Source of the DNA: a virus
Reading direction: 5' to 3' (one strand)
Virus record (IMG/VR): IMGVR_UViG_3300010373_000045
Coordinates: 1-64,000 of that record
Length of the DNA: 64,000 nt
Made by a program: the position numbers and the translations under genes
In this document: in pieces, positions 1-64,000 of the stretch
Layout of the letters: the number at the start of each line of letters is the position of its first letter
Position numbering within the stretch: the first letter of the stretch is position 1
Notes under the pieces: generated by a model
Told to the model about the DNA's origin: nothing
Databases searched by the model: none
Seen by the model: only the letters and a program-made list of their open reading frames with translations

Positions 1-8
1 ATGGGAAT

Positions 9-380
9 GTGGCCAAAGAGATTGTGACAGATTCTAATGTAGTTTTGCGGATGATTGATCTTCCAAAACTAAAAGAGAAAGACTCAAACAAAGGGGCTGA
101 GCGGCGCGACTGGATCGCATTGGGAAAACTGAAGATAGCGATTTCCAATGCAGCACATAAGCGCGACGGTAAAATCATCGAAAACAACGAAGAAGTCCGT
201 TGCTTCGTATGCGGCGGTCAAATCGTTGATCTGACCGGTTCCGATTCGCAGGTAGGCTGCGCCAAGGGACATTTGTCTGACGGCGACCATAATATTGTAA
301 GGTGGATTTTTTCGCAAACCCGTGGAAATAATGTGCAATCGGAAGGTTTGCGAAAAAAGAGCATGGCGGCCCATGCGTAA
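9..380 (+). CDS. small zinc-binding-like protein, possibly 5'-truncated
   Basis: 123 residues from a GTG; the frame stays open to the window edge, so the true start may lie upstream. Cys65 and Cys68 (CFVCGG) with Cys84 and His87 (GCAKGH) could bind one zinc. The rest is lysine-rich and not recognised. It ends just before the hairpin-repeat region at 411-645. Function unknown. Confidence 0.6.
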   Translation: MAKEIVTDSNVVLRMIDLPKLKEKDSNKGAERRDWIALGKLKIAISNAAHKRDGKIIENNEEVRCFVCGGQIVDLTGSDSQVGCAKGHLSDGDHNIVRWIFSQTRGNNVQSEGLRKKSMAAHA

Positions 381-410
381 AGTGCTGTATATTCGTGCCT
401 TACCAGAGCG

Positions 411-447
411 GTTGCAGAACTGTGTCCAACGGAAAGGGTGTTGGAAC
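411..447 (+). repeat. hairpin repeat copy R1 (CRISPR-repeat-like)
   Basis: The core 424-447 is GTCCAAC, a 7-nt loop GGAAAGG, then GTGTTGGAAC; TCCAAC pairs with GTTGGA. The upstream TGCAGAACTG is shared with copy R2. The 35 nt ending at 447 are identical to the 35 nt ending at 510. It lies in a 295-base stretch (381-675) where I see no convincing gene. The 3' hairpin followed by AC resembles the repeat ends of type V CRISPR arrays, but no cas gene is visible. Confidence 0.7.
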
Positions 448-475
448 GACTACCTTTACCACCATCATTCGCGTA

Positions 476-510
476 TGCAGAACTGTGTCCAACGGAAAGG
501 GTGTTGGAAC
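476..510 (+). repeat. hairpin repeat copy R2
   Basis: Exact 35-nt copy of R1, separated from it by 28 nt, as a repeat-spacer-repeat unit would be. It is in the same orientation and forms the same TCCAAC/GTTGGA stem. Confidence 0.7.
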
Positions 511-530
511 TTCTTCGAGAGTGGACCAAA

Positions 531-554
531 GTCCAGCAGAAGGGATGTTGGAAC
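531..554 (+). repeat. hairpin repeat copy R3 (variant)
   Basis: GTCCAGC, loop AGAAGGG, ATGTTGGAAC; the stem keeps one G-T pair. It is followed by CGAAAAGCGCAAA. The order 'R1-type copy then this variant' recurs on the minus strand at 29508-29418, so a block has been duplicated and inverted. Confidence 0.65.
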
Positions 555-617
555 CGAAAAGCGCAAATACCTGCCGCAAACGCAAAACTAATGAAGATAT
601 ACCGGCAAGCACAGGCA

Positions 618-645
618 TCAGTTGTTACAGAATGGGTGTTGGAAC
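618..645 (+). repeat. partial hairpin repeat copy R4
   Basis: Only the 3' half is conserved (CAGAATGGGTGTTGGAAC); the 5' arm has decayed to GTTGTTA and no longer pairs. It lies 30 bases upstream of the gene at 676, in its 5' leader. Confidence 0.5.
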
Positions 646-675
646 ATCGAAATGTTACAGTCGGAGGACTAAAAC

Positions 676-1131
676 ATGAGCAATAAATCAGAACAGAAAG
701 CATTTGATCGATTTCGGAAATGGTGCGAACGAACAAAACAAGAACCATCTTCAAAGATGCTGCGCCTGTGGGATGAAAAACACAATCGCGGCTTACTTAT
801 CGCCGGATGGTCACAAGCTGAACTGTTAGAGCTTGGCAAGGACCAAGTTTATTCCACAATATTTAACCGGTATTCAATGATTACCGTAAAGTATGAAGCA
901 AGGAAGATTCACATAGCCGCCATAAGACTCTCTAGGAGCGCTGGAGAGCATCGGATGGTAGATATGGCTATGCCGTCGCTCACGACCAAACAACTTGAAA
1001 ATATACGGGAAAAAGCCGAGAAGGCACTTACTACCGCAATTATCCGCTTGAAGATTTTGAATCTATCCAACCAGGAAATAGCGGATATTTTCCATAGAGC
1101 ACTAAACGAAATTTCAGAGGATGCTGCATGA
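676..1131 (+). CDS. hypothetical protein
   Basis: 151 residues, ATG with GGAGGA 9 bases upstream. Charged and mostly helical by composition, with a C-terminal segment (IRLKILNLSNQEIADIFHRA, about residues 118-137) that resembles a helix-turn-helix. Its stop overlaps the next start (ATGA). First gene of a translationally coupled series. Function unknown. Confidence 0.75.
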   Translation: MSNKSEQKAFDRFRKWCERTKQEPSSKMLRLWDEKHNRGLLIAGWSQAELLELGKDQVYSTIFNRYSMITVKYEARKIHIAAIRLSRSAGEHRMVDMAMPSLTTKQLENIREKAEKALTTAIIRLKILNLSNQEIADIFHRALNEISEDAA

Positions 1132-1436
1132 ATCGTTTATCCAATGCCGCTCGTAAACTTATGGATGAGTTAGCATTCCATGTATCTGTACAGAATGGAC
1201 GTTTTAAACCGACAAAACATACTGAAACTTTACTTCAGGAAGTTGGAGAAGCGATTAAGGAAACCGAGACAACCGAAGCCGACTTCCGCGAATTAAATCT
1301 ACAGAACATGATTGCGGTCGTACCGATAGATACAGGTCGCTGCTTCTATGGTACATGCACCAGAAAAGATAAACACTGGCATGTATTCGACAGTACCGGT
1401 CTTATGGTTGCCATCCTTGAAAGGAAGTCTACATGA
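1128..1436 (+). CDS. hypothetical protein
   Basis: 102 residues, overlapping its neighbours on both sides by 4 bases (ATGA). The N-terminal half is helical; the C-terminal half (VVPIDTGRCFYGTC then WHVFDS) suggests a small beta fold. No recognisable family. Confidence 0.7.
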   Translation: MNRLSNAARKLMDELAFHVSVQNGRFKPTKHTETLLQEVGEAIKETETTEADFRELNLQNMIAVVPIDTGRCFYGTCTRKDKHWHVFDSTGLMVAILERKST

Positions 1437-1717
1437 ACGCCACTGAAAGAAAAGTTGCCATCAATAAAATGAAAATGGCTTCGGCCGCTTTTTATTCAGC
1501 CGCAGTCCAAATCGGCAACCATCCGTTCATTGAGTTTTGTGGCTTAATGAACGAATATATTAAGGCGTGTGAAGAAGCGCACAAGAAGGGCATCGACTTT
1601 TCGGAATGCAACGCCCATACCGGACAATCTCTACCGCTTGAATCGCATATGGTCAATTACATCAATGAGAAGCTGGAGTGTATCTTTACCGGACACAGCG
1701 TTATGGACACGAAGTGA
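1433..1717 (+). CDS. hypothetical protein
   Basis: 94 residues, start overlaps the previous stop by 4 bases. Helical, with several Cys and His residues but no paired zinc motif. Followed after 6 bases by the HTH gene. Unknown function. Confidence 0.7.
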   Translation: MNATERKVAINKMKMASAAFYSAAVQIGNHPFIEFCGLMNEYIKACEEAHKKGIDFSECNAHTGQSLPLESHMVNYINEKLECIFTGHSVMDTK

Positions 1718-1723
1718 GGTCTT

Positions 1724-2074
1724 ATGGAAAAGAGTAAGGAACTACAGGAATTCTTTTATAAAATCGGTAAAGCTGGCGGGAAGGCTCGCGCAAAGAAGTA
1801 TTCGCGCAAAAAAATCCGCGAGTGGGGACGTATGGGCGGCAGGCAAAAACTGCTGACCGACGAACAGGTTGCAGAAATCGTAGTAAAACTCAAGGCCGGC
1901 ACCTCTCAGGCGGAAGTTGCGAAGATGTATAGTGTCTCCGCATCGACTGTTTGTTTGATTTGGAATCGGCAAAAAAAGAAGAAGCGAAATAATGGGCACA
2001 AAAAAGACAGACAACAGAAGCCTGATGGACAAGCAGAACCTCCGGTACAAGGTGATCAAAGAAGCGCAGCTTGA
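1724..2074 (+). CDS. HTH DNA-binding protein
   Basis: 116 residues. Very basic N-terminus (KAGGKARAKKYSRKK), then a resolvase/transposase-type HTH at about residues 45-80 (LTDEQVAEIVVKLKAGTSQ then VSASTV). The Lys/Gln-rich tail overlaps the next gene by 83 bases in another frame, so the last 28 residues may be incidental. Probable small regulator or nucleoid-type protein; target unknown. Confidence 0.65.
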   Translation: MEKSKELQEFFYKIGKAGGKARAKKYSRKKIREWGRMGGRQKLLTDEQVAEIVVKLKAGTSQAEVAKMYSVSASTVCLIWNRQKKKKRNNGHKKDRQQKPDGQAEPPVQGDQRSAA

Positions 2075-2633
2075 ACCACTGCGGGTCTTGGATCTATTTG
2101 CCGGTGAAGGTCATATCTGGAAGGGACTGCGCCAGCAATTAAATGTTTTAAGTTATACGCCTGTCGATAAAGACGATCGGCAACCTGGCACGATCCGCGT
2201 CAAGATAACTCCGCGCATTATTAAGGCACTTGACATAAGCCGTTACAACGCTATTGACATCGATACTTATGGCGACCCTTGGGAATTATGGAGTGAGCTC
2301 TTACCGCTCATTCGGTACAAGACGGCCGTATTTTTAACTCGCGGCAAAGTAACCTACGGCGCCGGCAAGATGCCGATCAGTAAAGCAATGAAGCGCGCCA
2401 TGGGTATTCCCGAACACTGGGATGTGCCAGGTAAGGTTGATCTCATGGAGTACGGCGATCGGTGCCAATTAACGCAGCAATGCCCAACAGCCAAAATTAC
2501 ATCTGGCTACGTAATCAGACTTCTTAGAGTCGATTATTATGGAATGATCGTGGAACCGACCAATGAAAACGGTGAAATCATTTCTCCTAAGAATGAACAA
2601 CAGCCAAGCAGAATCCTAACATTGGATCAATGA
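1992..2633 (+). CDS. class I SAM methyltransferase-like protein
   Basis: 213 residues. LRVLDLFAGEGHIWKGL at about residues 30-46 is a glycine-rich SAM-binding loop, followed by a conserved acidic pair (VDKDD) and IDIDTYGDPWELW, which fit the class I methyltransferase fold. No catalytic NPPY or PC motif is seen, so base methylation is not shown; the substrate is unknown. An in-frame ATG at 2025 is an alternative start that would shorten the overlap with the previous gene. Confidence 0.6.
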   Translation: MGTKKTDNRSLMDKQNLRYKVIKEAQLEPLRVLDLFAGEGHIWKGLRQQLNVLSYTPVDKDDRQPGTIRVKITPRIIKALDISRYNAIDIDTYGDPWELWSELLPLIRYKTAVFLTRGKVTYGAGKMPISKAMKRAMGIPEHWDVPGKVDLMEYGDRCQLTQQCPTAKITSGYVIRLLRVDYYGMIVEPTNENGEIISPKNEQQPSRILTLDQ

Positions 2634-2634
2634 C

Positions 2635-3012
2635 ATGCTATGCCCATTCTGTGCAAAGAAGTTTTCACCCCACGAGATAGATTGGCACACGATTCAGTGT
2701 GCTTCGTACCTGCTGCGTTATGCAGAGAACCATATCTATAAACTCGAAAACCGTATCCGTAAACTCGAAAAGAAACTACGAGAACAGGAAATACAGCCAA
2801 CTGAACTCGTAAACAAAGAAATCATGATGCTGGCATTCGAAATTCATGACCGTCGCGGACCGCGACACGTAGAGAATTTCCGTCAGGGAATACTTGATAC
2901 GACAGGACGCGATTGTAATTGCATTTATCTTGCGCATCTGGAAATAGCAGACCGTCTCTTAAAGGCAGAAGAAAAGACACCACCGACCCGCATCTTTTCT
3001 CTTGCAGAATAG
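2635..3012 (+). CDS. zinc-finger coiled-coil protein
   Basis: 125 residues. MLCPFCAKKFSPHEIDWHTIQC gives a CxxC plus HxxxxC zinc site at residues 3-22, followed by a coiled coil rich in Lys/Glu/Leu (residues 30-60). One base after the methyltransferase-like gene, so probably the same operon. Ends with TAG; role unknown. Confidence 0.7.
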   Translation: MLCPFCAKKFSPHEIDWHTIQCASYLLRYAENHIYKLENRIRKLEKKLREQEIQPTELVNKEIMMLAFEIHDRRGPRHVENFRQGILDTTGRDCNCIYLAHLEIADRLLKAEEKTPPTRIFSLAE

Positions 3013-3049
3013 GCACTAATTCCGCAATAAAAACCGTTATAAATTCCTG

Positions 3050-3078
3050 TTGTAGAAGTTAGACTCCAAGTATATAAT
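3050..3078 (+). promoter_or_regulatory. sigma70-like promoter
   Basis: TTGTAG at 3050-3055, a 17-base spacer and a perfect TATAAT at 3073-3078 in the gap before the Gp37/Gp68-type gene at 3116. Suggests host sigma70-type RNA polymerase reads this operon. Confidence 0.6.
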
Positions 3079-3115
3079 CACACTTTCACAACTATATAAG
3101 TACAGGAGCATCAAA

Positions 3116-3898
3116 GTGGGAGATAGCACCCGTATTTCATGGGCTAACCGCACGTTGAATTTCTGGATTGGTTGTCGCGTTGTAAGCGAGGAATGTGACA
3201 AGTGTTACGCAAAAGTTTTGATTGAGCGCACACGCGGAAAAGGATCATTCGATACTATAACGCGCACAAAGACATGGAACGATCCAAAGCGTTGGCAGAG
3301 AGAGGCAGCCAGCGCAAACCGCTGCGATTTGGTTTTTACTTGTTCTCTCTCCGACTTTTTTATTCAGCAAGCCGATGCGTGGCGTCCGGAGGCTTGGCAG
3401 ATTATTCATGACACGCCAAACCTGATCTATCAGATTCTGACCAAGCGGCCACAGTTAATCGAAAAGCGATTGCCGGCGGATTGGGGAAGTGGCTATCCAA
3501 ATGTGTGGTTGGGAACAAGTGTTGGACTTAAGAAGCACTTGAAACGTATGGATGTTTTGCGTAACATTCCTGCCGCAGTCAGGTTTGCATCGCTCGAACC
3601 GTTACTTGAAGACATTTGTCCTGAACTGGAAGAACATGTTGACGGATTTCATCAACTTATTGTGGGAGGCGAAAGTGGCAATAACTCCCACAACTTTCGA
3701 CCAATGGAACATGACTGGGCGCGTAAGATTTTGACGATTTGCCGCGCGCGCGATATGGCCTTCTTTTTTAAGCAATCTGCCGCTGTCAGAACTGAAATGG
3801 GAACAGAGCTCGATGGCAAGACCTACCACGAATATCCGAAACAGTATGCGACGTATTGCAAACAAATGAAGAACAAAAATCTTTTTACAGGAGCATAA
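3116..3898 (+). CDS. phage Gp37/Gp68 family (DUF5131) three-Cys protein
   Basis: 260 residues from GTG, GGAG 10 bases upstream. The N-terminus has SWANRTLNFWIGC then CDKCYA, the three-cysteine cluster of the Gp37/Gp68 family, which is related to radical-SAM-like iron-sulfur proteins. ILTKRPQ, WLGTSV, FASLEPLLEDI and IVGGESG are family hallmarks. Reaction unknown. A promoter lies just upstream and a small zinc-ribbon gene follows after one base. Confidence 0.85.
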   Translation: MGDSTRISWANRTLNFWIGCRVVSEECDKCYAKVLIERTRGKGSFDTITRTKTWNDPKRWQREAASANRCDLVFTCSLSDFFIQQADAWRPEAWQIIHDTPNLIYQILTKRPQLIEKRLPADWGSGYPNVWLGTSVGLKKHLKRMDVLRNIPAAVRFASLEPLLEDICPELEEHVDGFHQLIVGGESGNNSHNFRPMEHDWARKILTICRARDMAFFFKQSAAVRTEMGTELDGKTYHEYPKQYATYCKQMKNKNLFTGA

Positions 3899-3899
3899 C

Positions 3900-4043
3900 G
3901 TGGAAGATTTTGACGTGGAATGCGATTACGACGACAATGGCGACCCAATTTGTCCAGATTGCGAATCACGCGACATTGATTTAGTAAACGGCGACCACGG
4001 CTATAGGTGTAATCGCTGCAAATCCACCTTCACCGTTCCATAA
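3900..4043 (+). CDS. small zinc-ribbon protein
   Basis: 47 residues from GTG, starting one base after the upstream stop. CPDC and CNRC about 24 residues apart form a one-zinc ribbon; the N-terminus is strongly acidic. One of many tiny zinc ribbons here; a protein- or nucleic-acid-binding role is a guess. Confidence 0.7.
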   Translation: MEDFDVECDYDDNGDPICPDCESRDIDLVNGDHGYRCNRCKSTFTVP

Positions 4044-4063
4044 GATAAGAAAGGATAATCACT

Positions 4064-4543
4064 GTGAATGCGAGGCAAAAGAAATTCGTTCTGGAAAAGC
4101 TAATCCCATTCATCCAACGAGAGCATGGACGCGGCTTTGGAATGTCTTCCTGGAGAAAAACAGACACGCCTGGTTATTACAGTAGTATGGACGGAATAGC
4201 GCGAAAGGTTCCGCCGTGTGGAACGTTGTGCTGTATTGGCGGATCCATAGCCGTTCTCAAGAAAATCGACGACGACTATATAACCGGTCCGGCAAGTATC
4301 CGCAGGTTTTGCGAAAGACATTCCAAAAGAGTTCTCGGCTTGGATCCTGAAATAGCTTACGGGTTATTTATGGGATGGAATACAAGTAATTCATTATGTG
4401 AATACCTATGGCCGACCGCTTATAGGTTGAGGTTTGATGATGCGAATTGTCCCGAAGATGTTGCAGAAGTTGCTGCAAGTCTTTTGAGGTTGGTTTGCGA
4501 AACAAATGGACGGTGCATGGAACCTGTCTCAGGAGAGAAATAG
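4064..4543 (+). CDS. hypothetical protein of the CGTxCCIxG family
   Basis: 159 residues from GTG, AAAGGA upstream. PCGTLCCIGG near residue 50 is shared with the product of 34034-34525 (CKTVCCIAGE), including the preceding aromatic region and a later FxxxxxWPTxxR segment, so the two are diverged paralogues on opposite strands. Function unknown; the double Cys suggests metal or disulfide chemistry. Confidence 0.7.
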   Translation: MNARQKKFVLEKLIPFIQREHGRGFGMSSWRKTDTPGYYSSMDGIARKVPPCGTLCCIGGSIAVLKKIDDDYITGPASIRRFCERHSKRVLGLDPEIAYGLFMGWNTSNSLCEYLWPTAYRLRFDDANCPEDVAEVAASLLRLVCETNGRCMEPVSGEK

Positions 4544-4544
4544 A

Positions 4545-5159
4545 ATGAGCGGACTTGGAATCGGTTTCTTTTTCATCTGGATTCTGAACTTTGGTATTAG
4601 CTGGCTCAATGCTTGGGGCGTCGGGCGCACGTGGATTGAGTCGAAAGCACAGGGCGGATTCACGCATTTCGTTACTTGGTGCGCCGCAATTATGTCCGGC
4701 TGCGGATTCACTTGGTGCTATCTATTCGTACTTGGATATCTGGCTGGTACCATTCATTATCACGGCCATGTTCTATTGGCACCTCGTTATGTCAACGCCA
4801 TGATCGAGCTCGGGTACTTGGTGATTATTCTCCCAATCATCGGCTCGGGTATTGGCATAACCATTTCAAGCTGGCAATCCTTTTGGCGTAACCGCGACTT
4901 TGCAAGCGGCGGCATTGCGGCCTATAACACGTTTGCGCAGGTCTATAACACTATCGATGCGATACGCGCGATGCCAGAGATTTTGCGGGACGTCACGAGC
5001 GTATTTGACGATGATAATCGCGATTCAAATACGCTGGTATTTCTATTGGTATTACTGGCACTCGCTGCCGGATTTTTCACTACGTTCACCATTATCGAAC
5101 ACGCTGCCAGGGTTAAGCGCCTAGAAGTGTCGGCGCAGATGGCGAGTCTTCGCCGGTGA
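4545..5159 (+). CDS. polytopic membrane protein
   Basis: 204 residues from ATG with AGGAGAG 8 bases upstream (an in-frame upstream ATG at 4506 would overlap the previous gene). About four hydrophobic segments: residues 5-25, 45-75, 88-110 and 165-190. The soluble part between the last two holds a helical stretch. Sits in the host envelope; role unknown. Confidence 0.75.
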   Translation: MSGLGIGFFFIWILNFGISWLNAWGVGRTWIESKAQGGFTHFVTWCAAIMSGCGFTWCYLFVLGYLAGTIHYHGHVLLAPRYVNAMIELGYLVIILPIIGSGIGITISSWQSFWRNRDFASGGIAAYNTFAQVYNTIDAIRAMPEILRDVTSVFDDDNRDSNTLVFLLVLLALAAGFFTTFTIIEHAARVKRLEVSAQMASLRR

Positions 5160-5479
5160 TTCACCTTCGCATTACTGACAACCCCATAATGGCATTACGC
5201 TGTCAGGATTTGCGTAACCCCAAAATAAAAGACCGCTGGCTAGCCGCCCAGGGCAAGACATTCTTTGCGCGGCGCGTTTCCCTTAGCCGCGTTGAACCAA
5301 CAAACCGCTGTATGGCAAGAGAATATTTTGAGATTGTTTCCGACCCGTTTGAATTGGATTCGCGGCCCAAGATGATGGGACGCAAAGATGTAATCGTCTG
5401 CGGCCACCTGATAGAACGAATCCCGCTTGATTTAAATCTTCTGAAAGGAGGTCACGATGAAACGAACGTTCACCGATAG
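5156..5479 (+). CDS. hypothetical protein
   Basis: 107 residues from GTG overlapping the membrane protein stop. Basic and mixed alpha/beta by composition. The 3' end overlaps the next small gene by 23 bases. No family recognised. Confidence 0.6.
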   Translation: MIHLRITDNPIMALRCQDLRNPKIKDRWLAAQGKTFFARRVSLSRVEPTNRCMAREYFEIVSDPFELDSRPKMMGRKDVIVCGHLIERIPLDLNLLKGGHDETNVHR

Positions 5480-5636
5480 ACGCCGGAAGCATCAGCACTG
5501 GCAAACAACAGTGTTTTACAAGGATGGCGAGAAGTTTGCTCGGGTCTATATTAATAAAGAACGTGCCATCCAATTCGCCGATCGGCAAAAGAAGTCGCCA
5601 ATCGTCGTCAGAACCACCGTTAAGGAAGTTGATTAA
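5457..5636 (+). CDS. small basic protein
   Basis: 59 residues with a near-perfect Shine-Dalgarno (AAAGGAGG) 5 bases before ATG. Sequence MKRTFTDRRRKHQHWQTTVF then YKDGEKFARVYINKERAIQF looks like a small beta-rich, positively charged fold that may bind nucleic acid. Unknown. Confidence 0.7.
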   Translation: MKRTFTDRRRKHQHWQTTVFYKDGEKFARVYINKERAIQFADRQKKSPIVVRTTVKEVD

Positions 5637-5677
5637 AACGTTTTCAGAATTACAAATCCAAAAACAAGGGAGAAACA

Positions 5678-6052
5678 ATGATTATCGGAGAAAGGCTGCA
5701 ACAGTTACGTGAAGAAAAGAAGATGTCGCAGGGTGACATCGAGAAACGCACCGGACTCTTGCGCTGCTATATTAGCCGCGTGGAGAACGGTCATACCGTG
5801 CCGTCAGTTGAGACTTTGGAGAAGATGGCGCGCGCCATGGAAATCCCGCTCTATCAGATTTTTGTCGATCCAAGCATCAAGGCACCGGCGAACCTTGGCA
5901 GTATCACAGCAGCAACAACGGCCAACGGTTCGACGGTCAAATCCAAGAGCCTTGCCCCATTCCTTCGTATTATTCCAAAGCTTGGAGAGCGCGACCGGAA
6001 GCTTTTACTTCATGTCGCGTCTGGCATGATGCGCAAGATCAAAGCCGCCTAA
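5678..6052 (+). CDS. XRE-family transcriptional regulator
   Basis: 124 residues. A textbook cro/C1-type HTH fills residues 5-58 (GERLQQLREEKKMSQGDIEK, then TGLLRCYISRVENGHTVPS). The wording of this HTH closely matches a regulator type common in Acidobacteria, which supports that host (recalled, not searched). The C-terminal half is low-complexity then helical. Probable regulator of the following parB-like operon. Confidence 0.85.
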   Translation: MIIGERLQQLREEKKMSQGDIEKRTGLLRCYISRVENGHTVPSVETLEKMARAMEIPLYQIFVDPSIKAPANLGSITAATTANGSTVKSKSLAPFLRIIPKLGERDRKLLLHVASGMMRKIKAA

Positions 6053-6075
6053 ACCAAATCCAGCCCGGAGGTAGC

Positions 6076-6252
6076 ATGGCGAAGAAACAGGTGTCCGTTC
6101 ATGTGGACGCTATTCCATTGCAATCTGCGACCCTTTGTCAGGACTGCCATATGATCACGTCTGCCAAGAACGGACACTGTCCGGTTTGTGGAAGCACCGC
6201 ATTAATGAATATCGGTCAAATTCTCGAAAGGGAGAACAATGAATCTAATTGA
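6076..6252 (+). CDS. small zinc-finger protein
   Basis: 58 residues, GGAGG 7 bases before ATG. CQDC (21-24) and CPVC (35-38) form a short zinc ribbon. The last 14 bases overlap the start of the ParB-like gene, so the two are likely co-translated. Confidence 0.65.
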   Translation: MAKKQVSVHVDAIPLQSATLCQDCHMITSAKNGHCPVCGSTALMNIGQILERENNESN

Positions 6253-7771
6253 AGTTCCGATAGGTAATCTTTCGGTTGATCCAAACAATCCGCGAAAGCA
6301 GTTCGATAAAGAGCAGATGGGCGAACTCGCGGACACAATCAAAACGCACGGAATCCTCCAGCCGATTCTGGTCATTCCACAGAATGGCTCTGGAACTTTC
6401 CGCATTATCGCTGGTGAGCGGCGTTGGCGCGCGGCCGGTTTAGCTGGTCTCAAGACTGTACCGTGTCTAAACCGCGATGATCTGAACGAGGCAGAAATTG
6501 CAGAAATTCAGAACATCGAGAATCTTCAACGCGCGGACCTTCATCCCCTAGATGAAGCACTTGGATATCAACGTATTCAAGGAGACCCAAAGAACATCAG
6601 TCTGCGCGTCGGGAAGTCGGAATCCTACATTCGTATGCGCTTGGTCCTTGTGAACCTTATTTCCGAAGCACAAAAAATGTTTCGGACTAATAAGTTCACG
6701 CTATCCCATGCGATTCTGATCGCGCGGCAACAACCAGAACACCAAAAGGAAATTCTTACCTGGCTCAAGGAAGATCGCGGAGATACATTTGGCTCGCCAC
6801 ATCAATTGGCATACCAAATCCAAGAACAATTTCACCGACGACTAAAGGACGCACCATTCGACATCAAGGATGCAGAATTACTACCGGCTGCCGGGGCGTG
6901 TACCGGATGTCCGAAGCGCACTGGTGCAAATTCAATGCTGTTTCCGGACATCAAGGATAACGACACCTGTACCGACAATGTCTGTTATGGCAAGAAGTGC
7001 GAGGTGCTTCTTGAAAAACAGCTTGCCGCACATCCCAAGGCGGTTCATTTGACCGTTGGCGGCTGGGCCGGCGTGAAAGCCAAGGGAGCAATTGAATGGG
7101 TCCTTGCCGACAAAAAATGCAACGACACCACCGAAGGCATTGTTGTCGAAGTTGTCGGTCATGCCCATGAGAAACAGAATGCAAAACTTGGGCAGGTCAT
7201 CCGTATCTGCGACAACACGAAATGCAAGGTCCATTGGCAGGTCTACCGTGATCCATCGGCAGATACAGCGCAGAAAAAGCAACGAGAAGCCGAGAAAAAG
7301 CGCAAGACAGAGATTCGGCGCCGCGGTCTTGTCTTTGCTGAAATCGCCAAAACGAAATACGACATTGGCGAAGTTCAGCAACGCGCCGTGTTGGATTGGG
7401 CAATCGATAACTTGAGCAATGACACGGCTCGAGGATTGTGCAATGCCATGGGTTGGGACGTCGTCAAGGGGAAGTACGTCGAAAAGGATTTCGGCGCTAC
7501 CGTCAGAAAGATGCTTGCCAAAATCAGTGCGGCAGAAATCCCCCAATGGACGTATCAAATCATGATTGCCGATTCGGAACTATGGTTCTATTCGTCCCAA
7601 ACCGTCAAAGCCGACAATATGGAAGCCACCGCCAAGGTTCTCAAACTTCCAATGGGAGAGCTCGCCAAAAAAGCATCAATGAATAAGGCGCAGCTTGCGA
7701 AATTGGAAACGCAGGTCAAGAAAGGCGAGGCTGATGGGAAGAAGGCAAAAACAAAAGCCGCAGTCGCATAG
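6239..7771 (+). CDS. ParB-like partition/nuclease-family protein
   Basis: 510 residues, GGGAG 5 bases before ATG. The ParB/Srx domain fills residues 4-110: DPNNPRKQFD, GILQPILV, GERRWRAA (59-66) and the ENLQRADLHPLDEA box. An HTH-like region follows, then a middle domain with paired cysteines (CTGCPKRTG, CTDNVCYGKKC) and a Lys/Ala-rich C-terminus. ParB proteins bind parS and are CTP switches; no ParA and no obvious parS are in view. It could act in segregation of a plasmid-like prophage or in phage regulation. Confidence 0.85.
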   Translation: MNLIEVPIGNLSVDPNNPRKQFDKEQMGELADTIKTHGILQPILVIPQNGSGTFRIIAGERRWRAAGLAGLKTVPCLNRDDLNEAEIAEIQNIENLQRADLHPLDEALGYQRIQGDPKNISLRVGKSESYIRMRLVLVNLISEAQKMFRTNKFTLSHAILIARQQPEHQKEILTWLKEDRGDTFGSPHQLAYQIQEQFHRRLKDAPFDIKDAELLPAAGACTGCPKRTGANSMLFPDIKDNDTCTDNVCYGKKCEVLLEKQLAAHPKAVHLTVGGWAGVKAKGAIEWVLADKKCNDTTEGIVVEVVGHAHEKQNAKLGQVIRICDNTKCKVHWQVYRDPSADTAQKKQREAEKKRKTEIRRRGLVFAEIAKTKYDIGEVQQRAVLDWAIDNLSNDTARGLCNAMGWDVVKGKYVEKDFGATVRKMLAKISAAEIPQWTYQIMIADSELWFYSSQTVKADNMEATAKVLKLPMGELAKKASMNKAQLAKLETQVKKGEADGKKAKTKAAVA

Positions 7772-7799
7772 CGATACTCCACTGGAGGATCTGAAACCG

Positions 7800-8117
7800 G
7801 TGGACTACTGTCAAATGTGTGGCTCCAAGGATCGCTTGGAGCCAGCATTTGATGCTGACTGGCAACCCAAAACCCTATGCAATTCCTGCCGTATCGGTGC
7901 GGCAGAGATTTATAACGATAACCGCCACATCGATATTCTTAAGGCAAGAATTGCCGAAGCGAGATTTGCACTTGCACGTATTCCACACCACATAAACTGT
8001 GGCGAGACAGCCTGTTTTACAGGTAACGACACACAAGGGCCGTGTCTACGCATTGGTCAGTATCGCAGAATCGATCTCTTGGAGCGCAAATTAAAGCAAA
8101 GAAAGGCGCAAAGATGA
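7800..8117 (+). CDS. zinc-binding hypothetical protein
   Basis: 105 residues from GTG chosen because GGAGG lies 11 bases upstream; an in-frame ATG at 7734 would overlap the ParB-like gene. CQMCGSKD near the start and CNSC about 25 residues later form a zinc ribbon; a helical basic tail follows. ATGA overlap with the next gene. Confidence 0.6.
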   Translation: MDYCQMCGSKDRLEPAFDADWQPKTLCNSCRIGAAEIYNDNRHIDILKARIAEARFALARIPHHINCGETACFTGNDTQGPCLRIGQYRRIDLLERKLKQRKAQR

Positions 8118-8311
8118 AAGTTCAGGTTCTTGCTCATGCTTTCGATGGAATGCCAGGTCACGTAACAATCAGCAAGTCTGGCGAAGGTTACAATCTGCGC
8201 GTTGCCACATCGCGTGCCGTAGAAGACGTTCTTAGCGATGAACGCCTGAAACACAAGCGAATTGGCGAATTCAAGATGAGCGTTGTCGTGGTGAAGGACG
8301 GTGAGTCATGA
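8114..8311 (+). CDS. hypothetical protein
   Basis: 65 residues, start overlapping the previous stop. Beta-rich start (MKVQVLAHAF then HVTISKSGEGYNLRVATSRA), then a helix. No family recognised. Coupled to genes on both sides. Confidence 0.65.
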   Translation: MKVQVLAHAFDGMPGHVTISKSGEGYNLRVATSRAVEDVLSDERLKHKRIGEFKMSVVVVKDGES

Positions 8312-8499
8312 CCGACCAAGAACGCGAAATCGCAATTTGGTACACGAGTGCCTTGACTACACGCGAGGCCATTGCCATGGTTGGGCACATCATTGGCTCG
8401 CTGTCTTACGGCACGCCTAAAACCTACGGCATGCTTCCCGAGGAAGCAAAGCAGATTGTTCGGGAGGCTTATGCCACGCAAACAAAAATTCAATCTTGA
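8308..8499 (+). CDS. hypothetical protein
   Basis: 63 residues, ATGA overlap with the upstream gene. All-helical by composition. No motif. Confidence 0.6.
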   Translation: MTDQEREIAIWYTSALTTREAIAMVGHIIGSLSYGTPKTYGMLPEEAKQIVREAYATQTKIQS

Positions 8500-8527
8500 A
8501 GAACATTTAATGCGCGAGGGCGCATCG

Positions 8528-9028
8528 ATGATCGAGATTCCATCCTTTCTTAGCCATCTCACAACATTCGCCGGTTTCCCGGTCCCGTATACCGTTATGT
8601 GGTTCAACGGTAGACCTGATTTCCGAGTAATTGACAGGGAAAAAGCATTGCAATGTGAGCGTGAAAATCTATGTGCGATCTGTGGCAAGAAAATGTTCCG
8701 GTTTTATTTTGTAGGTGGTCCGCAGAGCATGGCCTCCGGCCAGTTCACGGATGGTCCGGTGCACCTATGCTGCGCCGAATTCAGTTCTTCTATTTGTCCA
8801 TTCTTAAGCGGGAAGCGACTGGAACATAGTCTTCGGCCCATACAAAACGATACCGAATACGCCATCATTCACAACGACCACGTGGACACAAAACGTCCAG
8901 AGAAAATGTTTATTCTAGAAGCGCGTAACTATCATCTTGGACTTCTTGCGCCAGACGGTAATCCAACCAGAGAATCACCCATGATCTATCAAGTTATGAG
9001 ATGGTGCGGAAGCGCGAAGGAATTTTGA
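8528..9028 (+). CDS. Cys/His-rich phage protein
   Basis: 166 residues from ATG with GAGGG 7 bases upstream; an ATG at 8471 is possible but overlaps the previous gene and has a poorly spaced ribosome site. CAICGKKM, then HLCC and CPFL give a metal-site pattern, preceded by GGPQSMASGQF. The same arrangement occurs in proteins of unknown function from other large phages (recalled). Confidence 0.65.
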   Translation: MIEIPSFLSHLTTFAGFPVPYTVMWFNGRPDFRVIDREKALQCERENLCAICGKKMFRFYFVGGPQSMASGQFTDGPVHLCCAEFSSSICPFLSGKRLEHSLRPIQNDTEYAIIHNDHVDTKRPEKMFILEARNYHLGLLAPDGNPTRESPMIYQVMRWCGSAKEF

Positions 9029-9040
9029 CGGAGGATCCAA

Positions 9041-9268
9041 ATGGCTGAATTCACTGTTTTAAAGCAGATAGACGCATGGGTGAATTACGAAACAACTGTT
9101 CAAGCCAATTCAGCGGAAGAAGCGGCTGAATATGCGCGTGAACACGAAAGCGAACTGGAATGGACCGGAGGTGAAGCCGGCGACGTGCAGGAATACGATC
9201 ACCGCGAATTCTATACGCTCGATGAAGAGGGTTCACCGATAGAGAGCACGAAACTGGAAGGTTACTGA
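9041..9268 (+). CDS. acidic hypothetical protein
   Basis: 75 residues, GGAGG 8 bases before ATG. Very acidic (many Glu/Asp), compatible with a small ferredoxin-like fold. Could be a DNA mimic, but nothing shows it. Followed after one base by the YkgJ-like gene. Confidence 0.6.
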   Translation: MAEFTVLKQIDAWVNYETTVQANSAEEAAEYAREHESELEWTGGEAGDVQEYDHREFYTLDEEGSPIESTKLEGY

Positions 9269-9269
9269 C

Positions 9270-9851
9270 ATGGACGAACGTACCGAGTTTGGTTATAGGC
9301 GCACCTCTTGCGCTTGCCACAATTGCAGGCTTAATTGTGAGGTCATGCCAGGATTTCTTATCCCTGCCGATCTGGGCCGGATGATTCCAAAAGAATGCGG
9401 CAAATGCCGCCGTCCAATGAAAGGTACCACGACGTGGGACGGCGCCTGCGACTGTGGCGGATTGATCCGGAACGTCGATGAATATATTTGGGCAGAGCAA
9501 AATCTATTAGCGTCTCCCGGCGCGCTCGTAATCAGTGAAGGAAAGTTTAGACGTATTCCGACGCTGGTGCCGGCAACCAAAGAAGACGGTAGTTGTATTC
9601 ACCTGACGTCAGAAGGTAATTGCGATATTCATGCCGTGGCGCCATTCGGCTGTGCCTTCTTTGACTGTGGCGAAGAACCGGAAGGTTTGGCCCATACCGC
9701 CCTCCACGCCGTTATGATGGAATGGGGTAATACGTTTAGCCTCTATCGTGCTCTGTGGATCCACTTGGCATACAAAGAGAAGTTACAGTTACCAGCAGAG
9801 GATTTGCGCGCGATTATGCGCGACAGATTGGAGGAACATGAGCGCATTTGA
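9270..9851 (+). CDS. YkgJ-like cysteine-cluster protein
   Basis: 193 residues. CACHNCRLNC near the N-terminus, CGKC, CDCGG and a later C(H)-rich region (GSCIHLTSEGNCDIHAVAPF) match the cysteine-cluster (YkgJ-type) family thought to chelate zinc or iron. Enzymatic role unknown. Its last 14 bases overlap the next gene. Confidence 0.65.
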   Translation: MDERTEFGYRRTSCACHNCRLNCEVMPGFLIPADLGRMIPKECGKCRRPMKGTTTWDGACDCGGLIRNVDEYIWAEQNLLASPGALVISEGKFRRIPTLVPATKEDGSCIHLTSEGNCDIHAVAPFGCAFFDCGEEPEGLAHTALHAVMMEWGNTFSLYRALWIHLAYKEKLQLPAEDLRAIMRDRLEEHERI

Positions 9852-10254
9852 AGATTGCCGCAGGTTAATCCAAGAACTTCGTTGTGGGCATGCTGCCGAT
9901 ATAAGTTTTGGCTTAATGGAGCCGCTGTGGAATGAACTCCAGATCGCGCTCCGCAAATTGATGCCTGAGGATTCACTCCAAGTTGTAATCGAAAAGAACG
10001 ACATGGAGAATCTAGCCGACACCGATCGGATTCTTGTCTTGATTGCACTGGCACTCTTTGTAAAATGCCGCCCGGAGTTTGAATTGGAAATCGATCGCAT
10101 TGCGGATCGGTTCGACGGCAAAGATACATATCTCGCGCTAAAACAGGAACACGAAGACAAACTGGACATTAGTATCACGAGGAAGACCGAATCGTTTATG
10201 CGGATTGTTCGACCCGGCGATACGGTTCACCGCCATTTGGCTTTGGAGGAATAA
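9838..10254 (+). CDS. hypothetical protein
   Basis: 138 residues; ATG preceded by GGAGGAAC. A longer frame to 9748 only overlaps the upstream gene. Helical, acidic, with no cysteine motif. TAATG junction with the next gene. Confidence 0.65.
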   Translation: MSAFEDCRRLIQELRCGHAADISFGLMEPLWNELQIALRKLMPEDSLQVVIEKNDMENLADTDRILVLIALALFVKCRPEFELEIDRIADRFDGKDTYLALKQEHEDKLDISITRKTESFMRIVRPGDTVHRHLALEE

Positions 10255-10481
10255 TGGCAATACTCACTGAAGAACAAAAGAAAGCGTACCTGAAAAATCC
10301 AAGTCGCTGTCCTTTTTGCAAATCGAACAATATCAGTGGCGGAGAAATCGACATGGAAAGCTTGGAGACGTGGCAGCACTGTTCATGCGACGACTGCCAC
10401 GAAGAATGGATGGACATATATAAGCTGTGCTCGGTTGAAACCCAGGAGGAATTGGATCGTATGTCTGGAGGTAAGACATGA
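10254..10481 (+). CDS. zinc-ribbon protein
   Basis: 75 residues. CPFCKSNN (residues 20-27) and CSCDDCHEEW (about 43-52) form a classical zinc ribbon with a final Trp. GGAGG lies 6 bases before ATG. Coupled to both neighbours. Confidence 0.75.
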   Translation: MAILTEEQKKAYLKNPSRCPFCKSNNISGGEIDMESLETWQHCSCDDCHEEWMDIYKLCSVETQEELDRMSGGKT

Positions 10482-10834
10482 AGGGTCAGCTCCGCATCGG
10501 CTCGGAAGCCAAACCACGCAAGAAACAACACACGTCACCATGTATCGACTGCCCATGGGCTCGCAAGTCGCTTAAGGGTTGGCTTGGCAATAGTACAGCC
10601 GAGGAATGGCTGGAATATGCCCATGGTGAAGCATTGATCGATTGCCATACTGTTAGTAATCAACAATGCGCCGGCTCTGCCATTTATCGAGCGAATATTT
10701 GCAAATCACCACGGCGACAGGATGTGCTACGATTGCCGCCCAATCGTATTACGGTTTTTGGATCGCGCCAAGAGTTCTTGGCGCACCATATCACGACGGA
10801 GGATATCGATGGAGCAAGCAGTAGAACGCCCTAA
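10478..10834 (+). CDS. DUF6283-like Cys-motif protein
   Basis: 118 residues. CIDCPWARKS, then a single CH (DCHTVS) and CAGSAIYR reproduce the 'CxxCPW ... CH ... CAG' pattern I associate with DUF6283, a small phage/actinobacterial protein of unknown function. Probable metal binding. Assignment from memory of the pattern. Confidence 0.55.
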   Translation: MKGQLRIGSEAKPRKKQHTSPCIDCPWARKSLKGWLGNSTAEEWLEYAHGEALIDCHTVSNQQCAGSAIYRANICKSPRRQDVLRLPPNRITVFGSRQEFLAHHITTEDIDGASSRTP

Positions 10835-11225
10835 ATCACTGGAACAGTTGTTGGTTGATATAGACCAGATGGATCCAACTCTATTCGCGATAACTACGCC
10901 TATTAGACCTAACGAAACGGTGATAGGTGAACTCACACCTTATCTGCGCAAGTTATATTGCGCTTGGCAGTTTTGGTCGCGCGAACACGGTCGGCTCAGC
11001 GTTGACGCCAAATACACGAATGATCAGGCAACAATAATTGCCATTCACAGAGCGGCGGACACTTCGAATAGCATTCAAAATCTATTCTGGTATTTAGTGC
11101 AAACCGAGTATCAGACATTCGGAAAGCATGTTGGACTTCGGGTGCCAGGGCTCGTTGTAACTTATACCTGTGAACACAACAATCCGCTTGACGGTCTGAT
11201 ACGCCAGATTTTTGGTGGTTCGTGA
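10809..11225 (+). CDS. hypothetical protein
   Basis: 138 residues; GGAGG 6 bases before ATG supports this start over the longer frame from 10722. Helical, with a Trp/Tyr-rich centre. Overlaps both neighbours. Unknown. Confidence 0.65.
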   Translation: MEQAVERPKSLEQLLVDIDQMDPTLFAITTPIRPNETVIGELTPYLRKLYCAWQFWSREHGRLSVDAKYTNDQATIIAIHRAADTSNSIQNLFWYLVQTEYQTFGKHVGLRVPGLVVTYTCEHNNPLDGLIRQIFGGS

Positions 11226-11434
11226 TGCATGTAGAAGGTTGTGGAAAGAACAGCGATGGAACGTGCGCTGGGTATTGTAATTGCCGTTGTCACGCGGCGG
11301 CCGCCAGGAAGATCGCTGAACGTGAACTGATGAAGCTAAAACCTTCTACACGCGCCAAACTCTTGCGATTATTCTACGCCCTTGGACCGCTTAACGAAAC
11401 CAAGGTCAAAAGATTACTCGGAGAAGTAAAATGA
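11222..11434 (+). CDS. small Cys-rich protein
   Basis: 70 residues. CGKNSDGTCAGYCNCRCH at residues 6-23 holds five cysteines and a histidine, probably a metal cluster; the C-terminal half is basic and helical (possible wHTH). ATGA overlaps with both neighbours. Confidence 0.65.
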   Translation: MMHVEGCGKNSDGTCAGYCNCRCHAAAARKIAERELMKLKPSTRAKLLRLFYALGPLNETKVKRLLGEVK

Positions 11435-11637
11435 GTGAGCCCGTAAAAGATTTATTGGTGAATACAATCGCACTCATCCTCACATATCTAGCGCTTGGCT
11501 TGTTCCTTTTAAGCCTTAGTAACATCAGAGACGAACTAAAAAAGAGATGTGGTCTGCAGAAGATTGCATTCTTCGTGGTTGCTTGGTTTGTGATCATTCC
11601 AATTGCTATTCGAGAAATATTTGTGAGGGTGAAATGA
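11431..11637 (+). CDS. two-helix membrane protein
   Basis: 68 residues with hydrophobic segments at about 7-29 and 46-66 separated by a basic loop, a typical small hairpin membrane protein. Role unknown; holin-like size but no lysis genes adjoin. Confidence 0.65.
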   Translation: MSEPVKDLLVNTIALILTYLALGLFLLSLSNIRDELKKRCGLQKIAFFVVAWFVIIPIAIREIFVRVK

Positions 11638-12167
11638 GCGCTATCATTCTTATTAATCCGAAATATCCCCACAATGTCGCGGCGGCTATTCGCGCTTGTT
11701 CCTGTTTCGGAATAAACGATCTATTTTGGACAGGTGATCGTGTGGATCCATCTGAATATGAACGGCTGCCACGCGAAGAACGCATGAAGGGATATAAAGA
11801 CGTGACCTGGAAGCGATCAGACAAGCCATTCCATCTTATCCCGGCTAGAGATCAGCTTCATGTTGTTGCGGTCGAGCTCGTTCCTGGCGCAACTTCTTTG
11901 GTAGACTATGAACATCCACACGATTCAGCCGTTTATATATTTGGTCCAGAAGACGGCACGATCCCACAGGTTTATCGTCGCTGGTGTCACCGTTTCCTCT
12001 ACATCCCGTCGGCGCATTGCTTAAATCTAGCCGCGGCTCTGAACGTTGTCCTGTACGACCGTAGAGCCAAACGCATTAATGCTGGTCTCGAGGGCGGGAT
12101 GCTCCAAGATTACATGCAGGAGGACCGAGGTGAAATCGCTGCGGTTGCCGGATGGGACGGAAAATGA
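11634..12167 (+). CDS. SPOUT (TrmH-type) RNA methyltransferase-like protein
   Basis: 177 residues. The three SPOUT motifs appear in order: INPKYPHNVAAAIRACSCFG (residues 7-26, motif 1 with the catalytic Arg), YIFGPEDGTIP (motif 2, knot) and IPSAHCLNLAAALNVVLYDR (motif 3, knot). Members methylate ribose 2'-O of tRNA or rRNA as dimers. It is a core-only enzyme with a short tail. In a phage with tRNAs it may protect or modify phage or host tRNA; that use is inference. Confidence 0.8.
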   Translation: MSAIILINPKYPHNVAAAIRACSCFGINDLFWTGDRVDPSEYERLPREERMKGYKDVTWKRSDKPFHLIPARDQLHVVAVELVPGATSLVDYEHPHDSAVYIFGPEDGTIPQVYRRWCHRFLYIPSAHCLNLAAALNVVLYDRRAKRINAGLEGGMLQDYMQEDRGEIAAVAGWDGK

Positions 12168-12433
12168 GAAAGCCTGGACGGCCAAAAGGGAAGCGACCGT
12201 ACTATCAACCGATGCGCCGCTTAATTGAAGCTGGGTGGGATCAAGACAAAGCACGCGAGGAAGCGGTTAGAATCACGGCTAGAAGACTGGCGCGAAAGAA
12301 ATACAGAACCGATCGCGCACATCGAGAAAAAAAACGTCAAGATATGCGGGAACGATACCGGAGAGAAAAACAAAATGAAAGTTCAAAGCAGGATGTGCGT
12401 AACGTGCATCTACCGACCAGACTCTCCGCTTGA
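12164..12433 (+). CDS. basic hypothetical protein
   Basis: 89 residues, ATGA overlap. Starts KPGRPKGKRP, an AT-hook-like basic patch, followed by a long Arg/Lys/Glu helix. Probably nucleic-acid binding. The 3' part overlaps the next gene by 59 bases. Confidence 0.55.
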   Translation: MRKPGRPKGKRPYYQPMRRLIEAGWDQDKAREEAVRITARRLARKKYRTDRAHREKKRQDMRERYRREKQNESSKQDVRNVHLPTRLSA

Positions 12434-12638
12434 TCTTAAAGCGTTGGAAAAACAGATAGCCGATCCTTATATGGAGGGTTTCTTTGAAACCTTCCGCGCG
12501 TGTCACCATGCAACAAACGACATCTGTTGCCGTGGGTTCTGGAACAAACACAAGAATGATTTTCAGCTTGGACAAATTTCTCAACGTTTGAATATGGTCG
12601 AGTTTGTGAAAGTCGATAAATTGGGTGGGAAGAAATGA
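12375..12638 (+). CDS. Cys/His hypothetical protein
   Basis: 87 residues. CVTCIYRPDSP near the start, then CHHATNDICCRGFWNKH, a pattern seen in small phage proteins of unknown function (recalled). The shorter start at ATG 12375 is preferred because the region before it encodes the previous protein in another frame. Confidence 0.65.
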   Translation: MKVQSRMCVTCIYRPDSPLDLKALEKQIADPYMEGFFETFRACHHATNDICCRGFWNKHKNDFQLGQISQRLNMVEFVKVDKLGGKK

Positions 12639-12653
12639 CTGGGAGATACGAAA

Positions 12654-14228
12654 TTGCGAAAGCGAGCCGCTGATATTATTGCCGCCGATTTGTTTTGCGG
12701 CGGAGGTGGAACCTCGAGTGGTTTAAAAAAAGCCTGCCTTAGCCTTGGTAAGACCGTAAAACTGATTGCGATTAACCATTGGGATGTCGCAATTAGCACG
12801 CATACAGCAAACCATCCCGACGCAACCCATCTCTGTACGGAAATTGACAGTGTTGATCCGCGTAAAGCTGTTCCTGGCGGACGCTTGAATATCTTGGTAG
12901 CAAGCCCGGAATGCACCCATCATTCCAATGCGCGCGGCGGTAAGCCCATGTCGGACCAGCGACGGGCGTCAGCGTGGCACATCGTCCGATGGGCCGAAGC
13001 CATCTACATCGACAATATTATCGTAGAGAACGTGCGCGAGTTTCGCGACTGGGGACCTCTCGGAGTAAATGAACGTCCTATAAAGTCTAAGCGAGGCGAG
13101 ACATTTCTTGCTTTCCTGCGAGCTCTGGAGTCGCTTGATTATCGTGTTGAATACCGTGTGTTGAATGCGGCCGATTATGGCGATCCCACAACGCGCGAAA
13201 GACTATTTGTTATTGCACGCCGCGGTCGCAAGAAGATTATGTGGCCACAGAAGACGCATTCTCGTACAGGCGCAGCAGAAATGTTTGGCGCTGTTGAGCG
13301 CTGGAAGCCAGCGCGTGAAATTATCGATTGGAGCATTAAAAGTCCGAGCATATTTACCCGTAAACGTCCTCTGGCGCCGGCGACACTTGCCCGTATCGAA
13401 GCTGGCTTGAAGAAATTCGGCGGCACCCAGGCTGAACCTTTCATTGTGACGTTACGAAATCACGCTGTTGCGCGAAGTCTCAGTGAGCCACTGCCTACCG
13501 TAACTGCCAAGGGCACGCATCTTGGCTTATGCGAACCGTTTGTCCTCGGACAACAATCCGGAGCCACTCCGCGGAGCGTAAAGGATCCGCTTCCGACCAT
13601 TGCTACGGATGGCGCGATCGCACTGGTTGAGCCCTTTATCTTGCCGCAACGCAGTAATTCGGCTCCTAGGAGCATTGGCAAGCCATTACAGACGATCACC
13701 ACTACAAGTAGGGGAATTGGACTCTGTGAGCCATTCCTCGTCGCGGCGGGCGGTCCTAGAGGTAAGGGGCGTAATCCAAAGAGCATCAACGATCCGCTCC
13801 CGACAGTTTTAACCGAGGATCATACTGCCCTGGTTGAGCCATTTATTACTCCGACCAACCATGGCAAGAAGGATAAGCGCAGTTACCACCTGGATCGACC
13901 GATGCCTACAGTTACCAGCGTTGATGCTTGGGGGTTGGTTGAGCCATTCCTTGTTAAATATTATGGAACCGGCAAGGCAAAGCCAATTTCAGAGCCGCTG
14001 GATACCGTTACAGCTAAAGACCGATTTGGTTTGGTTCAGACAGATCAAGGTCCAATGAAGATCGATATCCGGTTTCGAATGCTTCGACCGCACGAATTGG
14101 CTCGAGCCATGTCGTTTGATGAAAATTATAAGTTTTCTGGAACCAGAGAAGACCAAGTTAAGCAGATTGGGAATGCCGTGGCTGTTCGCACCGCGGAAGC
14201 TTTATGTCGTGAAGTACTGGCTTCATAG
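12654..14228 (+). CDS. C5-cytosine DNA methyltransferase with six-repeat recognition region
   Basis: 524 residues from TTG with GGGAG 9 bases upstream. Motif I DLFCGGGGTSSG (12-23), motif IV VASPECTHHSNARGG with the catalytic Cys87 (SPEC instead of the usual PPC), ENV at 125-127, GDPTTRERLFVIARR (VIII), and QIGNAVAV near the end (X). Between about 262 and 464 lie six roughly 33-residue repeats of the form EPFxx...RSxxxPLPTVT...GLx in the target-recognition region. Likely methylates phage DNA against host restriction. No partner nuclease is visible. Confidence 0.9.
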   Translation: MRKRAADIIAADLFCGGGGTSSGLKKACLSLGKTVKLIAINHWDVAISTHTANHPDATHLCTEIDSVDPRKAVPGGRLNILVASPECTHHSNARGGKPMSDQRRASAWHIVRWAEAIYIDNIIVENVREFRDWGPLGVNERPIKSKRGETFLAFLRALESLDYRVEYRVLNAADYGDPTTRERLFVIARRGRKKIMWPQKTHSRTGAAEMFGAVERWKPAREIIDWSIKSPSIFTRKRPLAPATLARIEAGLKKFGGTQAEPFIVTLRNHAVARSLSEPLPTVTAKGTHLGLCEPFVLGQQSGATPRSVKDPLPTIATDGAIALVEPFILPQRSNSAPRSIGKPLQTITTTSRGIGLCEPFLVAAGGPRGKGRNPKSINDPLPTVLTEDHTALVEPFITPTNHGKKDKRSYHLDRPMPTVTSVDAWGLVEPFLVKYYGTGKAKPISEPLDTVTAKDRFGLVQTDQGPMKIDIRFRMLRPHELARAMSFDENYKFSGTREDQVKQIGNAVAVRTAEALCREVLAS

Positions 14229-14299
14229 TTGTTAAATCTAAAAAAGAAGGAGCAAACCCTACCGAGAGCTACCAAAAGACGTGTTACATTCGCGTAGTA

Positions 14300-14328
14300 G
14301 GGAGGATCGGAGGGTCCTCCCTATTTTA
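14300..14328. terminator. rho-independent terminator between convergent operons
   Basis: GGGAGGA (14300-14306) pairs with TCCTCCC (14315-14321), followed by TATTTTA. It sits 70 bases after the methyltransferase stop and at the end of the minus-strand gene, so it mainly serves the plus operon. Confidence 0.75.
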
Positions 14329-14697
14329 TGGAGTTTGCGCCGGTGCAGGAGGAGGATTCGACGCCGGTACCGACTCAGGTCCATGACCGTTTCCATTCCC
14401 GTTTGTCCGCGTCAGTTTAAGTACTCCCATTGCAGCCAAGACGAGCGATTGACCAATTTGGTCGACATGCGTCATTTCTGGAAACACACCCGCCAAAATA
14501 ATCAACCCAATGCCAAGGTGAAGAATATAAAGGCCGATACTATCCCCGAAGTGTGCCTCAACGAAGTCCTGAACAGCCGATAATTTCTGCGCTGCTGCTG
14601 GTGGCACATAGAGAATAAATAGCAGGATGGCAACAAAGAACCAGAATTCGGCGTGATGCCAGCTATGTGCACCAAGTTTGGAAAGGGCATTCAGCAT
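14326..14697 (-). CDS. small membrane protein with Pro-rich tail
   Basis: 123 residues with hydrophobic segments at about 17-33, 52-70 and 80-94 and a C-terminal tail of Asn/Gly then Pro/Ala. Size and topology would suit a holin, but no endolysin adjoins. Adjacent to another N-terminally anchored protein. Confidence 0.65.
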   Translation of the reverse strand: MLNALSKLGAHSWHHAEFWFFVAILLFILYVPPAAAQKLSAVQDFVEAHFGDSIGLYILHLGIGLIILAGVFPEMTHVDQIGQSLVLAAMGVLKLTRTNGNGNGHGPESVPASNPPPAPAQTP

Positions 14698-14730
14698 ACC
14701 TAGAGGTATGCCAAGAAAAACAAACCAACG

Positions 14731-15168
14731 CTACTTCTTTTGTGTTGGGGTGGCTGTTGGTGCCGGAGCACTCGGAACGGGCAGATTTGGATCGAGCACA
14801 AACTTCTTCTTCTGACCATCCCACTTATAATTCGAGGGAACGCCACTACCTGGCTGCCGGATCGCCGTTGAGAGGTTGTCGCGTATTCCTTCGATCATCG
14901 CCTGATCATCCGCGATTTTGGAATTAATCCGCTTGTAATCGTTATTACCGGCGAGCTTCACAATATCATCGTTTAGGGCCTGAATACGGTCAATCTGACC
15001 AAGAAAGTCCGCATTGGGACATATTTCGTCTTTGCCGGCGACGCAGCTATCCTTTGCGGCGGCCGGCGACTGAACCTTGGTCTTGACATAATTGAATCCC
15101 GGAACAACGGCAAAAGCTAGAATAATTACTGAGACAGCAGTTATGGCAATTACGCCGGAAGTTTTCAT
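14731..15168 (-). CDS. N-terminally anchored periplasmic protein
   Basis: 145 residues from ATG with AAAGGAGAG directly upstream. One membrane segment (residues 5-25), a helical periplasmic stretch (about 50-100) and a Pro/Ala/Thr tail. The layout is reminiscent of an inner-membrane spanin, but this is topology only. Confidence 0.65.
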   Translation of the reverse strand: MKTSGVIAITAVSVIILAFAVVPGFNYVKTKVQSPAAAKDSCVAGKDEICPNADFLGQIDRIQALNDDIVKLAGNNDYKRINSKIADDQAMIEGIRDNLSTAIRQPGSGVPSNYKWDGQKKKFVLDPNLPVPSAPAPTATPTQKK

Positions 15169-15190
15169 TAACTCTCCTTTGGAATGGTGA

Positions 15191-15454
15191 TTATAGTCGG
15201 TAACGGTCGTTTTCACCACAAATTTCTTTTAATCGTGATACATGTAATTTTACGGTACGCACTGAAATTCCCAATTCAGAAGCAATTTCTTTATCACACC
15301 TATGTTGCCGCACTAAATCCCGGACCTGTTTTAACCTTGGAGGCAATGGATCACACTCACGCAAAACGTGTATTAATTCTTCAACTGGGATCCGAATAGA
15401 AACTATTCCGGTTAGAATAATGCTGGTTTTATCCCGAGATAATTCAATCTTCAT
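15191..15454 (-). CDS. LuxR-type HTH regulator
   Basis: 87 residues. The C-terminal 50 residues form a GerE/LuxR HTH: LPPRLKQVRDLVRQHRCDKE then IASELGISVRTVKLHVSRL. The N-terminal third is a short beta segment, not a response-regulator receiver domain. It follows the 739-residue secreted protein by 2 bases, so it may regulate the fibre operon. Confidence 0.75.
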   Translation of the reverse strand: MKIELSRDKTSIILTGIVSIRIPVEELIHVLRECDPLPPRLKQVRDLVRQHRCDKEIASELGISVRTVKLHVSRLKEICGENDRYRL

Positions 15455-15456
15455 TG

Positions 15457-17676
15457 TTACTTAAAACACGCTTGAGATGACGAAAATGAATCGGATAAAG
15501 TCGACTCCTGCCACGTAGGAGTGTGTGTACCGATCGTTGTTGTCAATAGTGATTCTACTCCATCACTCGTGTTTTCATAAAGCGTTCCGGCTATCTGGTA
15601 TTGGCTTCCACTTGGCGGACTACCGGAATCCGCCATTGTTCCGCTAACGGCAGCAGTTGCCGTGCAAAAATCAATAGATCCGGTCGTTGTTATCGCTGGA
15701 CCAGTAATTAGTCCTGTACCGCTTCCTGTTCCATTTGTTATTTGATTTCCGCCATCGGTACTCCAGCTTCCCGATCCCTTTTTAACTTCGTAGTATGTCG
15801 CTTCGCAATTTGAGCAGGCGGCGGAAGTTACAACATCAATTCTTGTCGGAGACCCTGCCGGTGCATTTAACACATACCAAACGGATGTAGCTGGATGACC
15901 GCTTCCAGTCGATGTCGCTCCGGGAACGGCCGTAAACTGTGTTCCGGTTCCACAGGTAGAGTCTCCACCGATACAAACATTTTTAACCGTAATTCCATTA
16001 TATGCACCCACCACCACGGCCAATAGATTACCGGATGTAGGCGCGGTTACTGTAAAAGTCAAATCCGTCCCGGAAGTTGACTGGTTCATCGTGCTACCGT
16101 TTACGATGGCTGCTCCGGTAGAACCAAAAAATCCGACGATTGTTCCTGAATCTCCAGAAGCGTTTAGGGTAGAAGTTTGCGGCCAGCCCCATACAACATT
16201 TGGAGAGCCATTAAAATAGCAATGCGCAAAAGGATTATTCTGATCTACCGGCCATGGACCGCTTATATTTTCTCCGCCTTGTGTGGCGGCATCAAAAAAA
16301 CAATTCGATGGACCAGATATCCCGACGGTAGTATTAAAAATCTGACCGCCAAATGCTATCGCGACGCCGCTTGTCGGATTTGGTATAAACGGTGAAACCT
16401 GTGCTGCCGCAGTATTATTTTTATTGGTTGCAGGCCATACGAACGTAGAACTTGTCTGCCACGCGCTAGCCAGGTCTTCAAAATCCGACCGCGAAACAAA
16501 TACCGTTGTTGGTGCACCGGCAAAGCTATAAAACTTGAATGTACAATCTCCGCTAACCGATGCTGCATTCACCGTCAAAGCACCACTATTGTCTGAAGAT
16601 GCGTTTGGAACGTAAAATCCCCCCGTAAGGTTTCCGGTTCCGTTAAAGAATCCTCCCGGAATAGCGGTCCAACTATTTGTAATATCTCCGCTTATACTGG
16701 TCGGAGATAACGTATTACAACTATCAGTATTCACAAGAAGATTTCCGCTGGAAGGAAACTGAAAAGACCGACTACCAACGGTGGCAGTTGTATAACTCCA
16801 TGACATACCACGCTCCAAATACATGCCTGTCGGTGCCGTTCCTGCGCTCGCGGATTTAAATGCTATCGCGATCTCACCATACGTACTGGCCGTGCCCATC
16901 GTCATAGTTGGCGTTAAAGATCCGGTACCGCTATCTACCTCAAATTCCGTACTTCCGCCATCCAAGAGGTCGATAGTTCCGAGCGTATAGCCACTTCCGG
17001 CCGTCACAGAGGAAGTATTAGGTGTGGCAATGCGCGCAATAAATACATCGATTAAATCGTTTGCAACCGATGGTGTGACCGAAGCTGCGTTTACGGTTGT
17101 CGAGCTCGCGCCCGATGCAAGACCAACGGTTCCATCGATTGGTGTTGAAGTGGCGATATTCCTGAATTGTTGTGTTTTTGCAAAAACCTGTGTCACCGCA
17201 CTGGCAAATGTAAATTCAACAACGTGGGCGCCGGCCGTCATATTCGGCGCATAACAAAAGCCGACATAAAATGTCGTAGGGGTTATATTTTTCTGTTGTG
17301 TCGTTCCTCCACAAGTATAAGTATTTACCGCGGTTGGAGCGGAGGCGGTATTCGCTACAACATCAATCGCAGTAACGCTAACTTGTGAAGCTGCTGAATA
17401 TTGATAAAATATAACACCAAGATTTCCGGTTAATGTACTGTCGGCATAAGGAATACAATATGTATTTACCTGACAGGTTGCGGCCGTCGTTCCGGATGCC
17501 AGAGCTCCTACTTGGTTTGTTAGTGTGCTGTTGTCGCTAAATTCTCCAACAAATGCCGGGGTAGACCCAGGGGATCCGGTTCCGTTTGATATTCCAAGTC
17601 CAGGCCCCATCAACTGCGCGGAGATAATCGGCGCAACCACGAAAAAATATAAGATTACACGCGCTATTGATCTCAT
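15457..17676 (-). CDS. large secreted, beta-rich surface or fibre protein
   Basis: 739 residues. An N-terminal Sec signal peptide (hydrophobic core residues 6-17, cleavage near ISAQ). The mature part is Ser/Thr/Gly/Asn-rich and beta-repetitive, with repeated Ig-like phrases such as ...SVTPSVANDLIDVF and ...GNLLVNTDSCN. Few charged residues. Last of four coupled genes; its start overlaps the upstream stop by 4 bases. Receptor-binding or surface-coating function is plausible; no enzyme motif seen. Confidence 0.7.
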   Translation of the reverse strand: MRSIARVILYFFVVAPIISAQLMGPGLGISNGTGSPGSTPAFVGEFSDNSTLTNQVGALASGTTAATCQVNTYCIPYADSTLTGNLGVIFYQYSAASQVSVTAIDVVANTASAPTAVNTYTCGGTTQQKNITPTTFYVGFCYAPNMTAGAHVVEFTFASAVTQVFAKTQQFRNIATSTPIDGTVGLASGASSTTVNAASVTPSVANDLIDVFIARIATPNTSSVTAGSGYTLGTIDLLDGGSTEFEVDSGTGSLTPTMTMGTASTYGEIAIAFKSASAGTAPTGMYLERGMSWSYTTATVGSRSFQFPSSGNLLVNTDSCNTLSPTSISGDITNSWTAIPGGFFNGTGNLTGGFYVPNASSDNSGALTVNAASVSGDCTFKFYSFAGAPTTVFVSRSDFEDLASAWQTSSTFVWPATNKNNTAAAQVSPFIPNPTSGVAIAFGGQIFNTTVGISGPSNCFFDAATQGGENISGPWPVDQNNPFAHCYFNGSPNVVWGWPQTSTLNASGDSGTIVGFFGSTGAAIVNGSTMNQSTSGTDLTFTVTAPTSGNLLAVVVGAYNGITVKNVCIGGDSTCGTGTQFTAVPGATSTGSGHPATSVWYVLNAPAGSPTRIDVVTSAACSNCEATYYEVKKGSGSWSTDGGNQITNGTGSGTGLITGPAITTTGSIDFCTATAAVSGTMADSGSPPSGSQYQIAGTLYENTSDGVESLLTTTIGTHTPTWQESTLSDSFSSSQACFK

Positions 17677-20600
17677 GGTTTTTTTCCGGTAAAAAACTTT
17701 ACGCCGCTACCGGTTGCTCCGCCCGGAAGTGCTCCAGAAAATTCATATGCGCCATTATCCCATGCTCCGCTTGCGGGCCGCGTATTTGATGTGCGGGCCG
17801 GACATACTGCTTGCACTACTCCGCTAATTGTCTGTTGCGAACAAGAATAATCCGTGTCGTCTGTGGTGAATCCAGAAGGCCAGACTGAAGTCAAATTACT
17901 TCCTGCACCAACCGTTCCATTTGTTCCTGAAGTTGGCGAATACGCAAAAGTTTGACTGGCGTTGTACCCTTGTGCGGTTGCCGTAGCGGTGGTCATTGTA
18001 GTATTGGGCGTAGTCGTATAGGTTCCAGTTACCATCGAAGAAAAATTGTCGTTCATCGAAGCATTAATACAATGATTATTACGAATATCAAGGGTCGTCC
18101 ATGATACGCCGGTTTTACTCGAATAATTTATGCAATTCTGGCCGCCAGGGCTGACGATTGTATTGTTGAAAAAGTGCATTACCAGCCCTGTTGCGAAATC
18201 TGTCTGGGGGATACTTGTGGTTTGAGCGTTACCAGAATCGCCCAAGTTCCATATCACGTTATTGGCGACATAATCTATTTCGCTAGCGTTGCCAATCATC
18301 ATTGCTTCTCCGCCGGAACAAAACATATCATGAATGATGTTGTCAACAATGTAGACCGTACCACCGCCCAAAGTTTCTATGGCATTGCAGTGATTCACAC
18401 CACCATTATTCGTTGTGAGAATGTTGTAGATCAGATTGTGCGCTATCGTCAGTGGATTCCCGTTCGTGTAGACAGGAGCAAAGTTTACGATATCGTGTAC
18501 CACATTAAATGCGATAGTTGTGCCATTGAAATTAGAATAGAAGGCATCGCAGACACCACCTGCTGGACTTTGCCCACTTCGATCCGATCCGCTAATGACA
18601 TTAAATTCAAATAAAGAACCATCCATGTTGGCAGACGGGTTAAGTAATGCACAATCCCCAGCCGAATCAAGTACAACCTTAAGATCATGCATATAATTAT
18701 TGGTGATAGTCCAGTTTGGGGTATCGTTGTAAAATTTAATATAACTTGCTCCGGCCCCTCCAGTTGAAAAGAGGTCTATCCATTCTATGTCATCTACTGT
18801 AACGTAAGAAGTTGCCGTAGCATCGGCGCCGATAAACATGCCATTGACCACACCCCCGGTAATTACCGCTCCTTGCGCATCGAATATCGGACGATTCCAT
18901 CCAGAAGGGCATGTTGTAGAGTTGTACCACGTATTATCTGTGGTTATCTTAATTGGGTTTCCGACGACCCCGCTCCAATCCCAGTTCACAGGAAAATCTG
19001 AATTCACCCAGGTATCACAACCCATCAAAATAAATACATCACCGGCTACTGGAGCGTGGGTTCCAGACCAACTCTTCATTCCTGGTAAATGTTGCCAAGG
19101 AAAAGTCTTGCTCGTGCCCGCGTTAGAATCTGATCCAGTTGACTTTGAAATATAGTATGTTGCTACACTTGAAGGCGAATAAGATGCAGTAGCGACAGAA
19201 CTATCCGTGAATCCAGACTCACTACCTATCGCTTCTACCGTTGCCGGTAATGATTGTAAGAATAAACCAGAATACGTTGAGCCGTGCGTGCATGTTCCGG
19301 CACCGTTAGCCGTTGGCGTGGTGCCATCGGTGGTGTAGCAGATCGTTGCTCCACCGGTACTATCAGTTATTGTCACCGTCTGCGGACTCGTGTATGTTCC
19401 CGCGACCGGTGAAATTGACGGAGTAGCAACTTGTGGCGCACCAGCGCTGAATTCATATGCTCCAGCGTCCCATACACCGCTTGAAGGTCTTGCTACAGGA
19501 ATTGCTATCGCAGGACAACTCACCGTGTGGTTTGTCAAATTTAAAGTGCAGGAGTAACCGGTTTCAAGCTCACATGCGGCGCCTGCCGCTTGTAGAAGTG
19601 AATCTCCTGAGCCCACTAACGGACTACAAAGGGATGTTGTTTCGTTGGTTCCAAATCCAACCGATGAATTCGTTCCTAGAGTTGGCGAATACGCATAGGT
19701 TTGCGTTGCATTGTATCCTTGTGATGTCGCATTTGCCGTAGTCTGAAGAAGGTTTGTCGTCTGGACTATTGTTGCGCCTTGCGTCGTCAATATACAGCTG
19801 CTTGGTGTAGCCGGCGAGATACAGTGATTATTAATGAAATTTATGTGAATTGTTGATGGCGCAGTAGCAACAAGAGTTGAAAGTCCACCATTCGTCATCA
19901 CCATCGTGTTGTTGAATGCGTTGATGGTGAATGTGGTATTTGAGCATGACGGACTCGGTGATCCGCAGATATCAAGATAGTTTCCATTTGAACCACAGCC
20001 CCAACCGTAAATCACGTTGTTGAAAAAGTATGTTGTTCTTCCGCTTTGGGGTGCCGTTTGAAATTGTTCATTTCCACAGCCAACACCATCATAGGCAAAG
20101 TTGCTCCAGATGTTGTTATAAACAACATTGTCTGTATTGTTTTCAGTATTGAATTCGCATCCATTGCCATGCGCTAAACCGTCGCTATATCCGTACAAGT
20201 GATCAAAAACGTTATCGTGCATCGTATGCGTGTTATTTGTGATGCAGCCCTGTGTCATATAACGGAAGACGTTTGAATCAATGTCATAGCCACCAAAGGT
20301 GATTCCAGAATAGCTCTTTTCGTCTGTGTCGCTGCCATCGAAAATGTTATGCGTAATGACATCGCCGATACCACCGTTGTTTGCTGATGGTTCGTTGATA
20401 GCCGAAACCGCTTGTCCGGTCGAAGACACACCAAACGTCACATGTGACCAGCCGTGAAAATAGGAATTCTCGATAGTGCGATTATTGGTCGCTGGTGTGA
20501 AGGTATTTCCAAAATCCACATATGGCACTGTTCTATTCGTGCCACTCCAGCATGTCCCGGTAAACTCAAAATTATCGATAATGACATTTACAGTTCCGGT

Positions 20601-21929
20601 CCATGTTTTTATGAAACTGAAAGTGCTAAGATCATGCGGACAGCTTGCGACTCCCGTAGTGCTCGTTGGATTATCGCCATTCATAATCGGGCGGCACCAC
20701 GAGACGCCGCAGACTGATGAATTCCACCACGTTTTGTCTACGCCAAAATAAAGTGGGTTGCTTACATTCGATCCCCACGCATTACTTGAACCACCAATCG
20801 TCCAACCGCAGGAATTTCCCGCATCACAGCCAGAGCCATTACCGGATGCAATTAGGCCAGTATATGGACTGGCACTGCTATTGCCGAAATGCCAAGTATC
20901 TCCACCACGCAAAATAATACCGACACCGGTTGCGCCGCCATTCAATGTATTTCTCTCAGTAAGGCAATTGGAAGCGCAGTTTCCCATCCCCGGAGCAAGT
21001 AGCCATGGATCCGTCTCATATTGTCCCGTAGCCGTATCAAGGCCGTAACTTGCAACATAACGACAACTCGTAATTCCAAGTGCCGCTAACGTCTGGTTTC
21101 CATTTGCCCCATACGTTGCCCCCGTTGGGCAAGCGTTTGCCGTTTGCTGTGTCATCTTGAAAGATGTGATAATCGCCTCGTAACCAGTAGAACTGTTTAT
21201 CAAAGTCCAACTGTTGCTAGTAGTCCCTGAACTAGCAGAAAGTACATATGCCTGCCCGTTTTGTGTAACGTCTATGTTGCATGTCTGAGTTTCACCTTGT
21301 CCTAAGTACTGAGGGCAGCTCCATGGTGCATTTACAGGAGAATTTACGTGCTGAGTTGTCACTGTCCAACTCACTAAAATATCTCCAGTCACACCGCTTA
21401 TAGACGGGGTATTAGCCTGATCATTACTCACACCTCCTCCGTGGGACGCAGCTCCTACGGGAGAATCTACATCGTGACTAAAAGAACATCCGGCGCTTGG
21501 TTTGAAGTCTATATAAGAAACTTGCGTCTGTGTAGCTCCACCCGTCACCGTCAATGTAATTGTATGATTTCCATGAATAGCATTCAGGACGTAATAAAAT
21601 GCGGCCTGACCCGTATGTAAACCGTCTATACCTATAGTTGTTCCGGGAGTTACTACGCTTGTTTTTACCGCATTCTGCGTATCCATAGGTATGGTGGCTG
21701 GGAAAGTGCAGTTCTGAAAACACCAAGCTGTAATGACGACCAGATCACCATTGGAATTTACGTTCATGGTATGCGTTTGTCCATCAGACAAAACACCGGT
21801 CGACAACGTAGACGTGCTTCCGCCAACAGGACTATAATCAGCGCTTTGTTCCGTTGCTGTGCAAGCAGCAAAAACGCCTTGTGAAAGAAACAATAGAAAT
21901 GCGAAAGCAAAAGCCAATTTGGCTTTCAT
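17673..21929 (-). CDS. secreted right-handed beta-helix protein with internal duplication
   Basis: 1418 residues with a clear Sec signal peptide (MKAKLAFAFAFLLFLSQGVF, cleavage after FAA or so). Two parallel beta-helix regions (about 290-820 and 960-1380), rich in short Asn/Gly-turn rungs (VYNNIWSNF, FINNHCI, DIRNNHC), flank a chitobiase/Fn3-associated repeat near 880-960 (SPVAGTYTSPQTVTI then YTTDGTTPT). Both helices end with the same phrase (RPxSGxWDxGAYEFS), which shows a tandem duplication. Likely binds or cleaves surface polysaccharide. Confidence 0.75.
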   Translation of the reverse strand: MKAKLAFAFAFLLFLSQGVFAACTATEQSADYSPVGGSTSTLSTGVLSDGQTHTMNVNSNGDLVVITAWCFQNCTFPATIPMDTQNAVKTSVVTPGTTIGIDGLHTGQAAFYYVLNAIHGNHTITLTVTGGATQTQVSYIDFKPSAGCSFSHDVDSPVGAASHGGGVSNDQANTPSISGVTGDILVSWTVTTQHVNSPVNAPWSCPQYLGQGETQTCNIDVTQNGQAYVLSASSGTTSNSWTLINSSTGYEAIITSFKMTQQTANACPTGATYGANGNQTLAALGITSCRYVASYGLDTATGQYETDPWLLAPGMGNCASNCLTERNTLNGGATGVGIILRGGDTWHFGNSSASPYTGLIASGNGSGCDAGNSCGWTIGGSSNAWGSNVSNPLYFGVDKTWWNSSVCGVSWCRPIMNGDNPTSTTGVASCPHDLSTFSFIKTWTGTVNVIIDNFEFTGTCWSGTNRTVPYVDFGNTFTPATNNRTIENSYFHGWSHVTFGVSSTGQAVSAINEPSANNGGIGDVITHNIFDGSDTDEKSYSGITFGGYDIDSNVFRYMTQGCITNNTHTMHDNVFDHLYGYSDGLAHGNGCEFNTENNTDNVVYNNIWSNFAYDGVGCGNEQFQTAPQSGRTTYFFNNVIYGWGCGSNGNYLDICGSPSPSCSNTTFTINAFNNTMVMTNGGLSTLVATAPSTIHINFINNHCISPATPSSCILTTQGATIVQTTNLLQTTANATSQGYNATQTYAYSPTLGTNSSVGFGTNETTSLCSPLVGSGDSLLQAAGAACELETGYSCTLNLTNHTVSCPAIAIPVARPSSGVWDAGAYEFSAGAPQVATPSISPVAGTYTSPQTVTITDSTGGATICYTTDGTTPTANGAGTCTHGSTYSGLFLQSLPATVEAIGSESGFTDSSVATASYSPSSVATYYISKSTGSDSNAGTSKTFPWQHLPGMKSWSGTHAPVAGDVFILMGCDTWVNSDFPVNWDWSGVVGNPIKITTDNTWYNSTTCPSGWNRPIFDAQGAVITGGVVNGMFIGADATATSYVTVDDIEWIDLFSTGGAGASYIKFYNDTPNWTITNNYMHDLKVVLDSAGDCALLNPSANMDGSLFEFNVISGSDRSGQSPAGGVCDAFYSNFNGTTIAFNVVHDIVNFAPVYTNGNPLTIAHNLIYNILTTNNGGVNHCNAIETLGGGTVYIVDNIIHDMFCSGGEAMMIGNASEIDYVANNVIWNLGDSGNAQTTSIPQTDFATGLVMHFFNNTIVSPGGQNCINYSSKTGVSWTTLDIRNNHCINASMNDNFSSMVTGTYTTTPNTTMTTATATAQGYNASQTFAYSPTSGTNGTVGAGSNLTSVWPSGFTTDDTDYSCSQQTISGVVQAVCPARTSNTRPASGAWDNGAYEFSGALPGGATGSGVKFFTGKKP

Positions 21930-23308
21930 TCGCCAACTCCAAGAGTAGAAAGTTGTTTTACGGTATTACCTGGAGATGAGCCAGACAGCGTAAATGAAGT
22001 CGCTAAAACTTGCCACGGATCTGCCGCAAGCTGCGTGAAGTCTACATTCATGGTTCCGCCGGGATTAGCAAGCATATATTCCGAGGCATTGATCGTATTT
22101 TGAAGAGTACAGTCTTGTGTCGCTGTCGCACCAATTAAAAAGGCTCGACACGCCCATGGAAATGAGCCGGAGTTTACAGATGATGTATGGTTACTAACGA
22201 AAGCGAACGCAAATAGTAGGTCACCGGTCGTTGGCGTAAATGACGGTAAATTAACCGCGGTGCCAGTTCCAGAACCAAGCGAAAAATCTGTATGATGAGA
22301 AAAAGTACAACCGGGGCTTGGGGTATAGTCCCAATAGGCTATTTGGGCATGCAGAAATGTTCCTGACGGAGTAAAGGTAATTGTTTGTGTTCCTGCCGCA
22401 CTAGCAGAAAGTACATAATAAATATGTCCTTGCCCCGTAGAAGAACTATTGGTGCCATCTACGGTTATATCCGTCATCGTATCGCTGCCGGCAAGCGGGC
22501 TCGTAACGGTACAGGTCGTTGAACCATTTGTTATGCACCACGGCGTCGTAATAATCAGATCACCCACTTGATTAACAAAAGCCGATGTGGAAGGACTGCC
22601 ACTCGAACCAATTTCGGCCTCGTCTTGATTCCACGAAATATCCGATTCACATGTTTCCGTCGCTCCAGATGCTTTTAAACCAAGAATCATTCCAAGGTTG
22701 TTACCACAAGCTCCGGCCGTTCCCGGAGTTACACTAACAAGACCATTGCCGCTAGAAATAAAGTCTCCTCCTGGGTTACTGTTCGGTGTCATAACATTAA
22801 CCCAAGTAACATTTCCGCCTAACGTTGAGCTGGAAGCGGAACAGACGTAAGCAGCCATGAGTGCTTCCGAAGAAAATGCCGGATGAAAATCAACTTCACA
22901 GTTGGTCGTTGTAAGGTTATTAAGACAAAGAATACGGCGATCAACTGTATTTGTCGTATCTACGCCTGTCCAATCCCACTCATAGACTGCGTTCATCGTT
23001 CCACAGGTCGTACAAGTAATGTGGCTCCCAGGAGTAGCGACACTCTTTATAAGGTAATAACACAGGAAAAATGCTCCACTATTAGGACAAGAGCCTTGTA
23101 TCGGAAATGCCTGCGTTCCACCAGTGGAGAACTGTACGCTGGCAGGGACTACGCTCGTCTCTGTCACCACAACCACGGTGTCGCCAACGGTTGGCGTAAA
23201 CCCCATAGTTATATTCGAAGTTGTACCACTTCCATGATTTCTGAGCGTTTGAGCAGAAAGGGGAAGTGATAATAGAATAATCCCACAGAGCAACAATATT
23301 CTTTTCAT
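21926..23308 (-). CDS. secreted beta-sandwich-type protein
   Basis: 460 residues, signal peptide MKRILLLCGIILLSLPLSA with cleavage before QTL. The body is Ser/Thr/Gly-rich and shares phrases with the N-terminal part of the 1418-residue protein next to it (GDLxxxxxW, YYVLSA, CTFSHxxD), so the two have a homologous domain. Overlaps the following gene by 4 bases. Confidence 0.7.
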   Translation of the reverse strand: MKRILLLCGIILLSLPLSAQTLRNHGSGTTSNITMGFTPTVGDTVVVVTETSVVPASVQFSTGGTQAFPIQGSCPNSGAFFLCYYLIKSVATPGSHITCTTCGTMNAVYEWDWTGVDTTNTVDRRILCLNNLTTTNCEVDFHPAFSSEALMAAYVCSASSSTLGGNVTWVNVMTPNSNPGGDFISSGNGLVSVTPGTAGACGNNLGMILGLKASGATETCESDISWNQDEAEIGSSGSPSTSAFVNQVGDLIITTPWCITNGSTTCTVTSPLAGSDTMTDITVDGTNSSSTGQGHIYYVLSASAAGTQTITFTPSGTFLHAQIAYWDYTPSPGCTFSHHTDFSLGSGTGTAVNLPSFTPTTGDLLFAFAFVSNHTSSVNSGSFPWACRAFLIGATATQDCTLQNTINASEYMLANPGGTMNVDFTQLAADPWQVLATSFTLSGSSPGNTVKQLSTLGVGE

Positions 23309-23314
23309 TTTATT

Positions 23315-26300
23315 TTATTGATACCAAACATTTACGGTCATTCCAGTCCCGCATGTTGAGGCTCCCTTGGAAGCTGTTGTTGATGCGACGGCAATTGCAG
23401 TACTGAAATTAGCCACAGCGATGCTGCTAGCTGGAATATTTGCAGCGCTCGTAGCCGGAATACCAAGACTAAGAATTGGTGTGGTCGTACCAAGAGTTGG
23501 TGTCGTTGTATTGAATACTTCAAGGAAACAGGCAGAAGAATTTGGATTATATACATAATAACCGTAAACATTTCCAGCACTCGATTTTACGGTTGTGGAT
23601 GTGGTAACCGCGTCAGCCTCGAATGTTGTGGCCGCGTTAGTTGAAGAAGTTGATGGTTGCGCAGATACCGGCAACGAGCTCTGGTTCGATGCGATCACAA
23701 CCGGAATTGACGCAGACATTGTGGTCTGGCCGAGAGCCAGTGAGGAACCGCCAATCTGTGTAATATTTCCGGCAATGGTGTTCGTTACGAACGCATTTAC
23801 GCCAAGAACGGAAACGGCGCCGGGCGAAGTTCCGTAATTCGAGGGTGAGCCCAATGCAACACTATTCACCTGCGTCAGGTTTTCGCTAAAGTTTCCTGTG
23901 CCAGCATTCGCTGTCACCGTGCCGGTGACAGTAATCGTTCCAAATGTATTCGCATTAAGATTTACTTTAAGATTTCCGTTGGCATCAAGTTGCAACGGTG
24001 AGACATTTCCACTGGTAATCGTCGTCGGAGAAGTGTTGAACTGACCGCCGATGATCAGCTCTGCTGCTGGAGATGTTTGGTTTTGTCCGGCAGCATCCAT
24101 CGTATTTCCGGAATTACCCAATACATCGATTTTGCCGATAGTATTTGTTCCGGCTGGAAGCGCAGTATTAACCGTCACATTCCAAGTTCCAGACTGTGCA
24201 ACCGATGGTGTGTTGGTAATGAAAGCATTTACACCAATCACAGCCACAGCGCCAGGTGAAGTGCCGTAATTACTTGGTGCACCGAGGACGGTCTCCGCTA
24301 CTTCATGAAGATCGGACATTATAGTGCGATCATTATTCAGTCGAACCGCGCCAGCTTGCCCCGCGGTCAAATTGGTTACGGACGTCACGTAAATTCCACC
24401 GATCGGCGTTAGACTTGTGGTTCCCTGAGTGAAGGTAGCTTCGTCGGCTATGCTTGTGCCACCACTACCACCGCAACCAGAGCCGCAAGATACAATTAAC
24501 CGTCCAGCACTATCCGCCTGAAGTGGAAGCGTTTGTCCTGTCGTTGGTGTTGGTGCTGCCGAATTATAAATTTCTCCAACGATGAGCGTATTGCTTGGAG
24601 CAGTACCTGGCGTCGTACCTGTCATGTCGGCGGCGTCTTTTGTTCCAAATGTGCCGGTGCCGGCATTTGCTGTTACAGTCCCGCTAACCGCAACAGTATT
24701 TGTTACAAATGCATTCACTCCAAGAACCGCGACCGCACCCGGAGACGTACCGTAGTTTGATGGTGCGCCTAGTTGAGCGCCTGCAACATCCTCAAGGTCG
24801 GTCATCACACGACGATCAGCCGTAAGACGCAGCGCACCGGCTTGTCCGCTTGTTAAACTGATTGATCCCGTATTGTATGTTCCTCCGATTACATTCACGG
24901 CCGTGGTTCCGGCAGTAAATGAACCTTCGTCCGCAAATACGGAAACAAGGGTTCCGCCGATTTCATTTATATCAACCATTACATTACGATCATTGGTCAG
25001 GCGCAGAGCTCCGCCTTGGCCAGCCGTCAAATTTGTAATGCTTGTGTTGTAGTACCCTCCGATTGGCGTGAATGAAGTCGTACCCTGTGTAAAGCCGGCT
25101 TCATCTGCCATTGAAGTTCCACCGGAACCACCACATCCCGAACCGCAATCGACAATTAACCGTCCAGCCGAATCCGCTTGTAATGGCAGCGTCTGTCCCG
25201 TGGTTGGTGTGGGTGCAGCGCTATTATAAATTTGACCGACAATTAAAGTATTGCTTGGTGCTGTTCCAGGTGTTGTACCGGTCATGTCGGCATTATCTTT
25301 AACAACCCATGGAGTTGTTCCCTGGTTTACCGCGCCAATCGTATTTCCACCAGCCGGCAGCGCGGCCGCTACAGCGACGTTCACATTAGATTGATTCGAA
25401 GCCAATACAACGGGGATCGATGCGGACATTGTCGTTTGACCGAGTGCCAATGCCGAACCGCCAACCTGTGTAATATTTTGGCTCCACGGACCAGACGCTT
25501 GTGTGACAGCGCCAATTGTATTGGAGCCTGTTGGAAGTGATCCCACAATTTCAGCTTCTTGTGATTGATTTAATGTTGCTCGTAATGTGCCATTCGCTGT
25601 TCCGGAAGTGAATGAAGACACGCGCACACGCGCATTACTTACTCCACCGGGTATCAGAATCGATAGAACTGTTGCGGAGTTTGGATTTGTTACAACGAGC
25701 GTTGATGTTACGGCACCCGTCGCCGAATTTAGAAATTGCGTGGCACTCCACGTTGTACCGCCATCGTAAGAAACTTCTGGCGTCAGCGTTGCCGCGAGAG
25801 TACCGCTTGCCAGGAAGAATCCTGTGCCTTGGTTATTATTGAGCGCAACAGTTGCGGAAACGTTTAAGCCGTTCAAGGCCACGGTAGATCCAACCGTATC
25901 CGTTACTGAATAATCGGAGGCAATTACAACGGACAGTGAATTTGCAGATGTGTTTTGTCCAAGCGTAAATGCGCTTCCGCCAACCTCATTGAGATCGGCC
26001 ATTAAATTACGGTCATTGGTTAGACGCAGCGCACCCGCCTGCCCACTCGTTAGGTTTGTCACCGAGGTTGTGTAAATTCCACCAATTGGTGTTATGGAAG
26101 TTGTGCCCTGAGTGAACGATCCCAGATCGGCAATACTTGTTCCGCCTGATCCGCCACAGCCACTTCCGCAAGACACGATCAACCTACCGGCCGAATCTGA
26201 CTGCAACGGCAATGTCTGACCGTTTGTTGGTGTTGGCGCCGCGGTATTGTAAATCTCTCCAACAATCTGAGTATTTGCTGGAGCAGTGGCAGGCGTAGTT

Positions 26301-28135
26301 CCTGTCATATCCGCTACATCTTTAACACCAAATGTGCCGGTCCCAGCGTTTGCTGTTACGGTCCACGATCCAGACTGTGAAACTGCCGGCGTGTTCGTTA
26401 TGAAGGCGTTTACGCCAATTACAGAGACCGCACCCGGGGATGTCCCATAATTTGAAGGAGCACCAAGCGCGCTTCCAGCAACCTGAGTTATATTCTGAGT
26501 CCATGGTCCAGATGCTTGCGTTACTGCGCCAATCGTATTGCTGCCCGCCGGTAGAGCTGATGCAACCACCACATTGAGATTCGATTGGTTTGAAGCAATG
26601 GTGACAGGGATGGATGACGCCATCGTTGTCTGACCGAGAACGATGGGAGATCCACCAACCTCATCCAAATCAGTCATAACGCGACGATCGATGGTTAGGC
26701 GAAGAATACCAGCCTGACCACTGACAAGATTGATTGATCCGGTCGAATAGATACCGCCAATTGGAGTTATTGAAGTGGTTCCGGGCGTAAACGCTCCCTC
26801 ATCTGCCATCGAGGTTCCACCAGAACCTCCTCCGCAACCAGCAGAGCAATTTATTAGTAAGCGACCGGATGAATCGACTTGAACGGCCGCTTGTTGACCG
26901 TTCGTAAGTGACGGCAAGGCAGAATTAAACTGACCCCCGATTAACTCAGACTTTGAGCCCGCGGCACCACCGGTCACGCTGCCATTTGCCGCATCTGTAG
27001 TGTTCAACGTCGCTGCAATCGAAACTGGTTGCGTTGCCTGCCAGAAAGTTCCGGTAACCGCAATCGAGGCGTTCTGAACGCTTACGGGAAGATTTGACTG
27101 GTTGGAAGCAATAACAACTGGAATGGATCCAGTCATTGTTGTTTGTCCCAGGGCAATACCAGCTCCACCAACCTGAGCTAAATTCGTATTAACCGTGGCT
27201 GCGACTGAAACCGGCTGTGTTGCTTGCCAAAACGTGCCTGTCACCGCAATCGACGAATTTCCAATGGTAACAGTTGGAGTTGATGGGAATACTACCTCCA
27301 CGTCACCACTCGTATCTGTTTTTATGGTGCGAACCAAGGTGCCATCCCAACCGGCGGTCAGAACGGGATTTGCAGTTGGTGCCGAACCGTTTGCGTCATG
27401 ACCACTTACGATCGGATCACCCCAAGCAGCATTCGTGCTGTCGGAGGCAATTGGAATTTGTCCTAGAGTTGGAGTGCCGGTAACAGTCACATTGTTAATT
27501 TTTGTGGCGTTAATAATTCCACCAGCAGAACCAATAGCGCAGCCGGTAGCACAAATCATCGTTGCCGTGCTATTTGTTCCGCTGCCAACTTTGTCAAAAG
27601 TTGTTGATCCGCCTCCGCCGCCGCTGCCACAAGCGCCAGTCCCCGGATCGTAGATCGTGGTCGCAGTTTGAAACGCTGCGCAATCTCCGGGCGTAATAGA
27701 ACCAACGATCGTTGGAACATTCGGAAAACTTACAAACGGATTGACTGGCTGTTCCTGCGCTAAATCGATCGGTGAGGTGCCTTGAATTACCCAATACCCA
27801 GGACGAGACACGATTAAACCGCTGGAACTGGAAAGGGTTACCGCATATCCAGTTCCGGAAGGATTTAGGCTTGAGTTTGCCCAAATTTGCGTTCCGACCG
27901 GAATCAAACCACTAGAATCAAGCTGAATCTGGACGACGATCGGCGCAACCTGTCCGCCACTCGTAATTTGCGCGGGACGCGTTAAGGCCAGTGTTAATGT
28001 ACCATTTGCAAGACAGTTGCCCTGAGCATCTTGGAAGCAAGTGCTCGAGACTACAGTGGCCGGCGTCGCTGCACGGCTCGGCTTCGGCACTAAGAAGAGT
28101 ATTGCTAAGAGAAAAAACAAGAGTCGGTTGCGCAT
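23315..28135 (-). CDS. giant repetitive secreted or fibre protein
   Basis: 1606 residues with an N-terminal signal peptide (residues 1-22, cleavage near SRA/ATP). At least five copies of a roughly 55-residue module containing ADxxxFTxGTTSxTPIGG then GQAGALRL and DRxxMxDLxEVGG, interleaved with SIPVxIASNQSNL and APSNYGTSPGAVxVxGVNAF repeats and Gly-rich linkers. First gene of the four-gene operon. A trimeric fibre or surface adhesin is likely; the signal peptide is odd for a virion part. Confidence 0.7.
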   Translation of the reverse strand: MRNRLLFFLLAILFLVPKPSRAATPATVVSSTCFQDAQGNCLANGTLTLALTRPAQITSGGQVAPIVVQIQLDSSGLIPVGTQIWANSSLNPSGTGYAVTLSSSSGLIVSRPGYWVIQGTSPIDLAQEQPVNPFVSFPNVPTIVGSITPGDCAAFQTATTIYDPGTGACGSGGGGGSTTFDKVGSGTNSTATMICATGCAIGSAGGIINATKINNVTVTGTPTLGQIPIASDSTNAAWGDPIVSGHDANGSAPTANPVLTAGWDGTLVRTIKTDTSGDVEVVFPSTPTVTIGNSSIAVTGTFWQATQPVSVAATVNTNLAQVGGAGIALGQTTMTGSIPVVIASNQSNLPVSVQNASIAVTGTFWQATQPVSIAATLNTTDAANGSVTGGAAGSKSELIGGQFNSALPSLTNGQQAAVQVDSSGRLLINCSAGCGGGSGGTSMADEGAFTPGTTSITPIGGIYSTGSINLVSGQAGILRLTIDRRVMTDLDEVGGSPIVLGQTTMASSIPVTIASNQSNLNVVVASALPAGSNTIGAVTQASGPWTQNITQVAGSALGAPSNYGTSPGAVSVIGVNAFITNTPAVSQSGSWTVTANAGTGTFGVKDVADMTGTTPATAPANTQIVGEIYNTAAPTPTNGQTLPLQSDSAGRLIVSCGSGCGGSGGTSIADLGSFTQGTTSITPIGGIYTTSVTNLTSGQAGALRLTNDRNLMADLNEVGGSAFTLGQNTSANSLSVVIASDYSVTDTVGSTVALNGLNVSATVALNNNQGTGFFLASGTLAATLTPEVSYDGGTTWSATQFLNSATGAVTSTLVVTNPNSATVLSILIPGGVSNARVRVSSFTSGTANGTLRATLNQSQEAEIVGSLPTGSNTIGAVTQASGPWSQNITQVGGSALALGQTTMSASIPVVLASNQSNVNVAVAAALPAGGNTIGAVNQGTTPWVVKDNADMTGTTPGTAPSNTLIVGQIYNSAAPTPTTGQTLPLQADSAGRLIVDCGSGCGGSGGTSMADEAGFTQGTTSFTPIGGYYNTSITNLTAGQGGALRLTNDRNVMVDINEIGGTLVSVFADEGSFTAGTTAVNVIGGTYNTGSISLTSGQAGALRLTADRRVMTDLEDVAGAQLGAPSNYGTSPGAVAVLGVNAFVTNTVAVSGTVTANAGTGTFGTKDAADMTGTTPGTAPSNTLIVGEIYNSAAPTPTTGQTLPLQADSAGRLIVSCGSGCGGSGGTSIADEATFTQGTTSLTPIGGIYVTSVTNLTAGQAGAVRLNNDRTIMSDLHEVAETVLGAPSNYGTSPGAVAVIGVNAFITNTPSVAQSGTWNVTVNTALPAGTNTIGKIDVLGNSGNTMDAAGQNQTSPAAELIIGGQFNTSPTTITSGNVSPLQLDANGNLKVNLNANTFGTITVTGTVTANAGTGNFSENLTQVNSVALGSPSNYGTSPGAVSVLGVNAFVTNTIAGNITQIGGSSLALGQTTMSASIPVVIASNQSSLPVSAQPSTSSTNAATTFEADAVTTSTTVKSSAGNVYGYYVYNPNSSACFLEVFNTTTPTLGTTTPILSLGIPATSAANIPASSIAVANFSTAIAVASTTASKGASTCGTGMTVNVWYQ

Positions 28136-28181
28136 AACATAGAGCTATATACACAACCACGCACCGATGGAAGTTCTTAGT

Positions 28182-28361
28182 TCAGGAGGCTAACGGAATT
28201 TCTAACCATCCCCACCAAGCGGAGACACCTTCGACTTTATCCAGCCACTGTCCGCAATAGATACAACTTCGCCGCGGTTTGCCGTCATAATGTCCGCGCA
28301 CAGCCTTGTGTGGCCGTAATTTCTCTCCCAATACAATACATAGTATGCGGGTATCGATCAT
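28182..28361 (-). CDS. small zinc-knuckle-like protein
   Basis: 59 residues, start overlapping the upstream stop (ATGA). CIYCGQWLDKVE with an upstream HYDGKPRRS resembles half of a zinc ribbon; the C-terminus is Trp-rich. Function unknown. Confidence 0.6.
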   Translation of the reverse strand: MIDTRILCIVLGEKLRPHKAVRGHYDGKPRRSCIYCGQWLDKVEGVSAWWGWLEIPLAS

Positions 28362-28765
28362 TGAATATCCGTTGCAAATCTCGGAATTTCAGCCTGGACC
28401 GCCTCTAATAATTGATTAAAATTAAATGGCTGCTCAACATTGCGACGTATAATGCCATTTGCCCTATTCAAAACTTCGACCCTCAAAGAATCTTTCGGTA
28501 AAAAACCTAATTGATCTGCTCGCAGAAGCGTAATCATCTTTTTGGTATCCTGGTCGCAGATATCCTTAAAAAAAATCCAGATAGCTGGACCATAAAATCC
28601 AAGGTCATCAAGCTCACACAGTGCGAGAATGCCCTGGCAACCGCTCATGGGATCCACAATCGGCCGCGCCTTCACCAATTCTATCATCGCCGATACGGCG
28701 CCTACGTTTCCTTCCGCCATGGCACAAACCGCTTCGGCAAAATCCATTCCCAACTGGATACGCAT
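28358..28765 (-). CDS. hypothetical protein
   Basis: 135 residues, all-helical/beta mix, with GAVSAMIELVKARPIVDPMS and LDDLGFYGPAIWIFFKD that look like a compact globular fold. A hairpin repeat (R5) ends 15 bases before its ATG, overlapping its leader. I recall similar proteins from other phages, without function. Confidence 0.65.
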   Translation of the reverse strand: MRIQLGMDFAEAVCAMAEGNVGAVSAMIELVKARPIVDPMSGCQGILALCELDDLGFYGPAIWIFFKDICDQDTKKMITLLRADQLGFLPKDSLRVEVLNRANGIIRRNVEQPFNFNQLLEAVQAEIPRFATDIQ

Positions 28766-28779
28766 TTTAACTTACCTTT

Positions 28780-28813
28780 GTTCCAACATTTCCTTTGTTG
28801 GACTTGGTTCTGC
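28780..28813 (-). repeat. hairpin repeat copy R5
   Basis: On the minus strand: GCAGAACCAA, then GTCCAAC, loop AAAGGAA, ATGTTGGAAC. Same 34-base architecture as R1/R2. It lies directly before the ribosome site (AAAGG) and ATG of the 28765 gene, in the direction of transcription. Confidence 0.65.
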
Positions 28814-28841
28814 ACGTCAAGTGGCGCTAAATCAGTAAGGT

Positions 28842-29057
28842 TCAAGACTTTCCTTTACGCTCAGGTTCCTTGGTCTCGCCGGCCAGCGCCTCGCGCAACT
28901 TTGCCGTTTGATATGCAGATTGAAGCGAACAGAGTGCGGTATACAACCAAATGGACGATTGCGCGTTCGGAACGCCAAATGGCAGATTGTTTGGATCAGA
29001 CATATAGTTTATTTCTGCGGCTATTTCATCTGACGATTGTAGAGCTCTTACTTTCAT
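28842..29057 (-). CDS. hypothetical protein
   Basis: 71 residues, ATGA overlap with the upstream HTH gene. Helical, with a basic Lys/Glu tail. Unknown. Confidence 0.6.
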   Translation of the reverse strand: MKVRALQSSDEIAAEINYMSDPNNLPFGVPNAQSSIWLYTALCSLQSAYQTAKLREALAGETKEPERKGKS

Positions 29058-29230
29058 CTTGCTCTCTCCTTTTCTACGGCACGATGAAGCGCCGCATAAA
29101 CCTTTGCTTCCGTTAAATTCATGATTTCGGCAATCTGCCTAACTGTATTTCCAGACCTGCGCAATGTAAGCGCGGTTTTCTCGCGCTCCGTTAAACGGCA
29201 AAGATCGTACACCCTACGATAGCCAGGCAT
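29054..29230 (-). CDS. small sigma-region-4/LuxR-like HTH protein
   Basis: 58 residues starting MPGYRRVYDLCRLTEREKTA; the sequence LTEREKTALTLRRSGNTVRQ followed by IAEIMNLTEAKVYAALHRAV is a helix-turn-helix of the LuxR/sigma-4 type. Stand-alone DNA-binding domain, probably a local regulator. ATGA overlap with the next gene. Confidence 0.7.
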   Translation of the reverse strand: MPGYRRVYDLCRLTEREKTALTLRRSGNTVRQIAEIMNLTEAKVYAALHRAVEKERAR

Positions 29231-29233
29231 TTC

Positions 29234-29395
29234 TTATAGCTCGACTTTTGATGCATTATTTAGAGCGCAACAAATCAGGTGCACTGCTTCATTGTAGCCC
29301 TCATCACCTTCCTGTAATTCCCCGAAGGTTATTGCTTTGGCTTTCTTGAGAGCTTCGCGCATTTCTTCGAAATTATTAACGGCACCACAAATCAA
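29234..29395 (-). CDS. small hypothetical protein (start uncertain)
   Basis: 53 residues from TTG with AAAGG 5 bases upstream. The frame continues to 29590, but the extra stretch holds two hairpin repeats that are non-coding elsewhere, so I chose the shorter form. The sequence (CGAVNNFEEMREALKKAKA then HLICCALNN) is helical with three cysteines. Upstream ATG at 29542 is the alternative. Confidence 0.5.
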   Translation of the reverse strand: MICGAVNNFEEMREALKKAKAITFGELQEGDEGYNEAVHLICCALNNASKVEL

Positions 29396-29417
29396 TTGTG
29401 CCTTTTTGCGCTGTTCG

Positions 29418-29441
29418 GTTCCAACATCCCTTCTGCTGGAC
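29418..29441 (-). repeat. hairpin repeat copy R6 (R3-type variant)
   Basis: Minus strand GTCCAGC, AGAAGGG, ATGTTGGAAC, identical to R3 over 24 bases and similar beyond (CCGAA-AGCGCAAA). Located in the leader of the small gene that starts at 29395. Confidence 0.65.
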
Positions 29442-29484
29442 GCAGTAAATACCTGGGCAGCAATCCAAGCGAGCGCGCGGAACA

Positions 29485-29508
29485 GTTCCAACACCCTTTC
29501 CGTTGGAC
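29485..29508 (-). repeat. hairpin repeat copy R7
   Basis: Minus strand, 24 bases identical to the cores of R1 and R2. Together with R6 it reproduces the R2-R3 order of the left end, 29 kb away and inverted. Confidence 0.65.
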
Positions 29509-29552
29509 ATTTGGAAGCCGAAAGTGTAGTACGGAACCTCATTTTAATCAAA

Positions 29553-29639
29553 TCATCTTTTCTTGCTTTGCATCCAGGCATTCCAGCCAAGAAAAATTAT
29601 TCCCGCAACGAAAAAGGCTATCGGAACGGCATAGATCAT
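29553..29639 (-). CDS. tiny single-pass membrane peptide
   Basis: 28 residues: MIYAVPIAFFVAGIIFLGWN followed by a basic tail ending KKR. One transmembrane helix, positive-inside C-terminus. Its stop lies 14 bases before an ATG of the downstream frame. Unknown role. Confidence 0.5.
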   Translation of the reverse strand: MIYAVPIAFFVAGIIFLGWNAWMQSKKR

Positions 29640-29643
29640 CTTT

Positions 29644-30144
29644 TCACCATTTTGAAACAACAACAGCCTGGCCGCCTTGGAGTTCAATCAGTTCATTGGA
29701 TCCGTTAAGTTTTGTTCGAATATAGGTTCCCAGTTTTGTGCTGGACATTTTTATCAGTGATCCAGATTCATCAAATGCTTCGCCATCGTGTGTGACTGTA
29801 ATCTGTTCGCTTAAACTATTCCCTTCGGCGTCCACTAAATCTAATTTCTTTGGTGCGGGCGGAGGTATATTGGACTTGTCGATATCGGAACAATTGCAGG
29901 ATTGAATCTCATCGACGGTTTCATCGATCGGCATACCGTCCCAACTATCACACCAGTGTGCGAGCTCGCCGGTTAGCACGCGGCCGAAGTATTTCAGGCA
30001 TTCGATCTTCCATTGTTCGCTTTGTGCTGTTTTTGTGGGAGCGTTTAATTCAGGGGGAGGTTCTATCTCTCCCGATTCAACTGCACACCAAAAGCAACGC
30101 CCATCACCGGTTCTTATCGTGCCATGCTTATTGCACTTCCTCAT
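29644..30144 (-). CDS. zinc-binding hypothetical protein
   Basis: 166 residues. The N-terminus MRKCNKHGTIRTGDGRCFWC carries a Cys/His pair and CxxC zinc knuckle; the remainder is acidic with Pro-rich linkers and a C-terminal beta segment (ITVTHDGEAFDESG). Overlaps the HNH gene by 17 bases. Confidence 0.65.
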   Translation of the reverse strand: MRKCNKHGTIRTGDGRCFWCAVESGEIEPPPELNAPTKTAQSEQWKIECLKYFGRVLTGELAHWCDSWDGMPIDETVDEIQSCNCSDIDKSNIPPPAPKKLDLVDAEGNSLSEQITVTHDGEAFDESGSLIKMSSTKLGTYIRTKLNGSNELIELQGGQAVVVSKW

Positions 30145-30472
30145 TGGCTAACCTCTGGAATCCTATTGTTCTGTGATGATGACAATTGGATTTCCACTGA
30201 CTGCACCTAATTTCGCTACATTCGATACAATCGCATCGATGCGCGTGATGCCATTCACCATCTTTCTCCGGGCAATACGCTCGACACACGCAACAGCGAT
30301 GATGGTAGTGCTCAAAAATTTTTTTACGTTGTGCCGATTTATCCTTACCATGAAGTAGAACGTGCCGTATGCCGATACTGTCGCGCACAACCTGTGATCT
30401 TCGGTCGACAAATTCTTTATTAGCGCGCTTCTCTTTGGTCTCGGCCGGACACGATTTAAAGCCCCTCGGCAT
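30128..30472 (-). CDS. HNH-like endonuclease
   Basis: 114 residues from ATG 30472 (the longer frame to 30562 overlaps the upstream gene). CCVCRAYCPE, then GEWHHAHRCDCIECSEIRCS and CHHHR reproduce the zinc-HNH layout: two Cys pairs framing a WHH active-site strand. Small stand-alone HNH proteins in phages cut DNA at cos/packaging sites or act as homing nucleases; nothing here decides which. Confidence 0.65.
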   Translation of the reverse strand: MPRGFKSCPAETKEKRANKEFVDRRSQVVRDSIGIRHVLLHGKDKSAQRKKIFEHYHHRCCVCRAYCPEKDGEWHHAHRCDCIECSEIRCSQWKSNCHHHRTIGFQRLANEEVQ

Positions 30473-30737
30473 GTTGCTCCAACATTTCCGCGAGAAATTC
30501 CATCGCCTCGCAATCCTGTAAGCCGGCAAGTCCACGGTTTGCCCATTCGACTCTATCGGCATACTTCGTATAACCGAGGCTTTCTGCTACTTTAACGCCG
30601 AATTTACGGTCTTCTAACTCGGTAAAATTTGCCGCGAGTATCGCTTCGGAATCAATATCGTTGCAAGTATGATTGGAATACGATTCTGCCGCTAAGCGTA
30701 AGAAATAAGCCGCGAGTTTCATTTCTTTGGCTGTCAT
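30456..30737 (-). CDS. hypothetical protein
   Basis: 93 residues from ATG with GGAGA 6 bases upstream; the longer frame is explained by a tiny membrane gene in another phase. Helical, begins MTAKEMKLAAYFLRLAAESY. No family. Confidence 0.6.
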   Translation of the reverse strand: MTAKEMKLAAYFLRLAAESYSNHTCNDIDSEAILAANFTELEDRKFGVKVAESLGYTKYADRVEWANRGLAGLQDCEAMEFLAEMLEQHAEGL

Positions 30738-30859
30738 TGATTTCTCCAATCTAACCACACCCAACAAACACCAATTGCGAATGGAATTATGGCTCTCGGA
30801 TCGCCCATAAACGCCACTACGAAGGCACACCCAATATAGAGCCAGCTTAAGGCTCTCAT
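30734..30859 (-). CDS. tiny membrane protein
   Basis: 41 residues with two short hydrophobic segments (MRALSWLYIGCAFVVAFMGD and AIIPFAIGVCWVWL). ATGA overlaps at both ends tie it to its neighbours. Confidence 0.6.
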   Translation of the reverse strand: MRALSWLYIGCAFVVAFMGDPRAIIPFAIGVCWVWLDWRNQ

Positions 30860-30963
30860 TTCTTTCCCTTGAAATAATTTGCGAGAGCGTTGTCAATCGT
30901 AAAGACTACGGCGAGAACCAAAAGAAACGTCATGACTGGATGTATCAGACACCATTCTTTCAT
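30856..30963 (-). CDS. tiny single-pass membrane protein
   Basis: 35 residues: MKEWCLIHPVMTFLLVLAVV continuing into FTIDNALANYFKGKK. One transmembrane helix with a basic tail. Overlaps the gene before and the gene after by 4 bases each, strong evidence that it is translated. Confidence 0.6.
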   Translation of the reverse strand: MKEWCLIHPVMTFLLVLAVVFTIDNALANYFKGKK

Positions 30964-31388
30964 AACAACTCCTGGCCGACCATAAACATCGGGAAAACAT
31001 CCCGCATAAATTCGAATTGATCGCGCACGGTTTTTGTGTCGATGATGTGATTAATTTCTTTCAGTTCAATTTGCTTAGTAATTTTCAGACATTCCGCGAA
31101 AAATTCCATGTGTCGCTCGTTAACTCCGGAACCTATGGCGTAGATTGCATGCCGATAAAAGCCATATTCGCCGATTGGCGCCACGGGATCCAGTAACGGT
31201 TCGTCGTTGTTAAACAGACATTCGCCGGTCGATATATCGAGTTCGTAGATAAAAATATCGAACAACCTCCACTTACCGTTGTGCTTTGCTTTATACCAAC
31301 GCGTAAAATGTTCACGGTCCGGCGCGCTCGCCATCTGATTAACGATTTTTTGCATTTCGCGCTGAAAGATGAACGGATCAAGTTTCAT
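30960..31388 (-). CDS. hypothetical protein
   Basis: 142 residues from ATG 31388, which overlaps the upstream stop. Aromatic-rich globular sequence (HFTRWYKAKHNGKWRLFDIF, YGFYRHAIYAIG). No motif recognised. Confidence 0.65.
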   Translation of the reverse strand: MKLDPFIFQREMQKIVNQMASAPDREHFTRWYKAKHNGKWRLFDIFIYELDISTGECLFNNDEPLLDPVAPIGEYGFYRHAIYAIGSGVNERHMEFFAECLKITKQIELKEINHIIDTKTVRDQFEFMRDVFPMFMVGQELL

Positions 31389-31579
31389 TTGGGTGACCAG
31401 CCTTCTTTGCCCCATTGCCTCTCGGTATTGAAACGCTTATCAATGTCGTAACGATGATACATCGAGAATGCCTGCTTATTCCCACAGCGCGGACAGCCTT
31501 TGGCCGCGTTCTTGGCGTCTCGAAATTCGCCGCAATCCGGACAGTGGATATCGTAGCTCATTTGTGTATTTACAGGCAT
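31385..31579 (-). CDS. zinc-ribbon protein
   Basis: 64 residues. CPDCGEFRDAKNAAKGCPRC (residues 13-32) is a classical two-knuckle zinc ribbon followed by a basic, Tyr-rich tail. Confidence 0.7.
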   Translation of the reverse strand: MPVNTQMSYDIHCPDCGEFRDAKNAAKGCPRCGNKQAFSMYHRYDIDKRFNTERQWGKEGWSPK

Positions 31580-31881
31580 TACGAGCGAAACATTTTCTTT
31601 ATGTTTAATCGTCCATCCGAATCCAATTTGAGATAGAGATTTGCCGGCCCGCCTTGAAAGTATTTTTTATCAATCATAAAGGAAGTATTGATAACGCGAC
31701 CCAACCAGGTCCACTCCGCATTGGCTTCAATAAGACCACCACTTGCCAAAGATGGAAATTCCGGTTTGATTAGTTTTATTTCCGAAGGAAAGCTATAAAC
31801 TCGAAACGGAAATTGACGAACCGCGGCCGCCGCAGCGACGCCGCCAATCATGTTGTGCAAAAAAGAACGACGTGAAATCAT
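31579..31881 (-). CDS. Tat-signal-bearing exported protein
   Basis: 100 residues from ATG 31881: MISRRSFLHNMIGGVAAAAA is a twin-arginine signal (SRRSFL) with a hydrophobic core. The mature part ends LYLKLDSDGRLNIKKMFRS. The Tat route exports folded proteins, unusual for phage; I recall short Tat-signal proteins in other environmental phage genomes without known function. Confidence 0.65.
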   Translation of the reverse strand: MISRRSFLHNMIGGVAAAAAVRQFPFRVYSFPSEIKLIKPEFPSLASGGLIEANAEWTWLGRVINTSFMIDKKYFQGGPANLYLKLDSDGRLNIKKMFRS

Positions 31882-32450
31882 GGATAAGGATCTCCCGCTT
31901 GACATCCCGGCTGGCAGTGATCAATACCGCCGCAGTTTACACATCTTGCCGCATCGCCTGTCAGTATTTTTACAGCCGCTTCGGCCCGTTCTTTCGTTAG
32001 ACCGAACTTGAATTTTGTTTGAACAAGATATGGCAGGAGACTACACATATCGGCGTCGTCGTCTATGATCACAAACGCTTCTGGCTGGTTTCTTGATATC
32101 CACCAGGCAATTTCATCGCCGCGTTTTGGATCTGTAATCGCCTTCCATTCCTTGGAGTTGTAACGCTTCTGTGTTAGTTCATGGCTCCGCGGTGTGACGT
32201 CGATAACGTCCGCGTCTACTCCCCAAAATTGCAGAATGATCCGCATTTCTTGGAGCCCAATGTATCGCCACGCGCTGGAAATAACAATTTTCGCCTTGGT
32301 TTTATCGATTAACCAGTTCAGATTTTTTACGCACCGAGGATCGGCGGAGGAATGATACTGACCATTAATCACATCGCGTCGCCGGACGCTGGAGCGCGTC
32401 ACCATTACGCCATCGATATCGAGGAAAATGACTTTTTTTACTGGAACCAT
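31878..32450 (-). CDS. HAD-superfamily phosphatase (RNA-repair SAK type)
   Basis: 190 residues. FLDIDGVMV (9-17) is the HAD nucleophile motif; VISSAW (about 55) is motif II and DDDADMCSLLPY motif IV. The order and the phrase 'LDIDGVL...R...WRYI' match the HAD domain grouped with Swiss-Army-Knife RNA-repair proteins. A Cys/His tail (CVNCGGIDHCQPGC) is appended, an extra zinc site. Could remove phosphates from cleaved tRNA; that is inference. Confidence 0.7.
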   Translation of the reverse strand: MVPVKKVIFLDIDGVMVTRSSVRRRDVINGQYHSSADPRCVKNLNWLIDKTKAKIVISSAWRYIGLQEMRIILQFWGVDADVIDVTPRSHELTQKRYNSKEWKAITDPKRGDEIAWWISRNQPEAFVIIDDDADMCSLLPYLVQTKFKFGLTKERAEAAVKILTGDAARCVNCGGIDHCQPGCQAGDPYP

Positions 32451-32716
32451 GTGCTTACTCTTTCCACGCAATCCGGCATCTTGACGCGTTTTACCGGATT
32501 ATCCGATGCAGCTAAGTGCTCGCGTATCGCGTAATTGTACGCTGCATCTAATTCAGATTGAAGCGGTCGGCGATCCTGATATTTAAAATCGCATCCAACA
32601 AGTGAAAGCGTGTCTTTAGCAATTTGGAATGAAACTTTACGACCACGTGGCATTAATTTCAGTTTTAGTTTGAAGACAGTAGGTTTTGCTGCTTCCTTAT
32701 TGACACCTCGGGGCAT
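32438..32716 (-). CDS. basic hypothetical protein
   Basis: 92 residues from ATG 32716. Lys/Arg-rich N-terminus (MPRGVNKEAAKPTVFKLKLK) followed by a helical region. Ends within the HAD gene by 13 bases. Unknown. Confidence 0.6.
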   Translation of the reverse strand: MPRGVNKEAAKPTVFKLKLKLMPRGRKVSFQIAKDTLSLVGCDFKYQDRRPLQSELDAAYNYAIREHLAASDNPVKRVKMPDCVERVSTWFQ

Positions 32717-32918
32717 ATTCAATCCTCCAAAGTTTCCCGTCAATATCTTCGCCAAACCAATCATCCGGCCCGAACCATGGATTAATTGTTATCGGAATGC
32801 CATCGAGCTTCGGGAATGATGGATCGTATTTTTTTTTGATTACTTGCTCTTGTAACTTCGCAAAAATCTGTTGGCTTACAAACAAGCGAATGAATTGTTT
32901 TTCAGCAATAGGTTCCAT
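32697..32918 (-). CDS. hypothetical protein
   Basis: 73 residues from ATG 32918 (32942 also possible). Mixed fold with a Trp-rich centre (NPWFGPDDWFGEDIDGKLWR). Overlaps both neighbours. Confidence 0.55.
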   Translation of the reverse strand: MEPIAEKQFIRLFVSQQIFAKLQEQVIKKKYDPSFPKLDGIPITINPWFGPDDWFGEDIDGKLWRIEYAPRCQ

Positions 32919-33556
32919 GGAAATTCTTTCAACACCGTCCACCCTGGCAACATCTCAATCAACTCGCTTTTCATTGCGGCGCCTTCGTACATCGATTCCG
33001 CCACAGCTTCGATCATCATGTATTTGGTTCGAGATAGTGCCTTTTGTCCGTGCGCGATCATATCCTTTTCTGCGCCGTGGATATCGACCCACAATAGGTC
33101 GATAGATTCAAGGACACATAAGTCGAATAGTGTATCAAGTTTTATGCAGGGGATGTTGCGAACCAATCTAAAATCGTCTACAGATACGGCAATTTTATCC
33201 GGAATTGGCCGATAAACCGAACCGAACCCTCCACCGCTGGCTGTGCAAGAATAAAAATCGCAACTTCCATTACGATCTGCGATTGCGAAATGTCCCGCAA
33301 TTATAGACCTGGATATCAAGCACGTTTGCTGTCGTTCTTCGTCGGAGACATTCGGAAAATACTCTTGCACAAGTAAATTAAAATTAAGCCTGTCCGCTTC
33401 AATCATTACGGCTTGTACGTCTTTATGGTCCTTTAATACTTCAAGCATCCAGGCCGTATCTTCGCCCAGGTGCGCGCCTAAATCGACAAGACACACCGAA
33501 TTACCGGTCCGCTCGAGGATTTCCGTAATTGCCGCGCGTTCTTCAGGAAACGTCAT
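32876..33556 (-). CDS. FkbM-type SAM methyltransferase-like protein
   Basis: 226 residues. VCLVDLGAHLGEDTAWML is SAM motif I; VMIEADRLNFNLL (motif II), IKLDTLFD then DLLWVDIHGAEKDMI are the FkbM (Methyltransf_21) hallmarks. The family O-methylates sugars or lipids. In a phage it could modify surface glycan or DNA-linked sugars; no glycosyltransferase is in view. Confidence 0.75.
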   Translation of the reverse strand: MTFPEERAAITEILERTGNSVCLVDLGAHLGEDTAWMLEVLKDHKDVQAVMIEADRLNFNLLVQEYFPNVSDEERQQTCLISRSIIAGHFAIADRNGSCDFYSCTASGGGFGSVYRPIPDKIAVSVDDFRLVRNIPCIKLDTLFDLCVLESIDLLWVDIHGAEKDMIAHGQKALSRTKYMMIEAVAESMYEGAAMKSELIEMLPGWTVLKEFPWNLLLKNNSFACL

Positions 33557-34019
33557 CACCAGCGACTCGGTTGTTTTTTTTTGTTTCTAGTGTTACCGGT
33601 TCAAGCAGCTTTTTGAATTTCTCGGGAACCATTGAAGGCGGCAATACAATAATGCGTTCCGGAAATTGCAACGTGCCTCGTGTTTGGCACAATTTTACTT
33701 TTTGAGCGCTCCAATCATCATCGACGCCCCACACGGTAATCTTCCAGTTGGAATCGCCGGAGTAGCCTTTACGTTCCCATTTGATATTTAGTACCTTGCC
33801 GATACGCAATCCCGCGCAGCGTCCTAGCGCGTGCCCATAGGAAATAAATGCTCCGGTAGTGATAGGAGTCCCGCATTTATCTTTTGGAATTTTTGTTGTT
33901 TGGTCTGCTAAACATTCGGGATAGTCTTCGGTTTGGGTTGGATGCAGTCCACACTTTTTACATCGGTTGTAAGGATGATCAGCCGGCCTGTTTCCGTTTG
34001 CTTCGAATTGATGGCTCAT
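33543..34019 (-). CDS. zinc-containing hypothetical protein
   Basis: 158 residues. N-terminal HxxxxxNRCKKCGLHPTQTED gives a small zinc site; the C-terminal half is beta-rich (IGKVLNIKWE then WKITVWGVDDDWSAQ). Overlaps the FkbM gene by 14 bases. Confidence 0.6.
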   Translation of the reverse strand: MSHQFEANGNRPADHPYNRCKKCGLHPTQTEDYPECLADQTTKIPKDKCGTPITTGAFISYGHALGRCAGLRIGKVLNIKWERKGYSGDSNWKITVWGVDDDWSAQKVKLCQTRGTLQFPERIIVLPPSMVPEKFKKLLEPVTLETKKNNRVAGDDVS

Positions 34020-34033
34020 ACGCTATTCTGTTT

Positions 34034-34525
34034 CTATTGGATATTTGTGACAACTTGGCCGCGCTCGATCTTGACGGTGATTTCCCTGTCATCAATCGGT
34101 TCCCAGCCATTTGTCAGAATGAAATCTTCGACCGCTTGGCGTAACACATAAACTCGCTCGCGGCCGTCCGCTGTGCGCAAATACATCTCCCTGAATTTTG
34201 TCGGCCAGTATTTTAAGAAGAAAAGCCGTTGGGCTTGTTCGTTCGTTAGTCCGAATTGATGTCTGGCGAAGTGAAAGATATTTAAGAACGGCATACTCCG
34301 GTCTTCGTCATGACGGAAATTGTCGTAAAGTTCGATGTCATCTTGAGCATCGGCGCTTAACGCCAGATAACATTCGCCGGCAATACAGCACACGGTTTTA
34401 CATGACGCCCCGGATAACCGTTGAAAGAACCCGCGGGGTTCCACGTAAATGCTGGCGGTAATATCAAAGCGTTCCGGATCTCGTTCCAGCCGATTTACGA
34501 TCTGCCAAAGAAGTGCTGTGTTCAT
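34034..34525 (-). CDS. hypothetical protein of the CGTxCCIxG family
   Basis: 163 residues. CKTVCCIAGECYLAL near residue 42 and the aromatic pattern around LFFLKYWPTKFREMY match the product of 4064-4543. Same family in two operons of opposite strand. Confidence 0.65.
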   Translation of the reverse strand: MNTALLWQIVNRLERDPERFDITASIYVEPRGFFQRLSGASCKTVCCIAGECYLALSADAQDDIELYDNFRHDEDRSMPFLNIFHFARHQFGLTNEQAQRLFFLKYWPTKFREMYLRTADGRERVYVLRQAVEDFILTNGWEPIDDREITVKIERGQVVTNIQ

Positions 34526-34689
34526 TTGTTTTTCCTTTCGAGTGTTGCAATTGGAAATACTCCACTGTGCTCAATATTATCGGCACCGAACCAAACTGTT
34601 TTTACATAATCCGGAGAAACAGAAGATACCGTCATTAACGGGCCGCCGCTCCTTAAACAGACGATATCGCCAACCGTTATATTTTTCAT
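34522..34689 (-). CDS. YodC-like (DUF2158) protein
   Basis: 55 residues: VGDIVCLRSGGPLMTVSSVS then VKTVWFGADN and FPIATLE, the complete DUF2158/YodC signature ('GDVVxLKSGGPxMTV...WF...'). A small SH3-like fold of unknown role, common in proteobacteria and their phages. Confidence 0.8.
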   Translation of the reverse strand: MKNITVGDIVCLRSGGPLMTVSSVSPDYVKTVWFGADNIEHSGVFPIATLERKNK

Positions 34690-35282
34690 GATTTCTTTTT
34701 TGGCTCCAGTTTTCCGCGGATAGAATCGCGTACCGCTCGAACCAGTGGAGGGTCTATTTCTTTCGTGATCTGTCCGGAGCCGCCACAATCCTCGCAAACC
34801 GATGTTTGCACGCTAGGCTCAAAATACTCTTGGAGAAGTTGCGTGCCGGCTACAATTGACTTTTCAATTGCCGTGCGATGAGCGATTTGTTCATTTAGGA
34901 TGGTTACCGCTTTACTTTCAATTTCTCTTTTGATGGATATAAATTCTTGATCGTCCGATTTCGCGATAGCCGCCGTTCTGTCATCCAGCATTTGGATAGC
35001 AGCCAGGATCCTGGCCTCGCGCATAACATCGTTATCTTCAGACGATTTCGCAACCTGCGCGAGTTTCATTGTGACAGCAGAAAACTCAGCCTTAAATACT
35101 GTTGTGATCCCGCTTAACATTGAATCGATCGTCGGACCACGCATGTCGATTGCTTGTTTTATTTCCTTGAACTGTTCCGATAGAGAATAAGCCCACCTAC
35201 AGAGCGTGATGATAGCTGCCCCAAGGCAACAGACCAGCAACATGAGAATCAAAATGGACGCTTGTAATTCACCGGGAGTCAT
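34686..35282 (-). CDS. membrane-anchored coiled-coil zinc protein
   Basis: 198 residues. One transmembrane helix (8-30), a long coiled coil (35-150) and a C-terminal CEDCGGSGQ knuckle. Architecture like a membrane-tethered scaffold; function unknown. Confidence 0.65.
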   Translation of the reverse strand: MTPGELQASILILMLLVCCLGAAIITLCRWAYSLSEQFKEIKQAIDMRGPTIDSMLSGITTVFKAEFSAVTMKLAQVAKSSEDNDVMREARILAAIQMLDDRTAAIAKSDDQEFISIKREIESKAVTILNEQIAHRTAIEKSIVAGTQLLQEYFEPSVQTSVCEDCGGSGQITKEIDPPLVRAVRDSIRGKLEPKKKS

Positions 35283-35303
35283 TTTTCACCTCAAAATACT
35301 TCT

Positions 35304-35684
35304 TCATACGAAAGTCACTTTCACGTTGTGCTTGGCGAAGATAGTGCGGATTTCAAATTCGCGTTTACGCTCAAAATCCGCGTGCTCAACCGCCGAATAT
35401 AACTCAGGATTAATTTCGTCGTTAATGTCCATTAGTTTTCCTGCATTTCGCGACGAGCGAAGACCACATGAGTTGCCGTCTATGAGCCAAGCTGGTACTT
35501 TGCTTTTTTTAGCGACACCCTGTGGCGTTAAGTGTTCCTGAATGTCGGCTATGGAAAATCCGCACGCGCGTAAATAAATTCCCAAACAGCACTCTTTGCC
35601 ATCACATGTGCGATGGAGTGTGCTGTTCTTTTCGCCTCGGAGCCATTTTGTACGCTTGATTACAAATGATTTTACGTTTCTCAT
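35304..35684 (-). CDS. phage protein with GKECCLGIYL motif
   Basis: 126 residues. RTCDGKECCLGIYLRACGFS is the '(K)xCCLG(V/I)' motif of a widespread small phage protein family; HLTPQGVAKKSKVPAWLIDG and NDEIN follow as expected. Function unknown. ATGA overlap with the upstream gene. Confidence 0.65.
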   Translation of the reverse strand: MRNVKSFVIKRTKWLRGEKNSTLHRTCDGKECCLGIYLRACGFSIADIQEHLTPQGVAKKSKVPAWLIDGNSCGLRSSRNAGKLMDINDEINPELYSAVEHADFERKREFEIRTIFAKHNVKVTFV

Positions 35685-36064
35685 GGTTTTTGCGAGTTAT
35701 CCATTGGTATCCGCAGAGTTTTATTCCTGTTTTCAACCATAAATTCGAGAATGCGAAAACAGGCGTCCTCCGAACCAGGTCCGCCAGTCGGGACATCCAT
35801 CCAAATTGTGCCGTTAGTCGGAGACGCCCAAACTACCGTAACCGGTTTATTGCCGGCATTCAGTTCATGATAGATGCTATTAAGAAAGTAAGTCGTGTTA
35901 TCTGTTTTCAGGTTTTCCGAAGGATAGTCGTCGGCGGTTCGCACTAAATCACCAAGACTAATTTCCGTTTGCCCCATTTGAGAATTGGCTGGATCGATGG
36001 CAATCTTCGCTTTTTGATCCGGATAGCACTTATCCAAAAATTCAGCGACCGTTTTGAGATTCAT
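35681..36064 (-). CDS. hypothetical protein
   Basis: 127 residues; first gene of the minus-strand accessory operon, reading away from the packaging genes. Mixed alpha/beta. Its stop overlaps the next start. The 93-base gap to 36158 must hold divergent promoters, though I see no strong consensus there apart from TTGACT on the minus strand. Confidence 0.65.
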   Translation of the reverse strand: MNLKTVAEFLDKCYPDQKAKIAIDPANSQMGQTEISLGDLVRTADDYPSENLKTDNTTYFLNSIYHELNAGNKPVTVVWASPTNGTIWMDVPTGGPGSEDACFRILEFMVENRNKTLRIPMDNSQKP

Positions 36065-36157
36065 TTCCTATATAAGTCCTTGGAATGCGCAGGATAGTAT
36101 CACAAGTCAAGCAAAAATATCCTGTTATTTCCGTTTGTGCGTTTTTTTTGTTAATGC

Positions 36158-36400
36158 TTGCCCGTGGCATACAAATACAACAAGCGCTATCCAACTGCCG
36201 GCAACCCGAACTGGAAGAAAGGCGTGAGCGCCAACCCCTCCACAATGTTCAAGCCCGGACAGAGTGGAAATCTTAAAGGCAGACCGCGGCGCGGACTGCA
36301 CAGGCGACCAGGCATTCGCTTCTGGAGACGCAAAGCCTTGAATAGCGCGGAAATGTTGAAACTTATGAGAGAGATCTATGGCAACCAAGGGCTCGTTTAA
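36158..36400 (+). CDS. DUF5681-like protein, upstream of terminase
   Basis: 80 residues from TTG (GTG at 36164 also fits). MFKPGQSGNLKGRPRR near residue 29 is the DUF5681 motif often found just before terminase genes. Basic, probably DNA-binding. Confidence 0.65.
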   Translation: MPVAYKYNKRYPTAGNPNWKKGVSANPSTMFKPGQSGNLKGRPRRGLHRRPGIRFWRRKALNSAEMLKLMREIYGNQGLV

Positions 36401-36875
36401 AACAGGACATCCATTTGTCGGTAAACCGCGTACCGTAGGCGTCGGCGCGCAAACCGCTCGTCTCTTGGTCGACGAATACCGTATTGCCTTGCTTGAACCA
36501 GCGCATCCTCAGATTTTACGTGAACTGCGCCTTCCCGCTGGCACTACCTGGGCTCGAGTCATCGCGTTACAGAGAATCAAAGCGGCCATTATGACCGATA
36601 GCCGCGGCACCCTTGCCGCTAAAGAGCTCCGCGAAGCTACTGAAGGAAAAGCTGTGGCTCGTTTTGAAGTATCGCAGGGTGAAAAGGTTTCGTTCGACTT
36701 TAATGTGAAGTTTGTTCAGCGTAAACCGCCCGAAATGAAGACGATCGAGGTGATTGACGTTCCCCAATTGCCAGAAGCACCGCCGGCGACCATCGGCGAT
36801 GCATTAGGACAAATTCAAGAGGCTTCGCAAGCTCAACCGATTATGGTTGTAGACGAAGAAAAAAAAGATGGCTGA
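36378..36875 (+). CDS. probable terminase small subunit
   Basis: 165 residues. N-terminus KGSFKTGHPFVGKPR is like a degenerate DUF5681 motif; a helical core (residues 45-100) and an acidic, Pro-rich tail follow. Position directly before the large terminase, with an 8-base overlap, is the main evidence. Confidence 0.6.
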   Translation: MATKGSFKTGHPFVGKPRTVGVGAQTARLLVDEYRIALLEPAHPQILRELRLPAGTTWARVIALQRIKAAIMTDSRGTLAAKELREATEGKAVARFEVSQGEKVSFDFNVKFVQRKPPEMKTIEVIDVPQLPEAPPATIGDALGQIQEASQAQPIMVVDEEKKDG

Positions 36876-38487
36876 TGACGTCTACCGCGTAAAAATCGAT
36901 TGCGAAATTATTCTGCCGGAACCCCACGACAAGCAAAAACTCTTTATCGATAAACGCTATGACCCTTACGGTCTATGCGAAAAAAAGTTTCGTATGATCC
37001 TCGCCGGCCGACGTTCCGGCAAAACTGCCGGTGTCGCTATTCAAGCTGTTCTTGCATTCCTCGATGGTAAGCGCGTCTTATATGCCGCTCCTACCGCCGA
37101 ACAAATCGATTCGTTTTGGTCAGAAGTCAAAAAGGCTTTGCACAATCTTTTTACGGATGAACGCTATAAAAGCCTGTTCTATATCCTGGACGGCGCCAAT
37201 GACCATCTCATCGAATTGCGTACCCCGGATATCGATCCTACCGAACAGCGGTCGCAACGCATCAAGTGCAAAACCGCGTTCAACGCGGATACCCTCCGCG
37301 GTGATCGCGCCGACCTGTTGATCCTTGAAGAATTTAGCATGATGAATGAAGACACTTTGGATAAGTGCGGCTACCCCCTCATCATCGATACGAACGGCGA
37401 CCTGATTATCATTTTCACCCCGCCCGATCCCTTCCATCGGTCCGCCGTCTGCAAAGCCAAGGATCCACGTCATGCCATGAAAATGTTTAAGCAGCGCAAA
37501 TCCGATCCCAACTGGCTCTGTTTGCATTACACCATGTACGACAACCCGTATATCTCAGAAGCCGGCCGCGAGTTCGCTAAAGCCAACATGACCCCTTTGG
37601 CCTATCGCCAAGAAATCCTCGCGCAGGAAATGGACGAAGTACCAGGCGCACTACTCGACCGTAAAAGCATTGAAAAAACCCGCGTTACCCCAGTAGATGT
37701 TCCAGCCTTAAAACGTATCGTTGTCGGTGTGGACCCCAGCGGCTCTACTACCACCGAATGCGGTATCGTCGTCGCTGGTCTCGGTGAAGATGATCATGTC
37801 TATATCCTCCAAGACAATTCCGTGCTCTCCACCCCGGAGGGGTGGGCTTCCGCCGCCGTCTCCTCGTATCACTCCAGCCAAGCCGATTGCATCAGCGTCG
37901 AAACAAACTTCGGTGGCGATATGTGTAAATCTACAATCTATAACGTCGATCAAAATGTTCCCGTTCGCGAAGTTCATGCCAGCCGCGGTAAATATGCCCG
38001 CGCGGAACCTATCGCCGTCCTCTTCCAACAAAAACGTTGTCATATCGTCGGTGAAATGCCTCAACTCGAGGATGAATGGTGCTCCTATGTACCCGGTACT
38101 ACACGATCTCCAAATCGTTATGACGCCTGCGTTTGGGCTGCTACCGAATTAACCGGCGGTGGGCAATATGGATTACTTGAATGGGGAAAACAAATGAAAG
38201 AATCGGGATTGACCGCAAATGAGATCATAAACCGTTCAGGAAATTTTAATGCCGCCGCCCTGTCTGACGAAAAAAACATCGAGAAAATTCCGAGCGAGAA
38301 TATGGCTGCGGTCGCTACAAACGATCAGACGCCGGGATGCAAAAAATGCGGTTGCAATATTTTACATCCAGTTGGCGGTGGAGGATATCGCTGCGCCGCG
38401 TGTGGTGATCAAGCGCAGCTCGCAGATTTAAAACAGCGAGCATTATCCTCGATCAAAAAAGTTTCCGGCCGAATATTTTCTCGGTAG
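36868..38487 (+). CDS. terL: terminase large subunit
   Basis: 539 residues. Walker A LAGRRSGKT (45-53), Walker B DLLILEE (149-155), coupling motif around IIIFTPPDP, and the nuclease start VVGVDPSGSTTTECGIVVAG. The ATPase packages DNA through the portal and the RNaseH-fold domain cuts concatemers. The C-terminus carries an added zinc ribbon (CKKCGCNILH then CAACGDQA). 20 kb separate it from the portal, an unusually long gap filled by replication genes. Confidence 0.92.
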   Translation: MADDVYRVKIDCEIILPEPHDKQKLFIDKRYDPYGLCEKKFRMILAGRRSGKTAGVAIQAVLAFLDGKRVLYAAPTAEQIDSFWSEVKKALHNLFTDERYKSLFYILDGANDHLIELRTPDIDPTEQRSQRIKCKTAFNADTLRGDRADLLILEEFSMMNEDTLDKCGYPLIIDTNGDLIIIFTPPDPFHRSAVCKAKDPRHAMKMFKQRKSDPNWLCLHYTMYDNPYISEAGREFAKANMTPLAYRQEILAQEMDEVPGALLDRKSIEKTRVTPVDVPALKRIVVGVDPSGSTTTECGIVVAGLGEDDHVYILQDNSVLSTPEGWASAAVSSYHSSQADCISVETNFGGDMCKSTIYNVDQNVPVREVHASRGKYARAEPIAVLFQQKRCHIVGEMPQLEDEWCSYVPGTTRSPNRYDACVWAATELTGGGQYGLLEWGKQMKESGLTANEIINRSGNFNAAALSDEKNIEKIPSENMAAVATNDQTPGCKKCGCNILHPVGGGGYRCAACGDQAQLADLKQRALSSIKKVSGRIFSR

Positions 38488-38519
38488 CATTTGTTCTTGC
38501 ATCGCGCGATGGTGAGCGC

Positions 38520-38696
38520 ATGCAACTGATCCATTTAGACTGTCCAGCAAAAAGAGATGGCGAATGGAAGTCGCCTGAATTTGAAGGCGTAAAAGTTTTC
38601 CAAGGATTCGCCTGGCACTTAGAATGTCCTGAGTGTCACATGCGTATTGCTGTTTGCCTTTTGAAAGATCCGAAGTGGGTGCTAAAATCAGCCTAA
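38520..38696 (+). CDS. small Cys-rich protein after terminase
   Basis: 58 residues. CPECHMRIAVC and an upstream Cys8 suggest a zinc site; Trp-rich centre (GFAWHLECPECH). No clear Shine-Dalgarno. Unknown. Confidence 0.55.
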   Translation: MQLIHLDCPAKRDGEWKSPEFEGVKVFQGFAWHLECPECHMRIAVCLLKDPKWVLKSA

Positions 38697-38977
38697 GTGA
38701 CTGGGAAATCGCGGCTAATATTTATACAGAATGCCGTTAGACGCGCCGGTTCTGCATAAACGACTGCGTTTTCCGAGGTAAGTCCTGTGGAATCAATAAA
38801 CGCAACATAATAATTAGTAGAAGACGCGGATTTGTTTAGGTTGAAATCCAGTTCAATTTTTCCATGCGGATTTTGTTGATACCCCGAGCTTGGTACCCCA
38901 CTGCTGCCACGTAAGGCGATCTGGACGCCGGCCAGGTGGTAACTGCTGCAACCAGGTGCAACGGCTTTGGATTTCAA
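38693..38977 (-). CDS. possible small beta-rich protein, doubtful
   Basis: 94-codon open frame from TTG. The part KIELDFNLNKSASSTNYYVA then FIDSTGLTSENAVVYAEPAR reads like a real beta-sandwich, but an upstream ATG (about 38989) is in another frame, so this may be a frame-shifted remnant. Overlaps the plus-strand gene end by 4 bases. Confidence 0.3.
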   Translation of the reverse strand: MKSKAVAPGCSSYHLAGVQIALRGSSGVPSSGYQQNPHGKIELDFNLNKSASSTNYYVAFIDSTGLTSENAVVYAEPARLTAFCINISRDFPVT

Positions 38978-39175
38978 AGTTGTTCATCTATCAGCACAGC
39001 GAATAAAAAGCGAATGTTGTCCGATAGAAAATATTAATGCGCAGACCGTCTAGGTATTTGGAATTTGAATGCTGATTTATCTTTACAAAGTTACCGTCTA
39101 ACCTCATAATGTCTTAGTAGCGCAAACGTGCAAGCCCGATCAAAGCACAACGCGCCACAACGAAAGCGAGACACA

Positions 39176-39394
39176 ATGAAAGCAACCAAGAAAGCAACGA
39201 AACCCGCCTCCACACTCACAAAGACTCAGTTAAACCTAACCCGTACCTTCGCTGCTCTGCGCGCCCACACCAACAAGACGTTCCAAAAAGAGCGCTCGCC
39301 GAAGGAACGCGCCGCGCAAACCAAGCGCTTGACGCAATTTGTCAACGCACATCGTTCGTTGCCCGCCGTACAGCGTTACCTACAGGCGGCCTAG
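39176..39394 (+). CDS. small basic protein
   Basis: 72 residues from ATG 39176 (an upstream GTG adds 16). Lys/Arg/Ala-rich helical protein (MKATKKATKPASTLTKTQLN). Followed directly by a very strong terminator, so it is a single-gene or end-of-operon transcript. Histone-like in composition; DNA binding is a guess. Confidence 0.55.
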   Translation: MKATKKATKPASTLTKTQLNLTRTFAALRAHTNKTFQKERSPKERAAQTKRLTQFVNAHRSLPAVQRYLQAA

Positions 39395-39404
39395 TCGCCT
39401 CCCT

Positions 39405-39445
39405 AATCGCGCGATACGCTAACCCGTATCGCGCGATTTTTTTTT
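39405..39445 (+). terminator. strong rho-independent terminator
   Basis: AATCGCGCGATACG pairs perfectly with CGTATCGCGCGATT around a 6-base loop, followed by a run of nine T. 14-bp stem. Confidence 0.9.
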
Positions 39446-39474
39446 AGACTCTAATCGAAAGCGAGGCACCAACA

Positions 39475-39681
39475 ATGCAAACCGTAATTTCGCTTCTTGC
39501 CAGTCTTTTCGTTCCCACACTTCCGGCTATCGCAATCGCGCTACTTTGCACATTCTTTATTTTCCTCATCGCGTTTCTATACCGCGATAAGGCGATACAG
39601 AATTTCGCTTCTACTCTTTTCCTTATCGAAGCATTTTATTTCATGGCAACGCTAACCGCGTATTTAAACCGCAACATCTAA
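39475..39681 (+). CDS. small membrane protein
   Basis: 68 residues, hydrophobic segments at about 3-36 and 45-62. Good start ATG after GCGAGGCACCAACA. Part of a region whose base use (CGCG-rich, Arg and Thr codons ACG/CGC) differs from its neighbours. Confidence 0.6.
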   Translation: MQTVISLLASLFVPTLPAIAIALLCTFFIFLIAFLYRDKAIQNFASTLFLIEAFYFMATLTAYLNRNI

Positions 39682-39713
39682 CCGCGCGAACGCGCAGAAA
39701 GGTAAGATTCAAG

Positions 39714-40313
39714 ATGCGCAGACCGGACAAGACACGCATTCTAAAGAGACGCGCCGCGTTCTTACTCCAATATGTCAGCGAAGATACGTTTATTCCTACA
39801 AACGACACAGAGGAACCAACAGACACTCGCCTCAACATCGCAGAAAATTTTATCGAAACACACCTGTCGGACAATTCCGCGAATAAGGAACAAAACTTCA
39901 CCGTGGAAACACTCCAAACCATTTTTGATTTTGCGTTCAACGCGGCTAAATACTTCACGCGCAAACCACGCAAGACGCGCAGACTCGCCACACAAAAACA
40001 ACAAACCGAAACCTTCCATGTCGAAATTCCGTCAGACCGATCGGTTGGAATTTTCGGCGGACACGAAACACACACGCTATCAACAGACAAAATAACGCCA
40101 GAATTTAGCTACGCTTTTTGTAAATTCCTGTCCGAATTTTTTGACGTACCAGACACAAACGTTCTAACCGACAAACAATACCGCGAACATCTGCGCGCCG
40201 AAACAAAACAGGAACGCGAATTAAATAAACTAGAACGCGCCGCGAATCATAAACGGCGCTTAACTGGTCGCCGGATTCGCCGTAACCGCAAGGTTGGTTA
40301 TATTGCCGTTTAA
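39714..40313 (+). CDS. hypothetical protein
   Basis: 199 residues preceded by AAAGGTAAGATTCAAG. Highly charged: Arg/Lys-rich N- and C-termini, acidic Thr-rich middle. Helical FDFAFNAAKYF and FSYAFCKFLSEFF repeats suggest two similar helical segments. Unknown. Confidence 0.6.
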   Translation: MRRPDKTRILKRRAAFLLQYVSEDTFIPTNDTEEPTDTRLNIAENFIETHLSDNSANKEQNFTVETLQTIFDFAFNAAKYFTRKPRKTRRLATQKQQTETFHVEIPSDRSVGIFGGHETHTLSTDKITPEFSYAFCKFLSEFFDVPDTNVLTDKQYREHLRAETKQERELNKLERAANHKRRLTGRRIRRNRKVGYIAV

Positions 40314-40385
40314 CTTCTAACCGCGTTCAAAATGCGTAGCACGAACCAAACGCAAACGCGCCGCAGGTCCTGAAAGGTAACGCCA

Positions 40386-40598
40386 ATGTTGAATCCTACG
40401 TATACGAAATTGCTGGAAACGATTCGGGAATCCGTAAACGCCATTGCAGATAATTCGCTTTCTGAATTTGAAGTGATCGCTATAGACGCGCACACGTCAC
40501 CGATGGCGCGTTATTACGAAGTGGAACGCGCGAGAGAACAAGCAACGCGCGTAATCGCTTTTGTTGATGCATCGCGGCCTCGCCGTAAGCCGAATTAA
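40386..40598 (+). CDS. hypothetical protein
   Basis: 70 residues, AAAGGTAAC upstream, the same leader phrase as the gene at 39714. Helical; begins MLNPTYTKLLETIRESVNAI. Terminator follows. Confidence 0.6.
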   Translation: MLNPTYTKLLETIRESVNAIADNSLSEFEVIAIDAHTSPMARYYEVERAREQATRVIAFVDASRPRRKPN

Positions 40599-40613
40599 AA
40601 AAATCCTTCCGGT

Positions 40614-40655
40614 AATCGCGGTCACCAATTCAACGGTGGCCGCGATTTTTTTTTT
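40614..40655 (+). terminator. strong rho-independent terminator
   Basis: AATCGCGGTCACC pairs with GGTGGCCGCGATT (one G-T) with an 8-base loop and nine T. Its stem arms share AATCGCG/CGCGATT with the terminator at 39405, suggesting common origin. Confidence 0.88.
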
Positions 40656-41425
40656 CCACAAAAATTATTTGGTTGTGATGTGGTGTGGCTTGTGGTGGTG
40701 TGGTGGGTGTGGTTCCGCGGTGGGTGGCGAAGGTCCGGCGAAAACTTTTGAGTGGTGGCGCCCCGGTTTACCGGGGTAGCGGTACTAGGTTTTTAAAATA
40801 AAAATTCGGTTTCGGTTTAGGATTTAGAATTTTTTATGGATCCGTTCTAGGAAGAGCTGGGCGAGCATAGAGAGGTTGATCGGAGAACTGAGAGTTATTC
40901 ATAAAAACATTCTAATTCAGTTGGAGGATTTTGATTGTGGGATTACAGGGAGGTTGGCAAGAGGGCAGATTTAGGGCAGATTTAGTCATTAGAGGCTCCA
41001 GGAGCGATTTTGGTAAGGTCTTAGCCACTTTACCCGATCCAGGTCCGAAGAACGGCTCACAGGCTGGTTTGTGATTGAATACCGTATATTCCTTAGAACA
41101 GCTTAGGCAATTAAAGTAGGTTAATTAATTCGAATGCGTATAGCTTTAAAAGCAGTTCTCTGTTTCTACTTCTCTCTTCTACTTCTACTTCTGTCTTGTT
41201 ACCTTAAGCGTAGCCGCGAGCGTACATTATTTGTAGCAAATCTGTAGCACTATCTGTAGCAAATACGTACAAAGCACTGAATATTGGTGTGTAAAAGGTG
41301 TGGATTAAGGGCATCTCAATGACATATGGTACGAAAAAAACACGAAAATTTGCCTTGAAACTACAAAAAACTACGTATAGAGTTTCGGCTCGTTCCTGTA
41401 AGGTGGTCACCGGAGTAAACTCCTC
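40656..41425. other. 770-base non-coding region, candidate replication origin
   Basis: No convincing gene. 40670-40735 is strongly G/T-biased on the plus strand (TGTGGTGTGG-like runs). A CCCCGG-TTTA-CCGGGG hairpin follows near 40761. 41157-41200 is a pyrimidine tract (CTTCTACTTCTACTTCTGTC). Three TGTAGCA iterons lie at about 41232-41262. The next gene encodes a replication-initiator-like protein, so an origin is likely here; direct proof is absent. Confidence 0.5.
41230..41268 (+). repeat. TGTAGCA iterons
   Basis: Three direct copies of CTGTAGCA-like sequence (TTGTAGCAAAT, CTGTAGCACTAT, CTGTAGCAAATA) with 11-13 base spacing, about one helical turn. Arrangement typical of initiator or regulator binding sites. 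Confidence 0.55.
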
Positions 41426-42136
41426 TTGAATCCTAAACTCGGTAGAAGAACTTGGCTTAAGTTATTTGCGGAAGAGTGGTTAACGGGCACAACGCGTCAC
41501 ACGATGTCGGGAGCGCAGCGAGCGTTTTGGGTTGATCTGATGGCAATGGCGGCCCGATCGCGGTTCCCGGGGGTGGTGGTAGCCGGCAAGGATGGCGATA
41601 CATTTGTCGGTTATCCGCTAAAAATCTACGAGGCATATGACGCAAAAGGTGAGATTGACGTTCTGGAAACCTTTGAACTTTTCCGGAAAGCAGACAAGAT
41701 TTTAGTCGAGATCACACACAAAGCACCTATTCCTCTCTACAAAATCACGATTTTAAACTGGGACAAATACCAATCGGAATACCAACGCACCAAAAAGTAC
41801 CGCCAACAGGAACTCCTTCCCCAGCCAATCTATTTTAAAGGGCAACGGCTCGAGATTACGGCCAGTGTTCATGAGTCTTTGAAACAGGCCTATCAAGGTC
41901 TGGACTTGGATGCTGAATATAAAAAGATGGACGCGTGGCTGGTTTCGAATCAGCGGACGTATCGCAATTATGGACGTTTCGCCAATAGCTGGCTGAGCCG
42001 CTATAAGGTGAATTTAAACGGAAACAGGAATGGAGGACGGAATGGATTCTCGCAAGAAGAGTATGACGACATCACGGACGCAAACCTCACCGCCGCGGGA
42101 CTTAAAAATAAAAGAAAGCCTGGTAATACTGGGTGA
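41426..42136 (+). CDS. replisome-organiser-like initiator protein
   Basis: 236 residues from TTG, GGAG 11 bases upstream. The N-terminal domain (residues 8-120) has the layout of phage replisome organisers: WLKLFAEEWL, SGAQRAFWVDLMAMAA, GY, then ITILNWDKYQSEYQRTKKYR, whose NWxKYQ phrase is a hallmark. The C-terminal part ends with a basic tail. Likely binds the adjoining iterons. The family call is by pattern only. Confidence 0.6.
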   Translation: MNPKLGRRTWLKLFAEEWLTGTTRHTMSGAQRAFWVDLMAMAARSRFPGVVVAGKDGDTFVGYPLKIYEAYDAKGEIDVLETFELFRKADKILVEITHKAPIPLYKITILNWDKYQSEYQRTKKYRQQELLPQPIYFKGQRLEITASVHESLKQAYQGLDLDAEYKKMDAWLVSNQRTYRNYGRFANSWLSRYKVNLNGNRNGGRNGFSQEEYDDITDANLTAAGLKNKRKPGNTG

Positions 42137-42800
42137 CCTTTATAAATTCAAGATTAACGAGCGGATTTTTAGCCTTTGGGTGAGGCTTTTGCACGATATT
42201 CCCGACGAGCAATTAAGCCCGACCTTTAATAGGCTGGCTAAGAAATTTATTCCCAGCGCGCAAGTACCGTTTCCCTTGCCGGCTCACTTTCTGGATCTTA
42301 TCGACCAAGCGAAAGAGATTCAGCTTACCGAAGAAGCCGATCAAGCTTGGCAAGCGCTGTTGACGTCCATTCATAAACACTATCATCCGGATATTGGCTG
42401 GCGCGGACCAAAACTAACAGAGCATGTTTTTCGATCGGCAGCCTCGGCCGGTGGGGTTCATAACATTTCCCAAATGACCGGCGACCAGCTTGTGTGGGCG
42501 AAGAAACGATTCATCGAAGCCTATTTACGGGATATCGAGCTCACCGAGACTCATCCGATATTGGGTGTGCCCGCGGAAATCAAGGTTTTGGTCGAGTCGA
42601 CCGCGGAAAAGAAGGCATTGCCTCAGCCTGAATCCCAGAAACTGGAAGCGAATCTTAAATCTTTCCGAAACGTACATGCTTTTTCCGAGGAACCCTATGT
42701 TCCGCCGACCGACGAAGAATTGGCACGCCGGCAAACCGAACAAAAGAAGCAGTTACACGAATATCTGTCGAGGCGGAATGACGCACCTGCATCGATGTAG
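42042..42800 (+). CDS. helicase-loader/replication P-like protein
   Basis: 252 residues from ATG 42042 with GGAGGA 5 bases upstream, overlapping the initiator gene by 95 bases. A helical N-terminal domain (YKFKINERIFSLWVRLLHDI then LSPTFNRLAKKFIPSAQVPF) fits a DnaD/lambda-P-type partner. Assignment rests on position and helical layout. Confidence 0.5.
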   Translation: MDSRKKSMTTSRTQTSPPRDLKIKESLVILGDLYKFKINERIFSLWVRLLHDIPDEQLSPTFNRLAKKFIPSAQVPFPLPAHFLDLIDQAKEIQLTEEADQAWQALLTSIHKHYHPDIGWRGPKLTEHVFRSAASAGGVHNISQMTGDQLVWAKKRFIEAYLRDIELTETHPILGVPAEIKVLVESTAEKKALPQPESQKLEANLKSFRNVHAFSEEPYVPPTDEELARRQTEQKKQLHEYLSRRNDAPASM

Positions 42801-42990
42801 TTATGCCAATCTGGCGCCGGAGCATTGTCCGGCAATGATCGAATGTAACGATCGCTGTATCGAAGACGAAGTGGAAACGGTCGTTTATTGTGACCAGCAT
42901 CAAAAGATTTTCGATGCTTGTCTCGAGGGAATGGGCGAAGTTCCCGATGGACGCAGCGGTATTCGCCTACATTATTGGAGGAAAGAATGA
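42778..42990 (+). CDS. small Cys/His-rich protein
   Basis: 70 residues from ATG 42778. CSYAN..CPAMIECNDRCIEDE..YCDQH gives several paired Cys, a probable zinc fold. Overlaps both neighbours. Confidence 0.6.
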   Translation: MTHLHRCSYANLAPEHCPAMIECNDRCIEDEVETVVYCDQHQKIFDACLEGMGEVPDGRSGIRLHYWRKE

Positions 42991-43244
42991 AAATCGGTGT
43001 AATCTTCGGTGTTTTGGTCGCAATACTGCTGTTTAGCGGTATAGCAAAGACATATGCACAACAAAACCGTTCCTGGGAGATCTGGAGCCAGTCGACCGGA
43101 TCCTACGGGTTTGGCTCGGGGTGGAATACGGGTACTGCCAAACTCTATAAAGTTCAGGACGGAACTTGCGCGATTTATGTCGGTATCATCCCAAACGAAC
43201 ATGACGATTCAATCGCACTCACCACCGGACAAGGCTGTAAATAA
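42987..43244 (+). CDS. small secreted protein
   Basis: 85 residues. Signal peptide MKIGVIFGVLVAILLFSGIA then KTYAQQ gives a clear Sec cleavage near AQ. The mature 60 residues are beta-rich (SWEIWSQSTGSYGFGSGWN) with two cysteines that could form a disulfide. Periplasmic or secreted; superinfection exclusion is a possibility, unproven. Confidence 0.65.
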   Translation: MKIGVIFGVLVAILLFSGIAKTYAQQNRSWEIWSQSTGSYGFGSGWNTGTAKLYKVQDGTCAIYVGIIPNEHDDSIALTTGQGCK

Positions 43245-43258
43245 ACGAAAGGACCTCG

Positions 43259-43687
43259 ATGACCGATACTATCGATTCATTCTCGGATGTAATCGGCGGA
43301 TCCGAAGCGGTGCGCGCTATTATCGACGCCAGCACTCAATTAAACAAAGAACAATTCTGTCGGTTTCTTTCGGCGCAATCGTTGCTCCGGGAATATGTTG
43401 TCGATCACGCCGGCGATCATGACGAAGAGTGTCCCTGCGACGATACTTGTAATTGTAAATTTAAACAGCGCAACCTAGCGGTTGATTTTATGTGTAAATT
43501 CGATCTGCCTGAATTTATTTTTGGTTGCGTGCCATATCAAAAACACAAAACAATTCTAAAGCTGGCGGCTTCATTTGTTCCGGATGAATGTTCTTGTAAT
43601 GCTCCTTATCCCAGTCCAACGGAACAACATGCCGCGTTTTGTAGCCAGAAAATCCACGCGCTATTAGAAGCGCTGGCGGGAAATTAA
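43259..43687 (+). CDS. Cys-rich hypothetical protein
   Basis: 142 residues, AAAGGA before ATG. HDEECPCDDTCNCKFKQR and DECSCNAPYPSPTEQHAAFC are two Cys clusters likely to bind metal. Helical between. Unknown. Confidence 0.6.
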   Translation: MTDTIDSFSDVIGGSEAVRAIIDASTQLNKEQFCRFLSAQSLLREYVVDHAGDHDEECPCDDTCNCKFKQRNLAVDFMCKFDLPEFIFGCVPYQKHKTILKLAASFVPDECSCNAPYPSPTEQHAAFCSQKIHALLEALAGN

Positions 43688-43688
43688 T

Positions 43689-44285
43689 ATGGCAGACACA
43701 CAAACAGATTTAGAGAATTACATAGAGGCTTTTCAGTGGAAGCCAGTTATCAACTGTCCGTTTCCTCGTGCGGAATGCACTTGTAAACGCTCCTGGGGAC
43801 ATAACCACCAAATTTTGTTCGCTCTTATGCAGCAACTCTCCGCCTCCCGCGACGAAGCGAAGCAGCTACAGCATAAATGCGAAAAATGCGGCAATCAGTC
43901 TTTAGAAGAAATCGGCCATGAAACTGGAGGGCCACAGGGATGGGTAGTAGATGAAATCGGCGGCTGTCCAGCATGTCTACTCAGCCGAATAAACGACCTG
44001 GAAGAGAAGCTGGAGGCTACCCAACACGCTGTCCCGCACTCGCTGGAGGAGTTGGAGCGGGAGATAGAAGAGCGAATCTCCGAAATCCCGCACGGGAAAA
44101 GATTCGCAAGATATACCGCAAGAGCATTGATGCCCGCCATCCGCACATTCGTCGCTGCCGAGAGGCTGGAGGAAGCAAAGTGGTGGCATTGCCCGGATGC
44201 GCATCGGCTGGTCCAGCCGAGAGATTGTCTTGGTTGTCAGCACATCGCCGAGCTAGAGCGACAAGCGGGAGGGAGCCATGTTTGA
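43689..44285 (+). CDS. zinc-knuckle coiled-coil protein
   Basis: 198 residues. CEKCGNQS...GGCPACLLSRIND is a four-Cys knuckle at about 63-95; a coiled coil (98-125) and a final CLGC follow. Ends 8 bases inside the next gene. Confidence 0.6.
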   Translation: MADTQTDLENYIEAFQWKPVINCPFPRAECTCKRSWGHNHQILFALMQQLSASRDEAKQLQHKCEKCGNQSLEEIGHETGGPQGWVVDEIGGCPACLLSRINDLEEKLEATQHAVPHSLEELEREIEERISEIPHGKRFARYTARALMPAIRTFVAAERLEEAKWWHCPDAHRLVQPRDCLGCQHIAELERQAGGSHV

Positions 44286-44424
44286 GAATCACCCAATGTT
44301 GTTCGAGTGGACGATTAGAACTGTCTATTTTCCGCTAAATCATCCGTTTATTACGAGCGCAGTATTTGTCGTTGTTGTACTGTCGCTATTTGCTTATTTA
44401 ATCGGAAACGCTCATTGGAATTAG
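44278..44424 (+). CDS. tiny membrane protein
   Basis: 48 residues, GGGAG 5 bases upstream. One transmembrane helix at about 24-43 (FITSAVFVVVVLSLFAYLIG). Overlaps the upstream gene by 8 bases. Confidence 0.6.
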   Translation: MFENHPMLFEWTIRTVYFPLNHPFITSAVFVVVVLSLFAYLIGNAHWN

Positions 44425-44441
44425 AGCGGGAGGAGCCAGTA

Positions 44442-44537
44442 ATGAGATTACGAAACCTTGACTGGCACGATTTGGTTTTAATTGCCGGTCTGGTATTGCT
44501 TGTGCTCGCTTTTATTCTTGCGGGAGTAAGACCATGA
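44442..44537 (+). CDS. tiny membrane protein
   Basis: 31 residues: MRLRNLDWHDLVLIAGLVLL and VLAFILAGVRP. One transmembrane helix. GGAGG 9 bases upstream, ATGA overlap with the next gene. Confidence 0.6.
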   Translation: MRLRNLDWHDLVLIAGLVLLVLAFILAGVRP

Positions 44538-45148
44538 CCGACCAATCACTCGAAGCTACGGCGCGGGAGATAGTTGGCGTAATTGGTGATGCGCTCGCGG
44601 ATGAGTGGACAACTGCCAGAATTGTTAAGAACCTTATACCCATCCTCACCCGCCTCCAGCAGACCGCACACCATGCCGGAGCGAATTGGATGTTAGATGA
44701 GATTCGATATTCCCTGCGGGAGTTTCCTAAAGTTGGCGGCGATATCGAAATTAAAAATGAAGTAGACCGTTTGCTTCAGACCGCACGCGCTGAAGGAGAA
44801 GGCGCGATGCGGGATCGGTGTACAAACGTAGATGGTTTTGCATGGCAGCCTGAGATTAAAGAAAGAATCCTCCGTATCCCAGTCGGCACAGCCTTCCAAG
44901 AGGCCATCGCAGCGGCAGAGCGCAGAGGGCTACGCGATGCGGCAAAAATTTATTGCGCATGCTGCGAAGACTCTGATCCTGATTTAGCGCACGACGAGAG
45001 GCGTGACATTAAGGTGTGGACTCACTTTCACGAGAACGATTTTACAGACGTATGTGATGCTCCAAAAATATGGGATCGGATCGCCGAGATTGAGCGCGCA
45101 CTCGCCGCACGCGAGCCAAAGGGGGATGAAGATGCGCAGCGGCCATGA
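44534..45148 (+). CDS. hypothetical protein
   Basis: 204 residues, helical, acidic. CACCEDSDPD near residue 145 is the only Cys cluster. Coupled to the tiny membrane gene. Confidence 0.6.
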   Translation: MTDQSLEATAREIVGVIGDALADEWTTARIVKNLIPILTRLQQTAHHAGANWMLDEIRYSLREFPKVGGDIEIKNEVDRLLQTARAEGEGAMRDRCTNVDGFAWQPEIKERILRIPVGTAFQEAIAAAERRGLRDAAKIYCACCEDSDPDLAHDERRDIKVWTHFHENDFTDVCDAPKIWDRIAEIERALAAREPKGDEDAQRP

Positions 45149-45377
45149 TAAGGATTTAGGACTGTATAGAAAATTCCAAATCACTCGCCATGATCCTACA
45201 GGCAAGCACTCCAACTGCTTTTATTTCGTGTTGGACGTAGACCACGACCAATTTTCAATTCCTGCGCTAGAGGCTTACGCAGTCGCCTGTGAAAAGGAAT
45301 TTCCTAAACTCTCCTCCGACCTAAAGGGAATTATTGCGATGGCTAAGATCAAACACGAGCCAAAGGATGCGCAGTGA
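45132..45377 (+). CDS. hypothetical protein
   Basis: 81 residues from ATG 45132, with a GGGGG-rich site upstream. The string KFQITRHDPTGKHSNCFYFV then LDVDHDQF looks like a conserved phage protein (recalled, no function). Confidence 0.6.
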   Translation: MRSGHDKDLGLYRKFQITRHDPTGKHSNCFYFVLDVDHDQFSIPALEAYAVACEKEFPKLSSDLKGIIAMAKIKHEPKDAQ

Positions 45378-45565
45378 AGCGCAAGCCGAAATTTCGTGTG
45401 GGGCAGGTAGTGCGAGTCCGCGCTTCTGGTGTTCTTATACAAATAGACCACCGCGACGAGCAGGGAGGCGTTTGGTATTACTGGTTCGATTCCAATTCTG
45501 TTGGATTTGATGAACGAGATTTGCGCCCACTGACCAAGCGCGAGAAGGGAGACGCCAGATCGTGA
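45374..45565 (+). CDS. hypothetical SH3-like small protein
   Basis: 63 residues: MKRKPKFRVGQVVRVRASGV then WYYWFDSN and ERDLRPLTKREKG, consistent with a small SH3/KOW-like beta barrel. Overlaps both neighbours by 4 bases. Confidence 0.6.
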   Translation: MKRKPKFRVGQVVRVRASGVLIQIDHRDEQGGVWYYWFDSNSVGFDERDLRPLTKREKGDARS

Positions 45566-46266
45566 CCTATCTGCGCAATCCACATGATCCCTATATTTGG
45601 GAATCGGAAGGTGTTTACGACGGAAAATTCGTTGCCAAAGACGGCAAGCTGTTTGATTCTGCGCAAGAGGTATTTGTGTACGAAAAATCCTTGATAGACA
45701 AGCCCTATCAGCAAGAGAAGACGCCGCTGAGCGATGCAGAGAAGATAGCTCAGTGGGCCGATGCGCCAATCTCCATGTTGCCTCTAGAGAAGAGACTGAC
45801 TATCGCAATCCAGAGAATTGTCGCACTGGAGCAAGCCCTCGAAAGTGGCACGCAACGCTGCCCTTACTGTGGAGAATCCACACCACATCGGCACGATAAC
45901 TTTGAGGAAATACGGGCTTCATTGGAAGCACAGGCGATGAAGTTCGGTAAAAAGGTGAAGATTGTTGAAGTTCCTGATTGGTTTGACAATGACGCTCCAC
46001 TAGAACCGGGATACTCGCTTGCTGCCTTAATTGCAGGTGTACATTCAATGCACTCTGTAGCGGCAATCGCCAGTAACTGGTTAAAAAGCGAATCAAAGAA
46101 GCGGTCCGTTTTAGAGCAAGCCCTAGCACAGATCAAGGCGCTGCCGCGCACCACGATTATCGGAATGTCTCCAGAGGATTGCAAAAAGTTCATGTTGAAT
46201 TACGGATCATTCGTGCGTGCTGACGCTATCGAAGCCATTTTCAAGGATTGTGGTTATGTTCTTTAA
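45562..46266 (+). CDS. hypothetical protein
   Basis: 234 residues from GTG. One CPYCGESTPH zinc knuckle near residue 98, otherwise helical. The C-terminus overlaps the next membrane gene by 11 bases. Confidence 0.6.
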   Translation: MTYLRNPHDPYIWESEGVYDGKFVAKDGKLFDSAQEVFVYEKSLIDKPYQQEKTPLSDAEKIAQWADAPISMLPLEKRLTIAIQRIVALEQALESGTQRCPYCGESTPHRHDNFEEIRASLEAQAMKFGKKVKIVEVPDWFDNDAPLEPGYSLAALIAGVHSMHSVAAIASNWLKSESKKRSVLEQALAQIKALPRTTIIGMSPEDCKKFMLNYGSFVRADAIEAIFKDCGYVL

Positions 46267-46405
46267 TTTTGATATGGCTGTAGCGGTCGGTGCCACTTTG
46301 TTTTGGATAGTCATTGCTTTGGCTGGGATTGCCATTGGTAGAGATTTTATAGACCGTAAGTATGAGGGAGACGACGAAGACGATAAGGAGAAGGATGATG
46401 AATGA
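46256..46405 (+). CDS. tiny membrane protein with acidic tail
   Basis: 49 residues: one transmembrane helix (8-28) and an acidic Asp/Glu/Lys tail. ATG lies inside the end of the upstream gene. Confidence 0.55.
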   Translation: MFFNFDMAVAVGATLFWIVIALAGIAIGRDFIDRKYEGDDEDDKEKDDE

Positions 46406-46487
46406 AGTTATTAGTTTTGCTTTTGCAACCGTTTGTGTTGGCGTTATATTATGGGTTTTCATCCATATTTCGCGGAATACAGACTAG
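46398..46487 (+). CDS. tiny membrane protein
   Basis: 29 residues (MNEVISFAFATVCVGVILWV and a short tail) in one hydrophobic helix; starts inside the previous gene and ends one base before the next ATG. Confidence 0.5.
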   Translation: MNEVISFAFATVCVGVILWVFIHISRNTD

Positions 46488-46679
46488 ATGATTTGTCCGG
46501 TAATAGAAGTTTTCTTTCGCAGGCTGGGAGTAAACGCCTCAGAAGGTTTGTTTACCGATTGGCTGAAAAAGCCAAAAGAAGACATGCCGGCAGCTCCTCC
46601 TGTTCATGATTTAAATAATCATTTTCATGAACCACATCCATCGCGTGCCGAACGGATGATCAGGACAATGTTTTTATGA
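46488..46679 (+). CDS. hypothetical protein
   Basis: 63 residues immediately after the membrane peptide. Short, with a Pro-rich centre and a His-containing patch (HDLNNHFHEPHPSR). Overlaps the next gene by 4 bases. Confidence 0.5.
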   Translation: MICPVIEVFFRRLGVNASEGLFTDWLKKPKEDMPAAPPVHDLNNHFHEPHPSRAERMIRTMFL

Positions 46680-46885
46680 GAATTAGAATTAAGCGGCGCC
46701 ATCCAATGGGACGGATTGCATTACGGAAACACGATTTTGACGGGGGAGTATTCCGCAATATGTGCCCTTCATGTGGAGCTCCGCCGCTTCATTGGTGTAG
46801 CCGACCCGATGGAAAAAGATGCTCGGCGCCCCATCGAAACCGCAGTAATCAGCATGTATCACGAACGGGATTTAGGTGGAGGTAA
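46676..46885 (+). CDS. zinc-finger protein
   Basis: 69 residues. MCPSCGAPPLHWCSRPDGKR then CSAPHRNR is the 'CPxCGAP...C...HxxR' pattern of a small phage zinc finger. The competing frame at 46716 lacks motifs. Confidence 0.6.
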   Translation: MRIRIKRRHPMGRIALRKHDFDGGVFRNMCPSCGAPPLHWCSRPDGKRCSAPHRNRSNQHVSRTGFRWR

Positions 46886-46887
46886 AC

Positions 46888-47262
46888 TTGGATCAGGAAT
46901 TTGTTGAAAGTAAGTCGGGAGCTAAGTCTTCATCCTGGCGACCGCGATACGATCTCATTCCATTGTCCGGATTGCGTCGACTGGCTGAACGCTATGGATC
47001 TGGCGCAAAAGCCTATGGCGAATGGAACTGGCAGAAAGGAATTGATGATCCGGAATATGTCCGCGATCGGTTGAACCATGCCATTGAACATCTCATCCTC
47101 TACGCGCAGAAGAATGCTACCGGACAGAAGAATGATGATGATGACCTGGCGGCCGCGGCATGGGGATGTTTCTTTTTAATGGAAGTTGAGGAACGAAAGA
47201 ATATCGAGGACGGCACATGCGCAACCGGCGAAACGCCACAAACTGGAACGCCTCCTCGATGA
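46888..47262 (+). CDS. dATP/dGTP diphosphohydrolase-like (MazG-type, DUF5664) protein
   Basis: 124 residues from TTG with GGAGG 5 bases upstream (GTG 46876 possible). RYDLIPLSGLRRLAERYGSG then YGEWNWQKG and an acidic DDDDLAAAAWG helix fit the DUF5664 dNTP pyrophosphohydrolase family, which trims dATP/dGTP in phages. The C-terminal 16 residues (GTCATGETPQTGTPPR) are encoded by the first structured RNA repeat, not by the enzyme fold. Confidence 0.75.
   Translation: MDQEFVESKSGAKSSSWRPRYDLIPLSGLRRLAERYGSGAKAYGEWNWQKGIDDPEYVRDRLNHAIEHLILYAQKNATGQKNDDDDLAAAAWGCFFLMEVEERKNIEDGTCATGETPQTGTPPR
47203..47260 (+). ncRNA. structured RNA repeat, copy 1
   Basis: Outer stem ATCGAGGA/TCCTCGAT, bulged C211, GGC/GCC, a 12-base strand, the hairpin GGCG-AAA-CGCC, another 12-base strand. 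CC before and GG after the hairpin can also pair. It lies over the 3' end of the diphosphohydrolase gene and ends on its stop codon. Confidence 0.75.
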
Positions 47263-47329
47263 GCCATTAGCGTACGGCACACGATCAACCGGCGAAACGC
47301 CACAGCAAGGAACGCCTACGCTAATGGCT
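47262..47329 (+). ncRNA. structured RNA repeat, copy 2
   Basis: Outer stem of 13 perfect pairs (AGCCATTAGCGTA/TACGCTAATGGCT), then the same bulged C, GGC/GCC, 12-11-12 core with GGCGAAACGCC. It occupies the gap between two genes; the stem bears no sequence relation to the other copies. Confidence 0.8.
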
Positions 47330-47347
47330 AAATTTTAGGAGGGTATT

Positions 47348-48559
47348 GTGAATCAATTATCGATATTTCAGGACGGCACATTGGCAACCGGCGAAACGCC
47401 ACACAACGGAACGCCTCCTGAAAAATGGGCGGACGACACAACTGTTACTGGCGAAACGCCACACCTGAGAACGTCTCCGCCCAAAATATTTTCCAGAGAC
47501 TACGGCCATGATCACGAGTATATTTGCGCTGGCTTAAGGTACGGTACTGATTTTAGAACGATTCTCACCAAGGAAGATGTTAAGAAGTTTACCGGGAATA
47601 TTGATGGATTGCTCGTATCCTTAAGACCGGGAGATGTATTACTTACCGAAAAAAGTTTGGCATTATCTGATTCTGACGCCGAGCAAATATTAGAACTCAA
47701 GAATCGCGGAATCCACGTGCTTACCATCGAAAATAATATGGTTGGCCATTATCTTAGAGCCCTAAAGCATCCCGAGACAGGCTTAGACGAAAACGGTAAA
47801 CCTAAAAAAATTCCAGATTGGCTATCGGCCGGTGCTTTGCAACAGATTTACGTTTTAAGGTCTGATTTATTTAGAGAAGCAAGGCAGCGTTGTTCTGCCG
47901 ATGAGAGGATTATAAGAAATGTTGCCTGGAGGCAAAGCCATCTTTTTTCTGTTAATCAACAACGTATTATGGGTTGGCCAGACAAGTTAGAGTTTTATTA
48001 TGAGTGGTTAGACTGGATGTCTGGATTTCCTGAAAAGTACTGGCCGATGTTTGTTAAACCAACTAATAGTGGGGACGCGGATAGAGTTTATAAAGACCGA
48101 TCGTTTGATTCGATCTATTATGGTTTTATTGATAAGACTTTTGATTGGAAACGGGAAGAATATCTCGATCTAACATTAGTCCTGCCTATTATCGCAGCTT
48201 CAATCGATGCCATTCAACCGAACGATACAATGCTTATGCTCAATTGGGTAAAAACCCAACCGCCCCGCGGGAGATTTTTAACCTCGTTAAAAACAAAGCA
48301 TGGTTGGCTTAGATCTGAATTCTTTACATCGTTAAAAGAGCGCGCTGTTAGAAGATTCGGATTTTCAAAAGACGAGGATTGGTTAGAATATTCCAATGGT
48401 CGTTGGCAAACAAACTGGCTTCATCGAGCATTAAGATCTCAGTTGGAAAACGGTGCCCTTTGGTTTTTCCATCGTATTTATGAACGGATTCATTCTGGAT
48501 GGATACCAAAAGATTTCCGCCAACAATCACAAATCAGAATCTCTGTGGAGAATTTATGA
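47348..48559 (+). CDS. hypothetical protein with TGETP-repeat N-terminus
   Basis: 403 residues from GTG with AGGAGGG 4 bases upstream. Residues 8-45 are two TGETPxxxTxPP peptides encoded by RNA repeats 3 and 4. The rest (about 50-403) is a globular domain with GDVLLTEKSLALS, WLSAGALQQIYVLRSDLFRE and repeated Trp motifs (LMLNWVKTQPPRGRFLTSLK); I do not recognise it. ATGA overlap with the dCMP deaminase gene, so probably the same pathway or transcript. Confidence 0.65.
   Translation: MNQLSIFQDGTLATGETPHNGTPPEKWADDTTVTGETPHLRTSPPKIFSRDYGHDHEYICAGLRYGTDFRTILTKEDVKKFTGNIDGLLVSLRPGDVLLTEKSLALSDSDAEQILELKNRGIHVLTIENNMVGHYLRALKHPETGLDENGKPKKIPDWLSAGALQQIYVLRSDLFREARQRCSADERIIRNVAWRQSHLFSVNQQRIMGWPDKLEFYYEWLDWMSGFPEKYWPMFVKPTNSGDADRVYKDRSFDSIYYGFIDKTFDWKREEYLDLTLVLPIIAASIDAIQPNDTMLMLNWVKTQPPRGRFLTSLKTKHGWLRSEFFTSLKERAVRRFGFSKDEDWLEYSNGRWQTNWLHRALRSQLENGALWFFHRIYERIHSGWIPKDFRQQSQIRISVENL
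47366..47423 (+). ncRNA. structured RNA repeat, copy 3
   Basis: Outer stem TTTCAGGA/TCCTGAAA with the same bulged C and 12-11-12 core. It begins 19 bases after the GTG of the next gene and is translated as DGTLATGETPHNGTPPE. Confidence 0.75.
47426..47483 (+). ncRNA. structured RNA repeat, copy 4 (compensatory variant)
   Basis: Outer stem TGGGCGGA/TCCGCCCA, bulged C. Inner stem is GAC/GTC where the others have GGC/GCC, and the CC/GG pair is CT/AG: two compensatory changes that keep base pairing. Core hairpin GGCGAAACGCC unchanged. Translated as DDTTVTGETPHLRTSPP. Confidence 0.8.
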
Positions 48560-49017
48560 CCTACGACCACTGGGAACGTTTCTATCTTGGCTTAGCGCGC
48601 TACGTCTCTACTGCCTCTAAGGATCCAAGCACGAAGTGTGGTGCGGCAATTGTGCGCGCCAATAAATCACTGGAGTCTATCGGATTTAATGGCTTCCCGG
48701 CCGGAATGCCGGATAGACCAGAATGGTATGCGGATCGTAATGAGAAGTATGATCGGATTGTCCACGCCGAAATAAACGCCATGATTTTCTCAAGGTCTGA
48801 GACTCTTGCCGGCTGCACACTCTACACGTATCCTTTCGCGCCATGCAATCGGTGTTGCGTTCAGATGTTGCAGAAAGGTATTCGTCGTTTCGTGTTTCCA
48901 AAACCAAGTGAGGACGCGCTGTCACGTTGGGGTGAGGCGCTTATGAAGACCAAGCGATATATTCAGGAAGTCGGTGGAACGTTCGAGGAATTTGATTTTG
49001 ACGGGACCAGGTTATAA
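48556..49017 (+). CDS. dCMP deaminase-like cytidine deaminase
   Basis: 153 residues from ATG 48556. H70-A71-E72 and PCNRC (96-100) form the zinc catalytic site; Asp23-Pro-Ser-Thr-Lys-Cys is the typical dCMP-deaminase start. Converts dCMP to dUMP for dTTP supply. A convergent minus-strand gene overlaps its last 55 bases. Confidence 0.85.
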   Translation: MTYDHWERFYLGLARYVSTASKDPSTKCGAAIVRANKSLESIGFNGFPAGMPDRPEWYADRNEKYDRIVHAEINAMIFSRSETLAGCTLYTYPFAPCNRCCVQMLQKGIRRFVFPKPSEDALSRWGEALMKTKRYIQEVGGTFEEFDFDGTRL

Positions 49018-49295
49018 ACCTTCACTAAGTGTCCGTTTCGCATAGCCTTTGTGACTATAACAGTTTTCATTTGCACCATTTGATTTAACTGTTTACGTGC
49101 AGTACTTTTCCCTACGTTATAACGTGTGGCGTAATCATCAGAGGTAAATCCAGTAATAAGATTCTTCTGTTTCAGGTAGTCCTCGTGCACCTTATCCATT
49201 TGCTCCCAAAGATCGGCAGGTGGCGTCGGCTTTTCGTCTATAGATGTGTCAGGCGGTGTGTCGGTAGCGGGTACAGCCTTTTTATTACGCGACAT
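48963..49295 (-). CDS. winged-helix DNA-binding protein
   Basis: 110 residues. Pro-rich N-terminus, then a helical segment and FTSDDYATRYNVGKSTARKQ followed by LNQMVQMKTVIVTKAMRNGH, the HTH and wing of a wHTH. Follows the metallophosphatase gene; may repress at the inverted repeat at 50087. Confidence 0.6.
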   Translation of the reverse strand: MSRNKKAVPATDTPPDTSIDEKPTPPADLWEQMDKVHEDYLKQKNLITGFTSDDYATRYNVGKSTARKQLNQMVQMKTVIVTKAMRNGHLVKVYNLVPSKSNSSNVPPTS

Positions 49296-50074
49296 GGATC
49301 CTCATTTCTCTTTTTGGCAGAACCATCGATTTCCAGTATAACAGCCCCAAGGTCCGGCAGCATCCTGTACCTGGAATTCTTCCTCATGTATGACGTTTGT
49401 AATTGCCACGCTGGTAAAATAATGCCGTGCTTTGACGGATGTTCTATATGGACGAAGTAGTGGGCGTGTCCGCGTACAACTACATCGGCTTTCGGTGCTT
49501 GTCCTGTTTTGCCGGCGAGAGCCGACCAAAGAGCTTCACGATCGATAGCCACAGCACGGTAAAGTCCACCGGACACGGAGATGCCATGACTGAAATCCAA
49601 AACACAGCCATCCACATCGAGATCGAGAACTTCTTTGGCATAGGTTCCTACTCCTAAGCCTTCATATGCCGTACTCTTTAATTCTTCGGCAATATTATCG
49701 ACAGAGCGTCCCATTTCATCATCATGATAAAACGTGCCTTTGACGAAGAATATTTTGGAACATTTGGCGGCGCTGAACAGCGTTCGGAAAATAACCTTCG
49801 ATGCATTTTCTTGGTCGCGCATTAACGGCAGGCAGAGCTCGGCGCATCTTGATTTTGGCTGTTTCCCTTCAACAACGTCGCCGACAATAACAATTGCATC
49901 CAGTGGTTTGGCGGTTGCCCATTTCACCATATCGAGAAAGCATTCCCACAGATATGACTGTCCGATATTTTGTTTTACGTGGTGACCGGTGGAAGTTACG
50001 AAATCAGGTGGAAGCATTCCATCAATTGAACCTGGGTGAGTATCGCTCAAGCAGAGAATCCGTCTAGTTGCCAT
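49238..50074 (-). CDS. calcineurin-like metallophosphatase
   Basis: 278 residues. CLSDTH (8-13), VIVGDVVEG, a GTFYHDD replacing the usual GNHD, DFSHG and VVRGHAHYF are the metal-binding motifs in order. GTFYHDD has Thr-Phe-Tyr where most relatives have Asn-His, so activity needs testing. Nuclease or phosphatase; substrate unknown. Confidence 0.75.
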   Translation of the reverse strand: MATRRILCLSDTHPGSIDGMLPPDFVTSTGHHVKQNIGQSYLWECFLDMVKWATAKPLDAIVIVGDVVEGKQPKSRCAELCLPLMRDQENASKVIFRTLFSAAKCSKIFFVKGTFYHDDEMGRSVDNIAEELKSTAYEGLGVGTYAKEVLDLDVDGCVLDFSHGISVSGGLYRAVAIDREALWSALAGKTGQAPKADVVVRGHAHYFVHIEHPSKHGIILPAWQLQTSYMRKNSRYRMLPDLGAVILEIDGSAKKRNEDPCRVIKRLYPLPTHRLTHL

Positions 50075-50086
50075 CGTTCCTCCGTC

Positions 50087-50112
50087 TTCACTTAAGTACT
50101 AAATAAAGTGAA
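50087..50112. promoter_or_regulatory. inverted-repeat operator candidate
   Basis: TTCACTT and AAGTGAA, a perfect 7-base inverted repeat with a 12-base spacer, directly before the start of the minus-strand metallophosphatase/wHTH pair. Size fits a dimeric regulator. Confidence 0.5.
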
Positions 50113-50165
50113 CAAACAAAAGGAATTCTGGTTAAATTAACGCGATTGCAACAAAAAGATAAACG

Positions 50166-50194
50166 TTGACTCTCGGAGTTAATCGGGTTAATTT
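50166..50194 (+). promoter_or_regulatory. sigma70-like promoter
   Basis: TTGACT at 50166-50171, 17-base spacer, TAATTT at 50189-50194, reading into the plus-strand operon that starts at 50280, divergent from the minus gene pair. Confidence 0.5.
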
Positions 50195-50279
50195 GGCATG
50201 GTTCCAAAATAGACCATCGCTCGTCCAACGTGAGGACACTCCTCTCATAAGGGAAAAATGCCGGTTAGATTCCGGCGCG

Positions 50280-50567
50280 ATGGACCATTTCTATATGATT
50301 CCGGAAACACGAGCCGAGCTTGAGAGATTGGGATATAAATTCACCAAGATTGGCGCATGTCCTTGCCAGGATGTTTTGGAATTTTGGCAAACGCCGAACG
50401 GGAGTAAAATCGGCTTAAACCTGGTTTTTTCTTCTCCTCCAGAAGACCGAACTGGTTCTGTCGATCGGTTTGAAGAACATCACAGACGATGCCCTATTCA
50501 ATTGGAACTGGCAAAGGTCAAGCAGAGGCTTTCCGAGAAGACTTCCAAACAAAGGATGCTTTTATGA
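50280..50567 (+). CDS. hypothetical protein
   Basis: 95 residues from ATG 50280 (GTG/TTG starts upstream lack ribosome sites). CPCQDVLEFWQTPNGSKIGL suggests a small beta fold; a basic helical tail follows. ATGA overlap with the next gene. Confidence 0.55.
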   Translation: MDHFYMIPETRAELERLGYKFTKIGACPCQDVLEFWQTPNGSKIGLNLVFSSPPEDRTGSVDRFEEHHRRCPIQLELAKVKQRLSEKTSKQRMLL

Positions 50568-50740
50568 CCTATGAGGAAGCGATGGCATTTCTTGACCGGG
50601 ACGAGAGATTTAAGGCCACCGTTTATGCCATGAACACGTTGCTTATCGACAAGGGTGTATACACTTCGGATGAATTTTCGACTCTATTCACTGAATGGGC
50701 TGTAAAGGAAAAGCATAAGAAACAGCGGGAGAACAATTAA
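50564..50740 (+). CDS. hypothetical protein
   Basis: 58 residues, helical (MTYEEAMAFLDRDERFKATV), overlapping the upstream stop. Unknown. Confidence 0.55.
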   Translation: MTYEEAMAFLDRDERFKATVYAMNTLLIDKGVYTSDEFSTLFTEWAVKEKHKKQRENN

Positions 50741-50770
50741 CATGGAGAATTCCCTAACCGACCTTTTCTG

Positions 50771-50989
50771 ATGGTGTCAGAAAACACGTCTGGATTACTT
50801 CGAAGGATCGATGAATTAGAAAAGCGTTGCAGGGATCAGGAGATGTCTATCCGTTTAATTACCGGTGTTCTTGAACGAACCACCAAGATCTTGGAGCGTA
50901 CTACCGATGCACAATGGATTAAACGCCGAGCAACTCGTCATCTACATAAGGCAACTCCGCCGACGCGTAAGGCAGCTCGAAGGAATTAA
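50771..50989 (+). CDS. small basic helical protein
   Basis: 72 residues; coiled-coil-like first half (LLRRIDELEKRCRDQEMSIR), Arg/Lys-rich second half. No clear Shine-Dalgarno. Confidence 0.5.
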   Translation: MVSENTSGLLRRIDELEKRCRDQEMSIRLITGVLERTTKILERTTDAQWIKRRATRHLHKATPPTRKAARRN

Positions 50990-51080
50990 AAGTCCGGCTA
51001 CGTGGAAACGCCGTGTTGAATTAAAGCGGGCATGTGGTCGACTTCATCACCTGCGTCGCTACGCCTGGAACGCACGATGA
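50909..51080 (+). CDS. small basic protein (start uncertain)
   Basis: 56 residues in another frame over the end of the previous gene. Rich in Arg/Leu (IYIRQLRRRVRQLEGIKSPA). The ATGA overlap with 51077 supports it being real, though overlap with 50771-50989 is long. Confidence 0.4.
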
Positions 51081-51286
51081 TAGAACTAATGACACCATCA
51101 GGTGTCGGGCTTCATGTTGGTCAGAAGTGGAAAGAGGTTGATCCTCGATTTGATCGAATCGTTACTATTAAGGGTTGGGAAGAGTTACGCGGCGAGACAA
51201 TCATCCTGATCCAAGGTAAACGTTTAACTAGAGCCAGACTTGCCAGATTTAACGGCAGGCGCGGCGGCTATGTTTTGGTGGAATGA
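51077..51286 (+). CDS. hypothetical small beta-rich protein
   Basis: 69 residues: GLHVGQKWKEVDPRFDRIVT then IILIQGKRLTRARLARF. Resembles a small SH3-like fold. Coupled to the upstream gene. Confidence 0.6.
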   Translation: MIELMTPSGVGLHVGQKWKEVDPRFDRIVTIKGWEELRGETIILIQGKRLTRARLARFNGRRGGYVLVE

Positions 51287-51305
51287 AGACGCTTAGGAAT
51301 CGCTG

Positions 51306-52019
51306 ATGAAACTGACAAAAGTTACGATCACTGGCGCAGACGACAAGACCGATATTCAACAACTTGTGGATTTATCGTTTCGATTTAGTTTTGTCGAATG
51401 GGGAATACTTGTCTCGAAAGCGAAAACTGGATCGCGCCGTTTTCCGTCCGAGGATTGGATCAATGCATTTACCGTCGAGGCTGCAAAAAATAATTTAAAT
51501 GTTGCCACACATATCTGTGGTCGTTGGACGCGAGAATTAATTGCAGGAACGCTTAAATGGTATGACCTACCAAGTTGTATCGATGTTTGCCAGAGGATCC
51601 AGATTAATACGCATGCCGATGCGCGAACAGCGATCCTGACACGCCCATTGGCAATGGCAGAAAAACTTTTAGAGCGAGAAAAAATATACATTTTTCAGCT
51701 TGATGGTGTGAATAATTCTCTGCCTTTATGTTTTCCGGATCCAAGAATAAAGAAAGCTGGCTTATTCGATCTTTCGGGCGGCGCTGGCGTTCTGCCGAAT
51801 CAATGGCTCTCACCAAACGATGCCTTTCCCTGCGGCTACGCTGGCGGGCTCGGTCCAGAAAACATCCTTGAACAACTCACAAAGATAGATGCCGTCTGTC
51901 CGCCCGATTACGAGACCTGGGTCGATATGGAGCGCCGCGTTCGTACAGATGATGATGAAGAATTGGACCTAGCGCGAGTGACGAGCGTGCTTGAACAGGT
52001 GGCAGGACTGATTCAATGA
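51306..52019 (+). CDS. hypothetical TIM-barrel-like protein
   Basis: 237 residues. DLSFRFSFVEWGILVSKAKT, then ATHICGRWTRELIAG, IFQLDGVNNSL and a GGAGVLPNQWLSPN glycine loop near FPCGYAGGLGPENI resemble phosphoribosylanthranilate-isomerase-type TIM barrels. Enzyme assignment uncertain. ATGA overlap with the deoxyribosyltransferase-like gene hints at nucleotide metabolism. Confidence 0.6.
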   Translation: MKLTKVTITGADDKTDIQQLVDLSFRFSFVEWGILVSKAKTGSRRFPSEDWINAFTVEAAKNNLNVATHICGRWTRELIAGTLKWYDLPSCIDVCQRIQINTHADARTAILTRPLAMAEKLLEREKIYIFQLDGVNNSLPLCFPDPRIKKAGLFDLSGGAGVLPNQWLSPNDAFPCGYAGGLGPENILEQLTKIDAVCPPDYETWVDMERRVRTDDDEELDLARVTSVLEQVAGLIQ

Positions 52020-52510
52020 AGGTAATTACCGCACCGCAATTCTTCTCATATGAAGCCGGATCTTTTTATATCTTTTTGGCTGGAACAATTGATATGGGGG
52101 ACTCCGAGAACTGGCAAGAGAGCGTAATTAACTGGATGTCTGGATGGACCGATAAGGTTGTTTTGTTGAACCCACGACGCCAGGATTGGAATAGTGAATG
52201 GGAGCAGGACGCGAATAAGATGCAATTTCGCGAACAGGTACGGTGGGAATTAGATGCAATGCAATGCGCCGACTTACGCTTTTTCGTTTTTGCTACGGAT
52301 GAGAATAACGCCAGAAAAGCGAAAGCGCCAATCACTCTTTTGGAACTTGGATTACATAAAGATAAGCCAGCAATCGTTTGTTGTCCGCCAGGGTACTACC
52401 GCAAGGGGAACGTAGATATTGTTTGTCATAAATATCGAATTCCAGTTTATGATAGTTTCGGTCAAGCGATGTTTGAATTATCAGTATACGTCTCCAAGAA
52501 ACTACTGTGA
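52016..52510 (+). CDS. nucleoside 2-deoxyribosyltransferase-like protein
   Basis: 164 residues. IFLAGTIDM, WQESVINWM, LLNPRRQDWNSEWEQ, QVRWELDAM and PITLLELGLH..CCPPGYYRKGNVDIV are the full signature of the nucleoside 2-deoxyribosyltransferase-like (Nuc_deoxyri_tr2) family. May move a modified base onto deoxyribose or break down host nucleosides. Confidence 0.8.
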   Translation: MKVITAPQFFSYEAGSFYIFLAGTIDMGDSENWQESVINWMSGWTDKVVLLNPRRQDWNSEWEQDANKMQFREQVRWELDAMQCADLRFFVFATDENNARKAKAPITLLELGLHKDKPAIVCCPPGYYRKGNVDIVCHKYRIPVYDSFGQAMFELSVYVSKKLL

Positions 52511-53184
52511 AGATTCATCTAATCGGCGACTGTCACGCGAAGATATCGCGCCTATTATGGATCCTCGATTCCTTGCCGAAAGATGAACCTGTCTTTCAGC
52601 TTGGAGACATGGGAGTAGGTTTTTCTGGCATATTTCTTCCTAAGCGTGATCCAAACTTCTGGTGGATCCGTGGTAATCATGATTGTCCGGAGAAATGTCG
52701 CGCGCACGAAAACTATCTTGGCGATTACGGATATCTTGAAGACCTGAAATTATTTTATGTTGCTGGCGCGTGGTCTATTGATTACGCGAGTCGCGTCCGC
52801 GGAGTTAGTTGGTGGCCAGATGAAGAATTGGGATATGAACAATTACAAGATGCCATTGACTTGTACAAACAAACCAAACCGGAAATCGTAATCAGCCACG
52901 AATGTCCAACCGAGGTTGGCATCAAGATGCTGGCACCGTTAATGCTGGACGGTTATTTCGGAGCAAAAGCATCCTGCGGCAAATCGCGTACTGCTCGAGC
53001 TCTACAGGTGATGTTTGAAGCCCATCAGCCGCAGCACTGGGTATTTGGACACTACCATATCGACCGTGATATTTATCTTAAGGTTCTTCCAGCGGATGTA
53101 GACCGTTTTGCGGATTGTTCAGAGGGCGAAGGAACACATTTTCGCTGCGTCTCAGAATTAGGAGTCTACACACTGGAGGTTTAA
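52507..53184 (+). CDS. metallophosphatase
   Basis: 225 residues. GDCH (7-10), LGDMG, RGNHDCPE, SHECP and FGHYHIDRD give the complete calcineurin-type metal site, unlike the variant at 49238. Possibly a Ser/Thr or nucleotide phosphatase. Coupled to the deoxyribosyltransferase-like gene. Confidence 0.8.
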   Translation: MKIHLIGDCHAKISRLLWILDSLPKDEPVFQLGDMGVGFSGIFLPKRDPNFWWIRGNHDCPEKCRAHENYLGDYGYLEDLKLFYVAGAWSIDYASRVRGVSWWPDEELGYEQLQDAIDLYKQTKPEIVISHECPTEVGIKMLAPLMLDGYFGAKASCGKSRTARALQVMFEAHQPQHWVFGHYHIDRDIYLKVLPADVDRFADCSEGEGTHFRCVSELGVYTLEV

Positions 53185-53364
53185 GTGCAAGCTAAAGAAA
53201 TTACCTTCGTTGAGATAGCCGGCCGACAGATCGCAGCCGTACTCATTATCTGTCCGAAATGTAAAACGCTCGACTTAAATACCACCTTTAATACGAATGT
53301 TGATCCGTGGACCGCTCATTGCCCGCTGGGGCACGAATGGACCATTCCCAATGATTCCAACTGA
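53185..53364 (+). CDS. zinc-ribbon protein
   Basis: 59 residues from GTG, GGAGG 6 bases upstream. ICPKCKTLDL and HCPLGHEW (CxxC plus C..H) make a zinc ribbon. Its KCPKCKT phrase recurs in the interrupted gene at 53785. Confidence 0.65.
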   Translation: MQAKEITFVEIAGRQIAAVLIICPKCKTLDLNTTFNTNVDPWTAHCPLGHEWTIPNDSN

Positions 53365-53920
53365 TGAGCAGCTCTGGGAAAAATTACGCACAATCAAGCC
53401 GCCGTATCCTGTCGCATTCAAGTTTAAAAGCGGAAAGAAAATCACTCTCTGTCCGCCAGGTAATGCCGAGGGAATTGATATTCAATCGGAGGTTGTGCGC
53501 CCTAAAATATTACACTTCCGGCTTTATCAGGGTGTAGGCGCGCACCATGAAGAAATTAGAATTAAGTCCGGTGTAATGCTCTGGTGGCAGGAAGCATACG
53601 TCTATCGACTGGAAATGAATTGCGCGATTACGCGAGCCATCGAATCATTAGATAGACTCTTTGCTCCTGTTCCGCGCAAGCCTGGACATCCAAAGAACGA
53701 CAACACTCCATGGCCGGAAGACTTTGGACAAGATATTGAGAAGATGACCAACCAAATTATGATTGAAGCGATCGAGGGGTGGATATGCGAGACGGAAAAA
53801 TTCCTAAGTGTCCGAAGTGTAAAACGATTACGTGAATACACTGGTCCGGCAACGGTATTTGCAAATGCTGTTGCTGCGGACACCGAGAACCAATGTGGGT
53901 TTTCTATCGACACGGAATAA
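53351..53920 (+). CDS. hypothetical protein
   Basis: 189 residues from ATG 53351, overlapping the zinc ribbon by 14 bases. Helical second half (ITRAIESLDRLFA, MTNQIMIEAIEGWICETEKF). The last 135 bases overlap a zinc-ribbon frame, so its natural end is in doubt. Confidence 0.55.
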   Translation: MIPTDEQLWEKLRTIKPPYPVAFKFKSGKKITLCPPGNAEGIDIQSEVVRPKILHFRLYQGVGAHHEEIRIKSGVMLWWQEAYVYRLEMNCAITRAIESLDRLFAPVPRKPGHPKNDNTPWPEDFGQDIEKMTNQIMIEAIEGWICETEKFLSVRSVKRLREYTGPATVFANAVAADTENQCGFSIDTE

Positions 53921-53979
53921 CATATTCTTCGTTAGGAATAAGCTCGATACACACGAAGATTCCTGGAGAAACTGAATGA
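53785..53979 (+). pseudogene. zinc-ribbon gene interrupted by in-frame TGA
   Basis: From ATG 53785 the frame reads MRDGKIPKCPKCKTIT, TGA (53833-53835), then IHWSGNGICKCCCCGHREPM and on to a stop that overlaps the next start by 4 bases (ATGA at 53976). Both halves together make one zinc ribbon (CPKC plus CKCCCCGH), so it is either mutated or read through. Confidence 0.55.
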
Positions 53980-54227
53980 GTTGGATTAAGGTATCCGACA
54001 AACTGCCGTTAACGCCAAACAGTTGCCCGATAGCAAGCAGACGTTCGGACGTATTTTTATATTCCGACAATGTTTTGTTATTTGAAAAGAGTAGTCATCG
54101 TAACGGAGAAGATATAACTATCGGTTGCGTGAATGTATATCCTAATGGTGGTGAGACGACATGGACCGACATTCACGGGCAAGAAATCCATCCGACCCAT
54201 TGGCAACCGCTACCGGAGAAACCGTGA
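53976..54227 (+). CDS. DUF551-like protein
   Basis: 83 residues: WIKVSDKLPLT near the start and THWQPLPEKP at the end are the DUF551 signature ('WIxVxxxLP...TxxxxxTHWxPLPxxP'). Beta-rich; function unknown. GGAG 10 bases upstream. Confidence 0.75.
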   Translation: MSWIKVSDKLPLTPNSCPIASRRSDVFLYSDNVLLFEKSSHRNGEDITIGCVNVYPNGGETTWTDIHGQEIHPTHWQPLPEKP

Positions 54228-54526
54228 GTCAAGAAGAAAAGTTAAGACAGGCGCTCCGAGAAATAGCAAATCGCGCTGGTGCTCCAACGATGGGTTATTC
54301 GCCGCCAAATGAACTACGAGAACAACGCGAATCTCTGGATTGGATTGCTGCCCGCGCAGCGGAAGCGTTGGGTGTAACACCTGTTCAACCGGAACATCAT
54401 CGCCTATCGATTGATTTTAACGCTGTTAACAAATGTTCTTTTTGTTCGGAACGATACGGTTTCTGTGAAAAGCATCAAGATATGTACGGTATCGATTACA
54501 AGGGTGATCCGCAGAGGAAATCGTAA
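54224..54526 (+). CDS. hypothetical protein
   Basis: 100 residues from GTG, overlapping DUF551-like stop. Helical N-terminus; C-terminal CSFCSERYGFCEKH is a Cys/His knuckle. Confidence 0.6.
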   Translation: MSQEEKLRQALREIANRAGAPTMGYSPPNELREQRESLDWIAARAAEALGVTPVQPEHHRLSIDFNAVNKCSFCSERYGFCEKHQDMYGIDYKGDPQRKS

Positions 54527-54528
54527 TT

Positions 54529-54855
54529 ATGAAATATACAATTACAGAATCAAAAACGCACCCAGGTCATTATTGGGTCGATGAAGATCAGAAGATCAGT
54601 CGAGCTTTGTTTGTCGGTCCTACGGCCGAGCAAGAAGCGCAGGAGTACGCGCGCTGGAAAAATGCCCATGTGGAAGCGGAAATTGCCACGGCAAACTTCG
54701 AAGCGCGCCGTCGCGCTCGTTTTGATCCTGACAAATTAACGCAAGAGCAATGGGAAAAGATTGGCAAAGGTGTTTGTCCACTTTGCGACAGTAAGATTGG
54801 CTATTGCGAAGCCGGAGAATTTTGCACAAACGATGCGTGTCCTTATGTTCTTTAG
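54529..54855 (+). CDS. zinc-ribbon protein
   Basis: 108 residues, 2 bases after the previous stop. CPLCDSKIGYCEAGEFCTND then CPYVL at the C-terminus. Helical middle. Last gene before the tRNA cluster. Confidence 0.6.
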   Translation: MKYTITESKTHPGHYWVDEDQKISRALFVGPTAEQEAQEYARWKNAHVEAEIATANFEARRRARFDPDKLTQEQWEKIGKGVCPLCDSKIGYCEAGEFCTNDACPYVL

Positions 54856-54947
54856 GATTCAAATGGATAACCTGATTCGTGAATGGTGGAGGCGTCATGG
54901 CGTTGTTGCTATGGTTCCTTGCGGATTCTCGCTTAATTAAATTTTTC

Positions 54948-54975
54948 TTGACAAGGCTTTGTTCCGTGATACATT
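54948..54975 (+). promoter_or_regulatory. sigma70-like promoter of the tRNA cluster
   Basis: Perfect TTGACA at 54948-54953, 16-base spacer, TACATT at 54970-54975. Expected transcript begins near 54982, upstream of the PTH2-like ORF and the tRNAs. Confidence 0.7.
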
Positions 54976-55032
54976 CGCGGCATGACATTTACCTAGATTT
55001 CTCAAGAACCTTACGTTTATACCTTCATTCGG

Positions 55033-55533
55033 ATGGATCTTCCCATCCAGCATCAAATCATCCAATCCAATCATGCAGTAGAACAGGCGACTATGCGCTT
55101 CACGCATAAGCCTTATACAGTCCAACAGAATGAGTGTTGGAACAACCACGTTCTGATTGGTGTGCCCGATCTGGCCGCACTTAAACGTGTTGCCGGCAAA
55201 CTCGCCGTATCTCAGATTCAACATTATTGCTGGTTTGAACCAGACTTTCCCGAAGCAGAAAGATTTACAGCCATTTGTACGGCGCCGATTAGCGGAGTTG
55301 CGCGATCGGTGCTCTCAAATTATCGAGTTTACAAAGATACGCCCGTAACTCAACTACGAGAGTGCTCTGATCTAAACAGAGAAGTTGTCGGTGAGAATCC
55401 GACCGGGCGTGCCAGTTTATGTGCGCGTGGTCCAGCGGCTGGACAGGTCAACTCTAAATTGATCGAGGTAGGTTCGACTCCTACCGCGCACACCAATGCC
55501 GGCGGTGCGGAAGCTAGCGCCGCGCTCTCTTGA
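55033..55533 (+). CDS. PTH2-like protein, open frame running into tRNA genes
   Basis: Residues 1-101 resemble a compact PTH2-like (peptidyl-tRNA hydrolase 2) fold of phage type: IQHQIIQSNHAVEQAT, VLIGVPDLAALKRVAGKLA, HYCWFEPDFPEAERFTAICT, then GVARSVLSNYRVYK. No stop follows: codons continue through the tRNAs at 55339 and 55421 to TGA at 55531. The natural product probably ends near 55335, before the first tRNA. The codons at 55120-55143 coincide with hairpin repeat R8. PTH activity is not proven. Confidence 0.55.
   Translation: MDLPIQHQIIQSNHAVEQATMRFTHKPYTVQQNECWNNHVLIGVPDLAALKRVAGKLAVSQIQHYCWFEPDFPEAERFTAICTAPISGVARSVLSNYRVYKDTPVTQLRECSDLNREVVGENPTGRASLCARGPAAGQVNSKLIEVGSTPTAHTNAGGAEASAALS
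55120..55143 (+). repeat. hairpin repeat copy R8
   Basis: GTCCAAC, AGAATGA, GTGTTGGAAC, within the PTH2-like frame. It fits the R1 consensus but overlaps coding sequence, so it may be coincidental. Confidence 0.45.
55339..55414 (+). tRNA. tRNA with CTA anticodon (amber), type I
   Basis: 76 nt: acceptor ACGCCCG/CGGGCGT, D-stem ACTC/GAGT, anticodon stem CTCTG/CAGAG with loop ATCTAAA (T33, anticodon CTA, A37), T-stem GTCGG/CCGAC with loop TGAGAAT, G73, encoded CCA. It would read UAG. Amino acid identity not shown. Confidence 0.85.
55421..55495 (+). tRNA. tRNA with CTA anticodon (amber), 6-bp anticodon stem
   Basis: 75 nt: acceptor GTGCGCG/CGCGCAC, D-stem GTCC/GGAC, anticodon stem GGTCAA/TTGATC (6 bp), loop CTCTAAA, 3-base variable region, T-stem GTAGG/CCTAC with canonical TTCGACT, A73, CCA. 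The long anticodon stem and short variable loop also occur in pyrrolysine tRNA, but the D-loop GG and T-loop are canonical, and no pylS is seen. Confidence 0.85.
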
Positions 55534-55550
55534 ATGGGACGCCGGCACCA
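55498..55550 (+). ncRNA. miniature tRNA-like RNA 1
   Basis: 53 nt: acceptor stem GCCGGCG (55498-55504)/CGCCGGC (55540-55546), hairpin GTGCGG/CCGCGC with a 9-base loop, T-arm-like TCTC-TTGAAT-GGGA, discriminator A, encoded CCA (55548-55550). No D-arm plus anticodon-arm pair and no 7-base anticodon loop. Confidence 0.75.
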
Positions 55551-55551
55551 T

Positions 55552-55597
55552 AGGGGCTCGCGTGAAAGCGCGTGGATCAAATCCGAAGCCCCTGCCA
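55552..55597 (+). ncRNA. miniature tRNA-like RNA 2
   Basis: 46 nt: acceptor AGGGGCT/AGCCCCT, hairpin CGCG-TGAAAG-CGCG, T-arm-like TGG-ATC-AAAT-CCG (loop ATCAAAT), discriminator G, encoded CCA (55595-55597). One base after mini-RNA 1. Confidence 0.75.
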
Positions 55598-55598
55598 C

Positions 55599-55643
55599 GC
55601 GGGGTGCGTCGAAAGACGTGGTTCAAAGCCACACCCCGCTCCA
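55599..55643 (+). ncRNA. miniature tRNA-like RNA 3
   Basis: 45 nt: acceptor GCGGGGT/ACCCCGC, hairpin CGTC-GAAA-GACG, T-arm GTGG/CCAC with a true T-loop TTCAAAG, discriminator T, encoded CCA (55641-55643). The T-arm is the most tRNA-like of the three. One base after mini-RNA 2. Confidence 0.8.
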
Positions 55644-55681
55644 ATTTCTTTAGGAACAAAAATTGTTCCTAAGAGAACAAG

Positions 55682-55781
55682 GCGTCTGTAGCTTAACCGG
55701 GTGAAAGCATCGGTCTCTAAAACCGACAGAGCAGCCAGTTCTAACTGGTTGATGCGAGTTCAAATCTCGCCAGACGCTCCA
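55682..55781 (+). tRNA. tRNA with CTA anticodon (amber), class II
   Basis: 100 nt: acceptor GCGTCTG/CAGACGC, D-stem GCTT/AAGC, anticodon stem TCGGT/ACCGA with loop CTCTAAA, a 27-base variable region containing hairpin CCAGTT-CT-AACTGG, T-stem GCGAG/CTCGC with TTCAAAT, T73, CCA. A long variable arm is expected for Leu, Ser or Tyr identity. Confidence 0.85.
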
Positions 55782-55791
55782 AAATTCCTGC

Positions 55792-55797
55792 TATAAT
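55792..55797 (+). promoter_or_regulatory. extended -10 promoter of ssb
   Basis: TGC-TATAAT, 8 bases before ATG of ssb; TSS expected near 55804 so the message would be leaderless. No good -35. CCG-TATAAT at 56884-56889 precedes the ATG at 56906 in a similar way, and TACAAT at 58130-58135 precedes the portal ATG by 9 bases. Confidence 0.55.
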
Positions 55798-55804
55798 CCC
55801 GAGC

Positions 55805-56230
55805 ATGCTAAACAAAGTTTTTCTTATCGGCCGTCTCGGTAAAGATCCCGAGACTCGTTACACTTCTGGCGGCTCAGCCGTTTGTAATTTCTCAATCGCC
55901 ACAGACGAAACATTTAAAGATCGCTCAGGGCAAAAGCAGAAACACATCGAGTGGCACAAGATCATTGCCTGGAGTAAGTTGGCAGAAATTTGTCAGCAAT
56001 ACTTAAAGAAGGGTTCGCTTGTTTACGTCGAAGGTAAAATTCAATCTCGCCAATGGGAAGACAAGCGCAGCGGAGAAAAGCGCACGGCATTTGAGATTGT
56101 AGCTTCAACCATGAAGATGCTTGGCGATAAGCCGGAACGGACCGCGGCGCCGGCGCAAGATCATTACGATGCCGATCCAGTAGGCGGTGGAGGCGGATCT
56201 GAGATTTCTGACGAAGACATTCCTTTTTAG
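55805..56230 (+). CDS. ssb: single-stranded DNA-binding protein
   Basis: 141 residues. OB-fold start MLNKVFLIGRLGKDPETRYT, then WHKIIAWSKLAEICQQYLKKG and YVEGKIQSRQWEDKRSGEK. Gly-rich linker and acidic tip ending DEDIPF, which docks replication proteins. No ribosome site; possibly leaderless. Confidence 0.92.
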   Translation: MLNKVFLIGRLGKDPETRYTSGGSAVCNFSIATDETFKDRSGQKQKHIEWHKIIAWSKLAEICQQYLKKGSLVYVEGKIQSRQWEDKRSGEKRTAFEIVASTMKMLGDKPERTAAPAQDHYDADPVGGGGGSEISDEDIPF

Positions 56231-56259
56231 TTTGACATCTGTGATATCCTCTAGCCTCA

Positions 56260-56335
56260 GGGTCAGTAAGCTTAGCGGCGAAACTGCTCGCCTCCAAACC
56301 GAGACTCGGTGGTTCGAATCCATCCTGACCCGCCA
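56260..56335 (+). tRNA. tRNA-Trp(CCA)
   Basis: 76 nt: acceptor GGGTCAG/CTGACCC, D-arm 17 nt with one C-A mismatch, anticodon loop CTCCAAA with stem CTCGC/CCGAG containing one C-C mismatch, T-stem GGTGG/CCATC with TTCGAAT, G73, CCA. Layout is canonical; the two mismatches may be repaired by modification or mark decay. Confidence 0.7.
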
Positions 56336-56345
56336 TATTGACCTT

Positions 56346-56476
56346 CGTGATCAGCCGTGTATGGCGTCTGATCACGGAACCGAGGCAGTCGATGCGGGCT
56401 TAGTCTCCTGTGTATCGGCTGCCTCCGGGAATAGATCTAAACAGAGGGGGCGGCGGTAAAGAGGATGTACGCCGCC
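56346..56476 (+). other. hairpin chain between tRNA-Trp and acb2-like gene
   Basis: Three successive stems: CGTGATCAG/CTGATCACG (56346-56376), GAGGCAG/CTGCCTC (56382-56425) and GGCGGCG/CGCCGCC (56449-56476). No gene between. May be a processed RNA or control of the next gene. Confidence 0.5.
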
Positions 56477-56500
56477 TCGTTTACTTTGAAAGGAATTGTG

Positions 56501-56716
56501 ATGATAACTGAAGTCAATATCGACAACTGGTTTACCTACCACGCACCGACGCCAGACCAACTTCCTAAGTTCGAGGCGATCCGCGAGGCTGGTAAACATT
56601 TGGCTGCGGTTATTGTCGCGAATACTCTTCCAAGCGCCGATCAAACCGCAGCCGTTCGAAAGGTACGTGAAGCTTGCATGACGGCAAATGCCAGCATCGC
56701 GTGCGGCGGTAATTGA
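56501..56716 (+). CDS. Acb2-like cyclic-nucleotide sponge (anti-CBASS)
   Basis: 71 residues, AAAGGA 8 bases before ATG. NWFTYHAPTPDQLPKFEAIR, then AVIVANTLPSADQTAAVRKV and REACMTANASIACGG are the signature of Acb2/Tad1-type hairpin proteins that bind cyclic di- and trinucleotides and block CBASS and Thoeris signalling. Family call from recalled consensus. Confidence 0.75.
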   Translation: MITEVNIDNWFTYHAPTPDQLPKFEAIREAGKHLAAVIVANTLPSADQTAAVRKVREACMTANASIACGGN

Positions 56717-56718
56717 TC

Positions 56719-56792
56719 GGGTCCGTAAGTCAACAGTAGACTACCTGACTTTTAATCAGGGGACGCAGGGGCAGCACCTGCCGGGCCTACCA
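56719..56792 (+). tRNA. tRNA-Lys(TTT) with unusual T-loop
   Basis: 74 nt: acceptor GGGTCCG/CGGGCCT (with G-T at 1-72), D-stem AGTC/GACT, anticodon stem CCTGA/TCAGG with loop CTTTTAA (anticodon TTT), T-stem GCAGG/CCTGC whose 7-base loop is GGCAGCA instead of TTCRANN, A73, CCA. Confidence 0.75.
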
Positions 56793-56793
56793 T

Positions 56794-56869
56794 GCGGGCG
56801 TAGCTCAGTGGCTAAAGCATCTGACTCTTAATCAGAGGATCGTGAGTTCGACTCTCACCGCCCGCACCA
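56794..56869 (+). tRNA. tRNA-Lys(CTT)
   Basis: 76 nt: acceptor GCGGGCG/CGCCCGC, anticodon stem TCTGA/TCAGA with loop CTCTTAA, T-stem GTGAG/CTCAC with TTCGACT, A73, CCA. One base after tRNA-Lys(TTT). Confidence 0.9.
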
Positions 56870-56905
56870 TTTCCTTCTTTCCGTATAATTTGATATGCCA
56901 TATCC

Positions 56906-57379
56906 ATGGCATACGTTCGCATTGTCCGTGATGATTCAATAACCTCCCAAGCAATCCGTTGGACCTTACACGAGCAGTTCTCTCATATCGGTTTCAAGAT
57001 GGATGATGAGCGCTGGCTTGACTGCCGGCTCGATGGCGGCGTTCAGATCCGAGCGGCAAACAGCATAATCGATACCGCACACATCGACTTTACGTTTCCC
57101 GGGATCGAGTCAGCCATTGAATATGGCAAAACGCTTATTGGAACAAAGTATGATGTTGGAAACATATTTCACTTCCTCGATTCTCATTGGCCTATTAATC
57201 AGCATCAATTAATTTGCAGTAGATTCGTTCGTGAATGTGCTCGCGAGGGTGCGAAATTTGCTTTAATTAATCCTTCGATTGAAGACTACCAGATTGCTCC
57301 CGGCCACTATATTTATCCCATTGGCGTGGTTCCAGGTGTAAACGAACTTGATCGCTATCCAATGGATATGAAGTTGTAG
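56906..57379 (+). CDS. NlpC/P60-like (YiiX-type) cysteine peptidase
   Basis: 157 residues. FSHIGFKMDDERWLDCRLDG carries the His, GTKYDVGNIF and HQLICSRFVRECAREGAKFA the nucleophilic Cys: the permuted YiiX/YebB-like NlpC/P60 fold. May cut peptidoglycan or lipid bonds, at entry or lysis. A TATAAT box lies 17 bases upstream. Confidence 0.65.
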   Translation: MAYVRIVRDDSITSQAIRWTLHEQFSHIGFKMDDERWLDCRLDGGVQIRAANSIIDTAHIDFTFPGIESAIEYGKTLIGTKYDVGNIFHFLDSHWPINQHQLICSRFVRECAREGAKFALINPSIEDYQIAPGHYIYPIGVVPGVNELDRYPMDMKL

Positions 57380-57414
57380 TAGAATTCATTCGCCAACTGA
57401 TAGAAGCCTTTTGT

Positions 57415-57505
57415 TTAGCGTTCCACGTGATCAAAAGGTGAAACCATAAAAGCAGAGCTGCCACTAGCAGCCTAAACCTTTGGGGCGGATTTTGGTCCGC
57501 CCCGG
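57415..57505 (+). other. structured leader before 57512 gene
   Basis: GTTTAG/CTAAAC closes a roughly 60-base region containing GCTGC-CACTA-GCAGC; a second stem GGGGCGG/CCGCCCC (57483-57504) sits just before the ribosome site GGAG. This could be a terminator/anti-terminator or riboswitch-like leader; no known class recognised. Confidence 0.45.
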
Positions 57506-57511
57506 AGTTCT

Positions 57512-57802
57512 ATGTTTGAAGTTAAAACTGAAATAATTTCAAAGTTAACCAAAGAGTGGGACTCAATAGTTTGTTCTGCCTGCGGATCCGTAAAATGGGA
57601 GAAGTATCCCTTCTGTCGATCGTGTAGTATTCGCCTCCAGCGTATTAACCTGATGCTTCCGTTAAAGCCTTTCCGCGGCCACTACGGGAAAGAAATAGCC
57701 GATCATCCTTATGCTTGCCAGAAATGGGCTCGAGCCTATGATCGAGCCAGAGATTATCTTTTGGCAAGCAAAGTGGTATTATCACATTCAGAGGATGATT
57801 AA
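57512..57802 (+). CDS. zinc-binding protein of the head module
   Basis: 96 residues. VCSACGSVKWEKYPFCRSC is a zinc ribbon (residues 21-39), followed by LYS/ARG helix. Precedes a second Cys protein and the portal. Confidence 0.6.
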   Translation: MFEVKTEIISKLTKEWDSIVCSACGSVKWEKYPFCRSCSIRLQRINLMLPLKPFRGHYGKEIADHPYACQKWARAYDRARDYLLASKVVLSHSEDD

Positions 57803-57805
57803 CTA

Positions 57806-58099
57806 ATGCTGTTTCACTGGTTTGACGAGTTTCTTCGTTTCATTATTTGGTTGTTTCGCAGACCGACCAAAAACGAGCTCGCACGCATCGATCCTAATGC
57901 GAAATGCCCTGCCTGTGGGGCTAAAAGTGGAACATTAAAATGTGTTCGTGTTACAAATCAACCAACGCCAGACGATGGCCAGCTTGATATAAAGATGTTT
58001 AGTGTTAAGGTCCAGCATACCTGTAATGTCGATGGTGCAATCTGGTATGAGGATCCGATTGTGAAGGTTAATATCAATCAAGTTTTGCCATCCAGATAA
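57806..58099 (+). CDS. zinc-ribbon protein upstream of portal
   Basis: 97 residues. Amphipathic N-terminus, CPACGAKSGTLKC (residues 34-46) and HTCNVDGAIWYEDPIVKVN. The same type precedes portals in related large phages (recalled). Probably a minor head or assembly protein. Confidence 0.6.
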   Translation: MLFHWFDEFLRFIIWLFRRPTKNELARIDPNAKCPACGAKSGTLKCVRVTNQPTPDDGQLDIKMFSVKVQHTCNVDGAIWYEDPIVKVNINQVLPSR

Positions 58100-58144
58100 T
58101 CTTTCCTATCATCCTCCCCCTTTTTGCCTTACAATCCGCGCGAA

Positions 58145-59767
58145 ATGGCAAATCGTAACGGTATTACTATAAAACCGATTGGTCAATTTGTTGACGCTCT
58201 CACGCGTTACGGTCAATCGCTTTACCAACGTCCACCCAACGAAATTCGCAATATCGATACAAAAGATTGGTACTCACCGATGCAGCCGGTCAACCCAATG
58301 GGACCGGCTGGTTCCGAGCCTAAGGGATTCCAGTTTTGGGCCGGTGAAAACCTTATTTGGACGCCGCGCGCCGACGCTGAATACTCAGCGGCCGACCTAA
58401 AGGCAATGGCTACCTATCCGCTTGCAAAGATTTGTATCGAAAATGTCAAAGATGCGATTGAACGTTGCGCTTGGGAAATTCAACTCCGTGCGCGCCCTGG
58501 TGAGCGCAGAAAGGATACGTTGGCGCGTGGAAAAGATGACGATACACTTTTGAAGCTCAATCGTTTCTTTGAATATCCTGATCGTGAGCACAACTGGCAA
58601 GAATGGTTGCGCCCATTACTGGATGATTTGCTTGTCATCGATGCTCCTTCAGTATTGGTACGCAAAACATTTAGCGGAGAAATTGCAGAACTTGCCGTCA
58701 TCCGCGGTGAAATGATCACGCGGTATATTGATGAAAACGGTTTTACTCCAATACCGCCGAGTCCTGCTTATGCCCAAAACTGGTGGGGCATGCCGTATTT
58801 AAACTTGACAACGGACCAGTTGATCTACAAACCGCGTAACATTGTGCCGCGAAACTCGGTTTCCTCCCAGCTTTATGGTATGAGTCCGACCGAGCAGCTT
58901 GCTCCGGAAATTAAAGTTGGCATGAAGCGTCTTGAATTTGCTTTGGCATATTACACGGAAGGTTCCGTACCGGGTGTGGTACAGGTAGTTCCAAGAGGAA
59001 CACCAGTTGCGAAGATCAATGAAGCAATGGATTGGATGAATTCGGAACTTGCTGGCAACCTCGCTGCTCGTAATCAGTGGCGCTTGGTGCAAGGATTTAA
59101 TGAACCAGGTAAAAATGATCAGATCGTATTCTCCAAAGAGCCGCTACTCGCCGGTCTTTACGACGAAAAACATATTCGTGAAATTTGTTTCGGTTACGGC
59201 ACGAGTCCGCAGCGTCTTATTAAGATGATCCGCACAGAAGGGAAAGCATCGAGTGAATCTGCCGAGTCAGAAGGAACGCTGCCATACATTCTTTGGCTTA
59301 AGGGATTTATCGACTTTATTATTCAGAAGAAAATGGGTCTGACCGAATATGAATTCGCCGTGGATCCATATAGCGAGCCGGATCCGCTTAAGAATGCTGC
59401 CGCTATCACGATGTTGGTAAGCAAGGGAACATTAACACCAAATGAAGCACGTGAACGTTTAGGTGAAGATTTGCGACCGGAACCGGAAGCAGATCAACTC
59501 GGCATTATCACTGGAACCGGATTTGTTCCACTCGGCATGGCACCAGCATTGGGAGGTGTTGACGTCGATGAAGATGGAAAAGCGACATTAAACGAAAATG
59601 CAAATGTTCCACCGAACCGACCGCCAGGAAGCAGTAATCCTGGAGGCAAGAACAGCCGCGGTTCTCGTCCCTCGCAGGCTGCCGGCGGTGGGCGATCGAT
59701 AGGAAGGCATGTGCCCAATGGAAAAATATTCAAACGAGTTAGCAAAAAAACGGGGCTCGCGTATTGA
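58145..59767 (+). CDS. portal protein
   Basis: 540 residues from ATG 58145 (TTG at 58124 adds 7). ATYPLAKICIENVKDAIERC, YGMSPTEQLAPEIKVGMKRL, YTEGSVPGVVQV, the fold-defining KEPLLAGLYDEKHIREICFG and LTPNEARERLGEDL match HK97-type portals. Disordered Gly/Asn/Pro tail. Dodecameric ring for DNA passage. Confidence 0.85.
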   Translation: MANRNGITIKPIGQFVDALTRYGQSLYQRPPNEIRNIDTKDWYSPMQPVNPMGPAGSEPKGFQFWAGENLIWTPRADAEYSAADLKAMATYPLAKICIENVKDAIERCAWEIQLRARPGERRKDTLARGKDDDTLLKLNRFFEYPDREHNWQEWLRPLLDDLLVIDAPSVLVRKTFSGEIAELAVIRGEMITRYIDENGFTPIPPSPAYAQNWWGMPYLNLTTDQLIYKPRNIVPRNSVSSQLYGMSPTEQLAPEIKVGMKRLEFALAYYTEGSVPGVVQVVPRGTPVAKINEAMDWMNSELAGNLAARNQWRLVQGFNEPGKNDQIVFSKEPLLAGLYDEKHIREICFGYGTSPQRLIKMIRTEGKASSESAESEGTLPYILWLKGFIDFIIQKKMGLTEYEFAVDPYSEPDPLKNAAAITMLVSKGTLTPNEARERLGEDLRPEPEADQLGIITGTGFVPLGMAPALGGVDVDEDGKATLNENANVPPNRPPGSSNPGGKNSRGSRPSQAAGGGRSIGRHVPNGKIFKRVSKKTGLAY

Positions 59768-61307
59768 TCCGGCTAAATTAACGCCGGAGTCCCATCAGGC
59801 AATCTTTCATATTAAAGATGCCATACATAAAGTTTTCAAGCGTCAACAGGATCGGGCGCAGCTCGAAGTCGACCGTTTGGTTAAAACTATGAGTGACACA
59901 CTAAAAAAACGTGAATATCATTCAGTTCAATTTAATTTATCTCCGGAAGATGCTAAGAATGTTCTTGAGGTTCCGATTCTCGATACAGACTTTACATTAA
60001 AGGGACGAGAAAAAGAACCGCACGTCACCGTGCTATTTGGTTTACAAAAAGAAATAACTCCGGAAGATGTGAATAAGATTACAAAGAATACTGGGGAAAT
60101 AGAGGCAACGCTTCTCGGCTATGACACATTCCCAGAGGGTCCAGATGGCATACCGCTAATCATACCAGTAGACAGTGATGCACTCCATGCGCTCCACCGC
60201 AATTTAGCAGAACTAGATCATATAAGCACACATAAAGAATATCGTCCGCACATTACGGTTGGATATCTCAAGCCAGGAACGGAAGCGCAATATCTAAAAC
60301 TTGTTAATCCGCTCGAGGGCGATAGGATTATCTTGAAGAACCTTGTTTTTTCTCATTTAGATAAATCTCAAACGGAATTGGAAAAGTATAGTAAGGGTAC
60401 ATCGGAAGAAAAGTTAGCCATGCCGGAATTGCCGCCAAACCATCACGCTGCAATGCGAGTTCCTAAGGGCGGTTCCTGTTGCGCGAATTGTGAATATCTT
60501 GGTGATGACAAAAAAAGCTGTAGAAATGATTATTTTATTAAATGGGATGGAGGGAAAGAGAAACCGGCAGATTCAGATCGGCTTCCATATCCGGCCGATG
60601 AATATTGCAGTGATTGGTACGAGCCGGAGAATGAGCTTTTAGAGGCTGCTTATCGTATCGGCGCCGCTCCACTTCAAAAAGCGATTTCTGGAGAAGGAAG
60701 TCGCAAGACGATTTTTATGATGCGTCATGGTAAAACGGCGTTGGATCCAATTAAACGCTCTGATGGCTGGTTGGATTTCCCACTTTCAGACGACGGACGC
60801 GTAAAATTATTGACAGCGGAACAATATCTAAAAGAAACGCCGATCACTAAAATATATTGCAGTGACTTGAAGCGCCACCGCGAAACGGCAGAAATTATTC
60901 AAAGTGGATCTATCTATAATCCGCAGATTGTCATCGACAATAGAGCTAAGACGTGGAACCTTGGCATACTTGCTGGACAACAGAAATATGCCAATAAGAA
61001 GAAAGTTCGTTTGTTAATGGATAATCCAAATCAAGTGCCAGAGGGAGGAGAATCACGTAACTCATTCCGGAAACGATTCCTCTCGCTTATAGGTGAGATT
61101 CAGCAGAAGGCAAAGGCAGGCCGTGGTCCGTTCCTAATCGTTCTTTCCGGATCAAATCTTCGTGAGCTCTCTGATCATATATATAACGACGTGGATGTTC
61201 TTGATTTGGATGAAGGTGGAATGCTGTCCATGCAGCCTTCCGGGGATAAGTGGAATGCCCAGGTCCTATTTGGTCACAAAAGTCTGGAAGACGAGAAATT
61301 ATCCTAA
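59709..61307 (+). CDS. fusion of 2H phosphoesterase, Cys-rich and histidine-phosphatase domains
   Basis: 532 residues. Domain 1 (about 75-225): HVTVLFGL and HITVGYL, the two HxTx motifs of 2H (LigT-type) phosphoesterases. Domain 2 (about 230-310): CCANCEYLGDDKKSCRNDYF and CSDWY, four Cys like a small Fe-S or zinc fold. Domain 3 (about 335-510): MMRHGKT, CSDLKRHRETAEI and a final His region of histidine phosphatases. Overlaps the portal by 59 bases, so made with head proteins. The 2H domain recalls anti-CBASS Acb1 but may be unrelated. Confidence 0.75.
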   Translation: MCPMEKYSNELAKKRGSRIDPAKLTPESHQAIFHIKDAIHKVFKRQQDRAQLEVDRLVKTMSDTLKKREYHSVQFNLSPEDAKNVLEVPILDTDFTLKGREKEPHVTVLFGLQKEITPEDVNKITKNTGEIEATLLGYDTFPEGPDGIPLIIPVDSDALHALHRNLAELDHISTHKEYRPHITVGYLKPGTEAQYLKLVNPLEGDRIILKNLVFSHLDKSQTELEKYSKGTSEEKLAMPELPPNHHAAMRVPKGGSCCANCEYLGDDKKSCRNDYFIKWDGGKEKPADSDRLPYPADEYCSDWYEPENELLEAAYRIGAAPLQKAISGEGSRKTIFMMRHGKTALDPIKRSDGWLDFPLSDDGRVKLLTAEQYLKETPITKIYCSDLKRHRETAEIIQSGSIYNPQIVIDNRAKTWNLGILAGQQKYANKKKVRLLMDNPNQVPEGGESRNSFRKRFLSLIGEIQQKAKAGRGPFLIVLSGSNLRELSDHIYNDVDVLDLDEGGMLSMQPSGDKWNAQVLFGHKSLEDEKLS

Positions 61308-62185
61308 TGCCTTACGCGGACGACGGACACGATGTACCGAAGTATGTTACGGGCGGCGCCAAGCGCCGGCGTCAGTGGAGTCACGTATGGAACAGCGCGT
61401 ATCACCGCGCAAAAAAGCAGGGAAAATCCGACAAGGAAGCAGAAGAATTCGCATTTCGCGAAGCCAATGGAGTAGCCGGACCCAATAAAACCTCATATGA
61501 CGTTTTAACGAAGCGTATTTCCGATGCAGAAGCCACGGAGATCGCCGATAAAATTCTCAAAGCGATGGAACAGGAATGGAACTCTCTCCCGTCGGAAGTA
61601 CAAGAGCAACTTGTTAATGCCTCTCTTTCTGGTGTTGGTCAAGGCATGTTGCAGATCGAATACGCGCCCAGCGGAATTATTGCCGCCGCAAATGAGATTG
61701 CACACGACTATGCTGTGAAGCGTGCCGCCGAAATGGTCGGAATGAAATACAACAAGAGCGGCGATCTTGTGAAGAATCCAGATGCGCGATGGGCAATTAG
61801 CGATACAACCAGAGAAAAAATCCACGACATTGTAGCGGAGTCATTCCAAAAAGAACTTAGGATGGAAGAGATTAAGGCTCATATTCAGAAAGCACTTCAT
61901 GATCAAACGAAGCAGGGTATCTTTAGTGAGGCGCGCGCTGAAATGATTGCGCGAACCGAGGTAATTAACGCACAAACGCACGGCAATTTTGATATGTGGA
62001 AGAAGTCGGGGATCGTTAAAACCGTTCGTTGGTTGACAGCGGAAGACGAAAGAACCTGTCCAGAATGCGAACAAAATAGCGATGCGGTTGTTGAACTTGG
62101 CAAGCCATTTCCAAGTGGTGCGATTATGCCCACCGAGCATCCCAATTGCCGGTGTGCCTTGACAGTAGAGGATGTTTCGGATTAA
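61307..62185 (+). CDS. SPP1 gp7/MuF-like head morphogenesis protein with ChaB-like start
   Basis: 292 residues from ATG 61307, overlapping the upstream stop. Residues 20-57 (WSHVWNSAYHRAKKQGKSDK) resemble ChaB. MIARTEVINAQTHGNF, VRWLTAEDERTCPEC and EHPNCRCAL are the MuF hallmarks. Follows the portal module as in SPP1. Confidence 0.8.
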   Translation: MPYADDGHDVPKYVTGGAKRRRQWSHVWNSAYHRAKKQGKSDKEAEEFAFREANGVAGPNKTSYDVLTKRISDAEATEIADKILKAMEQEWNSLPSEVQEQLVNASLSGVGQGMLQIEYAPSGIIAAANEIAHDYAVKRAAEMVGMKYNKSGDLVKNPDARWAISDTTREKIHDIVAESFQKELRMEEIKAHIQKALHDQTKQGIFSEARAEMIARTEVINAQTHGNFDMWKKSGIVKTVRWLTAEDERTCPECEQNSDAVVELGKPFPSGAIMPTEHPNCRCALTVEDVSD

Positions 62186-62264
62186 TATCTTCGACCAGCA
62201 GTAAATCCAGCAGTCGGTAAAGCGGTACGGGCTTTCTGCGAGCCGTTACAAGGAGACAATCCAG

Positions 62265-63131
62265 ATGGTTTACCATAATAAATTCACAGTGTGTATCAAA
62301 TCTCGCGGAAGAATTCTGCGTGAGCATGGAGACACTGTCACAATTCCCTTTGGATCTGAATATTCGATCCTCATGAAAAACCTCAATTCTCTCCGTATCA
62401 AACTTAAGGTATCTGTTGACGGACAGGATGCAACCGAAGGGACCTGGCTCGTTGTTCATCCGAACAGCAACCTGGAGCTAGAACGTTTTATTAAGAACGG
62501 CAATTTCGATAGCGGTAATCGTTTCAAGTTTATTGAACGTACTACTGAAATCGAAAATCACCGCGGCGTAGGTCTCGAGGATGGACTGATCCGCATTGAA
62601 TACAAGACCGAACAAAAACCGATCGATGTGCCACGATTCAACTATTATGATGTGCCGTGTCCACGTCCTTGGTATCCACCTTATGATCGCCGGCGTCCAA
62701 GGGTTCCTTCCCCGTTTCCCAAATACGGCCGTCGCTCTAGCGATATGGGACCGGATGACGTTATGCGTAGCGTAACTTCGTTTTCGTCTTCCACATCCGG
62801 CTTAAATTCGACTGTTCACACCTGCAACTTTATGGGAGCAACGCTTTCTGCCAACGAATGCAAGATAGATGCAACCGATTCGGTTCTAAATGACGTTGGT
62901 ATAACCGTTCCGGGAAGCGTAAGCAATCAACATTTCGAATGGACCTCAGATTTTCTGACGCAAGCCATCGCGGATGTTGTCGTCCTAAAATTACGTGGAT
63001 GCGTTGGTGGACAGCGCGTGCAACATGCTGTCACCGTCGATCATAAGCCAAAATGTCAAACCTGCGGGCGCGTAAACAAAGCAACGAATTCTTATTGCGC
63101 GACCTGCGGGACTGCTCTCACCGTTCTTTAA
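62265..63131 (+). CDS. structural protein with C-terminal zinc ribbon
   Basis: 288 residues. Beta-rich N-half, a Pro/Arg/Tyr linker near 130-165, then a domain ending CQTCGRVNKATNSYCATCGT. I recall similar proteins from large phages near the portal. Role in head assembly probable. Confidence 0.65.
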   Translation: MVYHNKFTVCIKSRGRILREHGDTVTIPFGSEYSILMKNLNSLRIKLKVSVDGQDATEGTWLVVHPNSNLELERFIKNGNFDSGNRFKFIERTTEIENHRGVGLEDGLIRIEYKTEQKPIDVPRFNYYDVPCPRPWYPPYDRRRPRVPSPFPKYGRRSSDMGPDDVMRSVTSFSSSTSGLNSTVHTCNFMGATLSANECKIDATDSVLNDVGITVPGSVSNQHFEWTSDFLTQAIADVVVLKLRGCVGGQRVQHAVTVDHKPKCQTCGRVNKATNSYCATCGTALTVL

Positions 63132-63141
63132 CCCTTGACAA

Positions 63142-63192
63142 TGCTGCCGGATGCGAGTAAACGTTTATATTCCTAATGAGCATCCGGCAGTA
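63142..63192 (+). other. long hairpin between head genes
   Basis: CTGCCGGATGC (63144-63154) pairs perfectly with GCATCCGGCAG (63180-63190), 25-base loop. No T-run, so not a clear terminator. TTGACA lies at 63135-63140 but a -10 would be 24 bases away. Confidence 0.6.
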
Positions 63193-63208
63193 CTGTTAAA
63201 GGATAGCA

Positions 63209-63409
63209 ATGCGTTGCCCCCAGTGTCTAACCATCGGAATTGATGAAGACGAAATCTGCATTGCCTGCGGACGCTGCGAAGAATGCTGTGAAGGTGACCA
63301 TGAAGATAACTACTACGAAGACGAAGTATTACGGGCGGTCGAAGGAGAATCCACACAAGCTGGAGTGTCGAACGATCCAGAAACCGATTCTCGAATCATT
63401 TTGCCTTGA
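63209..63409 (+). CDS. zinc-finger protein
   Basis: 66 residues. AAAGGA before ATG. MRCPQCLTIGIDEDEICIAC then CEECCEGDHED. A compact acidic Cys-rich protein overlapping the next gene by 110 bases. Confidence 0.6.
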   Translation: MRCPQCLTIGIDEDEICIACGRCEECCEGDHEDNYYEDEVLRAVEGESTQAGVSNDPETDSRIILP

Positions 63410-63710
63410 ACCGAAATGTAAATTTTACAAGAAGCCAGCGGCTCAGGGTGTCTGTTATACCGTCCTGCCAAGGTACAAATCTGTGACGCAATACTTTGAT
63501 ATGACCTTCCGTCATGCAGAAGAAGTCCTTGCGGAAATGAAACGTCTTCGGAATATAAATAAGCAACAATCGAAAGATGCATGGATTAAACATCTCGAAA
63601 ATCAATTCATTTGTAATTGGGCAAATCACGACAGTACTCTCGATATGCTGATTGAACTTCGCGCCGAAAACGCGAAGTTAAAAATCCAACTCGGAAAATG
63701 GAGGAAATAA
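63300..63710 (+). CDS. hypothetical protein
   Basis: 136 residues from ATG 63300 (AAGGTG upstream). CLEPKCKFYKKPAAQGVC gives a Cys cluster near residues 33-50; the rest is helical with a C-terminal coiled coil. Ends just before the VWA gene. Confidence 0.6.
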   Translation: MKITTTKTKYYGRSKENPHKLECRTIQKPILESFCLEPKCKFYKKPAAQGVCYTVLPRYKSVTQYFDMTFRHAEEVLAEMKRLRNINKQQSKDAWIKHLENQFICNWANHDSTLDMLIELRAENAKLKIQLGKWRK

Positions 63711-64000
63711 ATGGGCTCAGGGAAATTTAGTAGAGATGATTATTTAAGGTCAAGTCATACTCGCGCACTTAGCGGCGTGAAAGACTTTGCCTATTCAGAA
63801 CAAGCAGAAAGAACAAAGCAATTACATCAAGCCTTGGATCCTCGCCGGATTAACAAAAAACCATTCGGCTCCCTTGAGAGCCGGGATAGCGATGAACATC
63901 CAAACTCAAACGCGATCATGATCGTATTTGATGTCACCGGTTCAAACTACGCCAATGCCGTTGAGGCACAAAAGAAACTTCCAGAATTGATGGACCTTCT
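63711..64000 (+). CDS. VWA-type protein, 3' end outside window
   Basis: 97 codons visible. GGAGG 8 bases before ATG. MGSGKFSRDDYLRSS, RALSGVKDFAYS, LDPRRINKKPFGSLESRDSD and IMIVFDVTGSNYANAV, where DVTGSN is the metal-site (MIDAS) start of a von Willebrand A domain. Known in other large phages as a structural or DNA-packaging-associated protein (recalled). Confidence 0.75.
   Translation, partial: MGSGKFSRDDYLRSSHTRALSGVKDFAYSEQAERTKQLHQALDPRRINKKPFGSLESRDSDEHPNSNAIMIVFDVTGSNYANAVEAQKKLPELMDL

Follow-up and report, generated by a model that had tools for sequence, protein, structure and literature searches.

The stretch of DNA analysed here (the window, 64,000 nt) is part of a 69,790-base virus record and belongs to a soil phage whose genome carries about 40 tRNAs. 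Between tRNAs with a CUA anticodon lie three short tRNA-like elements, units 1 to 3 (Table 1), the first of them 2 nt (AT) downstream of a CUA tRNA and the other two following after single bases (T, then C). An earlier sequence-only reading of this DNA had placed a tandem array of miniature tRNA-like RNAs here, and re-reading the sequence confirmed the positions of the units, their lengths of 53, 46 and 45 nt, the 1-base spacing and the CUA tRNAs on either side.

As for the surroundings, promoter-like sites such as the one upstream of the cluster turn up in shuffled sequence at least as often as they do here. The A+T-rich perfect hairpin after unit 3 (55651-55673) has a counterpart between tRNA genes elsewhere in this phage (locus L037, minus strand, about 8080-8041). 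An ORF at 55033-55533 crosses two CUA tRNAs and ends within unit 1, and its 3' part is probably non-coding. The three CUA tRNAs differ from one another and occur in a phage in which some ordinary ORFs still end at TAG; wholesale amber recoding was rejected, since across seven pieces, some of which overlap, TAG terminates 29 of the 172 ORFs that reach 100 aa.

Table 1. Features of the tRNA/unit cluster in the window, and the tandem units of phage G009
Feature	Position	Strand	Details
Promoter-like site	54948-54975	+	TTGACA, 16 nt, TACATT (10/12); upstream of the tRNA/unit cluster
tRNA, anticodon CUA, missed by ARAGORN	55339-55414	+	Rfam RF00005, 48.7 bits over 55339-55411; fold, CCA
tRNA, anticodon CUA, 2 nt 5' of unit 1	55421-55495	+	ARAGORN, Rfam, fold
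Unit 1, 53-nt tRNA-like element	55498-55550	+	Acceptor GCCGGCG/CGCCGGC; 6-bp hairpin; ACCA
Unit 2, 46-nt tRNA-like element	55552-55597	+	Acceptor AGGGGCT/AGCCCCT; 5-bp hairpin, GAAA loop; GCCA
Unit 3, 45-nt tRNA-like element	55599-55643	+	Acceptor GCGGGGT/ACCCCGC; 4-bp hairpin, GAAA loop; TCCA
10-bp A+T-rich hairpin, gap between unit 3 and tRNA	55651-55673	.	Sequence, fold
100-nt tRNA, anticodon CUA, long variable arm	55682-55781	+	ARAGORN, Rfam, fold
G009 tandem unit, first	L416 9509-9455	-	Same length and plan as the second, homologous
G009 tandem unit, second	L416 9452-9398	-	Same length and plan as the first, homologous

Architecture and specificity of the three units

Each unit is predicted to fold into a compact three-way junction composed of the acceptor stem, a hairpin of 4-6 bp and a T-arm-like hairpin, followed by NCCA. 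In agreement with the earlier description of perfect 7-bp acceptors, one small hairpin and a single base before an encoded CCA, all seven acceptor pairs are Watson-Crick in every fold and the NCCA end is encoded, as in canonical tRNAs (RF00005). The anticodon arm of that family is absent, a single small hairpin standing in its place, and no remnants of D, anticodon or variable-loop parts are visible by eye beside the perfect acceptors. A T-arm-like hairpin had been assigned to every unit; all three hairpins are present, but a canonical T-loop (7 nt, TTCRANN) is found only in unit 3 (TTCAAAG, with a G-C closing pair). In units 1 and 2 the arm is imperfect and weaker, with 4 bp including one G-U and a 6-nt loop (TTGAAT) in unit 1, and 3 bp including one U-G below the loop ATCAAAT in unit 2. 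The minimum-energy folds of units 2 and 3 draw two additional pairs within the 7-nt T-like loop. When a 367-nt precursor (55415-55781) was folded, the lowest acceptor pair probability was 0.76 for unit 1, 0.86 for unit 2 and 0.99 for unit 3. Single-sequence fold z-scores were -1.69, -2.47 and -3.92, respectively, and unit 1 taken alone has an unremarkable fold energy. ARAGORN and Rfam call the flanking tRNAs and none of the three units. At E up to 10, Rfam gives no match to tRNA, tmRNA or mascRNA/menRNA (RF01684) there; the sole match is to part of an RNase P model, at 13.9 bits and well under that model's cut-off.

The specificity of this architecture was gauged with a strict scanner, which was designed after the units had been seen and favours them over looser cousins. 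On both strands of the 64-kb window it found exactly units 1-3, whereas ten Markov-resampled 64-kb sequences that keep its dinucleotide frequencies gave 3 hits between them, or 0.3 per 64 kb. Among 251 viral loci (2.23 Mb), fetched mostly by tRNA patterns, there were 14 hits, only 3 of them adjoining a tRNA, and these 3 are units 1-3 again, in a near-identical record; 119 bacterial/archaeal loci (0.84 Mb) gave 7 hits, one adjoining a tRNA (L362), with a hairpin that resembles a D arm. The strict architecture beside a tRNA is thus confined to this phage among the 251 viral loci. With three units in 146 nt set against the hit rate in resampled sequence, every unit ending in NCCA and lying between tRNAs, chance folding of intergenic sequence is exceedingly improbable, the modest z-score of unit 1 notwithstanding. 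The units are almost certainly real tRNA-derived or tRNA-like elements, and the name of miniature tRNA-like RNAs is well backed by anatomy, context and control scans.

Units 1-3 are also present in the near-identical record, IMGVR_UViG_3300010396_000003 (152,425 bases), which shows 99.98-99.995% identity over two compared pieces (99.98% over 12.4 kb). Their presence there makes a local assembly error less likely and is not independent conservation. That record has 35 tRNA matches above the Rfam cut-off, with 34 ARAGORN tRNAs in one 20-kb piece, and the window contributes 7 further tRNAs (Rfam). The phage tRNAs look bacterial, judging by a tRNA-Tyr with a long variable arm and by the encoded CCA; in the phage collection, Methanosarcina virus MetMV has the closest TerL (45% identity over 70% of the protein). 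TerL and SSB searches of viral contigs brought up a single near-identical genome, every other match being distant or partial. INPHARED gave no nucleotide match to 50000-62000 and only weak matches to the units (E of at least 2 among the matches listed), while a search with the unit 2/unit 3 junction hit 6 contigs, falling between tRNA-like units in the near-identical phage only. None of these searches found a divergent relative of units 1-3, which is why compensatory change is not seen for them.

Scans of part of the proteome (30 phage proteins with Pfam and 10 with PHROGs) revealed no tRNA enzyme or known counter-toxin, a 2H-phosphoesterase domain aside. A 532-aa protein (window 59709-61307) carries 2H phosphoesterase and histidine phosphatase domains (Pfam) and shows a weak match to the anti-CBASS protein Acb1, slightly below the cut-off. 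Outside the window, the same phage has a candidate fourth short unit without CCA (L037, minus strand, 6492-6450), located between two tRNA-Gly genes and consisting of an 8-bp stem, a small hairpin and a T-like loop, then TTTT. This candidate is suggestive only, since the looser scan also yields chance hits.

Short tRNA-like units in other genomes

We scanned viral contigs for a second T-arm plus CCA lying too near a preceding tRNA to belong to a full tRNA, and added one family scan, which together gave at least 245 loci. Among the matches listed, the first set contains 117 distinct second units, 7 with seven Watson-Crick acceptor pairs and 7 more with one G-U, where 0.2 and 0.7 would be expected by chance (hand estimate). 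Some of these second units are D-armless tRNAs still able to decode, such as the Cys tRNA of L094, and in others (L054, L063, L152, L092, L118, L145 and L143) no anticodon arm is apparent. We rejected the idea that short tRNA-likes are phage-specific in general, because bacterial genomes give about equal yield: of the 93 viral and 121 bacterial/archaeal matches listed for the tandem pattern, 10 in each group have a 7-bp acceptor, one of the bacterial/archaeal ten containing Ns. Several bacterial/archaeal units (L295, L296, L322 and L333) resemble by eye plain internal deletions of ordinary tRNAs, which indicates that truncated tRNAs arise widely. The window stands apart by its flush hairpins, the lack of visible tRNA leftovers and the tandem of three.

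Covariation indicative of selection is seen in phage G009 (IMGVR_UViG_3300014208_000025, 279,228 bases), in which a CUA tRNA is followed, 29 nt further downstream, by two 55-nt units 2 nt apart. In this pair, 33 of 34 cells are paired and 8 of the 17 pairs are altered on both sides, a number reached in 0 of 500 shuffles; sliding the strands abolishes pairing. Within the acceptor, pairs 1, 2, 3 and 5 are constant and pairs 4, 6 and 7 covary, in two sequences only. Family A (60-62 nt, CGGGAG...CTCCCG-CCCA) stands behind Val, Thr or Phe tRNAs in five contigs with three distinct sequences. Four of its pairs are altered on both sides, an equally high count occurring in 13 of 500 shuffles, and its two inner hairpins are paired in only 77.8% of cells. 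Family B (49-51 nt) has tRNA-Arg(CCU) on its 5' side and RNase P RNA-like sequence on its 3' side in two phages that are about 76% identical there; the L086 copy has one acceptor mismatch, at pair 7, and the RNase P-like neighbour in L230, which falls under the Rfam family cut-off, has a homologue in L086. Acceptor pairing in analogous units of other phages is maintained by compensatory changes.

Among the matches listed, CUA tRNAs represent 10 of 2213 ARAGORN tRNAs in 245 viral loci. Short units accompany CUA tRNAs in the window and in G009, and an association beyond these two was rejected. A dedicated scan, with a pattern that would miss both the window and G009, gave 22 contigs, and in none of them did another CUA tRNA precede a unit having both a 7-bp acceptor and a CCA end. 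One promising group turned out on inspection to be an insertion-bearing tRNA. A covariance model (R1) built from the G009 pair was also set aside: besides both seeds and several short units (L092, L230 and L145) it recovered mostly 3' halves of ordinary tRNAs, and it did not detect the window units, for which no workable common alignment with the other families was obtained.

Other unusual RNAs were seen in these arrays. Beyond the tandem units of G009 (L416, minus strand, 9393-8951) lie three tRNA-like stretches (about 187, 155 and 97 nt) that have terminal stems, CCA and large insertions, and a phage tRNA array in L145 contains a class A RNase P RNA (1887-2183, 173.9 bits). Inspection by eye also picked out apparently D-armless decoding phage tRNAs (Cys and Ala on the minus strand of L094, His at L189 2348+ and Met in L130). 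Finally, ARAGORN missed a set of 77-83-nt tRNA-like genes (L048 5488+, L064 10778+, L066 5955+, L071 5064+, L073 2997+, L131 5765+ and 6868+, L133 14212+ and L177 10419+), with Arg anticodons throughout (ACG, TCT, CCT and TCG). By eye, these seem to be rearranged tRNA-Arg genes, in which the anticodon arm comes right after the acceptor and a D-loop-like GTAAxTGGA lies 3'.

Acceptor ends and possible roles

The acceptor ends were typed by comparing pairs 1-3 and base 73 with those of 1314 phage tRNAs, a procedure that was correct for 706 of the 1314 in a leave-one-out trial. The end of unit 3 is of Gly type (shared with 53 of the 1314, 47 of them Gly) and that of unit 2 of Trp type (14 of 1314, 10 Trp), while that of unit 1 is of Thr/Leu/Phe type (89 of 1314, including 34 Thr, 27 Leu and 13 Phe). 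The first 7 bases of unit 1 are identical to those of the phage's own tRNA-Ile. Pair 3-70 is C-G in unit 1 and G-C in units 2 and 3; G3-U70 does not occur. Elsewhere, three tRNA-likes of 55-62 nt (L092 2686+, L118 10164+ and L145 2611+) carry G1-C72, G2-C71, G3-U70 and A73, a combination present in 39 of the 1314 tRNAs, Ala in every case.

Acceptor ends are what several published enzymes read. The anti-phage toxSAS FaRel2 is described as choosing tRNA-Gly and tRNA-Thr via G1-C72, C2-G71, G4-C69 and purine5-pyrimidine68, and as efficiently modifying a minihelix that mimics tRNA-Gly1 (PMC11559606). All four pairs are complete in units 1 and 3, as in 94 of 1325 phage tRNAs, and unit 2 has G4-C69 and G5-C68 only. 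Units 1 and 3 may be candidate FaRel2-type substrates, a match that was found after the fact. AtaT is reported to prefer Gly- and Trp-tRNA and to read G-C pairs situated in the acceptor stem's lower half (PMC7595197). Cas12a3, by the account of its study, cuts the CCA tail, contacts the T-arm and acceptor stem, and tolerates stepwise loop loss (PMC12851939); CCA ends are likewise given as targets of MenT toxins (PMC11541572). No known toxin of the phage's host is in evidence.

We tentatively propose that units 1-3 serve as acceptor-end decoys. They would be transcribed within the tRNA operon, excised by tRNA-processing enzymes as the neighbouring tRNAs are, and build up as CCA-ended molecules; their production as discrete RNAs is probable. 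The units retain the half of a tRNA that serves RNase P and acceptor-reading proteins, a capping hairpin replacing the D and anticodon arms. They could thereby offer acceptor ends of the Gly, Trp and Thr types to host defence enzymes whose action is to modify or cleave the 3' ends of tRNAs (FaRel2-type toxSAS, AtaT-type acetyltransferases and Cas12a3-type nucleases being candidate targets) and, as decoys or sacrificial substrates, spare the real tRNAs. Such a role is proposed because the units cannot decode. Among the three uses suggested by the sequence-only reading (decoys, processing signals or substrates for CCA-binding enzymes), we favour decoys since published anti-phage systems act on precisely the retained part, i.e., the CCA end, acceptor stem and T-arm. 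The proposal is favoured by an architecture far above chance that is also predicted within the precursor, by the NCCA ends and 1-2-nt spacing among tRNAs, by the tandem pair of G009 with its 8 compensatory pairs, and by the persistence of families A and B in several contigs. Against it, a catalytic toxin is hard to titrate with a decoy, unit 2 has two of the four FaRel2 pairs, the T-arms of units 1 and 2 are imperfect, units 1-3 have no divergent relative, and truncated tRNAs with intact acceptors are about equally frequent in the bacterial and viral matches listed.

The 1-2-nt spacers would also suit processing punctuation, i.e., minimal RNase P or 3'-end substrates that separate tRNAs and set their ends, the excised piece being idle. 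An acceptor stem plus T-arm is indeed the minimal RNase P substrate, and family B sits between a tRNA and RNase P RNA-like sequence in two phages. However, array tRNAs also abut directly without units (L086, 0-nt spacers), most spacers in this phage's own tRNA array lack a unit, and three consecutive units, every one having an acceptor end and CCA of its own, exceed what punctuation needs. We consider this explanation unlikely.

Degenerate tRNAs, functionless remnants left by internal deletions, are an equally improbable source. The comparable bacterial and viral yields of 7-bp acceptors among the matches listed, several of the bacterial ones deletion-like, point that way, as do acceptor types resembling real isotypes and the seven bases that unit 1 shares with tRNA-Ile. 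On the other hand, the units form a tandem of three with perfect acceptors, flush hairpins (two of them GAAA-looped) and no visible leftovers; the strict scanner found nothing similar in the 251 other viral loci, and comparable units of other phages show compensatory change.

Slightly less probable still is that the units are aminoacyl acceptors, charged minihelices through which an amino acid is supplied or sequestered outside decoding (e.g., for a tRNA-dependent transferase) or EF-Tu is loaded. Minihelices can be charged by Ala and Gly synthetases, which fits the Gly-type end of unit 3 and the Ala-only combination in the short units of L092, L118 and L145; the Trp-type end counts in the same direction. 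Good charging by Trp and Thr synthetases requires the anticodon, however, and no tRNA-dependent transferase or synthetase was found in the 30 Pfam-scanned proteins of a phage that has more.

If the decoy proposal is extended beyond this locus, phages with large tRNA arrays may, more speculatively, encode an unannotated class of anticodon-free, CCA-ended acceptor/T-arm mini-tRNAs, sometimes in tandem near CUA tRNAs, whose stems would be matched to isotypes attacked by anti-phage enzymes (Gly, Thr and Trp here; Ala elsewhere) as an RNA-based counter-defence. Should units 1-3 be produced, and charged or modified, during infection, they would open a direct way to study phage survival under defences aimed at the tRNA acceptor end. 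Synthesis of such short units is feasible and assays for toxins, synthetases and RNase P are established, so the idea is quickly testable.

Relation to known tRNA-like RNAs

The units have an acceptor stem, a T-like arm, an encoded CCA and a place in a tRNA operon in common with canonical phage tRNAs (RF00005), from which they differ in lacking the D and anticodon arms. Synthetic tRNA minihelices are close in plan, the FaRel2 study describing acceptor, T-arm and CCA as sufficient for acceptor-reading enzymes (PMC11559606). Unlike these constructs, the units are genomic, arranged in tandem and capped by a hairpin.

The tRNA-like domain of tmRNA also joins an acceptor to a T-arm without an anticodon arm; in contrast to it, the units are only 45-53 nt long, have no mRNA part and no G3-U70, and give no tmRNA match. 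Like the units, mascRNA/menRNA is a small CCA-ended tRNA-like RNA, but it is a product of an animal nuclear long RNA, and a search with its covariance model (RF01684), run at E up to 10, leaves the units unmatched. Armless mitochondrial tRNAs are similarly shortened and missing arms, but they retain the anticodon arm and decode. The stable RNAs C and D of phage T4 are, like the units, small non-tRNA RNAs in a phage tRNA cluster, but they are longer.

As an RNA architecture, then, the units are a variant of known tRNA-like RNAs. The earlier claim that no phage RNA of this kind has been described holds within Rfam scans and the open-licence literature, where no anticodon-free tRNA-like RNA is described in phage tRNA arrays. 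RNAs of this kind are easily overlooked in phage genomes because tRNA finders seek an anticodon arm. As a type of phage gene, anticodon-free tRNA-like genes have no precedent to our knowledge, and units 1-3 would be the first that we know of, provided that infected cells make them and that they are charged or modified there.
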